A DNA stretch of 64,000 bases from assembly GCA_020439745.1 (NCBI GenBank), contig JAGQSC010000029.1, positions 124,001 through 188,000 of the forward strand, read 5' to 3'. The notes beneath the pieces are model-generated. The model had not been told where the DNA came from. It worked only from the letters and a program-made list of their open reading frames with translations, and did no database searches. Both the position numbers and the translations under genes were made by a program. Positions 1 to 64,000 of the stretch are shown one piece after another (the stretch's first letter is position 1; every line of letters begins with the position of its first letter). The stretch is from Acidobacteriota bacterium (GTDB taxonomy: Bacteria; Acidobacteriota; Holophagae; Acanthopleuribacterales; Acanthopleuribacteraceae).

Positions 1-145
1 AACTTCGCTCAAACAAGAAAGCTGCCAAGAGAATAAAAGGAGTGGTTGGCAGAATGGGCAGGAACAAGCCCGCTATCCCCAAACCCGCGGCGACCCACCC
101 TAGAAAAAGCAATATCCAACGTATCGATGTATGTCGCACTGCCAA
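1..145 (-). CDS. DUF454 (YbaN-like) inner-membrane protein, partial
   Basis: Read on the minus strand from 145, an open frame runs off the window edge and gives the first 48 residues of a small membrane protein of the DUF454 (YbaN) family. The family signature PILPTTPFILLAA, followed by FLFERS, is visible after a hydrophobic helix. The TTG start at 145 is chosen because AGGAG lies six bases upstream (152-156); the GTG two codons later is an alternative. DUF454 proteins are predicted inner-membrane proteins of unknown function. The gene is divergent from the M23 peptidase gene that follows, with about 80 bases between their starts. The C-terminal half lies outside the window. Confidence 0.75.
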   Translation of the reverse strand, partial: MAVRHTSIRWILLFLGWVAAGLGIAGLFLPILPTTPFILLAAFLFERS

Positions 146-227
146 TCGTGGCTCCTGGTGTCCTCAGGCTTTGGTGTATTGTGAGGCTGTCTCGTGACAA
201 ACTAACTGAAAACGGGCAAAGCCGCAA

Positions 228-812
228 ATGACCGACGATCCGACACCTCGAGAACCACCAACCGAATCACGACCTGCAAGAAAGACGATTGAGTGGAGCG
301 TTATCACGAAGCGACTTGCATGGCTCCTTCTTGGCTTGCTGTTGATAGGATTGTTGGTTCCGGGTGGCGCGCAGATACCCGTTCAGGGGGCCACGTCAGC
401 AGACTGGAATCCCGACTCATTTTGGTATGAGCCCTGGGGTACTTCGGGTGTGCATAAGGGCGTGGATATCTTCGCGCAGCAAGGAACCCCAGTTGTGGCC
501 GCATCCAGTGGATGGATCATGAATGTGGCGGATACGCCCAAAGCTGGCAAGACGGTTTTGGTGTTGGGACCGAAATGGCGGTTTTATGACTACGCGCACC
601 TTCATGCGATTCATGTCACGAAAGGTTCCTGGCTTTCCAAAGGCGACGTTTTGGGAGAAGTAGGTAATACTGGTAATGCTGCCGGAAAGGCGCCGCATCT
701 TCACTTCGCTGTGTTTTCGATGGTACCGCGGCCTTGGGCCATAACGTCCGACAAGCAGGGTTGGAAACGTATGTTCTTTGTGGACCCCACTTCGCTCTTT
801 CCGAAGCCATGA
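228..812 (+). CDS. M23-family (LytM-type) peptidase, membrane-anchored
   Basis: A 194-residue protein with a proline-rich cytoplasmic N-terminus, one membrane segment (about residues 31-46) and a periplasmic M23 zinc-peptidase domain. The zinc-binding pattern is complete: HKGVD gives His76 and Asp80, YAHLH gives His124/His126, and HLHF gives His157/His159. M23 enzymes cut peptide cross-links of peptidoglycan or act as activators of amidases. The domain is minimal, with no LysM or coiled-coil part, so the protein probably acts close to the inner membrane. The start has no clear ribosome binding site, so its exact position is uncertain. It is followed 39 bases later by the asparaginase gene. 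Confidence 0.85.
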   Translation: MTDDPTPREPPTESRPARKTIEWSVITKRLAWLLLGLLLIGLLVPGGAQIPVQGATSADWNPDSFWYEPWGTSGVHKGVDIFAQQGTPVVAASSGWIMNVADTPKAGKTVLVLGPKWRFYDYAHLHAIHVTKGSWLSKGDVLGEVGNTGNAAGKAPHLHFAVFSMVPRPWAITSDKQGWKRMFFVDPTSLFPKP

Positions 813-851
813 TGGCACTATAATGTCGTGTAGCTGATTTGGGGAGAAGCC

Positions 852-1874
852 GTGAAGCAACCACATGTTCTTATCTTGTATACCGGCGGAACCTTGGGTA
901 TGTCACCCAAACCGGGCGCGCCCTTGCAACCCGCAGAAGCTCACAAAGATCTATTGACCTGGGTACCGGAACTCAAGGAGTACGCCACAATTGACGTGGA
1001 AATCCTTGCTAATATCGATTCATCCCTGATGACGCCTGAGATTTGGCTGATGCTTGCGCGACGCATTGAACAGGCACAAGAAGAAAAAACCCATTCAGGC
1101 GTGGTGGTGATTCACGGCACTGATACCTTGGCATTCACGTCGTCGGCCCTGTCGTTTCTGTTGCCGGGTCTGAACATGCCGGTGGTTATTACAGGTAGTC
1201 AACGCCCGCTTGCTGTGACGCGTACCGATGCCCGAAATAACGTGTTAGGCGCCGTTGAAACAGCGCTTGAAGGACCAGCAGAAGTATTGGTGTTCTTTAG
1301 GGAACGGGCTTATCGCGGCAACCGCATTACCAAGTCAGCGATTTCTGATTTCATGGCGTTCGCCAGCCCGAATTTCCCTGCGTTGGGAAAAGCGGGTATT
1401 AATTGGGAATGGAATGACGACCTGTTTTGGCCGCGTACTCGACGGCCAACCCTTTGGCCTGAAATCCCACAGCATCTGCCAATGGCGCCACTGGTAATTC
1501 CTTGGGTACCAGGACTTGATTTCTCAGCCTTGGCACCAGCCTTGGAGCGGCATTGGGCATTGCTTGTGGAGGCTTTTGGTTCTGGAAACATACCTCTTGA
1601 TGATGGGGTAAGCGAAACGCTTGGCATGTTTATGCAACGTGGGGGGCTGGTTTATGTGCGCTCTCAGGTGTCCATGGGCCGCACCGACCTGAACATGTAT
1701 GCTCCGGGGCAGAGACTGGCCCAGTTGGGTGCGGTGGGTGTGTGTGACATGACACGCGAAGCTGCGGTGACCAAGTTGATGGTATTAAAGGCCAGCAACA
1801 TGGATGCAGACCGAATCAGTTACTACATGACCCAGAGTCTGGCTGGGGAATTGACAGAATCCGATATGTTATGA
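852..1874 (+). CDS. ansA: Type I L-asparaginase (cytoplasmic)
   Basis: Hydrolyses L-asparagine to aspartate and ammonia. The N-terminal YTGGTLGM carries the first catalytic threonine and HGTDTLAF the second Thr-Asp pair, followed by the family sequence VVITGSQRPL. At 340 residues without a signal peptide it matches the cytoplasmic, homotetrameric type I enzymes rather than the periplasmic type II. Translation starts at a GTG (852) preceded by GGGGAGAA. A TATAAT sequence at 819-824 lies at a plausible distance for its own promoter, but no good -35 is visible. It ends just before the exported protein gene at 1903. Confidence 0.92.
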   Translation: MKQPHVLILYTGGTLGMSPKPGAPLQPAEAHKDLLTWVPELKEYATIDVEILANIDSSLMTPEIWLMLARRIEQAQEEKTHSGVVVIHGTDTLAFTSSALSFLLPGLNMPVVITGSQRPLAVTRTDARNNVLGAVETALEGPAEVLVFFRERAYRGNRITKSAISDFMAFASPNFPALGKAGINWEWNDDLFWPRTRRPTLWPEIPQHLPMAPLVIPWVPGLDFSALAPALERHWALLVEAFGSGNIPLDDGVSETLGMFMQRGGLVYVRSQVSMGRTDLNMYAPGQRLAQLGAVGVCDMTREAAVTKLMVLKASNMDADRISYYMTQSLAGELTESDML

Positions 1875-1902
1875 TGGCGTATCTATAATGGGGGGTTCCT
1901 TT

Positions 1903-2514
1903 ATGTATCGATCATTTCCATTGCTCGCGCTGGGCTTAAGCGTTTTTGCTGCGCCCATTCGTTTTGATTTCACATTTCAAGATCCGACTTCCGCTGCCAA
2001 TGCGGTTGGTTATATCGTTTTTGAAGATACGTTGCTTCCGAATCCAGGGTTTGTGATCATAACTTTGCCTGACCCAGCCATTAGCGATTTGAGCGTCACG
2101 GTAAGCGGTGCAACCGCAGGAAACGGTACCTTCGGCTTAGCGGATTTCTCCAGCGTGGTTTTTGACACCAACGGCGGCACGTTGGATTTTGGGTTTGATT
2201 TGGTGGGCCAAGCAACATCTGGCAGCCCATGGGGCACGCCAGACATGAACGGCGGAGACTTCAATCTGTTTGCTGCTCCCATTGAAGGTGCACGCTATTC
2301 AAATATCGGAGCTGGTGACGGTATTGCGACGCCTTCAGGCGTCTGGTATTTCACCTTGGGCGCGAACAACGGACAGAATGAAGAAATGTTGTTGGTTTCC
2401 ATGCGTTCGGGACGCGCGGTACCTGCACTGGGTATCTGGGCGACCGGCGTGTTCGTGGCGCTGTTGTGCGGCGCTGCAATTGTGATGCATCGCCGTCGCG
2501 GCTCAGTCAGCTAA
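1903..2514 (+). CDS. Exported protein with IPTL/PEP-CTERM-like C-terminal sorting signal
   Basis: A 203-residue protein with an N-terminal signal peptide (about residues 1-18, ending near FAAP), a beta-rich, Gly/Asn/Ser-rich body, and a tripartite C-terminus: the short motif VPAL, one hydrophobic helix, and the basic cluster HRRR at the end. This layout is that of IPTL-CTERM and PEP-CTERM proteins, which are thought to be processed at the membrane by an exosortase-type enzyme. The body resembles no family I can name. ATG 1903 is preferred over ATG 1888 because the run of G at 1890-1895 then serves as ribosome binding site. No exosortase gene is present in the window. The 3' end overlaps the convergent NfeD-like gene by 12 bases. 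Confidence 0.65.
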   Translation: MYRSFPLLALGLSVFAAPIRFDFTFQDPTSAANAVGYIVFEDTLLPNPGFVIITLPDPAISDLSVTVSGATAGNGTFGLADFSSVVFDTNGGTLDFGFDLVGQATSGSPWGTPDMNGGDFNLFAAPIEGARYSNIGAGDGIATPSGVWYFTLGANNGQNEEMLLVSMRSGRAVPALGIWATGVFVALLCGAAIVMHRRRGSVS

Positions 2515-2964
2515 TCGAACAACTAAGGCGGGGCCCCGCTGTTCGGTAATGACAACGGGGTGACCTTCCTCGATATAACCGCTTTCAGCGATACAGTCGA
2601 GTCGGATCTCTTCGTCCTCAATGACGATGCCCACCGTACCCGACGGTCTCAGGTCGGACAAACTTTTTCCTTTCATACCGATGTAGGCGGCTTGGTCGGG
2701 TACGCCCATGTAGCCGTCTTCTTTTTTCATTTCATCTTTGAGAGCCACTCGACCTAATCCCCAAGTCACCAATTTCGGTACCATAGCCAAAACCACGCAC
2801 AAGTGGATGATGGCGGGAAAGACACCAAATGTCTGATAGGTGAGGACGATTGAATAAAGAATCATGCCGCTGCCGGCCACGGCCAGGACAGCACCGGGCA
2901 GCAAAACCAGGTCGATAAAGATGAGGGCGAATCCGCCCACGGTATATAGCAACACTTGCCACAT
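2503..2964 (-). CDS. NfeD-like short membrane protein
   Basis: A 153-residue protein with two to three hydrophobic helices (about residues 4-32 and 43-66) followed by a soluble C-terminal OB-fold of the NfeD type. Its core (GTVGIVIEDEEIRLDCIAES, then GYIEEGHPV) closely parallels the C-terminus of the upstream gene. It begins three bases after the stop of the large NfeD gene and is surely co-transcribed with it. NfeD proteins act with stomatin/flotillin-type membrane scaffolds; no such scaffold gene is in the window. It probably interacts with the protease-type NfeD made from the same mRNA. Confidence 0.8.
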   Translation of the reverse strand: MWQVLLYTVGGFALIFIDLVLLPGAVLAVAGSGMILYSIVLTYQTFGVFPAIIHLCVVLAMVPKLVTWGLGRVALKDEMKKEDGYMGVPDQAAYIGMKGKSLSDLRPSGTVGIVIEDEEIRLDCIAESGYIEEGHPVVITEQRGPALVVRLAD

Positions 2965-2966
2965 GC

Positions 2967-4412
2967 TTAAGCCCCCTGAACCGGACGTACGATGACCCGG
3001 TTGCCATCGATGGCCACCACTTTGAGCTGAGTTCCGTCGTCGATATAACCGCTGTCCGAAACCACATCCAGCAGCCTGTCGTCGTCCAATCTCAGCTTAC
3101 CTGCGGGCCTCAAATCACCTTCAGCGACGCCTGTTTGTCCCTTCAATGTGGTGCGGTCGGCGACGGTGTCCATCACATAACCTGCGGTCGCAGTCAGCTC
3201 CGTGGCTAACAAACGTCTTTGAACAAAGCCCAACTTCAGGAAACTGGGTAACAGGATGGCAAAAAGGGCAATAGAAGTGGCAAAGGCCGCCGAAAGGACC
3301 AGTGCTGAGGACTTCAGCCAGGCCCATTGCAGGTCGCTGTCAATGGGTATCTCGCCGATATCGGGAAGTGTGGCCATGAGCAGTGATCCAAAGACAAGGA
3401 GTATGCTGGCGATGCCAAAAATGCCAAAGCCCGGGAGCACAAAAATCTCCACTAGCGCCATGGCAATACCCAAGGCAAAAAGCGCGATCTCAATGGGTGA
3501 AGCGGTGCCCAGCATGAACTTTGACCCAAACACAATGGCAAAGCAAATGAGAGCTGTAAGGCCGGGAATACCGAAGCCAGGCGCCTTGATTTCCATATAA
3601 AGACCGTTGAGTCCGATGATCGTCAACAGGAAGAAGATCCACGTATTGGCGCCGAGGAAACGCAGAATCTTGTCGTTGGTTTCCATTTCCAGGCGATGCA
3701 GATCGCCCTCAGTCAATCCGCGATCTTCCAGAAATGCATTGAAGTCTGCCACCTCAGTCGCTATGCCCAAGGCATCCGCCTCGCCGGAATGCAGCGTCAG
3801 TAATTGGCCGGATTTGCTCACAATCTCAAGAATTTTGGGTCGGTCGGGCTCGTCCAAAAGTTCCCATTCGTCACGCAACATGAACGAGAACGTGTCGTCG
3901 GCTCCGGCGACCCGCAACACCTCGGCCGCTGCGTCAAAGAAACCCTGGGCGAGGGCAAAAGAGTGCCCATTCTCATCACACGCCTTTTTCCAATCGCTGC
4001 GAAACACAGTCACAATCTTTTCGGGCGCTTCCTCAATCCCTTCGGCTGTTTGCATGATGACCTGTGCATCGCCCAACGTGGTCTTTTCCTCCATCACAAT
4101 TTCATCGCAAGCGAAGGCAATAAAGGTTCCTGCAGAAATAGCCTTAGTTTCCACATAGGCTATGGTGGGTATGTCCACGCGCAACAGGCGTTCGGTGATT
4201 TCGCGGGCCGAAAAAACCACACCGCCAAAGGTGTCGATAGTCAGGATGATTTGGTCATAGCCCTGTTCTTCGGCTCGATCAAGCGCTTCTACAATCCAAT
4301 CGGCTTGAACCTGGTCCACCATGTATTTCCCGTTGTCGGAGACTGGAATTACAAGGACTTTCTGGCCAGCCATAAGCGGCATGGCCATCAATATCCAACC
4401 CACAAATCGCAT
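2967..4412 (-). CDS. nfeD: NfeD family membrane serine protease (ClpP/SppA-type)
   Basis: A 481-residue protein: signal peptide (about residues 1-17), a periplasmic ClpP/crotonase-fold protease domain (to about residue 220), four membrane helices, and a C-terminal OB-fold domain. IDTFGGVVFSAREI corresponds to the substrate-binding glycine loop, and KAISAGTFIA contains the expected catalytic serine. Family members cleave hydrophobic segments, for instance of stomatin-like proteins. ATG 4412 is preferred over TTG 4418 because AAGGAG lies seven bases before it. It leads a two-gene operon with the short NfeD-like protein. Confidence 0.88.
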   Translation of the reverse strand: MRFVGWILMAMPLMAGQKVLVIPVSDNGKYMVDQVQADWIVEALDRAEEQGYDQIILTIDTFGGVVFSAREITERLLRVDIPTIAYVETKAISAGTFIAFACDEIVMEEKTTLGDAQVIMQTAEGIEEAPEKIVTVFRSDWKKACDENGHSFALAQGFFDAAAEVLRVAGADDTFSFMLRDEWELLDEPDRPKILEIVSKSGQLLTLHSGEADALGIATEVADFNAFLEDRGLTEGDLHRLEMETNDKILRFLGANTWIFFLLTIIGLNGLYMEIKAPGFGIPGLTALICFAIVFGSKFMLGTASPIEIALFALGIAMALVEIFVLPGFGIFGIASILLVFGSLLMATLPDIGEIPIDSDLQWAWLKSSALVLSAAFATSIALFAILLPSFLKLGFVQRRLLATELTATAGYVMDTVADRTTLKGQTGVAEGDLRPAGKLRLDDDRLLDVVSDSGYIDDGTQLKVVAIDGNRVIVRPVQGA

Positions 4413-4486
4413 GCACAAGCTCCTTCAATGCGGACTCACCTAGTTTAACCTTGTTTGTCCCCATCCATGACGTACGAATGCGGTGA

Positions 4487-5392
4487 CTAAAAGTATCCTT
4501 CTCGCTTTTTCTGTTCCATGGCGTCGTCGGTATCGTGGTCGATCATGCGTAAGGCTCGTTCGGATGTGGTGACTTCAATCATCTCTTGCACCACCTGATC
4601 CAGAGATTCTGCGTCGGAAGGAAGGGCCGCGGTGCAAGGCATGCAACCCAGGCTACGGTAGCGGCACATGTGTGAGGTGGCCTCGTCCGCATGCCGGTCC
4701 GTGAAAGGGAAGTCATCAAGGCCAATCCATCCGTTGCTTGTCTCTAGGACTTTCCTTTCCTGAGCGAGGTATAACGACACCAGAGGTATCGACTCACGCC
4801 TGATGTAGTTCCATATATCGCGTTCGGTCCAATTGGATAGTGGGAACACACGCATGCTCTCGCCGTCGCGAACAAGTGTGTTGAACACATGCCAAAGCTC
4901 AGGCCGCTGATTCTTGGGGTCCCATTGACCGCTTCGATCGCGAAATGAGAACACGCGTTCCTTGGCTCGGGACTTTTCTTCATCGCGGCGGGCCCCACCA
5001 AAAGCGGCATCGAAGGCGTAGTGCTTCAGAGCATCGAGTAGTGCCGTGGTTTTCAATGCACCGCAACAGGCTTGACGTCCATAATCGTAAGGATTCATAC
5101 CTTCGCGTATGGCATCCTCATTACGCCACACCAGGAGTTCCAGTCCCAATTCCTTGGCTATTTGGTCGCGAAAGGCAATCATTTCAGGGAACTTGAATCC
5201 GGTATCCACATGCAGTAGCGGAAACGGGATGGCTCCAGGCGCGAATGCCTTTTGGGCCAATCGCAGTAAGACGGACGAGTCCTTACCAATGGAGTAAAGC
5301 ATCACAGGTCTTTGGCATTCGGCGACGACTTCACGCAATATGAAAATCGCTTCGGACTCCAGTGCGTCTATGTGGTTGAGTTGATGGCGCAT
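4487..5392 (-). CDS. cysD: Sulfate adenylyltransferase subunit 2
   Basis: Catalytic subunit of ATP sulfurylase, which makes adenosine 5'-phosphosulfate from sulfate and ATP in assimilatory sulfur metabolism. The PP-loop motif SIGKDSSV is present near residue 35, along with HVDTGFKFPEM, the GGARRDEEKSRAKER stretch and FPLSNWTERDIW, all typical of CysD. Length (301 residues) is normal. CysD needs the GTPase subunit CysN, usually encoded directly downstream; here the next gene on this strand is nfeD and no cysN is in the window. It is divergent from the APS-kinase fusion gene, with a 54-base spacer. Confidence 0.95.
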   Translation of the reverse strand: MRHQLNHIDALESEAIFILREVVAECQRPVMLYSIGKDSSVLLRLAQKAFAPGAIPFPLLHVDTGFKFPEMIAFRDQIAKELGLELLVWRNEDAIREGMNPYDYGRQACCGALKTTALLDALKHYAFDAAFGGARRDEEKSRAKERVFSFRDRSGQWDPKNQRPELWHVFNTLVRDGESMRVFPLSNWTERDIWNYIRRESIPLVSLYLAQERKVLETSNGWIGLDDFPFTDRHADEATSHMCRYRSLGCMPCTAALPSDAESLDQVVQEMIEVTTSERALRMIDHDTDDAMEQKKREGYF

Positions 5393-5402
5393 GGGCCTTT
5401 AT

Positions 5403-5431
5403 AGCACGCCCTTGATTGGGCCAATCGTGCT
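5403..5431. promoter_or_regulatory. Dyad in the cysD/cysC intergenic spacer
   Basis: The 54-base spacer between the divergent sulfur genes holds overlapping inverted repeats: AGCACG (5403-5408) with CGTGCT (5426-5431), and inside it GATTGG (5414-5419) with CCAATC (5421-5426). The two dyads are nearly concentric. Their position suggests an operator shared by both genes, but the regulator is unknown and the arms are short. Confidence 0.35.
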
Positions 5432-5446
5432 AATCTCCATCCTCAT

Positions 5447-6154
5447 ATGCGCGATTCACAACGTAGGAGTATTTTTAAAGCACTTTCCTGGCGGGGCTCT
5501 GCCACCCTTGCCACGATTGCCCTGGTCTACGCCATCACAGGGCGATGGGACTTGGCTGCAGGGGTGGGCGGCATTGAATTGTTTGCCAAAATGGGTCTGT
5601 ACTACGTTCACGAACGTATCTGGAGCAAGGTTCCGCACAAACAGCCAAAGGCTGCTGTGATTTGGTTGACTGGCTTTTCTGGTTCGGGAAAGACGACGAT
5701 CGGCGACCGACTTGCCGAGCGATTGCGTCGCTTGGGACGTAAGGTTGAGCGCCTCGATGGCGATGTGACGAGGGCTTTGTTTCCCAATACCGGGTTTTCA
5801 CGCGAGGACAGGGATGCCAACGTGCTGAAAACCGGATTTCTGGCGTCGGTTCTTGAGCGCAATGGTATTGATGTCATTGCCACATACATATCACCTTATG
5901 CAGTGACCAGGAATAAGGTGCGAGATCTGTGTGCCAACTTTGTGGAAGTACACGTGGCCACACCGCTTGAAGTTTGTGAGAGCCGAGACGTGAAGGGTCT
6001 TTATGCCAAAGCTAGGAAAGGTGAAATCACCCAGTTTACTGGAATCGATGATCCCTACGAAGCCCCATCTGATCCGGAATTGGTGATTGACACCTCGCAG
6101 ATCAGTGCGGATGAGGCATGTACGCGCATCCTCACGTTCCTAGAGATGACGTGA
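5447..6154 (+). CDS. cysC: DUF2061-APS kinase fusion (adenylyl-sulfate kinase)
   Basis: Residues 1-62 match the DUF2061 membrane domain: a KALSWR start, a hydrophobic helix, an AITGRWDLAAG turn, and YYVHERIW at the end. From residue 70 a full APS kinase follows, with P-loop GFSGSGKTT (76-84), LDGDVTR, TGFSREDRDANV, and CESRDVKGLYAKAR. The kinase phosphorylates APS to PAPS; the added domain should tether it to the inner membrane. The N-terminal domain is in frame with no stop or obvious restart, so the fusion looks genuine. The gene overlaps the following GNAT gene by four bases (GTGA). Confidence 0.88.
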   Translation: MRDSQRRSIFKALSWRGSATLATIALVYAITGRWDLAAGVGGIELFAKMGLYYVHERIWSKVPHKQPKAAVIWLTGFSGSGKTTIGDRLAERLRRLGRKVERLDGDVTRALFPNTGFSREDRDANVLKTGFLASVLERNGIDVIATYISPYAVTRNKVRDLCANFVEVHVATPLEVCESRDVKGLYAKARKGEITQFTGIDDPYEAPSDPELVIDTSQISADEACTRILTFLEMT

Positions 6155-6582
6155 AACTCAGGAAGGCTGATTCTGATGATGCGACGGCCATCAGCAAGCT
6201 TATCTTGAGCCTGGCGGATTCCGTTGATGTGTCAGCAAGTGGACGAGAAGCGTTCCTGGCAACTTTTGAAACAAAAGTCATTGAGCGCCTGATCACGGAC
6301 AATGAAGTAAATTACTGGCTGGCGTTCGAGGATCGCCAATTGGTGGGCGCTATTGGCATGAAACCCGAAGGCCATCTGTTTCATCTTTTTGTTGATCGTG
6401 GGCATCAATCTCTGGGCCTTGGGAAGATGTTGGTTGAAAAGGGATGCCTGGGATTCGATCGGGTCACTGTAAATTCGGCACCGAGCGCCATTGGTTTCTA
6501 TGAAAAACTCGGTTTTATGGGCACTGGTGACATCGAGACGCGCAATGGCGTGAGCTTTATGCCGATGTTGTTTCATCGATAG
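6151..6582 (+). CDS. GNAT-family N-acetyltransferase
   Basis: A 143-residue acetyltransferase of the GNAT fold. The acetyl-CoA binding segment HQSLGLGKMLVEK (motif A, Q/RxxGxG/A) and the C-terminal SAIGFYEKLGFMGTG are both visible. The substrate cannot be read from the sequence. GTG 6151 is taken as the start because it overlaps the cysC stop as GTGA, implying translational coupling; an ATG at 6118 would overlap cysC by 37 bases. Co-expression with the APS kinase is likely, but a sulfur-related role is only inference. Confidence 0.8.
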   Translation: MKLRKADSDDATAISKLILSLADSVDVSASGREAFLATFETKVIERLITDNEVNYWLAFEDRQLVGAIGMKPEGHLFHLFVDRGHQSLGLGKMLVEKGCLGFDRVTVNSAPSAIGFYEKLGFMGTGDIETRNGVSFMPMLFHR

Positions 6583-6593
6583 GTCAAAACGCC

Positions 6594-7535
6594 TCAACTC
6601 GTGAGAGGCAGACGATGGGTGGCTTGCTGGTCCTTGAGGTAAGCTGGTACATGGGCAATGATAGTCTGGATCAGAGCTTTGGCTCGGGCCGTTATAGGTG
6701 CCCGAGCGGTGACCATACTAACTTCACGTACTGGTTGAGGGTCATGAAACTGCCGAATGCGATGCTTTTGTTGGGCATTTAGACTCATGGCCGATGCATA
6801 AGGCAGAATCGTCATACCCATGCCCCGATCCACCAACCGAATCAATGTTTCTAAACTGCCGCTTTCAAAAACCAGGCGGGAATCGGCACGGCCCTGATCG
6901 CGACACAGTGAGATTGCTTGATCACGAAAACAATGGCCTTCCTGTAACAACCACAATTCATCACCTTGGACCTGTTCTTCCCGGATCTTGTCCATTTGCA
7001 GCAGTGGATGCCCCTCGTTCAAATACGCGACAAATGGTTCGTAATACAACGGTGTCTCTCGAAGGGAGGATTGAGGCAACGGCGTGACCAGGAGACCCGC
7101 GTCAAGGCGCTCTTCAGCGATATGCACAATCAACTCGGCCGTTTGCATTTCTTCGATTTGTAATTGGATTTCTGGGTAGGCAGCCATGAACGGACCAACA
7201 AACCAGGGAATCAAGTAGGGCGAGAGTGTGGGAATAACACCGATTTTTAAGGGGCCTGCCAGTCGAGTCAGCTCTCCCGACACCAGATCGTCGAGTACTT
7301 TGGCTTCAGCGAGTATGTGTCTCGCTTGTAACACCACCTGGTGACCGATTTGTGTAGGCTCCAGGGGCTTTTGCAGCCGGTCGAAGAGTGGTGCACCCAA
7401 GAGTTCTTCCAGTTTCTGTACTTGGGTTGAAAGGGTTGGCTGACTGACATGACATGCTGATGCGGCTTGCGTGAAGTTGCGATGTTCGTCAAGCGCGACC
7501 AAATACTCAAGCTGAGTGAGACTCCAAGAGATCAT
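6594..7535 (-). CDS. oxyR: Hydrogen peroxide-sensing LysR regulator OxyR
   Basis: A 313-residue LysR-type regulator with an N-terminal winged HTH (NFTQAASACHVSQPTLSTQV) and a C-terminal sensor domain. The peroxide-sensing pair is present with OxyR spacing: Cys202 and Cys211 in EGHCFRDQAISLC, equivalent to E. coli Cys199/Cys208, which form a disulfide on oxidation. The gene is divergent from ahpC-ahpD-dps, the classic OxyR targets, and a matching OxyR site begins at the first base upstream of its ATG, so it probably represses itself as well as activating ahpC. Confidence 0.95.
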   Translation of the reverse strand: MISWSLTQLEYLVALDEHRNFTQAASACHVSQPTLSTQVQKLEELLGAPLFDRLQKPLEPTQIGHQVVLQARHILAEAKVLDDLVSGELTRLAGPLKIGVIPTLSPYLIPWFVGPFMAAYPEIQLQIEEMQTAELIVHIAEERLDAGLLVTPLPQSSLRETPLYYEPFVAYLNEGHPLLQMDKIREEQVQGDELWLLQEGHCFRDQAISLCRDQGRADSRLVFESGSLETLIRLVDRGMGMTILPYASAMSLNAQQKHRIRQFHDPQPVREVSMVTARAPITARAKALIQTIIAHVPAYLKDQQATHRLPLTS

Positions 7536-7571
7536 ATAGTTATTATCTATGAAAACATAAATATTATCAAT
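7536..7571. promoter_or_regulatory. OxyR binding site (tandem dyads)
   Basis: Bases 7536-7550 (ATAGTTATTATCTAT) fit the published OxyR dyad ATAG-N-T-NNN-A-N-CTAT exactly. After six bases a second, degenerate copy follows at 7557-7571 (ATAAATATTATCAAT). The four half-sites start 11, 10 and 11 bases apart, so they lie on one helix face, as expected for an OxyR tetramer. The second dyad abuts the presumed ahpC -35 region. Confidence 0.85.
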
Positions 7572-7600
7572 TGGACCTATGATTAAAAGATCCCGATAAT
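7571..7600 (+). promoter_or_regulatory. ahpC promoter
   Basis: TTGGAC (7571-7576) and GATAAT (7595-7600) are separated by 18 bases. The weak -35 directly next to the OxyR site is what an activator-dependent promoter looks like. The -10 overlaps an ATG at 7599, which supports placing the ahpC start at 7626. Confidence 0.55.
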
Positions 7601-7625
7601 GACGACAGAAAGAAGGAGGTTATCC

Positions 7626-8162
7626 ATGTTAAGCATTCAAGACAAGTTCCCCAAATTCAATGTTCAGGCGGTTGTTTCTCGTGAGCCAGGCTCTGAATTC
7701 ACCACCGTTACTGACCAAGATCTCGAAGGTAAGTGGAGTGTGGTCTTTTTCTGGCCGTTGGATTTCACCTTTGTATGTCCTACAGAGATCGCCGCATTTA
7801 ATAAGAGCCTTTCCGATTTCGAAGATCGCGACGCTCAGGTGTTTGGCGTGAGCACCGATAGCCAATATGCGCATTTGGGGTGGCGCAACGCCCATCCGGA
7901 TTTGGCGGACATCAACTATCCGATGCTCGCTGACAACAAGAAAGAACTATCCGAGGCGCTAGGGATCCTGCATCCTCAGGAAAAAGTTCCGTTTCGAGCC
8001 ACCTACATCGTGGACCCAGAGGGTGTGATTAGATGGGTATCGATTTACGACCTTAACGTGGGGCGCAGCGTTCAAGAAGTAATTCGCGTTTTAGATGCCT
8101 TGCAAACTGATGAATTGTGTCCCTGCAATTGGCAACGTGGCGAAGCGACGTTGGTAGGCTGA
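7626..8162 (+). CDS. ahpC: Peroxiredoxin AhpC (typical 2-Cys)
   Basis: Reduces hydrogen peroxide and organic hydroperoxides. The peroxidatic cysteine is Cys51 in DFTFVCPTE, and the C-terminal CPC (Cys165/Cys167) supplies the resolving cysteine. At 178 residues it is close to the actinobacterial-type AhpC that works with AhpD rather than AhpF, and ahpD follows three bases after its stop. The start at 7626 is set by the strong GAAGGAGGT (7612-7620); the in-frame ATG at 7599 lies on the promoter -10. Induced by OxyR through the upstream dyads. Confidence 0.95.
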   Translation: MLSIQDKFPKFNVQAVVSREPGSEFTTVTDQDLEGKWSVVFFWPLDFTFVCPTEIAAFNKSLSDFEDRDAQVFGVSTDSQYAHLGWRNAHPDLADINYPMLADNKKELSEALGILHPQEKVPFRATYIVDPEGVIRWVSIYDLNVGRSVQEVIRVLDALQTDELCPCNWQRGEATLVG

Positions 8163-8164
8163 AA

Positions 8165-8713
8165 ATGGTGACCGAAGTAATTCCGTTGGAAGAGTTAATA
8201 GATCGCTGGTTTGCTGGATTGACCACCAGCATCGCTAAGGACTTGAAGGTGAATCTGAAGCGATTGACCACTCAAAGCGATCTGAATCGTGACGAAGCGA
8301 TGTTGGCGTTTTTGGCGTTGGCGCAGGCGGCAGGAATGAGCGACGTCGTGGTGTCCCTGGAAGGGGCGCTTAAAGAGTTTGTGCCTGCTGAAGAAATCGT
8401 GGAAGCCAAGCAATCTGCTGCCATGATGGGCATGCTCACCACCTATTATCGTTTCCGTCACATGGTCCAGGAAGGTCTGGGCCAGTTACCCGAAGGATTC
8501 GCCAATGCGGGACTGCGCATGACCTCGTTGGCGAGACCCGTAATGGGCAAAAGACGTTTTGAGATGATGGCGTTTGCGCTGGCCGTGTTTTACGGCTGTC
8601 CCAGCTGTGTGGTCGCTCACGATCGTGCGCTGCGTGCCGAAGATGTCAGCGAAAGTCAGATCCACGACCTTGCCAGGTTAGCGGCTGTCGTGCAGGGCTT
8701 TTCCCGACTGTAA
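8165..8713 (+). CDS. ahpD: AhpD-like alkylhydroperoxidase (carboxymuconolactone decarboxylase fold)
   Basis: A 182-residue all-helical protein with the redox motif CPSC (Cys145/Cys148) followed by VVAHD, the CxxCxxxH signature of AhpD. In the known system AhpD re-reduces oxidised AhpC and is itself reduced by a lipoamide-containing partner. Its place three bases behind ahpC and ahead of dps supports this. ATG 8165 is chosen since an earlier in-frame ATG (8117) would overlap ahpC heavily. No ahpF is present nearby. Confidence 0.9.
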   Translation: MVTEVIPLEELIDRWFAGLTTSIAKDLKVNLKRLTTQSDLNRDEAMLAFLALAQAAGMSDVVVSLEGALKEFVPAEEIVEAKQSAAMMGMLTTYYRFRHMVQEGLGQLPEGFANAGLRMTSLARPVMGKRRFEMMAFALAVFYGCPSCVVAHDRALRAEDVSESQIHDLARLAAVVQGFSRL

Positions 8714-8728
8714 GAAAGGAGTGATTGT

Positions 8729-9190
8729 ATGGATATTGGTATTAATGATGTGCATCGAAAAGAAATCGCAGGAGGGCTGTCTCGTCTTTTGGCAGACAGC
8801 TACACCCTGTATCTTAAAACCCATAACTATCATTGGAATGTAACCGGCAGCATGTTTCAGACACTGCATTTGATGTTTGAACAGCACTACAACGAATTGG
8901 CTTTGGCGGTAGACGCCATCGCCGAACGCATTCGCGCTCTGGGACACCCTGCACCGGGTTCCTATGCTGCTTTTGCTCAACTCACGAGCATTCAAGAAGA
9001 GATGGAGGTTCCGGAAGCTAAAGAAATGATTGCCAACCTGGTCAAGGGCCACGAGGCAGTCATTCGTACCGCACGCTCCCTATTCGATTCGGTGGAAGAA
9101 GCGGGCGACGAAGCGACCGCAGATCTTTTGACCCAGCGTCTTCAGATCCATGAGAAGACTGCTTGGATGTTACGTGCCTTGCTGGCGTAG
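8729..9190 (+). CDS. dps: Dps-family ferritin-like DNA-protection protein
   Basis: A 153-residue Dps/ferritin-like protein. [12 protein letters not shown] contains the conserved His pair of the inter-subunit ferroxidase centre, and [24 protein letters not shown] supplies its acidic partners. Dps dodecamers oxidise and store ferrous iron using hydrogen peroxide, limiting Fenton damage. AAGGAG lies before the ATG. It closes the ahpC-ahpD-dps operon under OxyR control. The last 21 bases overlap the end of the convergent EamA transporter gene. Confidence 0.92.
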
Positions 9191-10045
9191 CCGACGTTTG
9201 AGGTACTGATTAGCAATCAGGTCAACAAACAAGAGGTTTGAAATGAGGACGACGGCGAAAAGGGTGCTCGGCGAGATCCGATCGCCGAGTACCAGGCCAC
9301 CGAGCACACCGTAAACAACTTCAAGTGAAAGGAGAACGCCGGCAATAGAAGCGGTAAGTACTTTCATGCTGCTGTTGTAAAGCGCATAGGCAATTCCTGT
9401 ACAAAAGACCCCCAATCCAACCGCGTAGAGCCATGCTTGCGGGTGAGCAGGCAGCCAAGGACCAGGCGTCATGATCCAAGTCAATGGAATGGCGCCCAGC
9501 ATCTCTAATGCGGAAATGGTGATAGCCGATTGGTTTTGAACCCACACGCGATTGGCCAGCACAAACAGGGCAAAAACCGCATAGGAAAACACAGCCCAAC
9601 CACACCCCTGCCATAACCGGCTCTGCCCAAATCCGGCCTGTATGCCAAATACAAGGAATCCAGCCAGGCTGATGGTCAGCCCCACTTTATATCTCTGTGG
9701 TAGTTTTTCCTTCAGTAACACGGCCGCAAACAGAGCGATGATGAGAGGTTCCAATCCAATCAGAGCAGAACCGAGGAGAACACCCAGATAGTCGATGGAC
9801 TGGAAAAACGCAAACCAGTGAATCCCCAAAGCAACACCCAACGCCAGGCACTTCAGGGTCAATCGCCAGTTCGGAAACTTCTTTTTCAATGCGATTGCCC
9901 AGAGCAACAAGAGCACGCCACCAAAGGTCACCCGATACGATGTACTTCGCCATGGCTCAAACCCCGAAGCACCACCGAGCACACCAGCGATTCCCATAAA
10001 GAAGACGGCAATATGTGCCGACCACAAAGCCTGTTGGTTCTTCAA
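9170..10045 (-). CDS. EamA/DMT-superfamily permease
   Basis: A 291-residue protein made almost entirely of hydrophobic helices (about ten), with two EamA repeats, the second starting near residue 150. Such drug/metabolite transporters move small metabolites across the inner membrane; the substrate cannot be told. Features typical of the family include [21 protein letters not shown] in the first repeat and [20 protein letters not shown] in the second. The start is a TTG at 10045 preceded by AAGGGG. It has its own promoter-like TATAAT (complement of 10067-10072) and ends inside the 3' end of dps. Confidence 0.85.
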
Positions 10046-10066
10046 ACGCGCCCCTTACACACCGCC

Positions 10067-10072
10067 ATTATA
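10067..10072 (-). promoter_or_regulatory. TATAAT -10 element upstream of the EamA gene
   Basis: On the minus strand the 38-base dinB-eamA gap reads GCATATAATGG, a perfect -10 hexamer 22 bases before the TTG start. No convincing -35 is seen. It suggests the transporter can be transcribed independently of dinB. Confidence 0.45.
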
Positions 10073-10083
10073 TGCAAGACTGA

Positions 10084-11166
10084 TCATTGAAAAGGCAACC
10101 ACAATTGGATACCGTGATCGGACTCGCCTTCAAAAAGTAGATTGGAAACACCTACTCCCAAAAGACGAACGCCCCGTTGATAGGCTGGCGTTCCGCGAAC
10201 CATATCAATGGCATGTTCGGCCAGCCAATGTGCTTCTTGATGATGGTCAGAGGCGCTTGCGGATCGCGTAACCGACGTGAAATCGGGAAATCTTACTTTG
10301 ATATGGACTGTTTTTCCCCAGGCCTTGGCGCGTGCCAAACGCCGACTCACCTCTTCGCTCAAGCGAAGCAGCTCTTTATCGATGGCTATTTGCCCGTACA
10401 GGTCACGTTGATACGTCTCTTCTGAGGAAACGGATTTGCGGATGTAGTCAGTTCGGACAGGGCGTGGGTCCTCACCACGCGCAATCTGGTAGTAGAACGA
10501 CCCAATTTTGCCGAACAGTTGAATCAGTTCGGTCTGGCTGCGTTCCCGCAGATGAGCGCCATGTTCAATACCCAAACCCAGCATTCGCGCTTCGGTGGCC
10601 TTTCCGATGCCATGAAACCGACCGATGGGCAAACTGGCCACAAACGAAACAGCCTCTTCTGGCCGGATCACACAGATACCATTGGGCTTGTTGACGTCTG
10701 ATGCCACCTTAGCAAGAAACTTGTTGGGAGCCACTCCCGCCGACGCGGTGAGTCGGGTTGCCTGGAATATGTCGCGACGAATGGCTTCAGCGACCCAGGT
10801 AGCCGATGGAATATTCGCTTTGTTCTGGGTGACGTCCAGGTAGGCTTCATCGAGGGATAGCGGCTCCATGAGATCGGTGTAATTGAGGAAGATCGCTCGA
10901 ATCTGCTGTGACACTTCCTTGTAGGCCTGGAACCGCGGTCTGATGAATACGGCTTGTGGGCACAGTCGAACTGCCTGAAAGGCCGACATAGCAGAGCGAA
11001 TCCCAAATGCGCGTGCCTCGTAGCTGGCTGCGGCGACCACACCTCGACCCTGGGGCGAACCCCCAACGACCACAGGTTTTCCTTTTAAATGGGGCTGGTC
11101 ACGCTGCTCGACGGAGGCATAAAACGCGTCCATGTCGATGTGAATGATCTTTCGGTCGTTAGTCAC
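10084..11166 (-). CDS. dinB: DNA polymerase IV (Y family)
   Basis: Error-prone translesion polymerase of about 360 residues. HIDMDAFYASVEQRD holds the first metal-binding aspartate and the steric residues, and SLDEAYLDV the catalytic Asp-Glu pair; the little-finger domain follows. GTG 11166 is taken as the start (VTNDRKIIHIDMD); it overlaps the upstream glycosyltransferase stop by eight bases. The longer frame to 11214 would run 56 bases into that gene. I see no LexA box, so SOS control cannot be claimed. The C-terminus lacks an obvious beta-clamp motif beyond QLWLPFQ, which resembles one. Confidence 0.93.
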   Translation of the reverse strand: MTNDRKIIHIDMDAFYASVEQRDQPHLKGKPVVVGGSPQGRGVVAAASYEARAFGIRSAMSAFQAVRLCPQAVFIRPRFQAYKEVSQQIRAIFLNYTDLMEPLSLDEAYLDVTQNKANIPSATWVAEAIRRDIFQATRLTASAGVAPNKFLAKVASDVNKPNGICVIRPEEAVSFVASLPIGRFHGIGKATEARMLGLGIEHGAHLRERSQTELIQLFGKIGSFYYQIARGEDPRPVRTDYIRKSVSSEETYQRDLYGQIAIDKELLRLSEEVSRRLARAKAWGKTVHIKVRFPDFTSVTRSASASDHHQEAHWLAEHAIDMVRGTPAYQRGVRLLGVGVSNLLFEGESDHGIQLWLPFQ

Positions 11167-11884
11167 GGCGATACCAGTAGTCTTTAGCGATGTGATGGGT
11201 GTCTCGCCTGGCAATCAGGCGCCACAACAGTTTGAAAATCAAAGGAAAATAGTGCCAATCGCCATAACGATCAAACTTGCGTGTCGAGGTGATCGTGCGC
11301 GCGCCCTTGATGCGCTGAATCCGTTGTCCGTGTTTTTTGCCATAGCCGCGAATGCGTACCCAGGCCGCCACATCTTCGGCGTAGAGCAGGTGTTCGGGGT
11401 ACCCGCCCACAGCCCAGAATGCATCAGCTCGGTAAACGACCACCCCAGTGTCGAATCGGGTCAGCCACACAAAAGGTAGGAACAACACATAAGTCGATGC
11501 AATGCCCATCGACCAGCGGTCAAAGACCACTCCGGTTGCACCACCCACCCAAGCCCCGTGGCGCATGGCCTTCTCTACTGCTGCAAAGGTATCGGGGTGT
11601 AAACGTGAATCAGCATCCACGAAACACAAGAAATCACCTGTGGCCTCCCGGGCACCTCCATTTCGTGCCGCAGCTATAGCCCTTTTCTCTACGGAAACCA
11701 CTTGATAACCTGCGTCCTTGGCCAGCCTGGCTGTGCCATCGGTTGAGGCATTGTCCGCAACGATGACTTGAATGTCTTGGTCAAAACGCGCACGTGCTGC
11801 CTCAATGGATTCAAACAAGCGTGGCAAGAATTCGGCCTCGTTATGAGCGGGGATGATTAGACTGTAGCGAACCATGAGGAACAT
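11159..11884 (-). CDS. Family 2 glycosyltransferase
   Basis: A 241-residue GT-A fold enzyme. It shows YSLIIPAHNEAEFLP at the N-terminus, VADNASTDGT, and the nucleotide-sugar binding DxD in CFVDADSRLHPDT. A hydrophobic stretch in the middle (STYVLFLPFVWL) and a basic C-terminal amphipathic part suggest peripheral membrane association. Acceptor and sugar are unknown. Starts at 11884 and 11875 are both possible, and neither has a good ribosome binding site. It is the first gene of a two-gene unit with dinB, an odd pairing that may be accidental. Confidence 0.85.
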   Translation of the reverse strand: MFLMVRYSLIIPAHNEAEFLPRLFESIEAARARFDQDIQVIVADNASTDGTARLAKDAGYQVVSVEKRAIAAARNGGAREATGDFLCFVDADSRLHPDTFAAVEKAMRHGAWVGGATGVVFDRWSMGIASTYVLFLPFVWLTRFDTGVVVYRADAFWAVGGYPEHLLYAEDVAAWVRIRGYGKKHGQRIQRIKGARTITSTRKFDRYGDWHYFPLIFKLLWRLIARRDTHHIAKDYWYRRD

Positions 11885-11943
11885 TCTAAACGAGGACCAG
11901 ATTACTGCGGCCTGAATCGGAAGCACCGAGTAAGGGCGAAGCC

Positions 11944-11949
11944 TATAAT
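11944..11949 (+). promoter_or_regulatory. TATAAT -10 element directly upstream of ada/alkA
   Basis: GCCTATAAT ends seven bases before ATG 11957, so transcription would begin at or beside the start codon, giving a leaderless mRNA. No -35 hexamer is clear. Confidence 0.4.
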
Positions 11950-11956
11950 GACCATC

Positions 11957-13345
11957 ATGATGATGACACGCGAACAAATGCTAAACCGTTTTTATGCGAA
12001 TGACGCTGGCTATGATGGCCAGTTCATTACCGGCGTGTTGAGTACAGGGATTTACTGTTTGCCGTCATGTAAAGCGAGAGCTCCGAAGGCGAACAACGTT
12101 CAGTTCTTTGAGCGGCCGGAACAAGCAGAGGAAGCTGGGTTAAGACCCTGTATGCGCTGTAGACCCGACGATTTTTACGCAGGTCGCGATCTTGATGGTG
12201 AGGTCGTGGAGCAGTTGGTTGGCGAGATTTACGCGGATCCTTCAGCTTTTGATGATGTACCGGGAATCGTTGCGCGAGGCGGGATGGGGGCCACCAAGAC
12301 CAACCAGATGTTTTTGGCCCACTTTGGGAATACGCCCGGTCAGATACTTCAGCGTTCCCGACTGGATCGATTTGCAGAACTTCTGAGCGCTTCAAGTGGT
12401 GATGTTGCACAATGCGCCTTTGACTCAGGGTTTCAGTCCTTGTCGACAGCCTATGATCATTTTGGTCGCAGATTTGGTTTGAGCCCTGCCGCATTTCGAG
12501 ACATGGAAAAACGCGTTCTATTGAGATGGCCCAAGCCATACACGGTCCAGCCCGTTTGGACCTATCTGACACGTCTCGATCCAGAGATAACGGTTTGGGA
12601 GACTTCAGCTGACACAAAACACGGCGAAGTTCCCATGCACCTTGAGGTGACGGATCAACATTTGTATTTGTCTTTTGTTGGGGAACCAGACAGAGTAGCT
12701 CGCCATGCGGCTTGCCGTGAAGTGACGCGTTGGTTCGGTTTCGGACAGGACGGGTCTGCATTGACTGGTGATGAAACGATCCGCCGCCAGGTGTTTCAAA
12801 CGCCAGGATTGGTGGTGCCACAGACGCGTAACTTGTTTGAAGCGTTGATGTGGGTGGTGGTAGGCCAGCAGATCAATTTGAGTTTTGCCTTCCGATTGAT
12901 GTGTCGCTTGCGTGAAATCTGCAATCACCGAGTTGGCGATGTGTTGCTGCTTCCGAATGCGAACCAAGTCGCGCATTTGGACGCAGCTCGGCTTCGAGAA
13001 AACCAGTTCAGTATGCGCAAAGCTCAGACATTGATTGATCTTGCTCAATGGTTTGACGAACACCAACCCCAACTCGATCAGTGGCAGTGCCTTTCAAGTA
13101 AACGTTTACAACGGATGCTCTTGGACTTGAAGGGATTAGGCCCTTGGTCGGTGGGCTATTTGTTGCTACGCGGGGCAGGTCGGCTGGAAATGATTCCCCA
13201 GGGAGATGCCGGATTGTTGGCTGCCTTGCGTCGTGCTTATGGTGATTTTGAAAAGGGATTCCCAGAACAGCATATGTCTCAGTTCTTTCCACTGGGTGGT
13301 TTGGCAACCATGGTGTACTGGCAAAGTCTGAAGGAGACGATATGA
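11957..13345 (+). CDS. Ada N-terminal domain/AraC HTH/AlkA 3-methyladenine glycosylase fusion
   Basis: About 462 residues in three parts. The Ada-type zinc domain has four cysteines in Ada spacing (CLPSC then CMRC); the first equals the Ada residue that takes methyl groups from phosphotriesters. Next comes an AraC-type HTH (QCAFDSGFQSLSTAYDHFGRRFG), then an AlkA-like glycosylase with helix-hairpin-helix LKGLGPWSVGYLLLRG and the catalytic aspartate in IPQGDAGL. It should sense alkylation damage, activate transcription, and excise alkylated bases. ATG 11948 is in frame but overlaps TATAAT; 11957 is favoured. The stop overlaps the ogt start by four bases (ATGA). Confidence 0.9.
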   Translation: MMMTREQMLNRFYANDAGYDGQFITGVLSTGIYCLPSCKARAPKANNVQFFERPEQAEEAGLRPCMRCRPDDFYAGRDLDGEVVEQLVGEIYADPSAFDDVPGIVARGGMGATKTNQMFLAHFGNTPGQILQRSRLDRFAELLSASSGDVAQCAFDSGFQSLSTAYDHFGRRFGLSPAAFRDMEKRVLLRWPKPYTVQPVWTYLTRLDPEITVWETSADTKHGEVPMHLEVTDQHLYLSFVGEPDRVARHAACREVTRWFGFGQDGSALTGDETIRRQVFQTPGLVVPQTRNLFEALMWVVVGQQINLSFAFRLMCRLREICNHRVGDVLLLPNANQVAHLDAARLRENQFSMRKAQTLIDLAQWFDEHQPQLDQWQCLSSKRLQRMLLDLKGLGPWSVGYLLLRGAGRLEMIPQGDAGLLAALRRAYGDFEKGFPEQHMSQFFPLGGLATMVYWQSLKETI

Positions 13346-13845
13346 AGCAATTGGAAGCTACAAAGTGGAAGTCGCCCATTGGCGAATTGACACTCGTGTG
13401 TGATGGAACGGCGCTCAAGGCCATTCACTTTGAAGATGAAACCGATGACTACGTGCAATCGTATTGGCGCAAACGCGGTTGCCTTTTGACCTATCGAAAA
13501 CAAGGCATGACTGAGGTCAAGAATCAGTTGGCCGATTACTTTGAAGGAAAAAGGAAGCGGTTCGAATTGGAGCTGAGTCCCGAAGGCACTTCGTTCCAAA
13601 AGAGCGTATGGCAGGCGCTCACGGAAATCGACTTTGGTGAAACCCGGTCCTACAGTCAGGTCGCGGCGAGAATTGGTTCCCCGAAGGCGGTTCGTGCCGT
13701 AGGCGCTGCCAACGGCCGGAACCCGATCCCGATCGTCATTCCCTGCCATCGTGTGATAGGCGCCAATGGTACGCTCACAGGATATGCCGGGGGCCTGGAC
13801 GTGAAGCAGAAATTGTTGCAGCTCGAGACTAGTAGCGATAGTTGA
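13342..13845 (+). CDS. ogt: Methylated-DNA-protein cysteine methyltransferase
   Basis: Transfers the alkyl group from O6-alkylguanine to its own cysteine. The active site IVIPCHRVIG (Cys135) and the DNA-binding segment TRSYSQVAARIGSPKAVRAVG are intact in a 167-residue protein. Coupled by ATGA to the ada/alkA fusion, so the two genes together supply the activities that E. coli spreads over Ada, AlkA and Ogt. The 3' end overlaps convergent hemE by 17 bases, leaving no room for a conventional terminator. Confidence 0.95.
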   Translation: MKQLEATKWKSPIGELTLVCDGTALKAIHFEDETDDYVQSYWRKRGCLLTYRKQGMTEVKNQLADYFEGKRKRFELELSPEGTSFQKSVWQALTEIDFGETRSYSQVAARIGSPKAVRAVGAANGRNPIPIVIPCHRVIGANGTLTGYAGGLDVKQKLLQLETSSDS

Positions 13846-14848
13846 GGACGGACTCGACGAAGACCTCGACGCCCGAAACAGGCGTGTCTTTATGAATACC
13901 ATGACCCAGGTTGGCGATATGACCTGGACGGTCGCCGTTAGCCTCGAGCATGGCACGGGTCCTTCGGCGGATGTATCCCGGTTCTGCATACAGAACCGCT
14001 GGGTCCAAGTTGCCCTGAACGGCAATTTGATCGCCCAACAGGCGACGCGAATGGGCGATGGGCATGGTCCAATCGAGGCCTATCACTTCGGCGCCCACGG
14101 TACCAAGGAACCAACGCAGGTGTGCGCCGCCCTTCACAAAAAAAATGCGAGGGACGTTCAAATGACGTGTTTCCCGCATAATGCGCGATATCAGGGGCAG
14201 CATGAGTCGCTGATAATCAAAGGCAGAAAGCACGCCACCCCATGAATCAAATAGCTGGAGGGCGTCGGCGCCGTTTTTTACCTGGTGTTCGAAATAGGGG
14301 ATGATCATGTCGGTAAATTTTTCAATAAGAGCTTCAAAGACATCCGGTTTGGCGAACATGAAGTGGCGAATATCGTCCATGCTCTTGCCGACTTGACCTG
14401 CGATGGCATAGCAGGCCAATGTGAATGGTGCGCCAGCGAAGCCAATAAGCGCTTTTTCAGAATCCAGTTCCCCACGGACAAGTTGTAATGCGCGACCCAG
14501 TTGCGTCATGTCTTGTGGAAACTCGGGCATGCGCAATCGCGCCACGTCATCCATGGTGCGGATGGGGTTGTGTATGACGGGGCCTTCACCCTTCTCATAC
14601 GTAAGTTCAAAACCCATGGGGACCAGCGGCATCAGAATATCCGAGAAGATAATGGCTGCGTCCATGTCAAAACGGCGGATGGGCTGCATGGTGACTTCCA
14701 GACAAACCTCAGGTGTGTTGCATACATCGATAAACCCGTGTTTCGCGCGAATTTCGCGGAACTCGGGAAGATAACGACCAGCTTGTCTCATGAACCAAAT
14801 GGGTGGTCTCAGTGTTTTCCTTCGGTAACAGGCATCTATGAAAATCAT
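13829..14848 (-). CDS. hemE: Uroporphyrinogen decarboxylase
   Basis: Decarboxylates the four acetate side chains of uroporphyrinogen III to give coproporphyrinogen III. PPIWFMRQAGRYLPEFR near the N-terminus is the diagnostic signature, with FSDILMPLVPMG and GFAGAPFTLACYAI following. Length (339 residues) is normal. It is the last gene of hemA-hemC-hemD-hemL-hemE and its ATG overlaps the hemL stop by four bases. Confidence 0.96.
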   Translation of the reverse strand: MIFIDACYRRKTLRPPIWFMRQAGRYLPEFREIRAKHGFIDVCNTPEVCLEVTMQPIRRFDMDAAIIFSDILMPLVPMGFELTYEKGEGPVIHNPIRTMDDVARLRMPEFPQDMTQLGRALQLVRGELDSEKALIGFAGAPFTLACYAIAGQVGKSMDDIRHFMFAKPDVFEALIEKFTDMIIPYFEHQVKNGADALQLFDSWGGVLSAFDYQRLMLPLISRIMRETRHLNVPRIFFVKGGAHLRWFLGTVGAEVIGLDWTMPIAHSRRLLGDQIAVQGNLDPAVLYAEPGYIRRRTRAMLEANGDRPGHIANLGHGIHKDTPVSGVEVFVESVLNYRY

Positions 14849-16125
14849 GAGTGTTCCAATTCCAGGTAGCGACCCAGCGCATCCACAAAGAAATCCATGT
14901 CTGCTTCGGTCATCGCTGCGTTGAGAAATCCAACTTCATATGCTGATGGGGCTAGATAGATGCCGCACTTTAACATAAATCGGTGCAGTCGAGCGTACGA
15001 CTCAGCCGATCCCTCCACAATATCTTCTGCGGCCAAGGGGGGTGTCTCTCTGTGAAAATAAAGCCAGAATAACGAACCAATTCGCGTATAGCCAAAGCTG
15101 GTTGGACCACACAGGGGCGAAATGCATGAGTCTAGATACTGGCCCAAGGCCATGATCCGATCTTGTACATGCTCCTCGAAATAGATCTGAAGAGTAGCTT
15201 TACCGGCGGCCATGGCCACCGGATTGCCTGATAACGTGCCCGCTTGATACACGGGCCCAAGCGGGGCCACCTGACGCATAATTTCGTCGCGACCGCCGTA
15301 GGCACCCACGGGCATCCCGCCACCGATCACCTTGCCAAAGGTCACCAGGTCAGGGGTTATTCCATAATATTGATGCGCCGTATGACGTGGGACCCTGAAT
15401 CCAGAAAGCACTTCGTCAAAGATCAGCACCACGCCATATTGATCACAGAGTTTGCGTAGCAGGTGAATAAGGTCAGTCTCTTGAACCAACAAGCCGTTGT
15501 TGGCGGGAACACCTTCCATGAGAACGGCGGCGGTTTGGTCTCCCAGTTCTTCGAAATAACGCTGTAACTTGGCCGGAGCATTCAGCGGCACGTTGGAGGT
15601 GAGTGCGGCAAACGCTTCTGGAACACCTGCTGAGCTTGGCTTGCCTAGTGTAGCCAAGCCGCTTCCGCCTTCAATAAGAAGATAATCCGCATGGCCATGG
15701 TAACAACCGCTGAATTTGAGAATGCGTTCGCGACCCGTGTATCCACGTGCCAGTCTAACTGCCGACATCACGGCCTCGGTTCCGCTGTTGACGAAACGAA
15801 TCAAATCCACATGGGGCAGGCGAGACAAGACCATTTCGGCTAGCTCAATCTCTTCGCGAACCGGCGTACCAAAGGTCCAGCCGCGGTCTATCACCTGTTT
15901 GATGGCTTGATTCACTTCAGCACGGTTGTGACCGAGTATCAGTGGACCCCACGAGTTACAGAAGTCGAGATATCGCTTTTGATCCACATCGTAGACGTAG
16001 GCACCTTCACCGCGATCCATGTACAGGGGTGTGCCGCCCACCGAACGAAAAGCACGAACCGGTGAGTTGACGCCGCCGGGCATCAATTGTTGGGCGCGAT
16101 CGAAAAGCGCCTCAGACTGTTTCAT
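14845..16125 (-). CDS. hemL: Glutamate-1-semialdehyde 2,1-aminomutase
   Basis: PLP enzyme of the C5 pathway that converts glutamate-1-semialdehyde to 5-aminolevulinate. LMPGGVNSPVRAF near the N-terminus, the PLP-lysine segment TFGKVIGGGMPVGAYGG and YQAGTLSGNP are all typical; length is 426 residues. ATG 16125 is selected because AAGGGAGA precedes it, although the frame is open to 16170. The first 14 bases overlap the hemD 3' end. Together with hemA this shows that 5-aminolevulinate is made from glutamyl-tRNA. Confidence 0.96.
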   Translation of the reverse strand: MKQSEALFDRAQQLMPGGVNSPVRAFRSVGGTPLYMDRGEGAYVYDVDQKRYLDFCNSWGPLILGHNRAEVNQAIKQVIDRGWTFGTPVREEIELAEMVLSRLPHVDLIRFVNSGTEAVMSAVRLARGYTGRERILKFSGCYHGHADYLLIEGGSGLATLGKPSSAGVPEAFAALTSNVPLNAPAKLQRYFEELGDQTAAVLMEGVPANNGLLVQETDLIHLLRKLCDQYGVVLIFDEVLSGFRVPRHTAHQYYGITPDLVTFGKVIGGGMPVGAYGGRDEIMRQVAPLGPVYQAGTLSGNPVAMAAGKATLQIYFEEHVQDRIMALGQYLDSCISPLCGPTSFGYTRIGSLFWLYFHRETPPLAAEDIVEGSAESYARLHRFMLKCGIYLAPSAYEVGFLNAAMTEADMDFFVDALGRYLELEHS

Positions 16126-16792
16126 CTGTTTCTCCCTTTTGGGCCCACCACGCCGTGAACTCCCTGACAAAAACAGGGGTTTCTGGTCGCGACGGCATGA
16201 AATCTACTTTCCATTCTAGCGCGTCCAAAGCCTTTTTTGTGGATGGGCCAATAGCGGCTATTGCTGGAGGTTGGTTTTGTTTGGCACTGTAATCACTCAC
16301 CGAGCTGGGTGATTGAAAATAGACCATGTAATGCGTTTGTGTAGGTGCTTGCCACGTGATGGGTTCTGTTTGGTAGACCCACACTTGGGTGACATGGACG
16401 CCATTTTTTTCGAGACCTTCGCTCAAGGTGGGAAGCATCAACTTCGAGCCGATAACGGCGATGTGTGGGTAGGGTTCGATCTCCTGTAGCAGTGTTTCGG
16501 CGTTGCGTGCAGGCCGGCCCTGAACATGCAATCCTGCAGTGCGTAGAATCTCAGCCGTGGATGCGCCAACGCAATAAATTCGGCGGTTTTCGTGTGGATG
16601 ACGGGTCGCAAGCCAGCGAGCAGAAATCTTCGATGTAACAGCTAAACAATCCGCATCTTGAGGAATTTCTGCATCCAAGTGGGTCCACCGACGCATGGGC
16701 AAGTGAATACTTGAGACGCCCGCCGTCCTTAATCTGTGAACGGTTTCGGATGCGGGTGGGTCGATCTGGGTAAAGTACAGGGCTAGCGACAT
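16112..16792 (-). CDS. hemD: Uroporphyrinogen-III synthase
   Basis: A 226-residue protein with the weakly conserved two-domain HemD pattern: DCLAVTSKISARWLA in place of the usual TS-N motif, IYCVGASTAEILRTAG, and the late VYFQSPSSVSDY and AAIGPSTKKALDAL. HemD cyclises hydroxymethylbilane with inversion of ring D. The family is poorly conserved, so the call leans on position between hemC and hemL. It overlaps both neighbours (10 bases with hemC, 14 with hemL). Confidence 0.85.
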   Translation of the reverse strand: MSLALYFTQIDPPASETVHRLRTAGVSSIHLPMRRWTHLDAEIPQDADCLAVTSKISARWLATRHPHENRRIYCVGASTAEILRTAGLHVQGRPARNAETLLQEIEPYPHIAVIGSKLMLPTLSEGLEKNGVHVTQVWVYQTEPITWQAPTQTHYMVYFQSPSSVSDYSAKQNQPPAIAAIGPSTKKALDALEWKVDFMPSRPETPVFVREFTAWWAQKGETDETV

Positions 16793-17649
16793 GATCGCTT
16801 GACGTATTCCAGGGCATCTTCCGCACAGGCCATGGGATCCGGTCCCACCGTTTTGTAGGTGTGAACTGAATCAGAAGCATAAAACAAATCTAGCTCGAAG
16901 GCCTGGTTTACGGGGTGAATATGTACGCCCAAGGGAAGCTGGCAGCCGCCATCTAATTGGGCGAGCACCCATCGCTCAGCTGTCACACAGCTGGCGGTCA
17001 TGGGGTCGTGAATGGCGCTTAGGTCCAGCATAAAATGGCTGCGGGTTTGGATGGCCAGTGCACCTTGGCCCGGAGCGGGTGTGCACTGGGAGAAGGGTAA
17101 GGCGCACACATGTAAATCACTCAGGTCGATATTGAGGCGGCTAATGCCTGCGGCCGCTAACACGATCGCGTCACATGATCCTTCTTGAAGTTTTCTCAAA
17201 CGCGTGGGAACGTTGCCGCGTATCGGTTCAAAACGGCAGTGCTTTGTGATCTGTTCAAGCGCGCGAATGCGTCGCAGGGAGCTGGTTCCAATCCGTTTCT
17301 TGGTGAGGATAGGTTTTTCTGGCTTCATGGCTTGAGTACTGATCAGCAGGTCCGCCGGATTGGCTCGCCTGGGAATGGCAATCACAGATAAACCGTCAGG
17401 CGAGTCCGTGGGCAAGTCCTTGAGGCTGTGGACCGCTACGTCAATTTCTTCGTTGAGCAGCGCATCTTCCAATTCTTTGGTGAAGAACCCTTTGCCTTCC
17501 ATCTTGTCAAATCGGTCCTGCACCACGTCCCCCTTGGTGGTGATGACTCGGATCTCTACCTCGTGCCCAAGTTGCCGCAGTTCGCCCGCAACCCAATCTG
17601 TCTGCCAACGGGCCAATTGGCTACCGCGGGTGCCTATCCGTATGGTCAC
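16783..17649 (-). CDS. hemC: Porphobilinogen deaminase (hydroxymethylbilane synthase)
   Basis: Joins four porphobilinogen molecules into hydroxymethylbilane. IGTRGSQLARWQT, DVAVHSLKDLPT and LRRIRALEQI are diagnostic, and the dipyrromethane cofactor cysteine is present in LDGGCQLPLG. Length (288 residues) is slightly below the usual 300-310. The start overlaps the hemA stop by four bases. No hemB (porphobilinogen synthase) lies in this operon, so its substrate must come from a gene elsewhere. Confidence 0.96.
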   Translation of the reverse strand: MTIRIGTRGSQLARWQTDWVAGELRQLGHEVEIRVITTKGDVVQDRFDKMEGKGFFTKELEDALLNEEIDVAVHSLKDLPTDSPDGLSVIAIPRRANPADLLISTQAMKPEKPILTKKRIGTSSLRRIRALEQITKHCRFEPIRGNVPTRLRKLQEGSCDAIVLAAAGISRLNIDLSDLHVCALPFSQCTPAPGQGALAIQTRSHFMLDLSAIHDPMTASCVTAERWVLAQLDGGCQLPLGVHIHPVNQAFELDLFYASDSVHTYKTVGPDPMACAEDALEYVKRSCR

Positions 17650-18923
17650 GGGTTGCGACGGTCCGCGTGCCGAAAAAGGGGGGTAGCCGTGGCCAGTTTT
17701 TTCGTGTAGGCGTCAACTGCGTTGATGCCAAACTCGTCGACGACACCCTTGAGTCCCAGGATGGGTACATGTACCAAGCGTTTCACCAAATCTTCGGCCC
17801 ATGCTCGTAACGCCAGTTCATGATCATGTGACACGGGCGTCGGCAGTGCTTTCAATAAGTGGTCAACCGCTTTTGCGCCTGTTGCTCGATAATGCGCTGC
17901 AATTTCCTGATGTATGGCGGCCATGTCAAATTCCTGCCACCGATTGTGCAATTGATCAATACTTTCTTGCAAGATGGGATTTGCTTTGGGAACTTCGCGG
18001 AGGCGGGATTCTCTGTTTTCGGTGAGCGTTCGCTCCATCTCTTCCAAACCCATCAATGTAATGTTTGAGAGCGTTTCCACGCCTTTGGCCACATCTTTTG
18101 GCAGCGCCATATCTAAGATCAACACAGGTCGCTCGCCTGTTTGCTGGTGCACCCATTGTTTTGAGAATATCGGCTCGCTTGCTGCGGTTGCCGTCACCAT
18201 CACGTCAAAAGAGGGCGGTGCCTTGAGGAACTGATCCAACGGTATGTACGTTCCGTGGTATTGGGCTGCAAGATCACGGCGATCACTGCGATTGACAAAG
18301 ACAAAGTCGCAGTCTAACTTGGCAAAGTGCGGCATGATGCTCGCCATGTAATGACCGGCGCCGATAAAAGCGATGGTGCTTCGTCTTTCTTGACTGGCGT
18401 GTTGACGTGCGAATCTGCTGGCCAGAGATGCCATGGAAATCACGTTGCGCGTGATTTCTGTTTCATTGCGAACGCGCTTGGCAGCCCTTAATGCCGCATC
18501 CACCCAGGCCTGTATGTATTTTCCGGCAAAACCTTTGATCTGCGCCTGTTTCGCCTGAATCTTCACTTGCTTCGTGATCTCAGTTTCTCCCAAGACCATG
18601 GATTCAAGCGACGAAGAAACCGACAACAAGTGGCGCGTGGCCTCCATGTCGGCTAATTGAAAGAAATCAGCGCGGTTAAGATTCTGTCCTATGTGGCTCG
18701 CAAGCAAGTCGAGGAACTGATCGACATTCAGAGATTGCTCACCTTCGATGATGTAAAACTCGCGGCGATTGCATGTCTGCAGAAAAAACGCTTCGGTAAA
18801 AGGCTGTTGACTTTTCAGTGCTGCGAGAAACTGGAGCAGGTCGGAAGGCTGTGCAAATTGGACCTGTGCCACCTTGTGAAGTGGCGCCGTTTTAAAGTTT
18901 ATCCCGATGACGAGGTTTCTCAT
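17646..18923 (-). CDS. hemA: Glutamyl-tRNA reductase
   Basis: First committed enzyme of the C5 route to tetrapyrroles; reduces glutamyl-tRNA to glutamate-1-semialdehyde with NADPH. The nucleophile Cys51 is in LQTCNRREFY, followed by SSLESMVLGETEITKQVK and the Rossmann segment IAFIGAGHYMA. At 425 residues it is of standard length. It leads the five-gene haem operon; a hairpin and a 17-bp palindrome lie upstream, marking this as the control point. Confidence 0.96.
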   Translation of the reverse strand: MRNLVIGINFKTAPLHKVAQVQFAQPSDLLQFLAALKSQQPFTEAFFLQTCNRREFYIIEGEQSLNVDQFLDLLASHIGQNLNRADFFQLADMEATRHLLSVSSSLESMVLGETEITKQVKIQAKQAQIKGFAGKYIQAWVDAALRAAKRVRNETEITRNVISMASLASRFARQHASQERRSTIAFIGAGHYMASIMPHFAKLDCDFVFVNRSDRRDLAAQYHGTYIPLDQFLKAPPSFDVMVTATAASEPIFSKQWVHQQTGERPVLILDMALPKDVAKGVETLSNITLMGLEEMERTLTENRESRLREVPKANPILQESIDQLHNRWQEFDMAAIHQEIAAHYRATGAKAVDHLLKALPTPVSHDHELALRAWAEDLVKRLVHVPILGLKGVVDEFGINAVDAYTKKLATATPLFRHADRRNP

Positions 18924-18945
18924 GAATCATCCGCTCGATTTCTAA

Positions 18946-18965
18946 ACCGGACTGTTTCGTCCGGT
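18946..18965 (-). promoter_or_regulatory. Hairpin in the hemA leader
   Basis: ACCGGAC (18946-18952) and GTCCGGT (18959-18965) form a perfect 7-bp stem with a 6-base loop, 23 bases upstream of the hemA ATG. Two direct copies of GGTATAT (18963-18969 and 18979-18985) follow just upstream. The stem could affect translation initiation or be an operator half of a longer control region. Confidence 0.4.
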
Positions 18966-19031
18966 ATATACACTTTAAGGTATATGACAGCTAAATACCA
19001 CCAAAGATTGAAGTTTTTTGAGTGAATTCAA

Positions 19032-19048
19032 TGTGAACGTCGTTCACA
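19032..19048. promoter_or_regulatory. 17-bp palindrome upstream of hemA
   Basis: TGTGAAC-GTC-GTTCACA is perfectly palindromic; a third half-site GTTCACA lies at 19053-19059, partly in the phhB stop codon. It resembles the half-sites of CRP/FNR-type regulators (TGTGA/TCACA) but with a seven-base rather than six-base centre. It is not followed by a T-run on either strand, so an operator for the hem operon is more likely than a phhB terminator. Confidence 0.5.
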
Positions 19049-19054
19049 AAAAGT

Positions 19055-19363
19055 TCACATGGAAGCGCGAGCGCGTTCATCGGCAGCATGTTGGTCGATA
19101 ATGGCTGCCAGTTGAAAGTCTTTTTCAGTGATGCCACCCGCATCGTGGGTTGAAAGCTGAATGTGTACTCGGTTATACACGTTGAACCATTCGGGATGGT
19201 GGTTCATGCGTTCTGCTTCCAACGCAACCCGTGTCATAAATGCAAAGGCCGAGACAAAATCCGGGAACGCCAATCTGCGTTCCAACTTACTGTCGTCGTT
19301 TACCTGCCATTCATGGAGCTGCACAAGTGCTTCATCAATTTGCTTCTGGGTTGCTGGCTTCAT
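19055..19363 (-). CDS. phhB: Pterin-4a-carbinolamine dehydratase
   Basis: A 102-residue protein with the family core [27 protein letters not shown], read here as the His-His-Pro-Glu-Trp motif and the later Thr-His-Asp-Ala-Gly-Gly. It dehydrates 4a-hydroxytetrahydrobiopterin and is also a transcription coactivator (DCoH) in some organisms. The start at 19363 is set by AGGAGGGT just upstream. No phenylalanine hydroxylase gene is nearby. It is divergent from gmhB and lies upstream of hemA on the same strand. Confidence 0.92.
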
Positions 19364-19421
19364 ACGACCCTCCTGATGTTCAAGGATACAATAGCTGAAC
19401 GACTCAGGCTGCGGGGTTCTT

Positions 19422-19940
19422 TTGCGAGCAACTGTTTTTCTCGATCGGGATGGCGTCATCAACAGACGTGTGGGTCCGGGATATGTGAATGTGCGGGACG
19501 ATTTTGTCCTGCTGCCTGGCGTTATCCAAGACATGGCATGGATGAGCCAGCGTTTTCGCGTGGTCATTGTCACCAATCAACAGGGCATTGCTTTGGGCCT
19601 GACAGATCCGCAACTGGTTCGAGACCTGCACGCCGAACTGGCAGACCGAGTCAAGCGTGCGGGTGGGCACGAGCTGGAATTTTTCGTCTGCCCACACCAC
19701 CGTGATTCAGGGTGCAGCTGTCGAAAACCCAGAGCTGGGCTGCTAGAGCAAGCTGATCAAATAGAGCCGGTTGATTGGCAATCCAGCTTCTTGGTGGGTG
19801 ACAGTGATCGCGATATTGAGGCTGGGAAACGGAAAGGCGTGACGACCATCAAAATCGGTCCAACGGGTGAAGCCGATCCAGACTATACGGTGGCTTCACT
19901 GCAGGAAGCACGATCACTTATTGAGCGGCTCTCATCGTAA
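19422..19940 (+). CDS. gmhB: D-glycero-D-manno-heptose 1,7-bisphosphate 7-phosphatase-type HAD enzyme
   Basis: A 172-residue HAD phosphatase. The nucleophile motif FLDRDGVIN, the [13 protein letters not shown] zinc-binding loop that marks GmhB and the histidinol-phosphatase branch, and [11 protein letters not shown] are clear. GmhB removes the 7-phosphate during ADP-heptose synthesis for the lipopolysaccharide inner core. Translation seems to start at a TTG (19422) without a strong ribosome binding site. The 3' end overlaps the convergent radical SAM gene by 58 bases. No other heptose genes are in the window. Confidence 0.87.
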
Positions 19941-21244
19941 GACGCTTGGCGGTGACCCATGGCATTGAAAGCACACATGGAGACCATTTCACCCTTGTAG
20001 GGCACTTTGAAAGCACAAGCGCTTACACGCTCCTGACCTAAGGGTGTTTCAATTTGATCGGCACTCATGAAATCGTGAACCACGATGGCGAACGGAAAGG
20101 CGCGCGTTTGGAAGGGCTTAGACCACGATGAAGCCAAGATTTTACGGACCAGTTTCTTTTGTTGCCATAGTCGTCGGATCCCATAAATCACTGCGTGTAA
20201 CAGGAAAAGGGGGCGGCGAATCATCGCTCCGACTATGCGCGAGGCTGCTATGGGGAAGGGCTGATCGTTGATTACGACACCACGAAATGTCTCAATGGCC
20301 CGGTCGAAGAAGGCGCGGTCCATGGGAAACCCCGAGCGTACGGCTTCCCATTCAAAACGCTCTCTTGTTGTCTTGACCACCATGAATACGGCAATTTTTG
20401 AACAGGCTTTGTGTCCAAACCAAAACGCGTGTGGATCGATGTTGCGGCCAAAATACCGGTTTACCTGTGTCCAGACATCATCAGCCGAGCTACCGCGGTG
20501 TTTGGTACGTCCCACTTCGGCCACGGGTTGAAGGCTCAAAAGGCGAAATGCGGGCGCCTTGTCCAGAAACCAGTCGATGATCTCGGGAAGCTCTGGGGCA
20601 TTTTCAGCAGTGATGGTCAATGAGGAAGCTGCCTTGATACGCCTCCCATTTTCTTTGTGATGGGTGGTCAACAGCTCAGCTATTGCATTGCGGACGTATA
20701 GGAGCTGGCCCTCATTCTGGGGACGTGGTATCCCGCGCCGTCCCCTTTGGTGCGTATCCACGTGAAAGCACACCTTGGTAAGTCCAGCATCTGTGAGATG
20801 CTTCAGGTAACTGGGATCGTCCAGCAAGTTTTGGCCGTGCGTCATCAACATCGGGCTCAAATCCAGCTCGCGGGACTTAGCCACAACCTGAGCTAGTTCG
20901 TTTGCAGGCAAAAGGGTCACTTCTCCTGACGTCAGTTGCACATTGCCGCCGGGCCCCAGATGTTCGCGAATGACACGCAGCTGTTCAAATACCGCATCCA
21001 AGGGCATAGGCTTCATCAAATTTGCCGTTTTTGGCAAATAGCACGCCGTGCATCCAAAGTCGCAACGTTCATGGATGCCATGGGTTGCGGCACATCCCGC
21101 TGAGAAGGTCCCAAGCACTTGGCTGGGCGCTTGTGTGTGGACGGGCAATTGGTTCCAGACCTTATTCACAGCATCTTGGCGACGGCGGTCATAGGGTTGG
21201 ATCAATCCCCGTATGACAGCAATCCACGCTTTAGACCTTGGCAA
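19883..21244 (-). CDS. Radical SAM protein of unknown function
   Basis: A 453-residue protein with the radical SAM cluster motif CDFGCTACYL (CxxxCxxC) at about residues 61-68. It is followed by NVQLTSGEVTLL, in the place of the usual GGEP strand, and KVCFHVDTHQRG. A hydrophobic patch lies near residue 350, and two late cysteines (SACAF, SMCAF) may bind an auxiliary cluster or substrate. The body resembles metabolite- or lipid-modifying radical SAM enzymes, but I cannot assign a substrate. TTG 21244 follows GGGGAT. It overlaps gmhB tail to tail by 58 bases. Confidence 0.8.
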   Translation of the reverse strand: MPRSKAWIAVIRGLIQPYDRRRQDAVNKVWNQLPVHTQAPSQVLGTFSAGCAATHGIHERCDFGCTACYLPKTANLMKPMPLDAVFEQLRVIREHLGPGGNVQLTSGEVTLLPANELAQVVAKSRELDLSPMLMTHGQNLLDDPSYLKHLTDAGLTKVCFHVDTHQRGRRGIPRPQNEGQLLYVRNAIAELLTTHHKENGRRIKAASSLTITAENAPELPEIIDWFLDKAPAFRLLSLQPVAEVGRTKHRGSSADDVWTQVNRYFGRNIDPHAFWFGHKACSKIAVFMVVKTTRERFEWEAVRSGFPMDRAFFDRAIETFRGVVINDQPFPIAASRIVGAMIRRPLFLLHAVIYGIRRLWQQKKLVRKILASSWSKPFQTRAFPFAIVVHDFMSADQIETPLGQERVSACAFKVPYKGEMVSMCAFNAMGHRQASYDESRSISDRASCSEATV

Positions 21245-21310
21245 GATTCATCCCCTTTCGCGTTTCATCGCTGGCATAATGGTCCCCAACCATAACCTCG
21301 GGCGGAAAAT

Positions 21311-22261
21311 ATGGAACTGGCTGTGCTGGATGCGGCCACATTTGGTGATATCGACATAAGTGCATTGGATCAGTTGGGGAATTGTCGCACATATCAACAT
21401 ACGCCCTCTGAGCGTATCTTGGATCATGTGGGATCCGCTGAGATTGTTGTAACGAATAAGGTGCCCTTCAAAGAAGAAACCATGCGAGCTTGTCCGCAGA
21501 TCCGCATGATCTGTGTGGCAGCTACAGGTACCAACAATATCGATCTCGATCACGCACGAAGATCGAAGATCAGTGTGTGTAACGTCCCGGATTATGCTAC
21601 CAAAAGTGCCGTCAGCCATACCTTGGCGCTTTATTTTCAATTGGCCCATCACATGAACTATTTGAACGATTATTGCCGCAGCGGGTCTTGGACCCGCAGC
21701 AACATCTTCACGCATCTGGATCGGCCGTTTCGAAGCATTCATACAGTTACGTGGGGCGTGGTAGGCATGGGCGCAATCGGTCGTGCGGTGGCGGATGCGG
21801 TGTCTGGATTAGGTGCAAAAGTGGTGTACCACTCCACCAGCGGCGCCAATCTACAGCAGCCCTACGAACAGTTGTCACTTGACGCACTGGTTCAATGTGT
21901 GGATGTCATTTCGCTCCACGCTGCGCTCAATTCTCGGACGAGATCATTGTTCAATGGCAAAGTGCTCGCCAGAATGAAGCCAAATGCACTACTGATCAAT
22001 GTGGCCCGAGGAGGCCTGGTGAACTCCCAGGATTTGGCCCATGTTCTTCTCGAAGGGCGAATTGGCGGGGCTGGGATTGATGTGCTGCCTGAAGAGCCAC
22101 CTCCAGCCGATGAACCGCTGTTGCGAGTCAACAATCAGCGACTTGTGATGACGCCTCATGTGGCAGGACTAAGCGTTGATGCACGAGAGGCATTGGTGCG
22201 TGAAGTGGTGGCGAACGTTCAAGCATTTCAGGCTGGCTCTATTCGGAACAGCGTGTTGTGA
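21311..22261 (+). CDS. D-2-hydroxyacid dehydrogenase, hydroxypyruvate/glycerate type
   Basis: NAD(P)-dependent dehydrogenase of the D-isomer-specific family, 316 residues. The Rossmann motif WGVVGMGAIGRAVAD, INVARGGLVN with the substrate arginine, LPEEPPPADEPLL with the glutamate, and TPHVAGLS with the catalytic histidine are all in order. The pattern is closest to glycerate dehydrogenase (HprA), though substrate cannot be fixed. A CATAAT at 21275-21280 may be its -10. The stop overlaps the start of the multihaem cytochrome gene (GTGA), indicating translational coupling. Confidence 0.87.
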   Translation: MELAVLDAATFGDIDISALDQLGNCRTYQHTPSERILDHVGSAEIVVTNKVPFKEETMRACPQIRMICVAATGTNNIDLDHARRSKISVCNVPDYATKSAVSHTLALYFQLAHHMNYLNDYCRSGSWTRSNIFTHLDRPFRSIHTVTWGVVGMGAIGRAVADAVSGLGAKVVYHSTSGANLQQPYEQLSLDALVQCVDVISLHAALNSRTRSLFNGKVLARMKPNALLINVARGGLVNSQDLAHVLLEGRIGGAGIDVLPEEPPPADEPLLRVNNQRLVMTPHVAGLSVDAREALVREVVANVQAFQAGSIRNSVL

Positions 22262-24114
22262 TTTTTTCGCTGCTTGTCCTGCTGGTCGGCAATCAAGAAT
22301 CCGACATCCTGGCGCGCATGAACACCCGTGCCACGGAAGGTGCGACCGCAGGGTACCTGCCTGACAGCCTGTGTGGCACATGCCATCGAGACCTTTTTGA
22401 GTCCTATCAAATGGTAGGTATGTCGCAGTCCTTTCATGCTGCGTCAGATGCTCCGAGAATAGAGACATTAGGTCCTTCGTTTGAGCATGAAGGTCGGATC
22501 TACCGCATTCAATCTCAGCAAGATAAGCTGCTTTTCACGCGCCATCAGAACGACTTCGAGGGCAAGCCAATCAATCAATTCCAAATGGAAATCGATTGGG
22601 TACTGGGTTCGGGTAATCGTGCGCGGAGCTATTTGTATCAAACTGATTGGGGAGAACTATACGAGCTGCCGCTGGGCTGGTATAGCGAAACGCAGCAGTG
22701 GGCCATGTCGCCCGGTTTCGATCACGATACCCATCCGGGCATCAGCCGTCGTGTGACGCGAGCGTGCCTCTTTTGCCACAACGCGTATCCAGATGTTGAG
22801 ATGGGGAGTGACCACCCATTGGCGCCGGATAGGTTTCCGTCCCAACTGCCCCACGGTACGGGTTGTCAACGATGCCATGGACCGGGCGCCGATCACGTTC
22901 GCAGCGTCTTAAATGCGCGGCCCACTGAAGAAATACGCAGTAAGATCGTCAATCCGGCGCGGCTCCCGCCAACAGAAAGGGACAGCGTATGTTTCCAATG
23001 CCACATGTTACCGAGCATCTCGGTTGTGGGCCCACGTAGGTTTGATCGCAATGACTATTCGTTTCGGCCCGGTGAGTCTTTGTCAGACTACCGTGTGCAC
23101 GTGGAAGTAGACAATGACGATTTTGAAATCAATCACCATGGCTATCGTTTGTGGCAGAGCCAGTGCTACCAGCAAAGTGGCGGCACACTGACCTGTATTT
23201 CATGCCATAACCCGCATCAAAAACAGAAAGGACCCAGTTTCAGAGCCCAGGTTGCGGAGAAGTGCCTGAGCTGCCATTCGCTGGCACCTGAGCACCCCCT
23301 AAGTGACTGTGTAACGTGCCACATGCCTACGCGCCGGACGGCCGATGTGGTGCTGGCAACGATGACAGATCACCGAATCGCAAAAGGACCCTTTGATACC
23401 CAAGCCCTACTGGCCGCACGTAATCCGCGATCCGTGACGATACACGACACCAACATTTGGCCATTTGCTGATGGGCCCAGAGGATTGAATGCGGAACGGT
23501 ATCGTTTTGTCGCTTTGGCGCGCGCACAATCATCTAGCGCCGTTGTGTCTGCGTTGGCAGATGTACTTCAAATCACGGAAACCAAAGACGATGTGCCTCT
23601 ATTCGAGTTGGCCAAAGGCTACTTAAACACGCGCCAATTTAGTTCGGCCTTAGACCAGCTTGATCGCCTGAAGGCAATCGAAAGTCCCGCCGTGATCAAT
23701 GCCCGCGGCGTGGCTCTGTTTGGATTGGGTCGCATGGACGATGCCAAAAAAGTGTTTGAAGAATCGCTTGCACAGGGTCCAAACCCCGACGCCTTGTTCA
23801 ACCTGGGTCTCGTGTTGTGGCAACAAGGCGCACGAGGGCCTGCTCTTGAAAGCGTGAGCGAGGCCATAGTTCTAAGATCTAACCAGGGGCGAATGTGGTT
23901 GATGCGCGCTCGGATGCAACGGACATTGGGTCGACTTGAAGCGTGTCGCGATGACTTGATCCAAGCGCTTGCGCTGGATCCCGATCTGGCTGACGCCTAC
24001 GCAATGCTGGTGCCGCTTTTCGTGGAACTCGATCAAACCGACCAAGCCAAGCGCTATCGGGAGATTGGCTTGCGAAACCTGCCCGATCATCCACTACTCA
24101 CCAAATTGAAATAG
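22258..24114 (+). CDS. Seven-haem c-type cytochrome with C-terminal TPR domain
   Basis: A 618-residue exported protein. After a short signal segment, seven CXXCH haem sites are visible: CGTCH, CLFCH, CQRCH, CFQCH, CISCH, CLSCH and CVTCH, spread over roughly residues 39-345. The closely spaced last three and the LTCISCHNPHQ context resemble cytochrome c554/NrfB-type multihaem proteins. From about residue 430 to the end, tetratricopeptide repeats follow (ALFGLGRMDDAKKVFEESLA and similar). It probably transfers electrons in the periplasm within a TPR-mediated complex. The GTG start overlaps the upstream dehydrogenase stop by four bases. Two hairpins lie downstream. Confidence 0.88.
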   Translation: MIFSLLVLLVGNQESDILARMNTRATEGATAGYLPDSLCGTCHRDLFESYQMVGMSQSFHAASDAPRIETLGPSFEHEGRIYRIQSQQDKLLFTRHQNDFEGKPINQFQMEIDWVLGSGNRARSYLYQTDWGELYELPLGWYSETQQWAMSPGFDHDTHPGISRRVTRACLFCHNAYPDVEMGSDHPLAPDRFPSQLPHGTGCQRCHGPGADHVRSVLNARPTEEIRSKIVNPARLPPTERDSVCFQCHMLPSISVVGPRRFDRNDYSFRPGESLSDYRVHVEVDNDDFEINHHGYRLWQSQCYQQSGGTLTCISCHNPHQKQKGPSFRAQVAEKCLSCHSLAPEHPLSDCVTCHMPTRRTADVVLATMTDHRIAKGPFDTQALLAARNPRSVTIHDTNIWPFADGPRGLNAERYRFVALARAQSSSAVVSALADVLQITETKDDVPLFELAKGYLNTRQFSSALDQLDRLKAIESPAVINARGVALFGLGRMDDAKKVFEESLAQGPNPDALFNLGLVLWQQGARGPALESVSEAIVLRSNQGRMWLMRARMQRTLGRLEACRDDLIQALALDPDLADAYAMLVPLFVELDQTDQAKRYREIGLRNLPDHPLLTKLK

Positions 24115-24118
24115 ACGG

Positions 24119-24138
24119 GCGCCCAGGTTTATGGGTGC
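24119..24138 (+). terminator. Possible hairpin after the cytochrome gene
   Basis: GCGCCCA (24119-24125) pairs with TGGGTGC (24132-24138) with one G-U pair and a six-base loop, five bases after the stop codon. No T-run follows, so as an intrinsic terminator it is weak; it may protect the 3' end. Confidence 0.3.
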
Positions 24139-24149
24139 TATCGACGTGT

Positions 24150-24177
24150 ATTTGAATGGACGAACAGTCATTCAAAT
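24150..24177. promoter_or_regulatory. Perfect 9-bp inverted repeat upstream of the LRR gene
   Basis: ATTTGAATG (24150-24158) and CATTCAAAT (24169-24177) flank a ten-base spacer in the 200-base gap between the cytochrome and LRR genes. It could be an operator for the LRR gene or a second downstream hairpin. The remainder of the gap is A/T rich and holds no other element I recognise. Confidence 0.4.
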
Positions 24178-24314
24178 AGCTGATAATAAAAAATATGTGT
24201 CCATTTCAGAAAAATAGGAGAAAAAACTCAGATCAACCTCAGGTGTTTTTTTGCTCTGACCGCTAGGATGCCATCGAGCCGAGAAGGGCTTAGTGCATAC
24301 AGAGGTGGTTGCGA

Positions 24315-25718
24315 ATGAATTTCATAGGTTTGTGTCTGATTGGGATAACGAGTTTTGTGCTGGCTGGAAATATCTCCATCCCAGACCCGCAACTGAAGGC
24401 CTATCTGGTGTCTCAATATGACACGAATATGGATGGCGAGATCAGTACCGCAGAAGCTGCAAGTGTGACGGGTAATTTGAGCCTGGCCAATCGAGGGATT
24501 TCTGACTTGACCGGGGTCGAACATTTCACTCAAATTTCCCGGCTTTATTGTAACCAGAATCAACTGACGCAGTTGCCTGACTTGTCCAATCTTGATTTGT
24601 TGGAGCGTCTTTATTGCTACAGCAATCAAATTACGTCTCTGCCAAACCTGTCCGGTTGCGCTAGTTTGATTTTACTCTCTGCGTCGAATAACCCTTTCGC
24701 TACCCTGCCCGCATTGCCCCCTACAATCCAATCGATTTGGTGTACCAACAGTCAGATCCAAACGCTCCCCTCTCTGGCTGGATACACGCAGTTGACGAGC
24801 CTCTACTGCTACCAAACCCCGCTCACGAGCCTTAGCGCTTTACCAAATTCGCTGGTTTCTTTGGACTGTCATAACGCTCAATTGACTTTTCTGCCCGACC
24901 TCTCCAACTTAACCCAACTCACGCAACTAGATATTCGCGGGAATCAACTTTCATCGATTCCGGGTATTCAGAACCTGACCCAACTACAGTACTTGAATAT
25001 GTCGCGCAATCAGTTCACTAACCTCCCAAACGTGAGTGGTCTTTCCCAACTCTGGGACATCAGTTGTGCTCACAACCAAATCACTGGCGGGTACGTGCTT
25101 TCCGGCATGACGGGATTAAGACAACTGGATCTTTCATACAATCTGATGACCCAGTTCAGCTTGAACCTGCCCGCTATGGAATCGTTGGATCTAAGTGGCA
25201 ACCTGTTGACAGCCATGCCCAATATGAACCTTCTTCCTTCCATAGAAGGACTGTATTTGGATGACAACCTAATCGAAAGCGTGCCAGTGCTTCCGATGCT
25301 TTCAGAACTGTATTACCTGGGCCTGAACCACAATCGCATTAGTGTATTTGGCGATCAATCGCACTTACCTGCGTTAGAGGAGATCGCATTGAGCCATAAC
25401 CGCTTGACCGTTGCACCCGATGTGACCACCTATCCATTACTTAGCGTACTGGACCTGAGCAATAACTTACTGGTGGATGTCCCACAACCATCAACGAACC
25501 TGTCAACGATTTATCTGGAACGCAACTACCTATCTGAGAGCCACTGTATGGCGCTCCAAGACTTGGATACGGCGGGCATTGAGGTACATTACCAGCCCCA
25601 GGGCAACCTCTATGACTTGTACGATCAACTGGCGTGGTGGCCGGCTCCTGGCCTACTTCAACAGTGGGTGGAGGATTGCAATAACGGCGACATGTACTAC
25701 GACTTGCAGTGCGAGTAA
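24315..25718 (+). CDS. Secreted leucine-rich-repeat protein with EF-hand loop
   Basis: A 467-residue protein with a signal peptide (to about residue 18), one perfect EF-hand loop DTNMDGEISTAE (residues 36-47), and then about sixteen leucine-rich repeats of 20-23 residues, such as LTQLPDLSNLDLLERLYCYS and LRQLDLSYNLMTQF. The C-terminus is acidic and has paired cysteines. The fold resembles internalin-type or bacterial secreted LRR proteins used in protein binding at the cell surface or outside the cell. ATG 24315 follows GAGGTGG. No partner is evident from its neighbours. Confidence 0.82.
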   Translation: MNFIGLCLIGITSFVLAGNISIPDPQLKAYLVSQYDTNMDGEISTAEAASVTGNLSLANRGISDLTGVEHFTQISRLYCNQNQLTQLPDLSNLDLLERLYCYSNQITSLPNLSGCASLILLSASNNPFATLPALPPTIQSIWCTNSQIQTLPSLAGYTQLTSLYCYQTPLTSLSALPNSLVSLDCHNAQLTFLPDLSNLTQLTQLDIRGNQLSSIPGIQNLTQLQYLNMSRNQFTNLPNVSGLSQLWDISCAHNQITGGYVLSGMTGLRQLDLSYNLMTQFSLNLPAMESLDLSGNLLTAMPNMNLLPSIEGLYLDDNLIESVPVLPMLSELYYLGLNHNRISVFGDQSHLPALEEIALSHNRLTVAPDVTTYPLLSVLDLSNNLLVDVPQPSTNLSTIYLERNYLSESHCMALQDLDTAGIEVHYQPQGNLYDLYDQLAWWPAPGLLQQWVEDCNNGDMYYDLQCE

Positions 25719-25801
25719 CCTTCTTGGGGAGCCCTGTTGACCCGCTGGCTTTTTGTGTGTCAATCTCGGAGTGCGTCGCACAGCTTAACGAGGAGTGACC
25801 C

Positions 25802-26860
25802 ATGAAACAAACGAAAGCATATGCCGCAGCGAGTGCCAGTTCCCCTTTGAAACTCAACCACATCCAACGCCGGACGCTTACGTCTTCGGATGTAGCCATT
25901 GACGTGCTTTTTTGTGGGGTCTGCCATTCAGACTTACACACGGTTCGCGACGAATGGAGCAGCATCATGCCTACCACCTACCCCTGTGTGCCTGGCCATG
26001 AGATTGTGGGGAAGGTTGTTGGGGTGGGGTCGGAAGTCACGGCAGTAAAGGTGGGCGATACGGTCGGTGTCGGTTGCCTCGTGGATTCGGACCAGGCATG
26101 TCCCATGTGCCATGCCCATGTCGAACAGTTCTGTGGCCATGCTGTGTTTACCTACAACTCGCCGGACAAACATCTGGGCGGTGTGACCTATGGTGGCTAC
26201 TCCGAATACATGGTAGTGGATCATCGTTTTGTGTTGCGCGTACCTGACCATCTGGATCTAGCTGGTGCGGCCCCGCTTTTATGTGCGGGGATTACGACGT
26301 ATTCACCCATGCGACGATGGGGCAATCTGCAAGGAAAACGCGTAGGTGTCGTAGGCCTGGGTGGCCTGGGTCATATGGGTGTGAAATTTGCCCGCGCTTT
26401 TGGCGCGGATGTCACGGTGTTTACGACTTCATCGAGTAAGTTGGAAGACGCAATACGGTTGGGTGCTCATCATGTGGTGCTTTCAAGCGATGCTGATGCC
26501 ATGAAACAGCATGCATTCAGTTTTGATTTCGTTTTGGACACCATCTCAGCGGATCACGACCTGAACAGCTATATTCAGTTACTCATATTGGACGGCACCT
26601 TGACACTGGTAGGTGCGCCGGAAAATCCCATGCCCGTCTCGTCGTTTGGTCTGCTGTTTGGCCGCAAGAATGTAAATGGCTCATTGATCGGCGGCATCAA
26701 AGAGACCCAGGAGATGTTGGACTTCTGCGGCCAACACAATATCACTGCTGACGTGGAAGTGATCCCCATCCAAAAGATCAATGAAGCCTACGAACGACTG
26801 CTCAAATCCGACGTCAAATACCGCTTCTCCATCTACATGGCCTCCTTGCGCGAAAATTGA
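25802..26860 (+). CDS. Zinc-dependent alcohol dehydrogenase, CAD/YahK type
   Basis: A 352-residue medium-chain dehydrogenase that likely reduces aldehydes with NADPH. Catalytic zinc ligands are present in GVCHSDLH and PGHE, and the Rossmann motif GVVGLGGLGHMGVKFA is intact. The structural-zinc loop reads VDSDQACPMCHAHVEQFC: the first of the four usual cysteines appears replaced by aspartate, so that zinc site may be altered or lost. GAGGAGTGACCC precedes the ATG. It stands alone between the LRR gene and the convergent vapBC pair. Confidence 0.9.
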   Translation: MKQTKAYAAASASSPLKLNHIQRRTLTSSDVAIDVLFCGVCHSDLHTVRDEWSSIMPTTYPCVPGHEIVGKVVGVGSEVTAVKVGDTVGVGCLVDSDQACPMCHAHVEQFCGHAVFTYNSPDKHLGGVTYGGYSEYMVVDHRFVLRVPDHLDLAGAAPLLCAGITTYSPMRRWGNLQGKRVGVVGLGGLGHMGVKFARAFGADVTVFTTSSSKLEDAIRLGAHHVVLSSDADAMKQHAFSFDFVLDTISADHDLNSYIQLLILDGTLTLVGAPENPMPVSSFGLLFGRKNVNGSLIGGIKETQEMLDFCGQHNITADVEVIPIQKINEAYERLLKSDVKYRFSIYMASLREN

Positions 26861-26893
26861 TCCTTATTCTGATGGTGGCCAAATGCACCAGGT

Positions 26894-27325
26894 TCAATTC
26901 CTCAGGGGTCTACTCCAACGCAGGCCGGGAAAACGGCCATAGTCACCATCCGATGAAATCCATTCACATCCTGTTTCGATTGCGAGTGCCGCCAAGTATG
27001 CATCCGGGATCAAGTTTCCTTTAGCGGATGTTGTGCGACACAAGTTCGTGAAAATTTCCCAGTGACGGTCTCCAGGTGATAAAGAGACATAGTTTGGTCG
27101 GCCCCTCAAGTCTTCCACGAACGCCAGCGCCTTTTCCAATGGGCTGGGCGGATCAAAGACTTTTGGGTGTGTCACAATTCGGAGGAAGCCAGACAGCACC
27201 AAGTCTGCAATGGCAAAAGGCTCATCGCCATTTGCCAGCAATTCGAGCCAATCCAGAAACTCATGGTGCTGCGGAACATCTTCACGATGGGCGTACACCA
27301 AGACATTGACGTCAAGTAACCGCAT
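26894..27325 (-). CDS. vapC: PIN-domain toxin, VapC family
   Basis: A 143-residue PIN-domain ribonuclease. LLDVNVLVYAHRED gives the first catalytic aspartate, the middle has LIPDAYLAALA, and WISSDGDYGRF the late acidic residues. VapC toxins cleave tRNA or rRNA when free of their antitoxin. The start at 27325 overlaps the upstream vapB stop by 14 bases, the usual toxin-antitoxin coupling. It is convergent with the alcohol dehydrogenase gene and marks the left border of the accessory region. Confidence 0.9.
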   Translation of the reverse strand: MRLLDVNVLVYAHREDVPQHHEFLDWLELLANGDEPFAIADLVLSGFLRIVTHPKVFDPPSPLEKALAFVEDLRGRPNYVSLSPGDRHWEIFTNLCRTTSAKGNLIPDAYLAALAIETGCEWISSDGDYGRFPGLRWSRPLRN

Positions 27326-27560
27326 TGCCTTCCATCGCATCGATCAATGACGAGGTGTCGTCCAGGTCTATGCCCGGCAAAAGGCCCCGACCGCCTACGG
27401 TTGTCAACTTAGTAGGTGGGATTTGTTGTCGCTTCTTTTCTCGCGCCATAATGTCCCGCAGCGCCTCTTCAATGACTGCCGTAATCGTAATTTGTCGTTT
27501 GGCAGCATACCGCTTCACTTCAGTCATTAGGCTTTCATTCAATCGCACGGTCGTTCTCAT
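27312..27560 (-). CDS. vapB: Ribbon-helix-helix antitoxin, VapB family
   Basis: An 82-residue antitoxin. The N-terminal RTTVRLNESLMTEVKRYAAK and TITAVIEEALRDIM form a ribbon-helix-helix DNA-binding domain; the C-terminal half, with PTKLTTVGGRGLLPGIDLDD, should wrap the toxin. This linker-and-GGRG pattern is common in VapB proteins paired with this PIN subclass. It precedes vapC and presumably represses the operon through the repeats just upstream of its ATG. Confidence 0.88.
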   Translation of the reverse strand: MRTTVRLNESLMTEVKRYAAKRQITITAVIEEALRDIMAREKKRQQIPPTKLTTVGGRGLLPGIDLDDTSSLIDAMEGNAVT

Positions 27561-27596
27561 ATGTCAAAACATACTAGCTGTATGTCAATATGTCAA
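27561..27596. promoter_or_regulatory. vapBC operator candidates
   Basis: Directly upstream of the vapB start, ATGTCAA occurs three times (27561-27567, 27582-27588, 27590-27596) and ACATAC-TAGCT-GTATGT forms an inverted repeat at 27569-27585. Such short repeated half-sites are what a ribbon-helix-helix autorepressor binds. Confidence 0.55.
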
Positions 27597-27671
27597 TCGT
27601 CGGCACATGCATCAAAAGACAATCCGGCTAAGACGGCCTAAACATAGGAACAGGAAGACACAAGCGTCTTG

Positions 27672-28118
27672 CTAGCTTGTGCGAAGGTTTATCAATCCTC
27701 TGCCACTGAACTCTGCATTTGGTTTGGCAAATGAAAAAATCAGGCCCGATTCTGTGTGTATCTCGTCCATATCTGGATTGATTTCTGGCTGGCTAAGGGT
27801 GAATTCGCAACCGCAGCCTTTCAGGATGTCCTCGATTTCAGACAACTCCATGCCACCCTTAATCGGCCACGAGCCTAATGGAAATTGAGTTGTGCCAATA
27901 GCCTTGAGTCCATCTGTAAAATCAATTTGGACATAAAAAGCTCCTCCTGATTCGGCAAAGCCCACCTCGATGTCGCCAAATTTGAACAAAAAATCATTTT
28001 GCCAGCCATGATCTGTGGGTTGGCCCAACTTTGATTGGACTTCGGATCTGCCGACACCGATAATTTGCGATTTCCAAGGGTTTTCGTTGACGAATTGTGT
28101 GAAGGTCACTGTTTTCAC
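27672..28118 (-). CDS. Hypothetical protein, orphan of the accessory region
   Basis: A 148-residue soluble protein that I do not recognise. It is acidic, mixed alpha/beta, with GVGRSEVQSKLGQPTDHG near residue 22, a pattern seen in small proteins with a helix-turn glycine loop. The C-terminus is hydrophilic, with no signal peptide and no membrane segment. The start appears to be GTG 28118. Its size, composition and place downstream of a secretion spike operon would suit an immunity protein, but nothing in the sequence proves it. Confidence 0.55.
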   Translation of the reverse strand: MKTVTFTQFVNENPWKSQIIGVGRSEVQSKLGQPTDHGWQNDFLFKFGDIEVGFAESGGAFYVQIDFTDGLKAIGTTQFPLGSWPIKGGMELSEIEDILKGCGCEFTLSQPEINPDMDEIHTESGLIFSFAKPNAEFSGRGLINLRTS

Positions 28119-28206
28119 CCCGATCTCGCAAAACTGTCTTGCCTGCTAAGAGGAGAAGATACACATTTCATGGAGTTCGAATGGTTGGTCGTTGAAGGAC
28201 AGGACA

Positions 28207-28563
28207 CTATTCGGTGTCTACCGAAAAGTCGACTAAATCTATGCCGTACGAATCCGCGAAAGACTGGCATTCGAGTACCCTCTCGGCAAAAGCGTGTTCG
28301 CTGCGTGTAGTGTATTCTCGAGCCCAAAGAGCCATTTCTAAATCATTGAGGTCATGAAGACTTATATCCTCTGGCATGTCGTCCAATGGAACGATCTCAA
28401 CATCCAGAAAACCCAGACTTTGCAGTGGCTCAATTAAAGTCTCTGCTGATGAAACGGTTGCTCCTCGAAATGTAAATGCCCAAAAAAGTTCTGAATGAAT
28501 ATCAAAGTCTTTCGTTGCTTCCAGATAGAACTCAACGGCCTCTTTTCGCAGTCTATCAATCAT
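28207..28563 (-). CDS. Small protein resembling the RraB family
   Basis: A 118-residue acidic protein. A beta strand (ELFWAFTFRG) followed by a helix ending in LQSLGF, then EIVPLDD, and a late helix ending SYGIDLVDFSVD, recalls the ferredoxin-like RraB (ribonuclease E inhibitor) domain, but the match is by eye only. GGAGAG precedes the ATG. It lies between the DUF1643 gene and another orphan gene, all on the same strand downstream of the T6SS spike genes. An unknown or immunity function is equally possible. Confidence 0.5.
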   Translation of the reverse strand: MIDRLRKEAVEFYLEATKDFDIHSELFWAFTFRGATVSSAETLIEPLQSLGFLDVEIVPLDDMPEDISLHDLNDLEMALWAREYTTRSEHAFAERVLECQSFADSYGIDLVDFSVDTE

Positions 28564-28654
28564 GATGACTCTCCTTTCGTGAGACTAAGTGTTGGACAAT
28601 ATACAGAGCTTAAAGCCCACCTGTTCTCCATGCTTTTAAGTTTTCTATCATTCA

Positions 28655-29131
28655 TTAGGGGGCGCATGGACGAGGTTTTGTGGATTTGGGGAGGTAGAGC
28701 GGGTGTTTGGGCGCTCCCAGTTGGGTGGTACCCATGCATTGGGGCTGGTTGAGGAAGGCCAGGACTACGCGGTCGCGTCCCAGATGAAGGCCCTGGTTGC
28801 CCCAGGCGATGAGGGTGAGATCGCTGGCCTCGATTGCTTTTTTGATCCATGCGTCGTTTTCCGATCCGATGGGGTCGCTTGCCTGCCTCAAGTCGCTTGG
28901 ATAGGTGGCACAATAGGCAAACAGGTTGACCACCAGCAGGCGACCATATCCCCAATCGTCCGCGAATCCTATGATGCGTCGGATGGTGGGGTCGTTGGTG
29001 GTTTCGTCGGCCTGGGATGGGTTCAAACCAATGGCCACCATGGTTCGGTTGCCTTCAGAAATCTGCCGCCATAGGAGGTAGCGGTACTTGCGATCCTCAG
29101 AGAAAACGGCCCCGTTTGGGGTGTTCAGCAG
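28655..29131 (-). CDS. DUF1643 domain protein, start unclear
   Basis: Family features run continuously on the minus strand: GAVFSEDRKYRYLLWR at about 29065-29112, then VAIGLNPSQADETTNDPTIRR, GYGRLLVVNLFAYCAT and IAWGNQG. These identify DUF1643, a family of unknown function often found near mobile elements. The family N-terminus lies upstream of the only ATG (29041), and no ATG, GTG or TTG exists in frame between there and the upstream gene. CTG 29131 or 29128, five to eight bases past the upstream stop, are the nearest candidates. Either a non-standard start by coupling is used or the N-terminus is damaged. Confidence 0.7.
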   Translation of the reverse strand: MLNTPNGAVFSEDRKYRYLLWRQISEGNRTMVAIGLNPSQADETTNDPTIRRIIGFADDWGYGRLLVVNLFAYCATYPSDLRQASDPIGSENDAWIKKAIEASDLTLIAWGNQGLHLGRDRVVLAFLNQPQCMGTTQLGAPKHPLYLPKSTKPRPCAP

Positions 29132-29136
29132 GTCTG

Positions 29137-29685
29137 TTAGCGCTGCCAGGAAAGCGCCTCTTCCTTGTTGAGGGTCACTTGGAACCGTTCCCGCCAGATC
29201 AGGCCCTTCACGCCGTTCAATGAGCTGCGTTCTAGCATGGCATCGAAATCGGCGCGGCGAGCCTCAATCTCGTTGGGGTTACCGGTCATGCCCACCAGGC
29301 AGAGATCCGTCTGGTCCTGGAAATAACCCAGTTCCCGGTGCCACAGGTAGATATCGTCTTTACAAGTGATCAGGTCCAGCAGGAAACCAGGTTGCCCGGC
29401 CAGAGTGATGTGCCTGGTCTCCAAGACTGTGGCGAAGTCGAATGTGAATGTTTTGTCGTTACCGCGCCACTGGGCCCAGTTCACCATTTCCTGCGGCGTG
29501 TTCCTGAACTGTTGCCAGGTGGTTTCTGTTCGAATACCGGGGATTCGTTCATGGGTGATGATGGCGTTGTCCCCGGCGATATGGGTTTGCGAACGCCAGT
29601 GTTTGGCTACCGGGAACCGCGTCCACAAACCTCGATGAAAGCGCCAGCCGGCGGGAGCAGTAGTACGTCGAGCCATGTCAGTCAT
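29137..29685 (-). CDS. DcrB/DUF1795-like protein, possible T6SS adaptor
   Basis: A 182-residue soluble protein that resembles the N-terminal part of the larger upstream protein: an amphipathic beta-rich stretch (HRGLWTRFPVAKHWRSQTHI), then LAGQPGFLLDLITCK, and a helix and strand near the end. DUF1795/DcrB-type proteins (EagR) chaperone membrane-inserting T6SS effectors, so an adaptor role is plausible. ATG 29685 is chosen because GGAGG lies seven bases before it; it overlaps the upstream stop by eight bases. No toxin motif is visible. Confidence 0.5.
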   Translation of the reverse strand: MTDMARRTTAPAGWRFHRGLWTRFPVAKHWRSQTHIAGDNAIITHERIPGIRTETTWQQFRNTPQEMVNWAQWRGNDKTFTFDFATVLETRHITLAGQPGFLLDLITCKDDIYLWHRELGYFQDQTDLCLVGMTGNPNEIEARRADFDAMLERSSLNGVKGLIWRERFQVTLNKEEALSWQR

Positions 29686-31339
29686 GCAGTGCCTCCTTGG
29701 CGGCGACCGCCTTGGCAATCAGGGCCTCGTAAAGCGCCAGATGTTCGGGTTCATTGTCGTCCAAGGGGATGGCCATCTCCAGATGGAACATTTTGGATGT
29801 GCCTTTGAAGAAGCCCAAATCGGGTTTGATGAAGAAGGTGTACTTTCGCATTCGGGTGTGATCTTCAATGGTCATCTCGTGGATCAGCCGTTCCATTTCA
29901 AACTTGAGATCCTGCCCTTTTTCGCGGCTGATGAGGACCACTTGCAGACCTTCCTCGTCATTCAGACCCATCAACGCCTCGCAGTACTCATCGGTGACAC
30001 GACTGAGCTTGTAAGGGATCTTCTCCGGAAAAACGCCGGCAATCAACGTGCAATGGTTTTCAAGGTTATGGGCTTGTCCTGCGTGGGGGGCAATCCAGGG
30101 ATCAGCAAGTGTGTAGTCGAAGAGTCCGGCTTCCAGTACGGGGAAGGGTTCGATGTTCTCCGTTTTGCGTACACCCTGTAGGAGGTCAAGGGACTGTTGC
30201 AAAGTACCTGACTCCGTGTAGCAAATCACGACTTCCTGGTCGAAGATGGCCAGTGCCAGTTGGCTGGCACCTGAGGTCGACTCGAAACTTGCGGCGTAAA
30301 GCGCACTGGCGTCTCCCGACAGACAGTGGTCCTCCTGCACCGTGAGTCCCATGCGTTCCAGGGCAGCGACCCAACCACAAATAGCATGGTGGAACACGGG
30401 CCCATTCAGTTTCAGCAGTGAGAATACGTAACCTTGTTGCCCGTTGTGAATAGACGTGCTGCTTGTGGCCACGAATCCAGCTGGCACATCCATGTGAAAT
30501 CCCCAGTGTGCCAACGGGGGTCGGTCCGTGGCCTGGCGACTAGCCAGTCGGCTTTGCATTTCCGACCAGATGGCATTGAAGCTGTGCTCGTTGAGGTAGG
30601 GGAGCAAGGGAAACTGGTGTCGGTGATAGCGAAACAGGCGCAAGCCCTTGATCACTTCACGTCTCAAAATAGGAGACCCATCACAACCGCCAAAATCTGC
30701 TTCGGATTTGATGCTGGGGTCTGGCAGGTGCTCGGGGCGTGTGGGCGGTCTGGGTACCGGTTGTGCCAAGGGAGGCGGCCCGCCTTCGTGGGCGAACGAC
30801 CCTTGGGCAGGTCTTGGATCTTCGTTTGGAAACGCTTGAAAGGGACGGTCTGGATAGCCCGAGTCCTCGAGTCCATAAAGCTCTAGATTCTGAGCCGTGG
30901 GATCGACCCATTTGACGGGATCACTTAGGGCTGTCGCGTGCATCACGGCGTTTACCCTACCGCGCACGGCAGCCGCAGTGACGGTGTGCAGGGTGCGTCC
31001 GTCGCGTTCTTGCGAGAGATGCATGAAGCTGGTAGTGATCCCGTCGCGTTGGGTGACATCTTCGCGATGGGTCACAAAGTTTCCGGCCAACCCGGGTCCG
31101 ATGGTCGCATCTAGGCGGGCCAACGCCAGTGTGCCCACTAAATCCACATCGGTGGGGTCTTCAGCCTGTTTCAGTGCAGCTTGATAGTCTTCCTCGCTCA
31201 TCAGGGTTTCGCGTATGGAAACCATGCCCTGTTCGGGGGCAAGATCAAATTGGTGGACCACGGCAACCGGTTGACCGAACCCCTTGGGCAGAATGATGCG
31301 GAGCCCGTCGAAATCGTATTCGTACATGTTGTCTCCCAT
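29678..31339 (-). CDS. Large DcrB (DUF1795)-domain protein of the T6SS spike operon
   Basis: A 553-residue protein. Residues 1-150 look like a DcrB/EagR-type chaperone domain (YEYDFDGLRIILPKG, IRETLMSEEDYQAALKQ, LVGTLALARLDATIG, GITTSFMHLSQERDGR). A proline-rich linker (about 180-215) leads to a second region of about 330 residues, itself with two alpha/beta modules. No signal peptide or membrane helix is seen. EagR proteins bind the hydrophobic segments of PAAR-linked effectors; the upstream gene encodes exactly such a hydrophobic protein and overlaps this start by one base (TAATG). The second half is unassigned and could be an effector part. Confidence 0.6.
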   Translation of the reverse strand: MGDNMYEYDFDGLRIILPKGFGQPVAVVHQFDLAPEQGMVSIRETLMSEEDYQAALKQAEDPTDVDLVGTLALARLDATIGPGLAGNFVTHREDVTQRDGITTSFMHLSQERDGRTLHTVTAAAVRGRVNAVMHATALSDPVKWVDPTAQNLELYGLEDSGYPDRPFQAFPNEDPRPAQGSFAHEGGPPPLAQPVPRPPTRPEHLPDPSIKSEADFGGCDGSPILRREVIKGLRLFRYHRHQFPLLPYLNEHSFNAIWSEMQSRLASRQATDRPPLAHWGFHMDVPAGFVATSSTSIHNGQQGYVFSLLKLNGPVFHHAICGWVAALERMGLTVQEDHCLSGDASALYAASFESTSGASQLALAIFDQEVVICYTESGTLQQSLDLLQGVRKTENIEPFPVLEAGLFDYTLADPWIAPHAGQAHNLENHCTLIAGVFPEKIPYKLSRVTDEYCEALMGLNDEEGLQVVLISREKGQDLKFEMERLIHEMTIEDHTRMRKYTFFIKPDLGFFKGTSKMFHLEMAIPLDDNEPEHLALYEALIAKAVAAKEALHD

Positions 31340-32445
31340 TAGGGTCCTCCCGGTCCAGGTGCGCCTGGTCCCGGCCCAGCCGGGCCACCGCCTGAACTAC
31401 TGCCCGGTCCGGGCGCAGTACCGCCTCCACTCGAGGAGCCGCCTGCGTCACCGCCGGAACCGGATCCACCTGTGGACCCTGCGCTACCACCATCACCACC
31501 GGAGCCAGAACCACTTCCGCCGCTTCCAAGTCCGCCCGCATCGCCAGCACCGCCTAGGGTGAATCCGGAAGCGCCAGGTCGGCCCGGTGAAGGTATACTG
31601 CCCAGGCCACTACCCAAAACGCCCAAACCGAAGGCAACCGCCATATCGGATCCGACTCCGTCCATGAGTGCCGCACCGAACGATTTACTCCCGTCGTTGG
31701 GCCGCGCGAAGAAATCGACTGCGTTGTTGGCTACCTTGGTGACGCCGGCAACGACTGCCGCCTGAGCCCCGGTGACCAAAGCCTTGACCACAGCTTGGCG
31801 GAACAAACTCCCGCCAATCCGGCCGGCAAGTCTGCCTGCCAGATTGAGCTTCCCCAATCCGATACCGATAAAACTGCCGAGTACGTTGAAGGCAAGAGTG
31901 ATCATGTCCACGCCGTCGGGACCGCCAACCAACACGTTGTAAGCGTTGTTAATGGGACAGACCATGGCAGTGGGCAAATCAAAGCTGATGGCTGGACCGG
32001 TTTCATTGCACGCATTCGCTACGCTGGTTAAGCGAGCCTGGAGTCCGCCCGTGTTGAGGACGGTCATGGCTGCAATCACGATTTCCTGAAGATGGGATGG
32101 GCAGCCTTGAACCAATGTGGGTCCGTAAACCAAATGGAAGCCGATGTGAGGAATGCCGCCCATGAAGAGCAAGCCTTTCGTACCCGTCTTGGAGCTGGGC
32201 ACGAAATTGATCATAACTGTGGGTGCGCAACCCAACCCTATATGGGGGCTGTAGAGATAGGGAAATGGGCAAGGAACGGGTGGCGCGGTGCCGGGCCAGG
32301 GTATGACGTAATGCACATCCAGCCCTGCATGACCGGACCACTGCTTGGCTGCCGGAAAACCGGGTATGAAAAAGGAAATAAGGGTGCCGGGTGTGGGTGC
32401 CGCGATTCGCGGCGGACTAGCTGCAACTAAACTTTCAAGTCCCAT
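31339..32445 (-). CDS. PAAR-like hydrophobic protein with Gly/Ser/Pro-rich tail
   Basis: A 368-residue protein. The first 120 residues resemble PAAR-like (DUF4150-type) spike tips: PWPGTAPPVPCPFPY, CAPTVMINFVPSS and GIPHIGFHL. The middle (about 175-285) has long hydrophobic, glycine-rich helices (TLAFNVLGSFIGIGLGKL and QAAVVAGVTKVA) that could insert in membranes. The last 70 or so residues are almost only Gly, Ser, Pro, Ala and Asp. In prePAAR effectors such a hydrophobic region is shielded by an EagR chaperone, and a DcrB protein is encoded next. No toxin domain follows, so it may itself be a pore-former or a carrier. Confidence 0.5.
   Translation of the reverse strand: MGLESLVAASPPRIAAPTPGTLISFFIPGFPAAKQWSGHAGLDVHYVIPWPGTAPPVPCPFPYLYSPHIGLGCAPTVMINFVPSSKTGTKGLLFMGGIPHIGFHLVYGPTLVQGCPSHLQEIVIAAMTVLNTGGLQARLTSVANACNETGPAISFDLPTAMVCPINNAYNVLVGGPDGVDMITLAFNVLGSFIGIGLGKLNLAGRLAGRIGGSLFRQAVVKALVTGAQAAVVAGVTKVANNAVDFFARPNDGSKSFGAALMDGVGSDMAVAFGLGVLGSGLGSIPSPGRPGASGFTLGGAGDAGGLGSGGSGSGSGGDGGSAGSTGGSGSGGDAGGSSSGGGTAPGPGSSSGGGPAGPGPGAPGPGGP
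31342..31555 (-). repeat. Low-complexity Gly/Ser/Pro coding tract
   Basis: The 3' part of the PAAR-like gene encodes imperfect GSG, GSS and PGP repeats ending in PGAPGPGGP. The DNA is GC rich compared with the surroundings. Such tracts can expand or contract by slippage or recombination. Confidence 0.7.
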
Positions 32446-32452
32446 TGCGGCC

Positions 32453-32740
32453 TCAATTCAACATGATCGGATTGCCCTTGACCACGTTCAGATCGCGAGC
32501 TTCGGTGCTGACATTGATGCCTTCAATAAAAATATTGCCAGAGCGATCGATGATGATGCGGCTCTTGCCACATTCCAGCACAATGCGTTTCTTGGCCGCA
32601 AACACCAGCTCGTCGGGCGCGTCGTCTGGAACGGAATGTTCCTCAACGTCGCGTAAGTGGCGTGAATGCTCAGGTTGGACACTCCCGTCCAACCGAATGA
32701 CGATGGGCTGATCTTTGGCGATCACTTTAGTTTCGCTCAT
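32453..32740 (-). CDS. Small VgrG-tail-like beta protein
   Basis: A 95-residue protein. Its second half, ECGKSRIIIDRSGNIFIEG and then KGNPIMLN, has the alternating strand pattern of the VgrG C-terminal beta-helix, which ends the upstream gene with IKAGVVQLN. The first half is charged. It may extend or cap the VgrG spike, or mediate loading of the next protein. AGAAGGG precedes its ATG; it starts 14 bases after vgrG and ends eight bases before the PAAR-like gene, so all are co-transcribed. I know no firm family name for it. Confidence 0.55.
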   Translation of the reverse strand: MSETKVIAKDQPIVIRLDGSVQPEHSRHLRDVEEHSVPDDAPDELVFAAKKRIVLECGKSRIIIDRSGNIFIEGINVSTEARDLNVVKGNPIMLN

Positions 32741-32754
32741 GGTTTTTCCCTTCT

Positions 32755-34869
32755 CTAGTTCAGTTGAACGACGCCGGCCTTGATGGCCACGTTCGCGGTT
32801 CCCGTGATGGAGATGCCGGTGGGTGAAACGGAAATTTTGTTGCCGCCCACTTCGATATTCACCGAGGCCGTGGACTTAATGGTGACACCTGTTTTGCCTT
32901 CCAAACCAGCCGATGCATCTGTTTTGAGGGTCATCCCAGTTTTGGATTGAAGGCCACAGTCACCATCGGTTTTGACACCGAAACCCATGGCCCCAATTTC
33001 GAAGCCGGCACTCTTTGATTTCACGGCGTACTTGTCTTTGGCTTCAAGTCCAATGTGCCGATCAGCCTTGGTGAAGTGGTCCTTTTTGACGTCGATAGAC
33101 TGAGAGCCAGTGTTCACCTTGATGGTGTAGTCGCCATCTTCCACTTCACAGTTTTTGTGGTTCTTAATTTTGGTTTGGTAGGAACCTTTGTCGACGAATT
33201 CCTTGACGTCACCCGAACGCACTTTGAGGGTCACGTTCTTTTCGACGGTGCGCGCCCACTCGCCCTTGTCGACGAGGACGGTGTAGTCGCCCTCTTCAAC
33301 GGTGGTTGATTTGTGGCGGTGCACCGTTTCAGTGAAGTCGTGCCGTACATTCAATGTTTTGTCGTTTTCGACCAGAGTATCCATGTTTCGATGGGCTCGG
33401 ATATCGATGCGTTCGGCTCCGTCCTTATCGTCGAACAGAATGTGATTGTCTTTGATGGTCTTGATAATGTTCTGCCACTTTTCGGCAGGCTTGAGTGGAG
33501 CGGTGTTGGCATCGTTGTAGACGCGGCCCGTGACCACCGGTCGATCGGGATCGCCGTTCACGAAGGACACAAGCACTTCGTGACCGATGCGAGGGATCCA
33601 CTGGATGCCGTAGTCCTTGCCGGCATAGCCGTTGGATACGCGAATCCACATGGATGACTTCTCGTCTTTTTCGCCTTCGCGATCCCAATGGAACTGGATC
33701 TTGCAGCGCCCCATGTTGTCCAAGTACACCTTTTCGCCGGAGGGACCGGTTACGACTGCGGTGTGGACGCCGTACACCTTGGGGATGGGTGTGAGCCGAG
33801 CGGGCCGGAAGACCACATCGCTAGGAAACGCAATGAACCGGGTTTGGAAACGGCCTTGAATCACCTCGATGACGGTTTCGTAAAGGACCCAGCCGCGGTT
33901 GAACGCGTCATTGAAGTGCTCTTTCAAATTGAATTTGAAGCCGACTGCAAATGAGCGGCAAGAGGACTGTCCTTCAACCGATTTCAATCCAGCCAATTCA
34001 GCTTCTTTGCGGATGGTGGCCATGGTCTTACCGGTGCCGCCATCTTCGTAGTTCAAGCCGTGCGTATACTGTTCCAAATTGGGGAATGCGGGTGAGGAGC
34101 CTTCGTTGTCGTCTTTCTTGATGTCGGTGGCTGACGTGTTGTAGTTGTAGTCGTTCACCGTGAATAGGCCAGAACCCATTTGTTCGGAATAGACAAATTC
34201 TTTGACGTGCTCATGTTTGGCCACCATGAATTTGGGTGTGGGTTCCTCTGAGTAGGTGGCGTCGCTATAGGGTTTGCAATCTGAAAACGCGCTGGGGTCG
34301 TCACCTATGACCATTTCCTCTTTTTCGTGGTCATAAAAATAAAACATCCCCTCGTCTTCTAGCAGACGACTGACGAACTGAAACGAACTCTCACCGTATT
34401 GCAGGCAGTATTCTCGCTGTCGTGGACTACCGGTGATCTTCCATTTGTGGGTGACGCCGAGTCCATCCAAAACTTCTGTCACGATTTCTTTGGCGTTCTT
34501 CTTTTGGAACACCATGGACCGAACTTGTTTGGTGAGCAGCCACAGTTTGGGTCGCAGTTCTATGTCGTAGTAAAAGATCTGCTTGGTGGCATTGGGTAGA
34601 TTGCCATGACCTGTTCGCACTTGGGCGAATCGCGTGATGATGCCACTGAAAAAACGCTTTTCGGCGAGGTCATCGCCCACTTTGAGCACCAACTTTGCCG
34701 ATGCGTTCAGCATGGAAGCAAAATCGATGGCAGGTTGATCGGTTTTGACTTGAGCCTTAACGACGTAGATGCGAGACATGGTCTCCTGCACCTTCATCTC
34801 GACCACTTCGAGTTCGCCGCCTGGGCCCTCCCAAAGGATGTCAGCTACGTTGTGTTTGATAGAAGACAC
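32755..34869 (-). CDS. vgrG: Type VI secretion spike protein VgrG (TssI)
   Basis: A 704-residue trimeric spike protein. The gp27-like part covers about residues 1-380 (with VSRLLEDEGMFYFYDHEKEEMVIGD), the gp5-like OB-fold follows (GRCKIQFHWDREGEKDEKSS, MWIRVSNGYAGKDYGIQWIP, GHEVLVSFVNGDPDRPVVTG), and a long C-terminal beta-helix of repeated short strands ends in VVQLN. No extra toxin domain is fused. It starts with GTG after GAGGTGATC. It lies downstream of hcp, separated by a strong hairpin, and is followed by three genes for presumed spike-tip and cargo proteins. Confidence 0.97.
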   Translation of the reverse strand: MSSIKHNVADILWEGPGGELEVVEMKVQETMSRIYVVKAQVKTDQPAIDFASMLNASAKLVLKVGDDLAEKRFFSGIITRFAQVRTGHGNLPNATKQIFYYDIELRPKLWLLTKQVRSMVFQKKNAKEIVTEVLDGLGVTHKWKITGSPRQREYCLQYGESSFQFVSRLLEDEGMFYFYDHEKEEMVIGDDPSAFSDCKPYSDATYSEEPTPKFMVAKHEHVKEFVYSEQMGSGLFTVNDYNYNTSATDIKKDDNEGSSPAFPNLEQYTHGLNYEDGGTGKTMATIRKEAELAGLKSVEGQSSCRSFAVGFKFNLKEHFNDAFNRGWVLYETVIEVIQGRFQTRFIAFPSDVVFRPARLTPIPKVYGVHTAVVTGPSGEKVYLDNMGRCKIQFHWDREGEKDEKSSMWIRVSNGYAGKDYGIQWIPRIGHEVLVSFVNGDPDRPVVTGRVYNDANTAPLKPAEKWQNIIKTIKDNHILFDDKDGAERIDIRAHRNMDTLVENDKTLNVRHDFTETVHRHKSTTVEEGDYTVLVDKGEWARTVEKNVTLKVRSGDVKEFVDKGSYQTKIKNHKNCEVEDGDYTIKVNTGSQSIDVKKDHFTKADRHIGLEAKDKYAVKSKSAGFEIGAMGFGVKTDGDCGLQSKTGMTLKTDASAGLEGKTGVTIKSTASVNIEVGGNKISVSPTGISITGTANVAIKAGVVQLN

Positions 34870-34907
34870 AAGATCACCTCATTAGACTATGATAGGTAGA
34901 AGCAGGT

Positions 34908-34963
34908 ACACCTCGCCTGTGGCATTGAGTGGGGGTAGGCTTGGGATGCCGCAGGCGAGGTGT
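34908..34963 (-). promoter_or_regulatory. Long hairpin between hcp and vgrG
   Basis: ACACCTCGCCTG (34908-34919) and CAGGCGAGGTGT (34952-34963) are perfectly complementary over 12 bp, and inside them GGCAT (34921-34925) pairs with ATGCC (34946-34950). No T-run follows on the minus strand. The stem lies 20 bases after the hcp stop, and probably stabilises hcp mRNA or attenuates read-through into vgrG, so that more Hcp than VgrG is made. Confidence 0.65.
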
Positions 34964-34984
34964 GAAGTGGTTGATTAGGTCGTG

Positions 34985-35455
34985 TTAGGCGCCCAATTCC
35001 CACTTGTCTGTGTATTCGTTGCCTTCTTCGTCTTTGATCTTGATTTCTTCGAACATGAAACGTACTTCTTCCATGTCGCGGAATTTCTTGGAAGCTTCGT
35101 CGCAGGTATTGAGTTTCCAGGATGTCAAGCCAACAACTTTTACTTTTTTCATCTCATGAGCGAAGTACTTGATGATGTCGCCAGTTTTGGGGTCTGGTTT
35201 GAAGTGCGTGACGACTACGCTGGGGATCTCAAGGTTCTCGCACAGATGCTTGGCAAAAAGAGGCGAACTCTTATCGAGCTCGTGAACCATTGAGAAAAAG
35301 CCGTGTTGACGGCGGCCAGTGATGGAACCATCGCGGATATCTGTGGGCATGTCGATGCTGTAACGAAACTCGTAGCATTCGATTTGACTATCAACGTCTT
35401 TACCCTTTGCAGGACCTGGGATGCCATCAGCTTTGCAGTATGAAGAAACGGACAT
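34985..35455 (-). CDS. hcp: Type VI secretion tube protein Hcp (TssD)
   Basis: A 156-residue Hcp protein, the hexameric ring that stacks into the T6SS inner tube. The start reads SVSSYCKADGIPGPAKGKD, followed by IECYEFRYSIDMPTD, GRRQHGFFSMVHELDKSSP and VRFMFEEIKIKDEEG. ATG 35455 is set by AAAGGAGAG; the in-frame ATG at 35503 lies inside the sigma-54-type promoter. First gene of the spike operon. The T6SS baseplate, sheath and membrane genes are absent from the window, so this is an orphan hcp-vgrG island or a satellite of a cluster elsewhere. Confidence 0.96.
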   Translation of the reverse strand: MSVSSYCKADGIPGPAKGKDVDSQIECYEFRYSIDMPTDIRDGSITGRRQHGFFSMVHELDKSSPLFAKHLCENLEIPSVVVTHFKPDPKTGDIIKYFAHEMKKVKVVGLTSWKLNTCDEASKKFRDMEEVRFMFEEIKIKDEEGNEYTDKWELGA

Positions 35456-35497
35456 GTGAACTCTCCTTTGGTGTTTGTCGCAGACATCCTTGAGTAG

Positions 35498-35513
35498 AGC
35501 CAAGATCGTGCCA
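35498..35513 (-). promoter_or_regulatory. Sigma-54-type (-24/-12) promoter of hcp
   Basis: The minus strand reads TGGCAC-GATCT-TGGCT, against the RpoN consensus TGGCAC-N5-TTGCW: the -24 half is perfect and the -12 GC is at the right spacing with one mismatch. Transcription would start near 35487, about 32 bases before the hcp ATG. RpoN control of hcp operons is well known in other bacteria. Confidence 0.65.
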
Positions 35514-35639
35514 AAAACATAAGATGTTTAAAGACAGACGTTTACACATCCGGTGTCGAAAAAATAGCCTGATCGATGTTCGCATAGCTGAATGAACTGT
35601 TCAGAGGATCGAACAGGTTGACTGGCCCCGTGAGCCAGA

Positions 35640-36548
35640 TCACAGGTAACTGATGTGCTCTTCAAGGAACTGGTTCAAAGAAAACGCGGCGCCAATAAAA
35701 CCTGAAAGACAGCCCGCGGCCAGCAAACCCAGCGTCCAGGTAGTGGGAAGAAATACCAGGGTAAGGTCCGCCAATAGGTTGGCGGGATGATTGGCGAGCA
35801 TACGTATAAGTAGTGTGTAGCCCAAAAGCAGCGCAACCACGCCCAGGATGGCACCCACAAGCCCTTGGAGAAATCCTTCCAGCAGAAACGGACCGCGAAT
35901 GTAGGCTCTGGATGCGCCTACCAGTTTCATGATGTCCACCTCTTCGCGACGTGCAAAAAACGTCAGTTTCAGCACATTGGAGATGGTGAAAACCGAAGCG
36001 AAAATCATGATAGCACCGAAAAGCCATCCGGCCATTTGCACTAATCGGCCGAGAAATGCGATGCGTTCAATCACGTCCTTGTCGTAACTAACTTGTTCAA
36101 CGCCCTGCTGTTGTTGCAGTTGGTCCTTTAATGCGTCGATTTGTTCGTGAGGTTGATCGGACTTAAGACGGACGCGAAAAGATGCCGGGAAAGGGTTGAT
36201 ACTGATGGACTGGGACACATCGCTGTACTGATTGAAGTCGCGTTCAAATTGTTTCTGGGCATCGGTTCGCGAAAGAAATTCGATTTTGTCAATCGATCCG
36301 TGTTGACTTAAGAACTGCTGAATGGCTTGTTGTTCCGAGTCGGTACACGAATCAGCCAAAAACACATGAAATTGCAAATTGCGTTCCCAGCCAATGGAAA
36401 GCTGGCGAAGGTTATGTCCAAGCAATAGCAGGGCACCGAGAATAAACATGGCCAAGGCAATGGTGCCAATGGAGAGTACGTTCAGAACACGAGAACGCCA
36501 GATGTTCGTAACAGCTTCGGAAAACGAAAACAGCAGATATCGGATCAT
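35640..36548 (-). CDS. ftsX: Cell division protein FtsX
   Basis: A 302-residue permease-like protein with the FtsX plan: a cytoplasmic N-terminus, one helix (about residues 22-46), a large periplasmic loop (to about 170), then three more helices. RREEVDIMKLVGASRAYIRGPF is the conserved cytoplasmic loop that contacts FtsE. FtsEX couples ATP hydrolysis to activation of peptidoglycan hydrolases at the division site. Its ATG overlaps the ftsE stop (ATGA). M23 factors encoded elsewhere in the window are possible but unproven partners. Confidence 0.93.
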   Translation of the reverse strand: MIRYLLFSFSEAVTNIWRSRVLNVLSIGTIALAMFILGALLLLGHNLRQLSIGWERNLQFHVFLADSCTDSEQQAIQQFLSQHGSIDKIEFLSRTDAQKQFERDFNQYSDVSQSISINPFPASFRVRLKSDQPHEQIDALKDQLQQQQGVEQVSYDKDVIERIAFLGRLVQMAGWLFGAIMIFASVFTISNVLKLTFFARREEVDIMKLVGASRAYIRGPFLLEGFLQGLVGAILGVVALLLGYTLLIRMLANHPANLLADLTLVFLPTTWTLGLLAAGCLSGFIGAAFSLNQFLEEHISYL

Positions 36549-37234
36549 TGAGCCATATCGAGATGGTCTTTGGGTGCTGTGTCACCAACCAGTCGACCAC
36601 TGTTAATGGTCAACACCCGCCCTTGGATGCGTTGAATCATTTCGCGGTCATGAGTAGCGATCAATACCGTTGTGCCGCGCATATTGATCTTGATAAAGAG
36701 CTTCATGATCTCTTCGGCCATTTCGGGGTCCAAGTTACCTGTGGGCTCGTCTGCAAGCAACAAAACAGGGTCATTGACGATGGCGCGGGCAATTGCCACT
36801 CGTTGTTGTTCGCCACCGGACAGTTGAAGCGGGTAGAACATGGTCTTGTGCTGCAGTCCAACCTGTTTGAGCACATTCAACGCACGACGCCTGCGCTCTT
36901 TAAGATCAACGCCCAGTGTTTTGAGAACAAAAGTGACATTTTCAAACACGGTCTTGGTTTTGATGAGCTTGAAATCCTGAAAAACCACGCCAATAGACCG
37001 GCGTAATCGCGGAATTCGATGAAGTGGCAACGATGAGACGTTTTGGCCATGAACTAATATTTGCCCCTTCGAAGAGATCTCTTCACGGATGATCAACTTG
37101 AGCAGTGTCGTCTTACCTGCACCACTGGGACCTGTGAGAAACGTGAATTCTCCGGGCTCAATGCGTAAGGACACGTCTGACAGGGTGTAACTGTCACCCG
37201 TGTATTTCTTGAAAACATGGTAGAAGCGGATCAT
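36545..37234 (-). CDS. ftsE: Cell division ATP-binding protein FtsE
   Basis: A 229-residue ABC ATPase. Walker [13 protein letters not shown], signature [14 protein letters not shown] and Walker [13 protein letters not shown] are intact, with the FtsE-like [17 protein letters not shown]-loop. It drives FtsX. GGGAGCGCC precedes the ATG, 44 bases after the upstream lytic transglycosylase gene, so slt-ftsE-ftsX are likely one unit of cell-wall genes. Confidence 0.95.
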
Positions 37235-37277
37235 GGCGCTCCCATGTTAGCGAATCACGGCGAACAGGACAACATGC

Positions 37278-39551
37278 TTACTGTGCCAGCTGTGCCATGG
37301 ATGGAACTTGAATCACTGAGTACTGCGATTGGGGCTCGTAGGTCTGTTGATAGTGGTGGTATGCGCCCATGACCTTATGGCAGTACTGCCGCGTCTCGGT
37401 ATAGGTGATATCCCACACAAATTGGAGTGGGTCATAACGATCTGCCATGGAGCGCCAGCGCTGTACTGCGTCTTCGCCTGCATTGTAGGCCGCAACAGAA
37501 TACAGGGGGACGTCGCCCAAGCTTTTGAGCAAAATATCTACATAGGCTGCACCCAAGGCCACAGATATTTCAGGGTCGTACAGATCATTGAGTTCCAGTG
37601 ATTGTCGACCGAGATCCAGGGCCACACGTTGTGCTGTAGATGGTATAAACTGCATCAGCCCGCGTGCGCTGGCTACGGATTTGGCGTCCTCTTTAAACCG
37701 ACTCTCCTCGCGGATAATGGCCAGCAACAAATAGGGGTCTACCCCTTGGCTTTCTGCACGTCTTTGGACAATGGGCGCAAACCCTTGCGGGTAAAGGAGC
37801 TGCCGAATCTCCCGTGGAACTGTTTCAAGGGGCAGCCATTGCGGCAGCGTTCTCCCTAAGATTTCAGCATGATAAATAGCAGCATTGACTCGCTGCCCTG
37901 ACAGATACCAATGAGATTTGAGCAGGTGTAGCACGGGTCTGGGCAGGCCCGTACTCTCTTGTCTCACTTCATCTGCAGCCAGATCGAAACGCCCAACATG
38001 GACCCATGTTGCGATGGACTCAGAAAGTACGGCTTTGGCTTCAGCATCGGCAATACGCCATTTGGGCGCGTGTTTGCCCAATGCCTCGCTATAGGTTCTT
38101 CGTACTTCGTCGTTGTCAGCAAGATGAAAACCATTCAATAGATCCGCAAGAGGCTCTTTGAACTCCGGAAGGGTACCGATGCCCAGATGGGCACTCTGTT
38201 TTCCTTTGTCGATTAGGGAGCGGGCTACAAGACCCGTGTAGTGATTGGGGTCGTGTTTGGCGACCTCCAACCAGGCGGCAACGGCTTCTGCTGGCCGGTT
38301 ATTGTTCCACTCAATAAGTCCTTGCCATAGGTTGAGTTCAAGCTGCTCTTTGGGATCTGGACCGAGGTTGCGGTACTTTGACAGGTGGGCGGCCGCATTT
38401 GTGGTGTCACCGAGGTGAAGTGCCCAGACCACACCGTTACGATGATAAAAACGCTGGATCCAAGCCGGTCCTTGGTGAATTTGCTCACTTAAGTCATTAA
38501 ATCCCTGGTAGTTGCCCATGCGTCTCAGGGCCAAGATCCAGAGTTTTGCGATTTCGTAGCGCCATTTTTCCTTGGGTATGGTTGACTGGGCTCGTTGCGA
38601 AAGCACGGTTACGTCGTAGTCTCGACCGACCATGAACAAGGCGCGAATATATTGGAAATGGGCCATGCCATGGTAGGGAGAACCCTCAAGTAGGGGTAGA
38701 ACGTGAGAGAACGCCTCTATCGCTTTGGCGGGATCTTCCTGTTTCAGTTTGGCGATGGACCTGAAGTAATAGGCTTTTTCCCGTGTTTTTGTAGTTGTTT
38801 TTGGATTCTCGATCAGTGCTGTGTAGCAGGCATCAGCCGCCTCAAACTGACGGTTCCGGTAATAGACCCAGGCTTGAGCTGCGAGCTCATCTGGCTTCTG
38901 CAAAAAGGACTCAGTCTCAACTTGCGCCTGGAGTTTCACGGCTTCCAATGCCTCATCGCTCGCCGGCCACTGTTGCGATAGAGTATCAACCGCCTGACGT
39001 GCTGCTGACACATTTCCAAGTCGATATTGCAGGTGAACCAATCGAATCAGTGCGGCGACGCGGGTTGATTGGGATGTTCGATTGCCGCGTAACTGGTGCA
39101 GGAGCTGAAGTGCGAGCCGGTTGTTCCCGATTTGCACGGCGCAGTCCGCCATGGCGAGCTTTTTTTCCAGCAACTGAAACCGATCACAAAGACGATCCGG
39201 GATGGATGCTAGTACTTGGTGAGCGAGATCAAAATCCTGACAACCGATCAGACTCCTTGCGTGCTCCAAGGCCAATTCTGGGTGTTTTGTATCAAGTCGT
39301 GCATAGTGAAAGGCAGCCGACTCGTAGTATTTGTGATGTAAGTGAATCCATGCCAGGGTTGTGGTGAACTGTTCGTGTTCAAATCGTGCCTTATCGGATG
39401 CTTCCAGGGTGGCCAGGACGCGTTTGGCTTCATACCAACGTTGGCTGGCCACATGTTGGCGCACTTCTTTAGCCCACTGTTGCCAGGCGAGCTCCGGCAC
39501 CTGAGCCACGAGCTGGAACGAAACAGCAATCACACAGAAGACACGACACAT
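37278..39551 (-). CDS. slt: Soluble lytic murein transglycosylase (Slt70-like)
   Basis: About 757 residues with a signal peptide (to about residue 17), a long superhelical TPR-like body (U- and L-domains) and a C-terminal goose-lysozyme-type SLT domain. The catalytic glutamate is in AIIREESRF, followed by SARGLMQFIPSTAQ and YNAGEDAVQRW. It cuts glycan strands to 1,6-anhydro-muropeptides in the periplasm. ATG 39551 avoids overlap with the HIT gene stop and follows AGGA. The gene precedes ftsEX on the same strand. Confidence 0.93.
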   Translation of the reverse strand: MCRVFCVIAVSFQLVAQVPELAWQQWAKEVRQHVASQRWYEAKRVLATLEASDKARFEHEQFTTTLAWIHLHHKYYESAAFHYARLDTKHPELALEHARSLIGCQDFDLAHQVLASIPDRLCDRFQLLEKKLAMADCAVQIGNNRLALQLLHQLRGNRTSQSTRVAALIRLVHLQYRLGNVSAARQAVDTLSQQWPASDEALEAVKLQAQVETESFLQKPDELAAQAWVYYRNRQFEAADACYTALIENPKTTTKTREKAYYFRSIAKLKQEDPAKAIEAFSHVLPLLEGSPYHGMAHFQYIRALFMVGRDYDVTVLSQRAQSTIPKEKWRYEIAKLWILALRRMGNYQGFNDLSEQIHQGPAWIQRFYHRNGVVWALHLGDTTNAAAHLSKYRNLGPDPKEQLELNLWQGLIEWNNNRPAEAVAAWLEVAKHDPNHYTGLVARSLIDKGKQSAHLGIGTLPEFKEPLADLLNGFHLADNDEVRRTYSEALGKHAPKWRIADAEAKAVLSESIATWVHVGRFDLAADEVRQESTGLPRPVLHLLKSHWYLSGQRVNAAIYHAEILGRTLPQWLPLETVPREIRQLLYPQGFAPIVQRRAESQGVDPYLLLAIIREESRFKEDAKSVASARGLMQFIPSTAQRVALDLGRQSLELNDLYDPEISVALGAAYVDILLKSLGDVPLYSVAAYNAGEDAVQRWRSMADRYDPLQFVWDITYTETRQYCHKVMGAYHHYQQTYEPQSQYSVIQVPSMAQLAQ

Positions 39552-39556
39552 AGTGG

Positions 39557-39889
39557 TTATCCTGGCGGCCACCTCAGGGGTCGACCGCCAATGATATGGA
39601 AATGCAAATGAAATACGGATTGACCAGCTTGGGCTCCGTTGTTGGTGATGATCCGATAATCGGAAAGGCCCTGTTCAGCAGCAATTTGTTTAGCCCGAAA
39701 CATCAGCGTTCCAGCAAGGTGAATATCGCTCGAATCCATTTTCGAGATCGAGGCGATGGGTTTCTTGGGAATCACCAAAATATGAACAGGCGCCTGCGGA
39801 TTGATGTCCTTGAAGGCGAGAACTTCGTCGTCTTCGTAGACGATATCGGCAGGTATTTCTCGGTCTATGATTTTTTGGAAGATAGTCAA
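39557..39889 (-). CDS. HIT-family nucleotide hydrolase (HinT-like)
   Basis: A 110-residue histidine-triad protein: IPADIVYEDDEVLAFKDINPQAPVH spread over the N-terminal half, and the active-site triad HLHFHIIGG near the C-terminus. HinT-type enzymes hydrolyse adenosine phosphoramidates such as aminoacyl-AMP. The start is a TTG (39889) after GAGG. It sits in a tight run between the pseudokinase-TonB gene and slt. Confidence 0.93.
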   Translation of the reverse strand: MTIFQKIIDREIPADIVYEDDEVLAFKDINPQAPVHILVIPKKPIASISKMDSSDIHLAGTLMFRAKQIAAEQGLSDYRIITNNGAQAGQSVFHLHFHIIGGRPLRWPPG

Positions 39890-39896
39890 ACCAGCC

Positions 39897-41969
39897 TCAC
39901 ATGGCTTTGAAGTGGATACCTACGTGCGTCCAAACTTTCACTTTGACGCCCATCTTTTCGGCGGGCGAGAACTTGAGTTTGCTGGCGTGTTTTAGTGCCT
40001 TGTCAGGCATGTCATAGTCATCTTCGTAGTTGGCCATGGGATTGCGAACCATTTCAACTTCGGTGACACGGCCGCGCTCATCAACGAGAGCTTTTACCAA
40101 GAAAGTTTTTACTTCACCTTCACGCACAGCACCGTTCTTCACGGCCTTTGATGGAACGGACAAATACTTAAGGGTATCTTGCAGGACAGGCTGAGTAACC
40201 GTATCGTCGATTTCAACCAGCTCACCTTCCTCAGGAGGGGTGGCTACCTTGGTGGCTTTGTTTGGCTGTGCGGGTACGACATCCTTGGCGGCCATCGTGC
40301 TTTCCGGTTCTGGCTCGGGTTTGGTTTCGGCGGGAGTTGGCTTATTGGTGGTGGTCTTGGCCGTTTCAACTTCAGCAGGTTTATCTTCCGTTTTGGCTGG
40401 TTGCGTTTCGGCAGGAGTTGGCTTTGTGGCTGGTGGTTTTTCTTGTTGGGTCTGTTGGTTCTTGGCCTGAGCCTCACTCAATTTGGCGCGTTCTTCTTCT
40501 AATCTTTTGCGCTCTAACTCGGACTGCCGCTGAAGTTCCTCAAGCTGCCGTTGCTGTTCTTTGAGTTGAGCTTCAAGAGCGGCTCGGGCTTTGGCAGCTT
40601 CTATTTTCTCATTAATTTGATCAATCTCTGATTTGTACTGCTCGGCTTCTACTTCTTTATCGGCTTTGTTTTGTTCTTCGATCTGAGCGCGCAACGCTTC
40701 AACTTCGAGCCGTAACATCTCTTCTTTTTCTTTTTCGGCCTCAAGTTGGGCTCGTTCACGGTCCGCCAGAAGTTGTTCCTTCTGCGCCTCGAACTTTTCC
40801 TGTGTGGTGTCGGCTTCCTTCTTTGGCATCAAGAAAACCGCTGCGACGGCGACCACAACCACTGCGGCCAGAATTCCGCCAATCAAGAGCCCCTTGTTCG
40901 ACTTTTTCTCTGGGATTGAAGCCGAAACGACGCCTGACCCGGTGTGACCGGAAGCCGATGGCATGATGACTCCTGAAGTGGCAGGACTACCGCTGGGTGA
41001 AGGTAGCTTGGGCATGGCGGCCTGACCTTCAAAGACAGTTTCGCGTTCACGTTTGATCTGCGCGTTGATAGACTCAATATCCGTGCGAAAAGCGGAGTGC
41101 ATGAAGAAGGCCAAATTGAAGGTCGTAGGGCTGTATTCGCCGGAAAAGATCAAGCTTTCGATTTCACGAGCCATGACCTGAACATCGGTGTAAGCGCTGG
41201 TCGCGTCCGGCACAATAGCACCCATAAGAATCTTTGCGATGGACTCTGGGATTGGCTCCATATCGGCTGCGGTTTCGGCCGACTGGATCCGCTGTCGGGC
41301 GTCGCCGCCTCGGCCTGACGCAAAAAACTGCTGGCCTGTTAGCATTTCAAAGAGAATCAGGCCCGTTGCAAAAATGTCCAGTCTTTCGGCAGCGCCGCCC
41401 ATGGCCGATTGGCTATCGGGCAGGTAGCCGCTAAGGAATTGTTCAACTTGATTGTGGCTTGAAAGGACTGATTTGATGCCACTACTGGCTGCAAACCCCT
41501 TTAACTTGATCTCGCCTTCGTTGGTGATGAACACAAAAGCTGGATGGACCAAGCCGTGATTGATGTTCTTTGACTTGGCATAGGCAAGCGCGTTGGCCAG
41601 TTTGTTTGCAACCAACAGGGCATGATCGATAGAGAAAGGAAATCCTTCACTGCGGGATCGGTCGAGCACCGTATGTAGGCTAAAACCTTCAAGGTACTCG
41701 TAGACCGAGGCTAAGGTGGTACCTTGTTGCACAACCGTCAACTTTTTACTGACGTTCGTATGCTCCATCTTTGCCGTGATCATGCTTTGACTAGTCACCT
41801 GGTCAATGAAACCAGGGCTGGCAGAAATATCAGGGTTGATGATGTCCAATCTGACGTGTTGGGTCAGCCGCCCACCTTCTACTTCGCCTGCGCGATAAGA
41901 AGTGAACAGGGGGTGTTGTTCTTCCTGCTGTAGCAGGGTGTATTTCTCAAGCTTCTCAAAACCGGTCAT
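39897..41969 (-). CDS. Pseudokinase-transmembrane-coiled coil-TonB C-terminal domain fusion
   Basis: A 690-residue protein. Residues 5-275 have a protein-kinase fold, with DIFATGLILFEMLTG as the conserved subdomain IX. The catalytic loop reads NHGLVHPAFVFI where HRDLKPxN is expected, and the DFG position reads KGFA, so it should be catalytically dead. After a Ser/Pro linker comes one membrane helix (about 360-382), a Glu/Lys/Gln-rich coiled coil (385-510), a Pro/Thr/Lys-rich spacer like that of TonB, and a TonB C-terminal domain (610-690, with VKALVDERGRVTEVEMVRNP). It likely links a cytoplasmic binding event to an outer-membrane partner. GGAGGT precedes the ATG. Confidence 0.85.
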   Translation of the reverse strand: MTGFEKLEKYTLLQQEEQHPLFTSYRAGEVEGGRLTQHVRLDIINPDISASPGFIDQVTSQSMITAKMEHTNVSKKLTVVQQGTTLASVYEYLEGFSLHTVLDRSRSEGFPFSIDHALLVANKLANALAYAKSKNINHGLVHPAFVFITNEGEIKLKGFAASSGIKSVLSSHNQVEQFLSGYLPDSQSAMGGAAERLDIFATGLILFEMLTGQQFFASGRGGDARQRIQSAETAADMEPIPESIAKILMGAIVPDATSAYTDVQVMAREIESLIFSGEYSPTTFNLAFFMHSAFRTDIESINAQIKRERETVFEGQAAMPKLPSPSGSPATSGVIMPSASGHTGSGVVSASIPEKKSNKGLLIGGILAAVVVVAVAAVFLMPKKEADTTQEKFEAQKEQLLADRERAQLEAEKEKEEMLRLEVEALRAQIEEQNKADKEVEAEQYKSEIDQINEKIEAAKARAALEAQLKEQQRQLEELQRQSELERKRLEEERAKLSEAQAKNQQTQQEKPPATKPTPAETQPAKTEDKPAEVETAKTTTNKPTPAETKPEPEPESTMAAKDVVPAQPNKATKVATPPEEGELVEIDDTVTQPVLQDTLKYLSVPSKAVKNGAVREGEVKTFLVKALVDERGRVTEVEMVRNPMANYEDDYDMPDKALKHASKLKFSPAEKMGVKVKVWTHVGIHFKAM

Positions 41970-42110
41970 GGTCTGTACCTCCGCCCCGCAGTTACTCCAG
42001 CTGTATGGTCGAGTCTACACCTAAAGCTAGCAGATTGTAATCTTAAGTCAACCAGTTGCAGGGGCATAAGTGGCCCCCAAATCACTAATCGGCTGGATAG
42101 ATGGACGAGT

Positions 42111-43427
42111 TTAGTAGTATATGGGTGATTGTGCCTGGATCTTGTTGCGTTGTGCGGTGAAAGCTAGGTCGAGTGTGTTCCATCGTTCGCACGCGCGACA
42201 ACGGGGCGTCCAGACCTTGTCTCCGTGCCCGCAAGCATGGCACTCGTATTCATGATCCACGTTCGCGAGATGGGCCATGCATTGACGGATGATTTGGAAT
42301 GCCTCTTTGGGGCGGTCCAAGCGGCTCAAAGTATCGGATAGACGCAACGCCAAATGGGTGTTCTCCGGGTTGCGACGCAGCAGCGGTTCGAGGACTTTGT
42401 GGGCGTCCTCCGTCATTTCCAAACGCTGATACAGTCGCCCGAGGAAATAGCTCACCTGCGCATGTTTTTCTTTGACCATCAATTGTCGCAGGACCTGTAT
42501 GGCGTCTTCGGGTCGGTCGTTATCGATGTAGTATTCGGCAATCATGGATAAGAAGACGGCGTGACCCGTTTTCTGGTAAGCCCGTTCATAGACATCGAAC
42601 GCCTTTTTGATTTCACTTCGCTTGATGTAGCTGTCTGCGGCCAGGGTATAGCCGGGGACGAATTCGGGATAAGACTGGGTTAAGTCGTCAATGGCGCTAT
42701 GGATCTGTCTATTGGGACCCTCGTTGTCCAAGCGCTGGCGAAGGTGTTCGTAGCGGATGCCCGGGAACTGAACGCGATAGAACTCAGGTTTGTGGGTCTC
42801 GAAAAAAGGAAGGAGCTCCAGACATTCTGCCCATTTGTGTTGTCGTTTGAGTACTTCGAATTTGCCTTGACGTGCACGAACGGCGCCCGGATCGGCCATC
42901 AAGATCTCGTTGTAGCGTTCCAAAGCCTGGTCCAGTCGGCCGTTTTTGGCATCAGCGGTTGCCAGCAGGTATCCAAACACCGGCGACTTGTGGCGGGCAT
43001 ATGCCGATCGCGCTTCTTCAGTGGCTTGGTCGTGATCGCCTTGTCCCTGCAAGGCACGGATACGAAGTTCATCAACTTTGACCGAGTGACCTAATGTTGT
43101 GAGATCAGCTAGGGCTTGCGGATAGCATTCATTGGCGAGTGACCGTTCCACCTGCATCAAAACACTGGCCCGATCTTGCTTGGCTTCTTGTTCGCGGCTT
43201 TGTATTCGGTTGCGCCGAGAAAAACGCCAGGCACTGATGCCCCAAGCTGAGCCTGCAGCTATGGCTGTGAATGCCAGGGAGAGCGTCCATGCCGCAGCAA
43301 CGGTTAGGCTCTTGCCCATGACAATAATGGGCGCAGCCAAAGCACCGCGGTTTTGTTGGTAGAACAAAAACAGCGCAAACACCATCAGGAAAGCCAGAAT
43401 GGTGAGCATGATCCAACGGACGCGCAT
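42111..43427 (-). CDS. lapB: LapA-LapB fusion (LPS assembly regulator)
   Basis: A 438-residue protein. The first 75 residues have two membrane helices and a basic tail like LapA (DUF1049). The rest is a TPR array ending in a rubredoxin-like knuckle, Cys396-x2-Cys399 and Cys410-x2-Cys413 in YECHACGHGDKVWTPRCRAC, as in LapB/YciM. In E. coli LapA and LapB are separate adjacent proteins, and LapB controls LpxC turnover by FtsH. Here they are one chain. The gene starts three bases after rlmH and so belongs to the obgE-rsfS-rlmH unit. Confidence 0.82.
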   Translation of the reverse strand: MRVRWIMLTILAFLMVFALFLFYQQNRGALAAPIIVMGKSLTVAAAWTLSLAFTAIAAGSAWGISAWRFSRRNRIQSREQEAKQDRASVLMQVERSLANECYPQALADLTTLGHSVKVDELRIRALQGQGDHDQATEEARSAYARHKSPVFGYLLATADAKNGRLDQALERYNEILMADPGAVRARQGKFEVLKRQHKWAECLELLPFFETHKPEFYRVQFPGIRYEHLRQRLDNEGPNRQIHSAIDDLTQSYPEFVPGYTLAADSYIKRSEIKKAFDVYERAYQKTGHAVFLSMIAEYYIDNDRPEDAIQVLRQLMVKEKHAQVSYFLGRLYQRLEMTEDAHKVLEPLLRRNPENTHLALRLSDTLSRLDRPKEAFQIIRQCMAHLANVDHEYECHACGHGDKVWTPRCRACERWNTLDLAFTAQRNKIQAQSPIYY

Positions 43428-43430
43428 GGT

Positions 43431-43889
43431 TTACTCGTGATGATAAGGGTGATTGACAGTGATACACAGCCCTCGGTAGATCTGTTCGACGAGCAGCAGT
43501 CTTGCGAGTCCATGCGGCAGTGTCATACGGGTTAAGGATATCATATCGTTGGCCCGCTCACGGATAGCATGGCTGACTCCATAGGCACCTCCAATGACGA
43601 AAGTCACATCGCGGCTTTCTTCCTGCTTTGTGACAAGCCAATCTGCCCACTGACGGGATGACATTTCCCGGCCCCGTTCATCGAGAACAACTAGGTACTC
43701 GCCATCGGATACCTTTTGTAGGATCCGTTCACCTTCTCGGTCGCAGTCGCTGGGTTGTTGAGCCAGCGGTTTGAGGGCGGTCTCCTCAAATTTGACCATC
43801 CGAGCAATTCGCGATTCGTATTTTTTGCACAAGGCGGCTTCGTGGGGTTCACTCTTCGGGCGACCAACCCAAAGCAAGCGGAAACGCAT
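43431..43889 (-). CDS. rlmH: 23S rRNA pseudouridine-1915 N3-methyltransferase
   Basis: A 152-residue SPOUT methyltransferase. The family core is clear: LLWVGRPKSEPHEAALCKKY, LDERGREMSSRQWADWL, FVIGGAYGVSHAIRERA, and the C-terminal LLLVEQIYRGLCITVNHPYHHE split here for length. It methylates pseudouridine 1915 in helix 69 of 23S rRNA. The ATG shares a base with the rsfS stop (TGATG). Confidence 0.95.
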   Translation of the reverse strand: MRFRLLWVGRPKSEPHEAALCKKYESRIARMVKFEETALKPLAQQPSDCDREGERILQKVSDGEYLVVLDERGREMSSRQWADWLVTKQEESRDVTFVIGGAYGVSHAIRERANDMISLTRMTLPHGLARLLLVEQIYRGLCITVNHPYHHE

Positions 43890-44242
43890 CAGTTTGGAAA
43901 GACGACCTGACCGTCCTGCCACAGCTTTTCGAGTCCGTAATATTCTCGTTTCTCCGCGTTGAACAGGTGAACGATAATGTCGCCCAAATCGATGAGACAC
44001 CATTCTGCCTGTTGCATTCCTTCCACGCTTAGAGGTCTGACCCCGTGTTGTTTCAAGTCCAACAATAGCTGTTCGGCCATCGCTTGGATGTGGGTATTGG
44101 ATGTCCCGGTCACGAACACAAAATAGTCCGCAAAATCGCATAGATCAGATACTGAAATGGCTTTCACATCGACCGCTTTGAAACCCTGCAGTTTGTCAAT
44201 GATTTGATTTAAAAGCGTGTCTGTGGTCGTGGTCATCATCAT
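43889..44242 (-). CDS. rsfS: Ribosomal silencing factor RsfS
   Basis: A 117-residue protein with the family segments DLCDFADYFVFVTGTSNTHI, VEGMQQAEWCLIDLGDIIVH and EKREYYGLEKLW. RsfS binds L14 on the large subunit and blocks subunit joining when nutrients are scarce. It is translationally coupled to rlmH downstream, and begins eight bases after obgE. Confidence 0.95.
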   Translation of the reverse strand: MMMTTTTDTLLNQIIDKLQGFKAVDVKAISVSDLCDFADYFVFVTGTSNTHIQAMAEQLLLDLKQHGVRPLSVEGMQQAEWCLIDLGDIIVHLFNAEKREYYGLEKLWQDGQVVFPN

Positions 44243-44250
44243 CCTCGTGA

Positions 44251-45327
44251 TTATAGCTCGTCCAATGGATCGGACATTTGTGTAGTGCGTTTGGGTTCTT
44301 TCTCGATTTCAGGATACCAGCGCTCATTGGATTTGACCCGTTCATTGAGCTGTCGTACCAGGGTTTTCAGGTTTTGTTCTTTTAGTGAGCTTATGTGGAG
44401 GTGGTCAATTTTCTGTTCAGTCAGTGTGTCGGCGAGTTTCTGGAGAGCCACCTCCTGGTCGTCGCTCATGGGCAGGTCGGCTTTGGTAAATGCCACAGAA
44501 AAGCCCTTTCGCGCCAAGACGTCACTGAAAGCTTTCAGCTCGTCCTGGAGCGTTTGGTAGGCATCGTGAACCGAGCGTTCAGGGTCGGTCGGATCCAGCA
44601 ATATCAACAGCCACTTGGTACGCTCGATATGACGCAAGAAGCGATGTCCTAGGCCCTGCCCTGCATGAGCGCCCTGGATGATTCCGGGAATGTCGGCAAC
44701 CACAAAACTCTCCAAATTACCGGCGTCGACAACACCCAATTGCGGGACAAGCGTGGTGAACGGATAGTCGGCAACCTTCGGCCGCGCTGCCGAAATCGCA
44801 CGAATGAGACTCGACTTTCCTGCATTGGGAAAACCAACGAGGCCAATGTCTGCCATCACCTTGAGCTCAAGGCGTATCCAGCGCACGATGGCGGCTTCTC
44901 CAGGCTGTGCGAAACGAGGTGCTCGATGGGCTGCGGTTGCGAAATGGGCGTTGCCTTTACCACCGCGACCACCTTGCGCCACAACGAGGCTATCGGCATC
45001 GCTCGTCAGGTCGCCAATCAGTGTGCCGCTTTCACGATCGCGTACCAATGTCCCTTTGGGTACGAACAAGACGAGGTCCGAGCCACGTGCACCGGTCATG
45101 TCAGAGCCTTTACCGTTGGTGCCTTTTCCCGCTCGGTAATGGCGCATGTTGCGAAGGGGCAACAAGGTGTTGAACGAAGGATCGACCTTCAGTATGACGT
45201 TGCCACCATCGCCGCCGTTGCCACCGTCGGGTCCGCCGCGGGCTACATATTTTTCACGTCTGAAACTGACACAACCGTTGCCACCGGCACCAGACTTAAC
45301 TTCAATTTCTAACTCGTCAATGAACAT
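44251..45327 (-). CDS. obgE: Obg-family GTPase
   Basis: A 358-residue Obg GTPase acting in large-subunit assembly. The glycine-rich Obg fold begins with EIEVKSGAGGNGCVSFRREK, and the G domain has G1 GFPNAGKSSL, the YPFTTLVPQ switch and G3 DIPGI. The C-terminal extension is short. No clear ribosome binding site precedes the ATG, and an intrinsic terminator lies 13 bases upstream, so expression probably depends on read-through from rplU-rpmA or an unseen promoter. Confidence 0.96.
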   Translation of the reverse strand: MFIDELEIEVKSGAGGNGCVSFRREKYVARGGPDGGNGGDGGNVILKVDPSFNTLLPLRNMRHYRAGKGTNGKGSDMTGARGSDLVLFVPKGTLVRDRESGTLIGDLTSDADSLVVAQGGRGGKGNAHFATAAHRAPRFAQPGEAAIVRWIRLELKVMADIGLVGFPNAGKSSLIRAISAARPKVADYPFTTLVPQLGVVDAGNLESFVVADIPGIIQGAHAGQGLGHRFLRHIERTKWLLILLDPTDPERSVHDAYQTLQDELKAFSDVLARKGFSVAFTKADLPMSDDQEVALQKLADTLTEQKIDHLHISSLKEQNLKTLVRQLNERVKSNERWYPEIEKEPKRTTQMSDPLDEL

Positions 45328-45339
45328 GGGAAATCACGC

Positions 45340-45374
45340 AAAAAAAGGCCGCAGACCAAATCGGGCTGCGGCCT
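45340..45374 (-). terminator. Intrinsic terminator between rpmA and obgE
   Basis: On the minus strand AGGCCGCAG (complement of 45366-45374) pairs with CTGCGGCCT (complement of 45346-45354) around an 11-base loop, followed by a run of seven T (45346-45340). It is the one textbook rho-independent terminator I see in the window, placed 22 bases after the rpmA stop and 13 bases before obgE. Confidence 0.85.
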
Positions 45375-45396
45375 CTATGGATACTTTAAGTAATCG

Positions 45397-45651
45397 TCAA
45401 GCTGGGACGATGTTGACAAATTTACCCATGCGTCCGCGGTCGCGAAACTCAACTGCGCCATCAACCAGGGCAAATAATGTGTCATCTTTGCCACGACCAA
45501 CATGTTTGCCGGGCTTGAATTTGGTGCCGCGCTGACGCACGATAATGCTTCCAGCCAGTACTTGTTGACCGCCGAAGCGCTTTACGCCAAGTCGCTTAGA
45601 ATTGCTATCGCGTCCGTTTCTGGAACTGCCTACGCCTTTCTTGTGTGCCAT
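45397..45651 (-). CDS. rpmA: 50S ribosomal protein L27
   Basis: An 84-residue L27: [20 protein letters not shown] at the N-terminus, then [18 protein letters not shown] and the [14 protein letters not shown] segment. The N-terminal tail, which reaches the peptidyl transferase centre, starts directly after the methionine, with no Firmicutes-type cleavable extension. Co-transcribed with rplU 14 bases upstream. Confidence 0.97.
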
Positions 45652-45665
45652 TTCGAATCAACCTC

Positions 45666-45971
45666 TCAGACTGTGGGAATGCCGTCGATGCGGACGTCGT
45701 GAAAATTCTGACGGTGGCCGTTGGTGCGGCGATATGTGGTTGTGCGGCGTTTCTTGAAGACGATAATCTTCTTGTCGCGACCTTCAGCAACGATGGTACC
45801 TGTGGCTGTGCCGCCTTCCAGATTGATCGCGCCGTCATTATGAGCAGCTAGTACCTGCATCTCAACCTTGTCGCCTTCTGTCTTTTCTGCAAAACGTTCC
45901 AGGCGAACGATATCGCCTTCTTTAACGCGGTACTGTTTGCCACCATTTTGAATGACTGCGTAGCGTTCCAT
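45666..45971 (-). CDS. rplU: 50S ribosomal protein L21
   Basis: A 101-residue L21: [19 protein letters not shown] at the N-terminus, VLAAHNDGA in the middle, and [17 protein letters not shown] near the end. ATG 45971 is preceded by GGAGG. It leads the rplU-rpmA operon, driven by the strong promoter at 46022-46050, with a leader of about 45 bases that holds a short GGCT/AGCC stem. Confidence 0.97.
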
Positions 45972-46021
45972 GATCTGCTGGTCCTCCCATAAACGCACCT
46001 AGGCTCGCAAGCCGAACCGCC

Positions 46022-46050
46022 AGTATAATGAATGGAACACATCGTGTCAA
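46022..46050 (-). promoter_or_regulatory. Sigma-70 promoter of rplU-rpmA
   Basis: On the minus strand TTGACA (complement of 46045-46050) and TATACT (complement of 46022-46027) are separated by exactly 17 bases. It is the best housekeeping promoter in the window and fits a highly expressed ribosomal operon. Transcription should start near 46014. Confidence 0.85.
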
Positions 46051-46056
46051 CGCGTT

Positions 46057-46593
46057 TTAATCCCGTTGATCCAGTCGATACCGGTATACGGGAGCAGGTG
46101 GCGGTGGCGCTTCAGGCTCCACATGAAACGGACCCAGTTCCAATAGGCCACCGCAAACAGGGCAGTAGGGGTGGTCGGTAGCTGCTTCGTAGCCGCATGA
46201 TGCGCACGAACGCAGCTGTTTCCCAGCGATGATGTGAATACGTTCAATGCGTCTGATACTGATTGAAAAAGGTTCACCTGGTCGTTCGGGGTTGGTACCG
46301 CCAAACGAAATAGCACTAATGTGACCGCGCAATTGCTCGCCTGTCTCTAAGACCACGTCATAGAGTTTCTCGCCTAAGCGTGCCGTGATGCGATGGACTT
46401 TAATTAATGGGATGAACTCGACGCCTCCTCCCAATTCGAGAGCAAAGGCATGGGGATCCGGCCCGGTGACGTGAAAATGGTAGAGTTCGAGGCGTTCGCC
46501 ACCGGTGGTGAATATGGTCGCCCGCATGGGTTCGAGATCTGCCAAGTCACCTTGGAGCAGCCATCCCAGGGCGAGCGCAATCACGACAGCCAT
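46057..46593 (-). CDS. Hypothetical protein with N-terminal hydrophobic segment and C-terminal zinc ribbon
   Basis: A 178-residue protein. It has a hydrophobic start (AVVIALALGWLLQ) that could be a signal or anchor, a beta-rich middle, a zinc-ribbon motif CASCGYEAATDHPYCPVCGG near residue 140, and a proline-rich tail. No family is recognised. The middle resembles small beta-barrel domains of RNA- or polysaccharide-binding proteins only loosely. ATG 46593 is chosen; it overlaps the dapF 3' end by 13 bases, so the two are coupled. It lies just upstream of the rplU promoter. Confidence 0.65.
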   Translation of the reverse strand: MAVVIALALGWLLQGDLADLEPMRATIFTTGGERLELYHFHVTGPDPHAFALELGGGVEFIPLIKVHRITARLGEKLYDVVLETGEQLRGHISAISFGGTNPERPGEPFSISIRRIERIHIIAGKQLRSCASCGYEAATDHPYCPVCGGLLELGPFHVEPEAPPPPAPVYRYRLDQRD

Positions 46594-47381
46594 CCCGTTG
46601 CCACCCAATGTGTGGGGCCTGTCACCTTGGCATAGGCCCCGTCGCGAGCGACTTCGATCCAATCACCGCCGTCTGGAACGAACCGGGCAGAACGGGCGTT
46701 CATGGCGGCGGCTGCTGCCAGTGCACCTGTTCCGCAAGCGAGCGTGAACCCCTCGACGCCGCGTTCAAAGGTTCGAATTCGATAGCCCATAGGCGTTGAA
46801 AAAACATAGGTCACATTGGCGCCTTTGTGAAAATCACGGTGATGTCTCAGGTCTTTCGCATGGGCGCACCAGCTCTCGGGTGGATCAATCAGCACGAACT
46901 GCGGATTTCCCGGTTCGACGAAAAAGCCATCAAAAGTGACGTGATCAAGTGAAAGTTGCATCCGTGTTGTGGGAGGGTTAGACATGACCAAGACCACCCA
47001 TTCATCAACGTGGAATGATGCCGTGACGCCTTCGGAAGATACGGTGCCCGATTTATCGATCAGTCCCTGCTGGTACAAGGCCCAAAGCGCGGAGCGGGTC
47101 CCGTTGAGACAAAAGGTACGGCTTCCATCGGCATCATAATGGAGTAACCCCACATTTGATTCTGCACAATGTGACACGGCCATCACGCCATCGGCACCAA
47201 TACCCAACTGACGATGGCACCATCGACTTACGTTTTGGTGGTCGAACGAATCCTGTATTAGGATGAAGTCGTTGCCACATGCGTGAATCTTATCGAACCG
47301 TGTCGCAGATTCTTTTAGGGCCACCCGGATGGGTTCCACATCTGCGGACGGGGTCAAGGAAGAGAATGAATGGGATTTCAT
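46581..47381 (-). CDS. dapF: Diaminopimelate epimerase
   Basis: Interconverts LL- and meso-diaminopimelate for lysine and peptidoglycan synthesis. FDKIHACGNDFILI, the first active-site cysteine in FCLNGTRSALWAL, and the second in FTLACGTGALA are present. The first motif departs from the usual MCGNGIRC, and the ERGVEGF segment has one extra residue. The chain has about 25 more residues at the N-terminus than usual, so a start further inside (a GTG near residue 15) is possible. Its 5' end overlaps the divergent histidine kinase gene by 12 bases, which also hints at a shorter start for one of them. Confidence 0.87.
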   Translation of the reverse strand: MKSHSFSSLTPSADVEPIRVALKESATRFDKIHACGNDFILIQDSFDHQNVSRWCHRQLGIGADGVMAVSHCAESNVGLLHYDADGSRTFCLNGTRSALWALYQQGLIDKSGTVSSEGVTASFHVDEWVVLVMSNPPTTRMQLSLDHVTFDGFFVEPGNPQFVLIDPPESWCAHAKDLRHHRDFHKGANVTYVFSTPMGYRIRTFERGVEGFTLACGTGALAAAAAMNARSARFVPDGGDWIEVARDGAYAKVTGPTHWVATGWLS

Positions 47382-48773
47382 GAGTATCGATCCGGAGGCA
47401 TTTCTTGGCGATCCATCGCCAAGAAAGCATTGATGATCTTACCACCGATCCTATTCGTGGCCTACATCGTGCACAGCGCCAACGTCTTGCGGGGATTGAT
47501 GACCGAATCATCCAGCTTTCACGTGCGCTTTGCCAACGATCTCATTCAGGACTATTTGGCCATGGAATTGGCTCTGGACCATGACAAGCTAGTGACCTGT
47601 ACGTTGGAGCGCGGTGCGGATGCATGTCTCAAAGGACATTGGTTGGAACGCGTGGAACTCGCGACGAAGCAACCGGTAGTGTTTGATGATGTTTACGGAA
47701 AATTCGCCTTGGATCTGGACTCATTGGGTCGCAATATTGGCCAGTTTCTCGATGCCCGCGCTGGGGTGGCCGCCCTGGTTCAACCCAGACCGAACCACGA
47801 GCCTGTTTACTGGTTTCGTATCCTGGGACCCGACACGCAGGAAGTCTTTCGCAGCCACATAATGCCCAGCAGATGGGTTGCTCGAGAGGTCTTTGTGATG
47901 GACCGCTCGCTCACCGGATGCAAGTTGGAAGTGATCTACTCCAGTTTCGGCTCCAAACAGCTATACAGCGTGGCCAAGAATCGGTTGAATTTTGGCCTAT
48001 TGCTGCTGCTTGGGATTATGGCTTTGCTGAGTGTCTTTTTGATGACTCGGGCAGTGCGACAGAAGCTAGCATTGGCCAAGCAGAAAACCTTCTTTGTCTC
48101 CACGGTCTCACATGAATTTAAGACGCCACTTGCGATCATTCGCCTGGCTGCTGAAACCATTGACGGTAAGCGTTACCGCAACGAGCAGGAACGCCAGACA
48201 TTCCACCAAATGATGGTTCGTGAAGTGAATCGTTTGGATCTTCTGGTGAAGAAGGTCCTGAGCTTCAACAAGATGGAGATGGGCCGATTCGCGATTGAAT
48301 TGAGCAGGGTAGATCTGGCACAGGCGGTCCGTCAGAGTGCCGATGTGTTTCAACTACAAGCCGAATCGGAGCACGTATCGCTACTCGTGACAGTCCCTGA
48401 TGAACCCTGTTGGGTCCAGGGCGACATAGACGCTTTGCGTTTAGGTATCGATAACCTGGTTGACAACGCCTTGAAATATCGCGGTGACAGCAAGGAAATC
48501 AAATTGACCTTGGAAGATGGCGGCGAGACATGGGATCTTTCCGTGCAAGATCGAGGTATCGGCATGACCGACGAGCAGCGACATATGGTCTGGCGAAGTT
48601 TTTACCGCGCCGATGACCCCAAGGTGCATGCCATACGCGGTAGCGGTCTAGGCTTGGCTATCTCGCACTACGTGTTCAGTCAGGCTCGTGCTAAGTTGGA
48701 CATTCAGTCGGCACCGGGCATCGGAACCACCGTTCGCGTGTCTCTGCCTAAAGATGGAAACCCGAATGCGTGA
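47370..48773 (+). CDS. Sensor histidine kinase
   Basis: A 467-residue two-component kinase. Two membrane helices (about 22-40 and 204-226) enclose a 160-residue periplasmic sensor of unknown ligand. The cytoplasmic part has the HisKA phospho-acceptor in STVSHEFKTPL, and ATPase motifs NLVDNALKY (N), DRGIGM (G1) and GSGLGLAI (G2). No HAMP domain is obvious between. The ATG at 47370 follows AGGAAGAG. The next gene, a response regulator, overlaps it by eight bases and is its partner. Confidence 0.92.
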   Translation: MGFHEYRSGGISWRSIAKKALMILPPILFVAYIVHSANVLRGLMTESSSFHVRFANDLIQDYLAMELALDHDKLVTCTLERGADACLKGHWLERVELATKQPVVFDDVYGKFALDLDSLGRNIGQFLDARAGVAALVQPRPNHEPVYWFRILGPDTQEVFRSHIMPSRWVAREVFVMDRSLTGCKLEVIYSSFGSKQLYSVAKNRLNFGLLLLLGIMALLSVFLMTRAVRQKLALAKQKTFFVSTVSHEFKTPLAIIRLAAETIDGKRYRNEQERQTFHQMMVREVNRLDLLVKKVLSFNKMEMGRFAIELSRVDLAQAVRQSADVFQLQAESEHVSLLVTVPDEPCWVQGDIDALRLGIDNLVDNALKYRGDSKEIKLTLEDGGETWDLSVQDRGIGMTDEQRHMVWRSFYRADDPKVHAIRGSGLGLAISHYVFSQARAKLDIQSAPGIGTTVRVSLPKDGNPNA

Positions 48774-49467
48774 AATACCCAAAAGAATTCTTGTGGCCGA
48801 AGATGAAGAGGATTTGCGTTTCTCTCTTTGCCACAATTTACAGTTTGACGGTTACGAAGTCGTAGGCGTGGGAGACGGGGTCCAGGGTTGGGAGGCTTTC
48901 TTAAGCCAATCGTTTGATCTGCTGGTACTGGATGTGGTGATGCCCCATATGGATGGACTGCAATTATTGAAACGCGTGCGAACCAAGGACAGTCAGGTTC
49001 CTGTAATGATGCTCACCGCCAGGTCAACTGAAATGGACAAAGTGTTGGGCTTGGAAATGGGAGCGGATGACTATGTCACCAAGCCTTTTGGTTTGTCGGA
49101 GTTGCTGGCGAGAGTTCGCGCTCTGTTACGCCGATCGACACGACAGGAAAATGGCGCCTCATCCCGATTGGAATTTGGCGAAGTGGTCATTGATTTTGAG
49201 GCGATGACGGTGGTGAAAGCAGGGAAGGAAATCCATTTCAGTCAGAAAGAGTTCTTGTTGATTCGCTACTTAGCCGAGCGACCGGGTGTCGCCATTGATA
49301 AGAAGGAGATTCTGGACGCGGTATGGGGTTACCAGTCGGATGCAACAACGCGCACAATTGACACGCACATCGCGCGAATTCGGCGCAAGTTAGGCGACCA
49401 AACCCATCGCGAAATAATTCAAACAGTGCCCACAGTGGGTTACAAATTCGCCGCAGACCTCAGTTAA
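48766..49467 (+). CDS. OmpR/PhoB-type response regulator
   Basis: A 233-residue regulator. Receiver domain: acidic pair in AEDEED, phospho-acceptor Asp56 in LLVLDVVMPHMDG, and the conserved lysine in VTKPFG. The C-terminal winged helix is of the OmpR type (QKEFLLIRYLAERPG, RTIDTHIARIRRKLG, TVPTVGYKF). It is phosphorylated by the kinase encoded directly upstream. Targets are unknown. Confidence 0.94.
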   Translation: MREIPKRILVAEDEEDLRFSLCHNLQFDGYEVVGVGDGVQGWEAFLSQSFDLLVLDVVMPHMDGLQLLKRVRTKDSQVPVMMLTARSTEMDKVLGLEMGADDYVTKPFGLSELLARVRALLRRSTRQENGASSRLEFGEVVIDFEAMTVVKAGKEIHFSQKEFLLIRYLAERPGVAIDKKEILDAVWGYQSDATTRTIDTHIARIRRKLGDQTHREIIQTVPTVGYKFAADLS

Positions 49468-49474
49468 GGGGATC

Positions 49475-49490
49475 TGGCACACAATTTGCC
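49475..49490 (+). promoter_or_regulatory. Sigma-54-type promoter motif
   Basis: TGGCAC-ACAAT-TTGC-C matches the RpoN consensus TGGCAC-N5-TTGCW at every position except the last. It points rightward, starting eight bases after the response regulator stop; transcription would begin near 49502, run antisense through the ferredoxin-like gene and enter the DUF2203-trx-tatD operon. Confidence 0.5.
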
Positions 49491-49510
49491 CTGAAGATCG
49501 AGACGCTTGT

Positions 49511-49795
49511 CTAAACGAACCAACCTTCGTCAATCAAGCGCTCTGTCAATTGCATTGCGGTCACTTCAGTCATGTAGGTCTGATTCCAACATACGACTGG
49601 GGCTTCATCGCAATTACCCGTACAGTGAACTTCAAGTAACTCGAGACTCAGGTGGGCTTGTTCCATGGTTCGACACCACAAACGAAGATCATCGGCGCCG
49701 AATTGGGAACACTGGGGACCCACACACACAGTGATTTCGAGTTTGTCGGCGTCAGAGGACGTGTTTAAATGTCGAACATCAGGAGCGGACTCCAT
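49511..49795 (-). CDS. Thioredoxin-like [2Fe-2S] ferredoxin
   Basis: A 94-residue protein with the cysteine pattern of the thioredoxin-like [2Fe-2S] family, CVGPQC and then HCTGNCDEAPVV about 40 residues later. This fold also forms NuoE/HoxE-like subunits and stand-alone ferredoxins. Its partner is unknown. GAGGG lies ten bases before the ATG, and that ATG overlaps the ATG of the divergent DUF2203 gene in one CCATGG. Confidence 0.85.
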   Translation of the reverse strand: MESAPDVRHLNTSSDADKLEITVCVGPQCSQFGADDLRLWCRTMEQAHLSLELLEVHCTGNCDEAPVVCWNQTYMTEVTAMQLTERLIDEGWFV

Positions 49796-50150
49796 GGAAA
49801 ACCCTCAAAACACCAAGTTCACTTTAGACGAAGCGCGTCAATTGATTCCCTGGTTGCGCGAGATTAGTGAAGCTTCAGAACTTAAATTAATTGATCTTCA
49901 ACGCAGTCCGATGGACCCCGAACTTGCCAGCGAGGAAGCCGCCACCATTATACAGCACTGGGCAGAAACGGTTGCCAAGTTGGGTGCCCTGCCTAAGCAG
50001 CCGTTTACCGTTGACTTTGACAACGGAACGGATTTCTTTTGTTGGGAACACCCTGAGGATGACCTGTACTACCGGCACAGCTACGAGCTGGGTTACCAAG
50101 GGCGACGGCCCATTGCGGACGAGATGGATCATAGATTGGAAGAAACATGA
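49794..50150 (+). CDS. DUF2203 family protein
   Basis: A 118-residue protein with the DUF2203 pattern: FTLDEARQLIPWLREI at the start, GALPKQPFTVDFDNG, then CWEHPEDDLYYRHSYELGYQ and GRRPI at the end. Members are small soluble proteins of unknown function common in diverse bacteria. AGGAG lies nine bases before ATG 49794. The stop overlaps the next gene's start (ATGA), so it heads a four-gene coupled operon. Confidence 0.85.
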   Translation: MENPQNTKFTLDEARQLIPWLREISEASELKLIDLQRSPMDPELASEEAATIIQHWAETVAKLGALPKQPFTVDFDNGTDFFCWEHPEDDLYYRHSYELGYQGRRPIADEMDHRLEET

Positions 50151-50692
50151 GAACTGCACTTCTTATTTGGTTGGCTGTTTCAGTCACAACCTATGCTCAA
50201 GATAAATTCACGGTGTCGTTTAATAAGAAAGACACTTCGTACTCTGACGAATCTTTCGACGTGCCTGCAGACTTCACACTTTTCGATTTGTCGATGAAAA
50301 GTAAACCCGTCGCTATGGGCGATCTGGCATTTGTTCAGGTGTGGTCGGAGTGCTGTGGCGCTGAACCTGAAGCGTGGGCTGAGGTCACAGACATCATCCG
50401 CTTATACGGCGACCTTGGCTTGCAGTGGATCTCCATCAATTTCGAGAATGGGATCAACATGCGTCAAATGAAAGAGAAGATGAACAACTATTTTGCCACT
50501 CGTGAGCAGCCAGAAAACCTTTACCTGGACCCGATGGGTGATGCGATCGATGGCTTAAAGGTCTCTGGTTTTCCTACCTACCTGTTGGTGAAAGACGGGC
50601 GTGTGGTCTTCCGGACCAACGGTCGTGACGAGGAAGGCGTAGCGATGCTGCGGTCGGCCATTGAGAAGTACACATCAGACACACAGCCATGA
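50147..50692 (+). CDS. Exported thioredoxin-fold protein with atypical active site
   Basis: A 181-residue protein with a signal peptide (ending near TYAQ, residue 18) and a TlpA/thioredoxin-like fold: DFTLFDLSMKSKPVAM, VQVWSECCGAEPEAW, and the cis-proline region SGFPTYLLVKDG. Where WCxxC is expected there is ECCGAE, two adjacent cysteines without the CxxC spacing, so normal disulfide exchange is doubtful. It overlaps both its neighbours by four bases. Confidence 0.75.
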   Translation: MRTALLIWLAVSVTTYAQDKFTVSFNKKDTSYSDESFDVPADFTLFDLSMKSKPVAMGDLAFVQVWSECCGAEPEAWAEVTDIIRLYGDLGLQWISINFENGINMRQMKEKMNNYFATREQPENLYLDPMGDAIDGLKVSGFPTYLLVKDGRVVFRTNGRDEEGVAMLRSAIEKYTSDTQP

Positions 50693-51477
50693 TTGATACC
50701 CATTGCCATATCTATGGGCCCAAATACGACGAGGACCGAGACGAGGTCTTGCGTCGGGCGCAAGAAGCGGGTGTTTTGCAGATTCTGGTTGTGGGATGTG
50801 ACGTGTCGGATTCCCGTCGCGCCCTGACATTTGCCTCGGCCCATGAAGGGGTGTATTGCGCGGTGGGTGTGCATCCGCATCATGCCGACCTGCTCGATGA
50901 TCGCGGACTTGCTAACTTGGAACGTATGGCAAACGACCCTAAGGTGTTGGCATTGGGTGAAATGGGTCTTGATTATTACTACGACAACAGCCCTCGCCCG
51001 GTGCAACAAGATGTCTTTACCCAACAACTTCAGTTGGCTCAGCAACTGGGTATGCCCGTGGTTATACATACTCGAGATGCCGAGAACGATACGACGGTCT
51101 TACTATCCCGTATGCCACCCCCAAAAGGCGGTCACGTTCACTGCTTTACGGGATCCAGGCCATTCGCCAAGAAGCTGTTGGATTTGGACTTGCACATTGG
51201 TTTTACGGGTATTATCACGTTTCCCAATGCACACGAGTTGCGTGAGGTAGCCGCGTTCGTTCCACTCGACCGCCTGCTGATTGAAACCGATAGCCCCTAT
51301 CTTGCGCCAGTACCTAACCGCGGCCAGCGTAACGAGCCCGCCTTCGTGCGCCACGTCGCTGAATCGGTGGCTGAAGCCAAGGGTGTATCTATTGAGGAAG
51401 TGTTGACTGTTACGACCGAGAATTACTTCAAATTATATGGGGCCGATCAAACGCACAAGTTACAGGTGACGGCTTGA
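50689..51477 (+). CDS. tatD: TatD-family metal-dependent hydrolase
   Basis: A 262-residue TIM-barrel hydrolase. MIDTHCHIYGPKY holds the first metal ligands, then GVHPHH, LGEMGLDYYYDN, PVVIHTRDAEND and ETDSPYLAPV. TatD-type enzymes act as deoxyribonucleases or D-aminoacyl-tRNA deacylase-like hydrolases; some members take part in DNA repair. The coupled thioredoxin-like and ketosynthase-like neighbours give no further hint. Confidence 0.92.
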   Translation: MIDTHCHIYGPKYDEDRDEVLRRAQEAGVLQILVVGCDVSDSRRALTFASAHEGVYCAVGVHPHHADLLDDRGLANLERMANDPKVLALGEMGLDYYYDNSPRPVQQDVFTQQLQLAQQLGMPVVIHTRDAENDTTVLLSRMPPPKGGHVHCFTGSRPFAKKLLDLDLHIGFTGIITFPNAHELREVAAFVPLDRLLIETDSPYLAPVPNRGQRNEPAFVRHVAESVAEAKGVSIEEVLTVTTENYFKLYGADQTHKLQVTA

Positions 51478-52424
51478 AACCCATTTATGTAGCCCAGTGT
51501 TCTGAACTGGCAGCCAGTCGACCCTGTGAATCTTTAGATACCGGTCATCCGCTTTACCCTTCCATCACCATGGATCATTTCAATCCGTCAACCGTGATTC
51601 CGATGATGAAAATGCGTCGAATGGATCGGGCATCGAGAATGCTGATCTACACCATGAAATCAATGATTGATTCAGATTGTGAAGGTTGGGGCTTATACGT
51701 TGGCACCTATTCTGCGGGCTCTGATGCGGTGGAACAGTTTCTCGCACGATATCTGGATGAGGGACCACTGGGTGCAAATCCAATGGTGTTTCCCAATACA
51801 GTGCTCAACGCCGCAGCGGGACAGGCGGCCATCTTTTATGGATTGAAAGGGCCAAACTCGACCCAATGCCAGAATCTCTTGGCTGGGACGGCGGCTGTTC
51901 AAGCAGCGTTCCATCATTTGCAGCGCAATGACCTTACGGTGATAGCCGGAGCGGTAGATATCGTGGCAGAACACCAGCTTCGGGTATGGCGCGGGATGCA
52001 TGGTTATGGTTCCGAATTCTTGATTGGAGAGGGTGTGGGACTGTTGAAACTCTCGCGACGCCCCTCGGCGGTTCAGTTGTTGGGATTCAGCCAGGGTAGG
52101 TTGTCTACTCCCGTTTTCCAGTTACCTACAGGTGGTGAGGCATGGTCGCAACAGTATTCGGTGCATTGCGAGAAGTTCGGTAGACCCGATCGCGTGTATC
52201 CATTTTCCTTTTCTGCAGAGCAGACCGAAGTTCAAATGACAGCCGAAATGAATGACATCGACAGAATCGAGTTGGGAGCTAATCGCGGTATCTCGTCTAG
52301 TTTGCCGGTTCAGGCCATGGTCCACGCTTGCACACACCTCAAATCAGGTGAAAGCGCGGATATCTTGGCGTTTGGGTTTGCGGGAGACTTCCTGGTGACG
52401 CGCATCAAACGCCTTACTGATTGA
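51474..52424 (+). CDS. Degenerate beta-ketoacyl synthase-like protein
   Basis: A 316-residue thiolase-fold protein. NTVLNAAAGQAAIFYGLKGPN is split here by length but is the usual KAS approach to the active site; the next residues STQCQNLLAG replace the expected STACASG, with leucine at the nucleophile position. The C-terminal half is short and lacks clear His-His catalytic motifs. It may be a chain-length-factor-like or regulatory homologue. TTG 51474 overlaps the tatD stop. The end overlaps convergent TPR gene by 11 bases. Compare KS-beta subunits, which also lack the cysteine. Confidence 0.7.
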   Translation: MKPIYVAQCSELAASRPCESLDTGHPLYPSITMDHFNPSTVIPMMKMRRMDRASRMLIYTMKSMIDSDCEGWGLYVGTYSAGSDAVEQFLARYLDEGPLGANPMVFPNTVLNAAAGQAAIFYGLKGPNSTQCQNLLAGTAAVQAAFHHLQRNDLTVIAGAVDIVAEHQLRVWRGMHGYGSEFLIGEGVGLLKLSRRPSAVQLLGFSQGRLSTPVFQLPTGGEAWSQQYSVHCEKFGRPDRVYPFSFSAEQTEVQMTAEMNDIDRIELGANRGISSSLPVQAMVHACTHLKSGESADILAFGFAGDFLVTRIKRLTD

Positions 52425-53427
52425 TCGGATCGGCTGAACGCACATCTTCCAAGCGAATAGGTGCTTCTCTACTGGTGACCACATCGTCTTCTCGGCCACC
52501 AACGTTCATAATTTTGGCTTCTTTGAGTAGGGCCTCCTGCATACGCCCGTTGGCCCTAAGAATCTGTGCTTGATGAATCAGGCATGCGATGGTGAAACGA
52601 CGGTTTTCCATACTTGAAAATGCCACGAATGCCGTATCAAACATGGACAGTGCAATTTCGTCGTTATGCCACAGCTTGTAGATGTTGGCCAGTCCGAACG
52701 CTGCCATGGCTTTTTGAAGCTCGGTGGCGTTGGGTGCCTGACTGACTTCCCGCAGTATGGGTTCGGCATACATGGTGTCTGAATTGGCCATATGGGCTTC
52801 ACTCAACTGAAGCTTCATTTGGATGGCGAGCGGTTCGCTGTCGTCGGCATAATCAAGTCCAACTTGGAGCGCTTGTACGGCACTTTCGGCTTGATCGATT
52901 TTCATGAAATAGGCTGCCGTGACAGAGTAAAGTTGAGCAAGCTCCGCACGAGGTATGGGCGTCACGTCAGAAAGAATCTCTCGAGCTGCGATGAACTTTT
53001 CCAATGCCGATTCATCGCCCTCATGAGCGAGTGCTTTGCCCCATGCGATCAAAGCCCGGGCGACCAAAGGATGTTTGTCGCCAAACTCCTTGAGTCGCGT
53101 ATCATAAGCCGAACGGCTCAGGGCCAATGCTCGTTCACCATTAGCCAAAAGCAGTTCGCAACTGGACAAGGTGATTTCGGCGCTTGTTCTTGCCTCAATG
53201 CGACTTGGTGGAAACAGCGAGAGCGCCAGCTCTAGATGGTCCCTCGCTTCCGTCGCATCGCGTTGCTGTAACAACAGCGATCCCAACTTGAAATGGAGCT
53301 CGGCCTTTTGTTCGTCCGTCAAATCTCCCTTAAGCGCTTCTTCCAGTGCAACCAGATCGGGTTGTTGTAGTGGCTTTGTTGTGTCGACAAGACAGAATTT
53401 GATTGTAATCAGACAAAAGAAGATCAT
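52414..53427 (-). CDS. TPR-containing protein
   Basis: A 337-residue protein with a hydrophobic N-terminus (FFCLITIKFCLV, possibly a signal or anchor) and tetratricopeptide-like helices through most of its length (AELHFKLGSLLLQQRDATEA, AESAVQALQVGLDYADD and others). The start shares a base with the pilT stop (TAATG), so it is made from the pilT mRNA. A role in pilus retraction or in assembly of an associated complex is a reasonable guess from that coupling only. Confidence 0.75.
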   Translation of the reverse strand: MIFFCLITIKFCLVDTTKPLQQPDLVALEEALKGDLTDEQKAELHFKLGSLLLQQRDATEARDHLELALSLFPPSRIEARTSAEITLSSCELLLANGERALALSRSAYDTRLKEFGDKHPLVARALIAWGKALAHEGDESALEKFIAAREILSDVTPIPRAELAQLYSVTAAYFMKIDQAESAVQALQVGLDYADDSEPLAIQMKLQLSEAHMANSDTMYAEPILREVSQAPNATELQKAMAAFGLANIYKLWHNDEIALSMFDTAFVAFSSMENRRFTIACLIHQAQILRANGRMQEALLKEAKIMNVGGREDDVVTSREAPIRLEDVRSADPINQ

Positions 53428-54827
53428 TAACGCTTCTGCATCTGTTTGATCCGGTCTTCATACTGCATGCGCATTTGATAAACCTTCTTTTCGTACTGTT
53501 CCCGCATCTTGTCTCGTTCTACGACCAATTGCTCCTTCTCTTTAAGAAGCCGATCCAGCTGGCCAAAAGCGTTCTGAAGTCGAGTATCTTGTTCTCGAAC
53601 CTCTTCTGCCAATTCGTTAATACGCGCTTCGCGGGACTGAACTTCAAATTTGAAGCGGTCCTGAAGATCTGTATAGAGCCGTTTGGACTCAAGCAGTTCC
53701 TCGATTTTCGAATAATCAGAATAGCTGTCGGCCATATTGCCCTCCGTTTGTGTGTGGCCAAAGAAAATCTTGCGCAGGTGAAGATCCAGATCGTCTGGGT
53801 TGGCCGAAGCAGACAAAGCGATTTCGCGCGAAACCTGATTGTTCACCACTAAAGCGGTTAAGGATTGGTTCATGGTCTGCATGCCATAGTATTGAACCGA
53901 CTTCTCCATCTCTTCGACGATATCCGCGATTCGGTTTTCTTCAATCATCTTGGAGATGATCGGTGTGTTGCGGCAAATCTCGACCGCCGCAATCATGCCT
54001 TGCCCGTCTTTCTTGGGCACAAGTTGTAGAGAAATAATGGATTGCAGAACTTGCGCCAGCTGCATGCGGACCTGCTTTTGTTGGTTGGCGGGAAAGGAAT
54101 CCAAAATACGGTCGATCGATTGGGCAGCGTTGTTGGTGTGAAGCGTTGAGAGTACTAGGTGACCGGTTTCCGAGGCAGTAATAGCGGTTTCAATGGTGGC
54201 GAGGTCACGCATTTCACCCACCATGATGACGTCTGGGTCCTGGCGTAAGGAATTGCGAAGCGCGGCTTGAAAACTAGGCGTGTCCATGCCCACTTCGCGT
54301 TGGGAAATCGCGGCTTTTTCGTCGCGGAAAAGAAATTCAATTGGGTCTTCAATGGTAATGATATGCACCATTTGGGTTTCGTTGATGTGTCGGATCATGG
54401 CAGCCAGTGTGGACGACTTTCCGCTGCCGGTAGGACCTGTAACTAAAGTCAGGCCTTGGTGAGATTTGGTGAATTCTTTAATGATCTCGGGCAGGCCCCA
54501 ATCATCGATACGCGGTATAGAAATGGGAATGCGTCTGAATACAGCGCCGTAAGTACCGCGCTGTACAAAGATGTTGACCCGGAAGCGCGAAACACCAGCC
54601 ACCGAGTAGCCAATGTCAACGGCCTGTTTCTCTTCAAGTTCCTGAAGGTGTCGTTCCTTCAGCAAGGAAACAACGGTCTCCTTGATGTTGTCGGGTTCCA
54701 AGACGCCAAATTTGATAGGCCTCAGATCGCCATCTTTGCGCAGTAACGGTGGCCGCATGGGCTTCAAGTGCAAGTCCGACGCCTGCATCTCCACCATGAC
54801 CTTAAGGAGATCGTCTATCTTAATCAC
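53427..54827 (-). CDS. pilT: PilT-type retraction ATPase with C-terminal coiled coil
   Basis: A 466-residue secretion ATPase of the PilT/PilU type. It has SDLHLKPMRPPLLRKDG at the N-terminus, Walker A GPTGSGKSSTLAAM, the Asp box IITIEDPIEFLF, Walker B DPDVIMVGEMRD, and the His box ETGHLVLSTLHTNNA. It powers disassembly of type IV pili. Standard PilT ends at about 350-370 residues; here a further 90 or so form a charged coiled coil. Translation starts at GTG 54827. No pilin genes are in the window. Confidence 0.92.
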   Translation of the reverse strand: MIKIDDLLKVMVEMQASDLHLKPMRPPLLRKDGDLRPIKFGVLEPDNIKETVVSLLKERHLQELEEKQAVDIGYSVAGVSRFRVNIFVQRGTYGAVFRRIPISIPRIDDWGLPEIIKEFTKSHQGLTLVTGPTGSGKSSTLAAMIRHINETQMVHIITIEDPIEFLFRDEKAAISQREVGMDTPSFQAALRNSLRQDPDVIMVGEMRDLATIETAITASETGHLVLSTLHTNNAAQSIDRILDSFPANQQKQVRMQLAQVLQSIISLQLVPKKDGQGMIAAVEICRNTPIISKMIEENRIADIVEEMEKSVQYYGMQTMNQSLTALVVNNQVSREIALSASANPDDLDLHLRKIFFGHTQTEGNMADSYSDYSKIEELLESKRLYTDLQDRFKFEVQSREARINELAEEVREQDTRLQNAFGQLDRLLKEKEQLVVERDKMREQYEKKVYQMRMQYEDRIKQMQKR

Positions 54828-54866
54828 GGGTCCATCGCCTGTTGTGGATCATGACTCTATATTTAG

Positions 54867-54882
54867 CATCATCCGGATGATG
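54867..54882. promoter_or_regulatory. 16-bp palindrome upstream of pilT
   Basis: CATCATCC-GGATGATG is a perfect 16-bp palindrome in the 67-base gap between the M23 peptidase stop and the pilT start (both on the minus strand). As RNA it would form a 6-bp stem with a CCGG loop, without a T-run. An operator for pilT, or a 3' stem of the upstream operon, are both possible. Confidence 0.4.
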
Positions 54883-54894
54883 TCGTACAGGATT

Positions 54895-56667
54895 TTATGG
54901 TTGGAAGGTAGCCGATGCCGTGTTGCCTAACCTGTCAGAAACCGTGATCTGAATCGCATCATCCCAATTCTCCTCGAGCAAAACCCACCCTCGATCTGGA
55001 TCCGTTTCGGGCTTGATCACCCGAGTTTGATACGCGATAGTGATGTCGCTCCAAAGAATGCCACTGCCCAAGTCGCGAACGGGCACCACCTTCCGGCGGC
55101 CACTGAAATAGTTGTGCGTCTTGGGTCTGCCAATGGTCGGTGGTGCGGTGTCTTGGGCAATCACCAACGGTACTGAGTAGTCAACCCCAGCACGTAGCAC
55201 TTGCTCATCGGTGGTTTGCCAATAGACCCATTTCCCTCTAGTGTAGGACCAGGCAAAGAACCCTGAGTTTGGCTTCGTTCTAGGGGTACTCACCGAAAGG
55301 CCGCCTGTGGGATAACCCTCTTTGGCAAATCGAATAACGGGGCTGAGGTAGTTCAATGCATCCTGCTGAATGCGAGGGTCGGCGGGCTCCAGCCATACCA
55401 GCATGTCCGGTAACGGCTCCTTTGCTTCATAAGTTAAAGTGAAGTCGCCTATGGGGCACGTGTATTGGCTCTTTCCGGGAAGAGCACCAATCCATCGACT
55501 TAACCCACCTGAATCGGTGCGCCAAGTCCAAGGCACCGGGGGTGCGGTCACTTGGAACAACCGCTGCTCGCCCGCCGTGAGGGCTGTTACCAGATCTTGG
55601 TTCATAAGGGTGCCGTCAACGCTGACACCAATTGAGATCTGGTCGAGCCACCCGTTGATCATGAAGCTGGTAGCCTGAATCGACGGTTTGTCGATGACGG
55701 GTGCCCATGGAGATACCGGCGCCTGTGGGTCCAGGGTCAGCTCAAACTGTTTGGTGCCTTGGATACCGCCCACTTCTATGTGCAGAATGGTTTTCGAGGT
55801 TACATCTAAGACTTCAGAAATCCAACCAGGCATGCGGTTGGTCCGTTCATCGAAACAATAGACGTAACGCGTATTGCCAAAACCGGAATGAGCCTGGTCA
55901 AAGATGGAACCGGCATCGGTGTAGTGTTCAAAGTCGATCTGTATGGGGTGCCATTGTTTGATCACTTGGCCATTGGCTTGAACGGTGAGGGACCTTGGGC
56001 CTAAGGTGTTTCCAGATTCGTCGCGTATGGCAACCGCCAATGCCAAAGCCATTTTTCCGGATGCTTGAATGTGAGCGGGAAATTTGGAGATGCGTGTCGG
56101 TAGGGGTTGGCCATTTACCTTGCCCTTTGCGTTGAGCGGTGCCAGAGTCACGTATTCCAGTTCTGTCTGAACGGATAGATTCAGTGGGGGAAACGCCAGT
56201 GTCAATGGATCAACAGGGCGATTATTCCTGTCGCGCACCTCGAAATGGAGGTGGGGTAAGCCTGCGCCCGATTCTCCAGAATAGGCCAGCAAGTCCCTGG
56301 CTGATAGATCTAGTTCAAGGGTTAGGGTGCCAAAGATTTGGCTAGGATCGTAGCCAGCCGAAGTGATTGCATCCGTGATCTTGGGGCCAAATGCTGCTAG
56401 ATGCGCATACACGGTGATCCAACCGTCACTATGTCTTATGTAGATGGATTTGCCGTAACCTCTTTCCTGAGCACGGACTTTGAAGACCCGTCCATTTGCG
56501 GCGGCGTGAATGGCCAATCCTTCTTTGCCCGCGGTTGAAAAATCTAAACCTGTGTGAAAGTGATCGGATCGATATTCAGCAAAAGTAGCGGTCAATCCGT
56601 GTTGTGTATCAATGGGCCACTGCCATTCTGGGGGCGATGCAAACATCAAGAGATACAAGCACATCAT
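54895..56667 (-). CDS. Large M23-family peptidase with accessory beta domains
   Basis: A 590-residue exported protein. Signal segment (1-12), then an M23 zinc peptidase domain with His38/Asp42 (HTGLD), His89 (YAHL) and His139/His141 (HLHFEVRD). The remaining 430 residues are beta-rich modules, possibly Ig-like, for substrate or wall binding. It would cut peptidoglycan peptides or act as a LytM-type activator. The ATG at 56667 overlaps the CPBP gene stop, and a long frame upstream to 56754 is not used. Confidence 0.86.
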   Translation of the reverse strand: MMCLYLLMFASPPEWQWPIDTQHGLTATFAEYRSDHFHTGLDFSTAGKEGLAIHAAANGRVFKVRAQERGYGKSIYIRHSDGWITVYAHLAAFGPKITDAITSAGYDPSQIFGTLTLELDLSARDLLAYSGESGAGLPHLHFEVRDRNNRPVDPLTLAFPPLNLSVQTELEYVTLAPLNAKGKVNGQPLPTRISKFPAHIQASGKMALALAVAIRDESGNTLGPRSLTVQANGQVIKQWHPIQIDFEHYTDAGSIFDQAHSGFGNTRYVYCFDERTNRMPGWISEVLDVTSKTILHIEVGGIQGTKQFELTLDPQAPVSPWAPVIDKPSIQATSFMINGWLDQISIGVSVDGTLMNQDLVTALTAGEQRLFQVTAPPVPWTWRTDSGGLSRWIGALPGKSQYTCPIGDFTLTYEAKEPLPDMLVWLEPADPRIQQDALNYLSPVIRFAKEGYPTGGLSVSTPRTKPNSGFFAWSYTRGKWVYWQTTDEQVLRAGVDYSVPLVIAQDTAPPTIGRPKTHNYFSGRRKVVPVRDLGSGILWSDITIAYQTRVIKPETDPDRGWVLLEENWDDAIQITVSDRLGNTASATFQP

Positions 56668-57314
56668 GTGGTGGACATCCAAACTAACGACAGGGCGTTC
56701 CATGCAGTGTGCATGGGCACGCACCACCACAATCCGCCCCAATGGTAGCAACACCCAAGCCAGGTGCCCAAGGCGAATGTTAGGGGTAACTGGCCCACGG
56801 GGTGTAAGACGGCAAAACCCAGAGCGACACAGCCAATGGCGTAGGGGGACGACGTCACCTGATTGAGTTGATGCTGCAAGAAACCTCGAAAAAACACTTC
56901 TTCAGTTATTGGAGCCACGATAACCGCAATACCGATCAGGACGACTCGGTCGGGAACGTTTGCCAGTAACGCTCGATATTGCATATTGGTTTGATCGAAA
57001 TCGAAGAGCCACACGTCATGGAGTAATGTGCGAATGACCAACAAAGTGATGAACATGCCTGCCATACACATGAGTGGTATCCACCAATGCGGGGTGCGTT
57101 TTGTGAGGCGTACGTGAATGGCAGAACCCAGCGATTGGCCCGTCAACTTCACATAGGAAACGACTGATGCACAAACAGAGAAGACCAAAGCGCTGTAGGA
57201 ATACACCAAGGTAAGCCAGGAAGGTGGACTGGCAAAGAGCGTCAAGGCGATTTGAAGTCCCAGATAAAAGGCTAGGAAAACAGCGACCGCCACGCCTAGT
57301 GCCAAGGGCTTCAT
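56664..57314 (-). CDS. CPBP-family intramembrane metalloprotease
   Basis: A 216-residue membrane protein with about six helices and the CPBP (CAAX protease/bacteriocin-processing) motifs: PITEEVFFRGFL, the glutamate pair and arginine of motif 1, then AVLHP and a late histidine motif (MHTAWNAL). Such proteases process membrane peptides or confer self-immunity to bacteriocins. It lies between a Ser/Thr kinase and an M23 peptidase and overlaps both by four bases. Confidence 0.88.
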   Translation of the reverse strand: MKPLALGVAVAVFLAFYLGLQIALTLFASPPSWLTLVYSYSALVFSVCASVVSYVKLTGQSLGSAIHVRLTKRTPHWWIPLMCMAGMFITLLVIRTLLHDVWLFDFDQTNMQYRALLANVPDRVVLIGIAVIVAPITEEVFFRGFLQHQLNQVTSSPYAIGCVALGFAVLHPVGQLPLTFALGTWLGCCYHWGGLWWCVPMHTAWNALSLVWMSTT

Positions 57315-58147
57315 GTTCGGGCCGATTGAAGCGCCTCCTGAAGTTGAATGGCATTGTCGTAACGTAAATCAGGTTCCTTGGCCAGGCAGCGCGAAATAAC
57401 CGCACACAGACTTAAAGGCGCATCGGGGCGCACCAATTCGGCACTGACCGGATTATGCGTGAGGATGCGCTGCATGGTCACAAACGGTGACCGTGCATCA
57501 AAGGGATTAGACCCCGTGAGTAACTCGTACATGATGATCCCCATGGAGAAGACATCAGTGCGCGCGTCGAGAGGTTCCGCGTTGGCTTGTTCCGGTGACA
57601 TATATCGTGCACTTCCAAGCACCATTCCCGTGAGCGTTTTGAATCCACCGTCATCTTTGGAATCTTCGTCCATGAACTTAACCAGACCAAAATCGAGGAT
57701 TTTGGGAAGACCATCAAGTGTGAGGCGAAGGTTCTCTGGTTTTAGGTCTCGATGAATGAGGTTCATGTCGTGGGCGTAGGCCAACCCACTCATCACGGGC
57801 TCGACTGTCTCGAAGAATAGATCGATCGGCAAACCAGTTGGGTGGCTGTCGATGACGTCTCGGAAACTCTTCCCCTCGATGAACTCCATCGCAAAGTAAC
57901 TGCAGTTGTGGTACTCACCCACTTCAAGCAGTTGGGCGATGGAAGGATGTTCCAACATGACCGCCGCTTGGGACTCTCTCAGAAAGCGTGCTTGCTTTTC
58001 GCGGCTGATCAGCAAATCGTTGGCGAGAATCTTAAGTGCCACGATGCGGCCGTTCTGATCAACGGCTTTGTACACTATTCCTGTGTTCCCGCCACCCAAG
58101 CGATCAATAATTTTGTAACCTGAAAAAATGGAACCGAGCATGGCCAA
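57311..58147 (-). CDS. Ser/Thr protein kinase (Hanks type)
   Basis: A 278-residue soluble kinase with all key residues: glycine loop LGGGNTGIVYKA, Lys39 in VALKIL, catalytic loop HRDLKPENLRL, metal-binding DFG in ILDFGLVKF, an APE-like MSPEQ, and DVFSMGIIMYELLTG. No membrane segment or sensor domain is attached. ATG at 58147 or 58141. First gene of the coupled kinase-CPBP-M23 operon, so it may regulate a peptidoglycan or export process. A strong hairpin lies between tolC and this gene. Confidence 0.93.
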   Translation of the reverse strand: MAMLGSIFSGYKIIDRLGGGNTGIVYKAVDQNGRIVALKILANDLLISREKQARFLRESQAAVMLEHPSIAQLLEVGEYHNCSYFAMEFIEGKSFRDVIDSHPTGLPIDLFFETVEPVMSGLAYAHDMNLIHRDLKPENLRLTLDGLPKILDFGLVKFMDEDSKDDGGFKTLTGMVLGSARYMSPEQANAEPLDARTDVFSMGIIMYELLTGSNPFDARSPFVTMQRILTHNPVSAELVRPDAPLSLCAVISRCLAKEPDLRYDNAIQLQEALQSART

Positions 58148-58153
58148 CCTTAT

Positions 58154-58198
58154 GCCAATCGCATCCCCTGATCTTAATACACCAGTGGATGCGATGGC
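58154..58198 (-). promoter_or_regulatory. Stem-loop between tolC and the kinase gene
   Basis: GCCAATCGCATCC (58154-58166) and GGATGCGATGGC (58187-58198) pair over 12 bases with one bulged base around a 20-base loop. On the minus strand it follows the tolC stop by 16 bases and ends just before the kinase ribosome-binding region. It lacks a T-run, so attenuation or mRNA stability is as likely as termination. Confidence 0.5.
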
Positions 58199-58214
58199 AC
58201 AAAAATGGTGGGTG

Positions 58215-59726
58215 CTAATTCAAATGAATGTTGTGTTGTTCGACCAATGTGCCAATGGCTTGGTAGTATGCAGTCATGGCCTTACGGTAAGAAATGCGAG
58301 CCTGAATTTCTTTGCTAATGGCTTGAGCTAATTGATCTTGAACCTCAGCAACGCGGTAGTTTGTGGTGAGGCCGTTTTGGAATTTCTGTTGCTCTGCACG
58401 CAGGTTTTCCTCGGCAAAGTTACGGGCCTTTTCGTTGGCTTTGATGGATTTTTCAGCCGTCTCCAATTCCCGAATCGCGCCGCGCACTTCTTCAAGAACC
58501 TGCAATCTCAGTCGTTGTGTTTCCAGGTCTTGAGTAGTTAGTTCCACTTCGGCGCGTGACTTTGCGATTTTTGCAGCTTTGTTGAAAGGGTTCCATGTCA
58601 GATTAAGACTGACTTGGTAACCTGGCAAGTCCTGTCCACTGATCTGATCGACCGTATCAGAATACGAAGAGGTTTCAACGACTTGTCCTGTGTTTGGATC
58701 AATCAACGGGTTGGAAGCGCCGCGCAGGAAGTAAGCACCAGAAAAATTCAGCTCTGGCAGTAACTGGTTGTTTTGATACTTAAGACTGAGCAAAGCGTTT
58801 TCATGTCGAATGCGGTTCTGTCTCATTTCCACACGCTGAGCTACTGCCGTTTCGTAGTCACCCACTAGGTCGGTCTTGATGGGCGAGGTTCCAGGCTCAT
58901 CCTCCGGAACGATCTCAAGCATCCACTTGTCGGGTGGTAAGTTCATCAATTTTCGCAGGCGATCTTCCGCCGCGCGTACCGCGTTCTCTGCACTTACGAT
59001 GTCTGCTTCGCGGGTGGCAACCGTTGCCTCGGCATTTACCAGTTCAATCGGTGCCAATGTTCCGACTTCGATCTTGATTTTGTTTTGTTGGTAAAGTTGC
59101 TCCGCCAATTTGAGGCTATTTTTGTACACTCGAAGCTGTTCAATGCTCTGAACGAGGTCCCAGTAGGCGTTTTCCGTGTCTTGTAACACTCTGGATGCCA
59201 TGAGACGCAAGTCCAATTCACTGATCGCTAGATTGCCGCGGGCAATGTATTCGTCTTTTCTCGAGACCTCGGTGTCGAACCCGAATCCTCGAAGTAATTT
59301 CTGGCTAAATCCTACAGACCAAGTAGCACCATAGGACTTCCCGAATGAGGTCCCGGATGTTGAGTCTCTTAGGTTGTTTGTAAGGTTGACACGCCAATCG
59401 AAGCCGAAGTCTTCCGCTTTGGAAAGAGTGATATCCAGATCGCCGTTTTCGTTGGTAAATGTTTCTTCTGGATCACCTTCGAATATGTTCGATGCACGGG
59501 CATCAAATGACTGAAACTGAACAAGGCTGGTAACCGAGGGTTCATAAACAGCACGGGTACTCTCAAAATCCAGTGTGGACGAGTCGACCTTGATCTTTTC
59601 AAGTCGAATGTCGAGATTGGTTTCAATGGCGCCCTTAAGCGCGTCCTGAAGTGAAAGTTTTACTTGTTGTGCCCAGGCCATGCTAGAGGCCATCAGGCAC
59701 GCCATCATCATGCTTCTCATCTGCAT
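58215..59726 (-). CDS. TolC-family outer membrane efflux protein
   Basis: A 503-residue outer-membrane channel protein. Signal peptide MQMRSMMMACLMASSMAWAQ, followed by the OEP pattern: LSLQDALKGAIETNLDIRLE, long helices, IELVNAEATVATREADIVSA and the repeat, SLNLTWNPFNKAAKIAKSRA, and YRVAEVQDQLAQA. It would form the trimeric outer-membrane tunnel for a tripartite pump or type I secretion system; no pump genes are adjacent. The ATG at 59726 follows GGAG. The frame is open further upstream but has no ribosome-binding logic. Confidence 0.9.
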   Translation of the reverse strand: MQMRSMMMACLMASSMAWAQQVKLSLQDALKGAIETNLDIRLEKIKVDSSTLDFESTRAVYEPSVTSLVQFQSFDARASNIFEGDPEETFTNENGDLDITLSKAEDFGFDWRVNLTNNLRDSTSGTSFGKSYGATWSVGFSQKLLRGFGFDTEVSRKDEYIARGNLAISELDLRLMASRVLQDTENAYWDLVQSIEQLRVYKNSLKLAEQLYQQNKIKIEVGTLAPIELVNAEATVATREADIVSAENAVRAAEDRLRKLMNLPPDKWMLEIVPEDEPGTSPIKTDLVGDYETAVAQRVEMRQNRIRHENALLSLKYQNNQLLPELNFSGAYFLRGASNPLIDPNTGQVVETSSYSDTVDQISGQDLPGYQVSLNLTWNPFNKAAKIAKSRAEVELTTQDLETQRLRLQVLEEVRGAIRELETAEKSIKANEKARNFAEENLRAEQQKFQNGLTTNYRVAEVQDQLAQAISKEIQARISYRKAMTAYYQAIGTLVEQHNIHLN

Positions 59727-59825
59727 GCTCCATCCCCCGATTGCGTTTCGCGGTTGACGCGTACGAAGCTTAACTACGCGCCAGATCCCGTGAAGGTTTA
59801 CTTGCTTTGTGATAATTGCCAAGAT

Positions 59826-61379
59826 TTATTCTGCTTTTGGCTCCGTTGCTTCATCTGCAGTTTTCTTTTTTCGTGTCGTGCGTTTGCGTGTGGTTTTGGG
59901 CTTATCAGTTGCTTCGTCCTTTTTTGCGGCCGGGCGCTTTCGTCGCGTGGTTTTTGCGGGTTTGTCTTCCTTTGCGGCATCAGCGTTTGTTTCTGGAGCC
60001 GGTTCCTTCACTTCATCCTTTTTCTCAGTTTTCTCGGCCTTGGCTTTTGAGCCTGAGCTTCTTCTTCGACCTCGAGTTGTTTTCTTGGGTTTCTCGTCTG
60101 TCTTGGCGTCTGCTTCTTGAGTCGCAGTATTTTCAACGTCCATCTCGCGAGCCTGTTCCAATACTTCGATCAAGGTTTCCGTGATGCGTTCCATGGCTTT
60201 GATGCTCAAATCGGGGAACATGGGCAATGAAATACAGTTTTGAAAGTAGGACTCTGCGTTGGGGAATCGCGACGGCACGTTCTGTTGGCTGGCAAAATAA
60301 GGCATACGATGGGTGGGTATGACGTGAACAGCGGGTTCAATACCCCTTTCTCGGAGCAGCTTGTAGACCGCATCCCGTTTGCCATAGAGTCTGCCGGTCA
60401 ACTGAATGGAATAGGCTTGGTAAGCGTGGTCAGCCCATTCGGCGCAATAAGGCAAGATCAGGTCATCATTTTCTTTGAGTTTTTGCGCATAAAAATCGGC
60501 GATGGTACGGCGTCGATCGATGTGTCGGTCCAGTCGGGTGAGTTGGGAACGGCCGAGTGCCGCATTCATTTCGCTCATCTTGGCGAATTGGCCGGGGAAT
60601 TGGAGCTCCATCCAATAGGGCTGGGCGCTGGACATCTTGGAGGCATCGCGCTCAATCCCATTCTCTCGGAAGAGGCGAATCCAACTGGCAAAACCATTGT
60701 TGTCGGTGGTAATGGCGCCCCCTTCACCACTGGTGATTGCCATGTCTGGGGCAAAAGAGAAACAGGTGATGTCGGCTTGGTTGCCAATGTAGTAACCCCT
60801 GTGTTTCCCGCCAAGCCCGCAGCGTGCGTCGTCGATCAGCGTTAACGTATGTTCATCGCAAATCTCTCTTAATGCACTCATGTCGGAGGGATGTCCCAAG
60901 AAATTGTTTGAAACCACAACCTTGGTTTTCTTAGTGATAGCGGTTCGGACCTCTTCCGGGCTGATGGTCAAAGTTTCTGGGTCGCAGTCCACGAGGACGA
61001 GTTGCGCCCCACACAGTGCCACGGCGCTGGCAAGGTTGCTGTCGTTGAGGGTACTGGCGATTACCTCGTCGCCTTCTTTCAGGTGCAGACAACCCAGGGC
61101 TGCCGCAAAAACGGAACCTGTAGCGTTGAAGGCGATCGCGTGCCGTGAATGGGTGAGTTTGGCAAACAAAGATTCAAAGCGGTCAATCTCGTTGCCTCCG
61201 AGAAGTGTACCTGACAAAAGTGCGTCTACCACGGCTTCCACATCTGGTTTTGTAAGCGTATGGCGACTGCTGGGTAAGACCTCAAGATTAGGTGGCAGGG
61301 GTTGATGAAAAGGCTCCTGCTGGCGGCGACGGTTGAAACCGCGTTTCCGATTGAAGTTCTTTCTTCTGTAATTGTTCAT
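59826..61379 (-). CDS. DegT/DnrJ-fold protein lacking the PLP lysine, with charged tails
   Basis: A 517-residue protein. Residues 25-420 have the DegT/DnrJ/EryC1 sugar-aminotransferase fold (FNATGSVFAAALGCLHLKEGD, NNFLGHPSDM, DITCFSFAPDMAITSGEGGA). The lysine that forms the PLP Schiff base, usually FHPxKxITTGEGG, is Met213, and the neighbouring IEDAA is IDDARCG. A normal aminotransferase reaction is therefore not expected. The first 22 residues are Arg/Asn-rich (RRKNFNRKRGFNRRR), and the last 90 Lys/Arg/Glu/Ala-rich with RGRRRS and RRKR clusters, like nucleic-acid-binding tails. An AAA+ ATPase gene lies directly upstream. Confidence 0.78.
   Translation of the reverse strand: MNNYRRKNFNRKRGFNRRRQQEPFHQPLPPNLEVLPSSRHTLTKPDVEAVVDALLSGTLLGGNEIDRFESLFAKLTHSRHAIAFNATGSVFAAALGCLHLKEGDEVIASTLNDSNLASAVALCGAQLVLVDCDPETLTISPEEVRTAITKKTKVVVSNNFLGHPSDMSALREICDEHTLTLIDDARCGLGGKHRGYYIGNQADITCFSFAPDMAITSGEGGAITTDNNGFASWIRLFRENGIERDASKMSSAQPYWMELQFPGQFAKMSEMNAALGRSQLTRLDRHIDRRRTIADFYAQKLKENDDLILPYCAEWADHAYQAYSIQLTGRLYGKRDAVYKLLRERGIEPAVHVIPTHRMPYFASQQNVPSRFPNAESYFQNCISLPMFPDLSIKAMERITETLIEVLEQAREMDVENTATQEADAKTDEKPKKTTRGRRRSSGSKAKAEKTEKKDEVKEPAPETNADAAKEDKPAKTTRRKRPAAKKDEATDKPKTTRKRTTRKKKTADEATEPKAE
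59829..60107 (-). repeat. Lys/Arg/Glu-rich coding tract
   Basis: The 3' part of the DegT-fold gene encodes about 93 residues that are almost only Lys, Arg, Thr, Glu, Ala, Asp and Pro. Basic clusters (TRGRRRS, TRRKRPAAKKD, TRKRTTRKKK) alternate with acidic ones. Histone H1-like tails look similar. Confidence 0.7.
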
Positions 61380-61430
61380 GTTGAGCGTGTTCCTTTATTG
61401 ATAAATCGGCCGGCAGAAAATCCGGCGTGC

Positions 61431-62990
61431 TTAATGCTCTTCGTTCTTGGAAGCCTTGATGGCCCGTTCGTAAGCCCAGTTGCGAATGTGCCGGACTTGC
61501 TCCTCCATGGTTGTGGATATGGGAACGATTTGTTTACGAGCAAGGTAAAGATCTTTGAGGTCCAGATCCCGGTTTTCGAGCCGGGCGGACGTGATAGCTG
61601 CGATCACACATTGTTCAATCTCGGCGCCATTCCAACCCTTGGTGGAGTCGGCAAAGACCTCGAGTTCATATTGAGCGGGATCAAATCCGCGCATTTGGAG
61701 ATGGATCTCAAAAATGGCGCGGCGTTCTGCCAGAGAGGGCAAATCAACGAAAAAGACCTGGTCGAAACGGCCTTTTCGAATCATTTCTGCTGGGAGCAAG
61801 TCGATTCGGTTGGCCGTAGCTGCAACGAAGAGGCCGGGCGGCTTTTCTTGCATCCATGTCAAGAAGAAGGCAAAGATACGCGCTAGCGACGGATCGCTTT
61901 GAGCGCTTCCCTCTGCTGACAGTCCCATTTCGATTTCGTCGATCCAAAGTACTGCGGGTGCCATCGTCTCCATGGTGTGACAAGCTTCTGCAAAAGCCTG
62001 TTCCGGGGGTCCGAAAGCGCCTGAAAACACATTGACCATCTCCATGCGGTACAGCGGAATTTGCCATGCCGAGGAAATAGCCTTAATACACAACGACTTG
62101 CCGCACCCAGACACCCCCATCAGCAAGATGCCTTTGGGTGCAATAGCCTGGTTTGCGGCGTCGTCCGACAAGAGTAGCTGCTTGCGTGCTAGTAACCACT
62201 CTTTCAACTGTTCCAACCCACCTAGATCCGCCATGGTAGGTACTTTGTGGATGTACTCGAGGGTCCCCATTTTCTGGACCAACTGCTGTTTTTCTTCTGC
62301 AATCTCGTGCATGGCCTGAGCTTGATCCTGCTCGGGAGAGAGCCGCGCAAGCGCATGGCGCACCTCACTCAGAGTGAGGCCCTTAAGTGTGGCGGCCACA
62401 GTTAGCGGGTCAACATTAGTGATTCCCGTTTGTTCAAAATGGGCCTGGACAAGCGACTTCACGGTAGCATGATCGGGTGTGTCCAGACGGAGCCATGCGC
62501 ACTCTCTGCGAATTTCTTCGGGTAATGTGGCGGCGGGTCCACTCATGACCAGCATGGCAGAGCTGTGTTTCCATTTTGAATAAATGTCGCGAAGTGATCG
62601 CAACACATCGGGGCGATAATGAAGGTGAAGGTCTTTGAACCAAACGACGGGTCGAATATCGCTTTGCATCAGATGGTTCAAAGCAACGGCTGGGTCGCTG
62701 GTGTCGCCCGGGGCCTGTTCTAGGCCACTATTAACTTTCCATATCCAAAGGGGCACACCCAAATTGAGAGCCAGATGTTCTAATTGTTGGTGCAAGTATG
62801 CTTCGTCTTGGGTCTGCACAAAGACCAAAGAACGACCGGTTTGAGCGAAGTTAACCAGCTCACGATGCACGGATTCAACCAGCGATGTATTCATCCAGAG
62901 GGGGATACTCCTCAATACGGTTCGGGGCGTCCGGATCGCGTCGTAGAACAAAGGTGGCGCCTGATCGACAGCGGCCAGGATATAGCCCAA
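61431..62990 (-). CDS. AAA+ ATPase (Ycf46-like architecture)
   Basis: A 519-residue protein. The first 240 residues form a divergent, Walker-less AAA-like region (SLVFVQTQDEAYLHQQLE, IRPVVWFKDLHLH). Then a complete AAA+ module follows: Walker A GVSGCGKSLCI at 292, Walker B VLWIDEIEMG at 347, and arginine-finger region AEMIRKGRFDQVFFVDLP. This tandem layout is that of Ycf46-type ATPases of unknown role. TTG 62990 has GGAGGG six bases upstream and is preferred to ATG 62894. It precedes the DegT-fold gene by 51 bases on the same strand. Confidence 0.83.
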   Translation of the reverse strand: MGYILAAVDQAPPLFYDAIRTPRTVLRSIPLWMNTSLVESVHRELVNFAQTGRSLVFVQTQDEAYLHQQLEHLALNLGVPLWIWKVNSGLEQAPGDTSDPAVALNHLMQSDIRPVVWFKDLHLHYRPDVLRSLRDIYSKWKHSSAMLVMSGPAATLPEEIRRECAWLRLDTPDHATVKSLVQAHFEQTGITNVDPLTVAATLKGLTLSEVRHALARLSPEQDQAQAMHEIAEEKQQLVQKMGTLEYIHKVPTMADLGGLEQLKEWLLARKQLLLSDDAANQAIAPKGILLMGVSGCGKSLCIKAISSAWQIPLYRMEMVNVFSGAFGPPEQAFAEACHTMETMAPAVLWIDEIEMGLSAEGSAQSDPSLARIFAFFLTWMQEKPPGLFVAATANRIDLLPAEMIRKGRFDQVFFVDLPSLAERRAIFEIHLQMRGFDPAQYELEVFADSTKGWNGAEIEQCVIAAITSARLENRDLDLKDLYLARKQIVPISTTMEEQVRHIRNWAYERAIKASKNEEH

Positions 62991-63046
62991 CGTAACCCTC
63001 CATGAATATCACAAAACCGCGCCGATGGAAAGATCCTGCTTCAGGA

Positions 63047-63052
63047 TATAAT
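63047..63052 (+). promoter_or_regulatory. TATAAT -10 element directly upstream of udg
   Basis: A perfect TATAAT ends six bases before ATG 63059, so transcription should start at the start codon itself, giving a leaderless mRNA. No -35 hexamer is clear. The ada/alkA gene has the same arrangement. Confidence 0.4.
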
Positions 63053-63058
63053 CACGCG

Positions 63059-63883
63059 ATGGAAGAGCTAAAACGCCAGATTCTGGAATCAATTCACTAT
63101 TACCGGCAGTTGGGAGTCACGCACGTAGCCGCTCGACTACAGCAGCCACTGACTATCGTCCCTAAACCCAAATTGGAAGTTGTGGCCGCAGCCTCGCCAC
63201 AAACCACGCACAAGGCGCCGTCAACGTCGGTATCGGTGAACTCGGTTTTGAGTCTGGTCAAGAAGCCGGCTCCCCTTCAAGATACGGCCGCTCTGGTGGC
63301 GGGAATAACTGGCAGCGATGCCCGGGAAACACTTTCAGGCTTGTATGCTGCCTTTTCCAATTGCCGTGCCTGTGCTTTGGCGACCACGCGACACGCCTTC
63401 GTATTCGGTGAAGGCGCTCCTGATGCCCGGTTGATGTTTGTCGGCGAAGGACCGGGCCGACAAGAGGATGAAACCGGTCGCCCATTTGTGGGTGATGCGG
63501 GCCAACTGCTAACGCGTATCATTGAAGCCATGGGATTATCCCGAGCGGACGTGTTTATTGCCAACGTGGTGAAATGCAGACCGCCCGGTAATCGGGCGCC
63601 ACTGCCCGACGAGATGGCCACCTGTTCTCCGATCCTCAAAAAGCAGATCGAAACCGTGAAACCGGAAATCGTGGTGGCCCTGGGTGGCACCGCGTTGCGC
63701 TTCTTCAAGGGGGAGGCGTGTTCGATTGTCCGGAGCCGAGGCGTCGTGTTTGACTGGCATGGCACGCCCATCATGCCCACATTTCATCCTGCCTATATCC
63801 TGCGAAATCCCGCCGCGAAAAGAGAGGTCTGGGACGACATGCAAGCGGTCATGGGTCTGCTGGGATTAGCTCGTGGCCGTTGA
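63059..63883 (+). CDS. Family 4 uracil-DNA glycosylase
   Basis: Removes uracil from DNA in base-excision repair. The family 4 pattern is clear: CRACALATTR (two cysteines of the [4Fe-4S] cluster), FVGEGPGRQEDETGRPFVGD (motif A), NVVKCRPPGNR, ATCSPILKKQ with a later cysteine, and MPTFHPAYILR (motif B). At 274 residues it has an N-terminal region of about 80 residues, including a low-complexity linker, before the core. ATG 63059 is preferred to 63002. The stop overlaps the next gene by 11 bases. Confidence 0.92.
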   Translation: MEELKRQILESIHYYRQLGVTHVAARLQQPLTIVPKPKLEVVAAASPQTTHKAPSTSVSVNSVLSLVKKPAPLQDTAALVAGITGSDARETLSGLYAAFSNCRACALATTRHAFVFGEGAPDARLMFVGEGPGRQEDETGRPFVGDAGQLLTRIIEAMGLSRADVFIANVVKCRPPGNRAPLPDEMATCSPILKKQIETVKPEIVVALGGTALRFFKGEACSIVRSRGVVFDWHGTPIMPTFHPAYILRNPAAKREVWDDMQAVMGLLGLARGR

Positions 63884-64000
63884 GACCGAAATCAAGCTGG
63901 AGTTGGACGAACCCTCCAGGTTACATGCGCTATCGTCATTTGAATGTGTGACCCCTCGTCAATTCGAAGACAACACCTTGTTTGACAAAGACCAGCAACT
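63873..64000 (+). CDS. CYTH-domain protein, partial
   Basis: An open frame from GTG 63873 to the window edge encodes the first 42 residues of a CYTH (adenylate cyclase/thiamine triphosphatase-like) protein. AVETEIKLELDEP shows the ExExK motif that begins the family, and FEDNTLFDK fits the first strand pair after it. CYTH enzymes bind organic triphosphates with a divalent metal. The start overlaps the glycosylase stop by 11 bases, so the two genes are co-translated. The rest lies outside the window. Confidence 0.75.
   Translation, partial: MAVETEIKLELDEPSRLHALSSFECVTPRQFEDNTLFDKDQQ

Follow-up and report, generated by a model that had tools for sequence, protein, structure and literature searches.

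The window, the 64,000-nucleotide stretch of DNA analysed here, encodes a 690-residue protein in which a kinase fold that has lost its catalytic motifs is joined through a membrane helix, a coiled-coil-like helix and a proline-rich spacer to a TonB-type C-terminal domain, and this protein belongs to a family of pseudokinase-TonB proteins that is conserved in Acidobacteriota. The gene spans 39897..41969 on the minus strand, as supported by its open reading frame, Pfam matches and orthologues; all other window features given below are also on the minus strand. It starts with an ATG at 41969, preceded by a GGAGG-like ribosome-binding sequence, and ends with a TGA at 39897-39899, so that the limits and frame given in an earlier note on this DNA were right. 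We give roughly even odds to the reading that the protein is a trans-envelope scaffold, with the kinase fold as a non-catalytic docking domain on a TonB-tipped tether that is perhaps tied to peptidoglycan remodelling.

The pseudokinase domain (residues 1-280; 41130..41969), predicted to be cytoplasmic, matched Pfam Pkinase (PF00069) over residues 58-229 (E 3.9e-13; 49.8 bits against a cut-off of 31.7). An AlphaFold2 (AF2) model of residues 1-330, based on 77 aligned sequences, contained both kinase lobes (pLDDT 93.7, pTM 0.91) followed by two extra helices (residues 283-293 and 295-310). The nearest solved structures in Foldseek were Staphylococcus aureus Stk1 and Mycobacterium tuberculosis PknB and PknA (E ~1e-14 to 3e-13), and VIA gave a Z of 25.1 to PknA (4ow8), with an rmsd of 2.9 over 256 residues. 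No pseudokinase was among the top VIA rows for this domain, from which we concluded nothing. The profile match and bilobal fold bear out the preserved kinase fold proposed earlier; the motifs of an active Ser/Thr kinase were all replaced. The HRD position read H138-G139-L140 and the HRDxK Lys position was His142, both within a catalytic loop of HGLVHP in place of HRDLKP (residues 138-143; 41541..41558). At the DFG position we found G158-F159-A160 (KGFA, residues 157-160; 41490..41501), and the beta-3 Lys position was occupied by D42. The earlier note had reported loss of the HRD and DFG Asp and left out the beta-3 Lys, whose loss is an addition made here.

Across an alignment of 122 family members, an Asp at the HRD position (position 140) was never found (0/122), so that homologues with intact kinase motifs, which had been named as evidence that would overturn the idea of a dead kinase, did not turn up. 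Absence of the DFG Asp held for the window protein and failed as a family trait: the position was Gly in 60/122 sequences and Asp in 41/122, the latter in Holophagaceae-type lineages. Ser, Val, Thr, Asn, Ile, His, Leu, Arg, Trp and Cys were the residues listed at the HRDxK position, with Lys not among them, and the beta-3 position held Arg in 74/122 and Lys in 4/122, with Asp and others also occurring. Divergent members from other families, whose sequences were read directly, had likewise lost the motifs. As a control we took the other kinases encoded in the window's genome, of which 26/28 carried an HRD..N..DFG pattern, compared to none of the 122 family members; with the HRD Asp missing throughout the family, motif loss is therefore a family trait. 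The same window also encodes an ordinary kinase (L052, 57455-58033, minus strand), in which HRDLKPEN and DFG are intact. Elsewhere in the genome, two kinase-like genes that fell outside the pattern (L041, G000:C27:249643-250266; L062, G000:C36:24486-25043) may be other pseudokinases or variants that the pattern missed.

What the family conserved instead of the kinase motifs was H-G...P in the catalytic loop, G152 and PTTFN.AF; the loop read HG[FLVAC]xxP and the beta-3 strand mostly V-L-[LV]-R. Judged from these residues, the N-terminal kinase fold is predicted to be one that cannot phosphorylate, and ATP binding in the normal way is most likely absent. Since the beta-3 Lys and the HRD motif were both lost, partner docking seems a more likely role for the domain than nucleotide sensing. 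Binding of ATP or another ligand is possible, given that the P-loop Gly was retained in most members and that many have the beta-3 Arg or the DFG-position Asp. Alternatively, a membrane-anchored pseudokinase might have gained a new catalytic activity. SelO has a kinase fold without the canonical motifs and works as a transferase, the group transferred by SelO and SidJ being AMP or glutamate. SidJ is likewise a transferase whose kinase fold lacks the canonical motifs (PMC12599244). The strong conservation of HG..P in the catalytic loop would suit such an activity, but we found no conserved acidic/basic pair at the catalytic positions, where lineages differed both at beta-3 (Arg, Asp, Lys or others) and at DFG (Gly or Asp), and conservation was highest away from the cleft; we consider a new activity very improbable.

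The peak of conservation lay directly after the kinase domain, outside the cleft, in a near-invariant PTTFN[LM]AFFMH signature. In the window protein it reads SPTTFNLAFFMHSAFR (residues 280-295; 41085..41132; alignment and AF2 model) and forms part of the two extra helices of the AF2 model. PTTFN.AF was invariant in the 77 aligned members and thus better conserved than the kinase core. The position of this peak also bears on the idea that the protein is a sensor receptor, a counterpart of the PASTA kinases in which the TonB-type domain would sense an envelope signal and the pseudokinase would pass it on by allostery to an active Ser/Thr kinase. PknB dimerises through its N-lobe face, and the peak in our family fell in the helix after the kinase domain and not on that face; nor was a kinase gene found among the conserved neighbours. 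Two PASTA kinases, Stk1 and PknB, have the nearest kinase folds, the predicted topology is that of PknB (kinase inside, domain outside) and at least 26 active-looking kinases are encoded in the window's genome, all of which would fit a receptor, though on balance we think this improbable. A docking platform would probably work through the near-invariant PTTFNLAFFMH helix.

The window protein has a single strong hydrophobic segment, a membrane helix at residues 362-380 (40830..40886; mean KD hydrophobicity 2.98), and no cleavable N-terminal signal was apparent by eye. From this we infer a topology with the kinase domain inside and the TonB-type domain in the periplasm. Beyond the membrane helix are an E/Q/A/K-rich stretch (residues 386-515; 40425..40814), predicted to be periplasmic and from its composition coiled-coil-like, and an extended T/P/E-rich spacer, also recognised by composition (residues 516-600; 40170..40424). 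Because of the lengths of these helical and T/P/E-rich stretches, the chain could span the periplasm. The C-terminal domain (residues 580-690 as modelled; 39900..40232) gave an AF2 pLDDT of 95.0 with the two-layer beta-beta-alpha-beta fold of TonB C-terminal domains. Its Pfam TonB_C match (PF03544, residues 614-688, E 8e-4) was weak, at 20.2 bits for the protein alone and 25.3 bits in the genome search against a cut-off of 24.6. In Foldseek, the top 16 matches were all TonB, HasB or FusB C-terminal domains, and VIA gave a Z of 7.9 with an rmsd of 2.7-2.9 over 83-89 residues. The earlier note had described this order of parts, with a membrane helix and coiled coil leading to a TonB-like half, and had named a C-terminal domain of a different family as refuting evidence; the fold searches, and TonB_C matches in relatives, pointed to a TonB-type domain instead.

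A survey for the same fusion, also suggested earlier, yielded some 120 relatives. By a profile search with the signature region, the same architecture was found in about 85 of the 297 Acidobacteriota genomes sampled and about 25 of 80 families (families counted from the table), a few further weak matches being ordinary kinases. The family was carried by 30/33 sampled genomes of the window's class. A scan with the family alignment across 84,980 species genomes returned 108 encoded relatives, and all of the 80 that were kept were titled Acidobacteriota, except one 'uncultured bacterium'. The nearest relative was in a Holophagae metagenome-assembled genome (G001, OFTM365; 69% identity), followed by those of Sulfidibacter corallicola and Acanthopleuribacter pedis. 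Among 38 diverse members, Pfam detected Pkinase in 35 and TonB_C in 35; our own profile of the family's C-terminus matched 119/122 members, the three misses being short reading frames of 455-524 aa, and a membrane segment (hydrophobicity above 1.6) was present in 121/122. As kinase domain, TonB_C and membrane segment recur across members, the fusion is old and stable. We considered a decayed gene or single-genome oddity and rejected it on account of this conservation across the phylum. The gene is usually single-copy, and cultivated carriers include Geothrix, Sulfidibacter and Acanthopleuribacter. Second, more diverged copies occur in three genomes (L183, G220:C60; L182, G260:C257; L221, G023:C13), one of them in tandem, and in these the signature is degraded or altered (SPSPFDLACFINN, ATHFDLAFFMHE and APSTFNLAFLIH).

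A TonB-type domain raises the possibility of a regulated TonB/TolA-like energy transducer, in which ExbBD/TolQR-type motors would pull the protein, the TonB domain would bind TonB-dependent receptors and the pseudokinase would gate or localise the complex. The C-terminal domain matched receptor-bound TonB (6i97, 9dc4, 2gsk), and ExbD and TonB-dependent receptors were present in 41/41 class genomes searched, with 5 ExbD and 22 TonB-dependent receptor matches in the window's genome. A large cytosolic domain is also compatible with a Tol-type motor in GltG, an interaction partner of the Tol-type motor protein AglR (PMC3169522). The linked motor genes of TonB/TolA energy transducers were, however, lacking, as neither exbB/exbD nor tolQ/tolR was identified next to the pseudokinase-TonB gene among the neighbours compared. 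The window's genome has a dedicated tonB elsewhere, with two exbD genes as neighbours on C27, and on C60 a TonB_C gene is flanked by an exbD/tolR-like and a tolB-like gene. An SHLS motif is found in both TonB and TolA of E. coli (PMC12215075), and no family member had a His in the membrane helix (0/122). A membrane-helix His is essential in E. coli TonB; the exbD-linked TonB of the window's genome (L001, G000:C27) is without it as well. We therefore dropped the missing His as proof against motor drive, and the shared loss leaves room for motor coupling; overall, we regard an energy transducer as unlikely.

In the window, the gene order, all on the minus strand, was obgE, two genes that we take to be those for RsfS and RlmH (RsfS-like and RlmH-like), a LapB-like TPR protein, the pseudokinase-TonB gene, HIT, SLT transglycosylase, ftsE and ftsX. 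The HIT-domain protein is directly downstream (39557..39889; Pfam HIT 1.4e-28) and was a neighbour in 6/6 relatives examined in the window's family. The SLT-domain lytic transglycosylase with TPRs (37278..39572; Pfam SLT 9.5e-28) is two genes downstream in that family and was found in 5/6. FtsE and FtsX follow further downstream (35640..37234; Pfam ABC_tran, FtsX_ECD and FtsX) and were retained as neighbours only in the nearest genome, G001. Beyond ftsX, VgrG-like and Hcp-like genes (32755-35503, minus strand) suggest a type VI secretion cluster. The arrangement in Thermoanaerobaculia and a number of further families was ruvX - mltG - pseudokinase-TonB, and mltG lay directly upstream on the same strand, 56-409 bp away, in 30 loci of many families (Pfam YceG 3.6e-80 and RuvX 6.7e-38). 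At one locus (L202) the mltG-ruvX block was inverted yet still adjoined the pseudokinase-TonB gene, tail to tail. At another (L152, 2908-5838), response-regulator-like and MglA-like GTPase genes were situated between mltG and the pseudokinase gene. A CsgG/LpoB-like gene was often convergent downstream in Thermoanaerobaculia. Other lineages had different neighbours: Holophagaceae had ComEC-like, response-regulator and RNase H-like genes, one lineage (f3) had ATP synthase operon genes, and Vicinamibacteria had groEL and a PilM-like gene. Lytic transglycosylases recurring beside the pseudokinase-TonB gene are suggestive of a link to peptidoglycan remodelling, though, as neighbours vary between lineages, this may reflect inherited gene order.

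Taking fold, motif loss, conservation, architecture and gene order together, we infer that the kinase fold might serve as a cytoplasmic docking platform without phosphorylation. The membrane helix, the coiled coil and the Pro-rich spacer would together then carry the TonB-type domain across the periplasm, where it might bind an outer-membrane or peptidoglycan partner, and a cytoplasmic or inner-membrane assembly would thereby be tied to the outer envelope. We more tentatively suggest, as a speculation that is rather doubtful at present, a phylum-wide class of envelope proteins in which the dead kinase and signature helix would anchor a TonB-tipped tether that recruits or controls lytic transglycosylases, with neither phosphorylation nor proton motive force. 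If true, the state of the cytoplasm would be coupled to wall opening by a route that needs neither of the two. The recurring place beside mltG offers a concrete hypothesis for a route by which the cell wall could receive signals from the cytoplasm, and the cultivated carriers make the function testable. Bacterial pseudokinases are largely unstudied, and here a family conserved across several Acidobacteriota classes, little-studied soil and marine bacteria, joins a kinase fold to a TonB-type domain.

The bacterial pseudokinases covered by a 2025 review comprise seven annotated families plus EssB/YukC (PMC12599244). Our family is not one of the seven, and neither 'TonB' nor 'Acidobacteria' occurs in the text of the review. 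The open-access literature that we searched for pseudokinases together with TonB, Acidobacteria or Holophagae held nothing on the family, which probably represents a hitherto undescribed connection from the cell interior to the wall or outer membrane. Nearest by description are the GLW pseudokinases, which have also lost all motifs and have a membrane segment after the kinase, but GLW replaces HRD and LLLL/W stands at beta-3, compared to HG[FLVAC] and the mostly Arg-ending strand here; they are mainly proteobacterial, with no TonB domain mentioned. For ActPs1-3, CP1, DYD and DLHK, the review describes domain partners and host phyla that differ from those of our family. EssB/YukC and MviN are pseudokinase scaffolds at membranes, and MviN (ActPs3) regulates peptidoglycan synthesis, controlling wall synthesis through partner recruitment (PMC12599244). 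Our family resembles them in having a membrane-anchored kinase fold with degraded catalytic motifs; it differs in phylum and partner domains, and the review mentions neither a TonB-type domain nor the PTTFN signature for them.

PASTA kinases (PknB, Stk1, StkP) share the nearest fold and sequence, an inside kinase, a single membrane helix and an extracytoplasmic domain. They are active and carry PASTA repeats, whereas our family is predicted to be catalytically dead and the window protein had no Pfam match to PASTA repeats, with a TonB-type domain instead. TonB and TolA share the single membrane helix, the long charged or Pro-rich spacer and the C-terminal fold; unlike them, the window protein has a 310-residue cytoplasmic pseudokinase region, no linked motor genes and no SHLS motif. 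SjdR, once annotated as TonB, offers a precedent in that it shapes the septal wall (PMC8262864). The closest architecture is that of GltG (PglI) of the Myxococcus xanthus gliding machinery, with a cytosolic FHA domain, a transmembrane helix and TonB_C (PMC3169522). GltG is encoded in a cluster with its AglRQS motor partners, none of which were seen at the pseudokinase-TonB gene, and the window protein, with no Pfam match to FHA, has a pseudokinase in place of that domain. Both proteins nonetheless follow the same plan, in which a cytosolic domain, partner-binding in GltG and putatively so here, is followed by one membrane helix, a long spacer and a PF03544 TonB_C domain.
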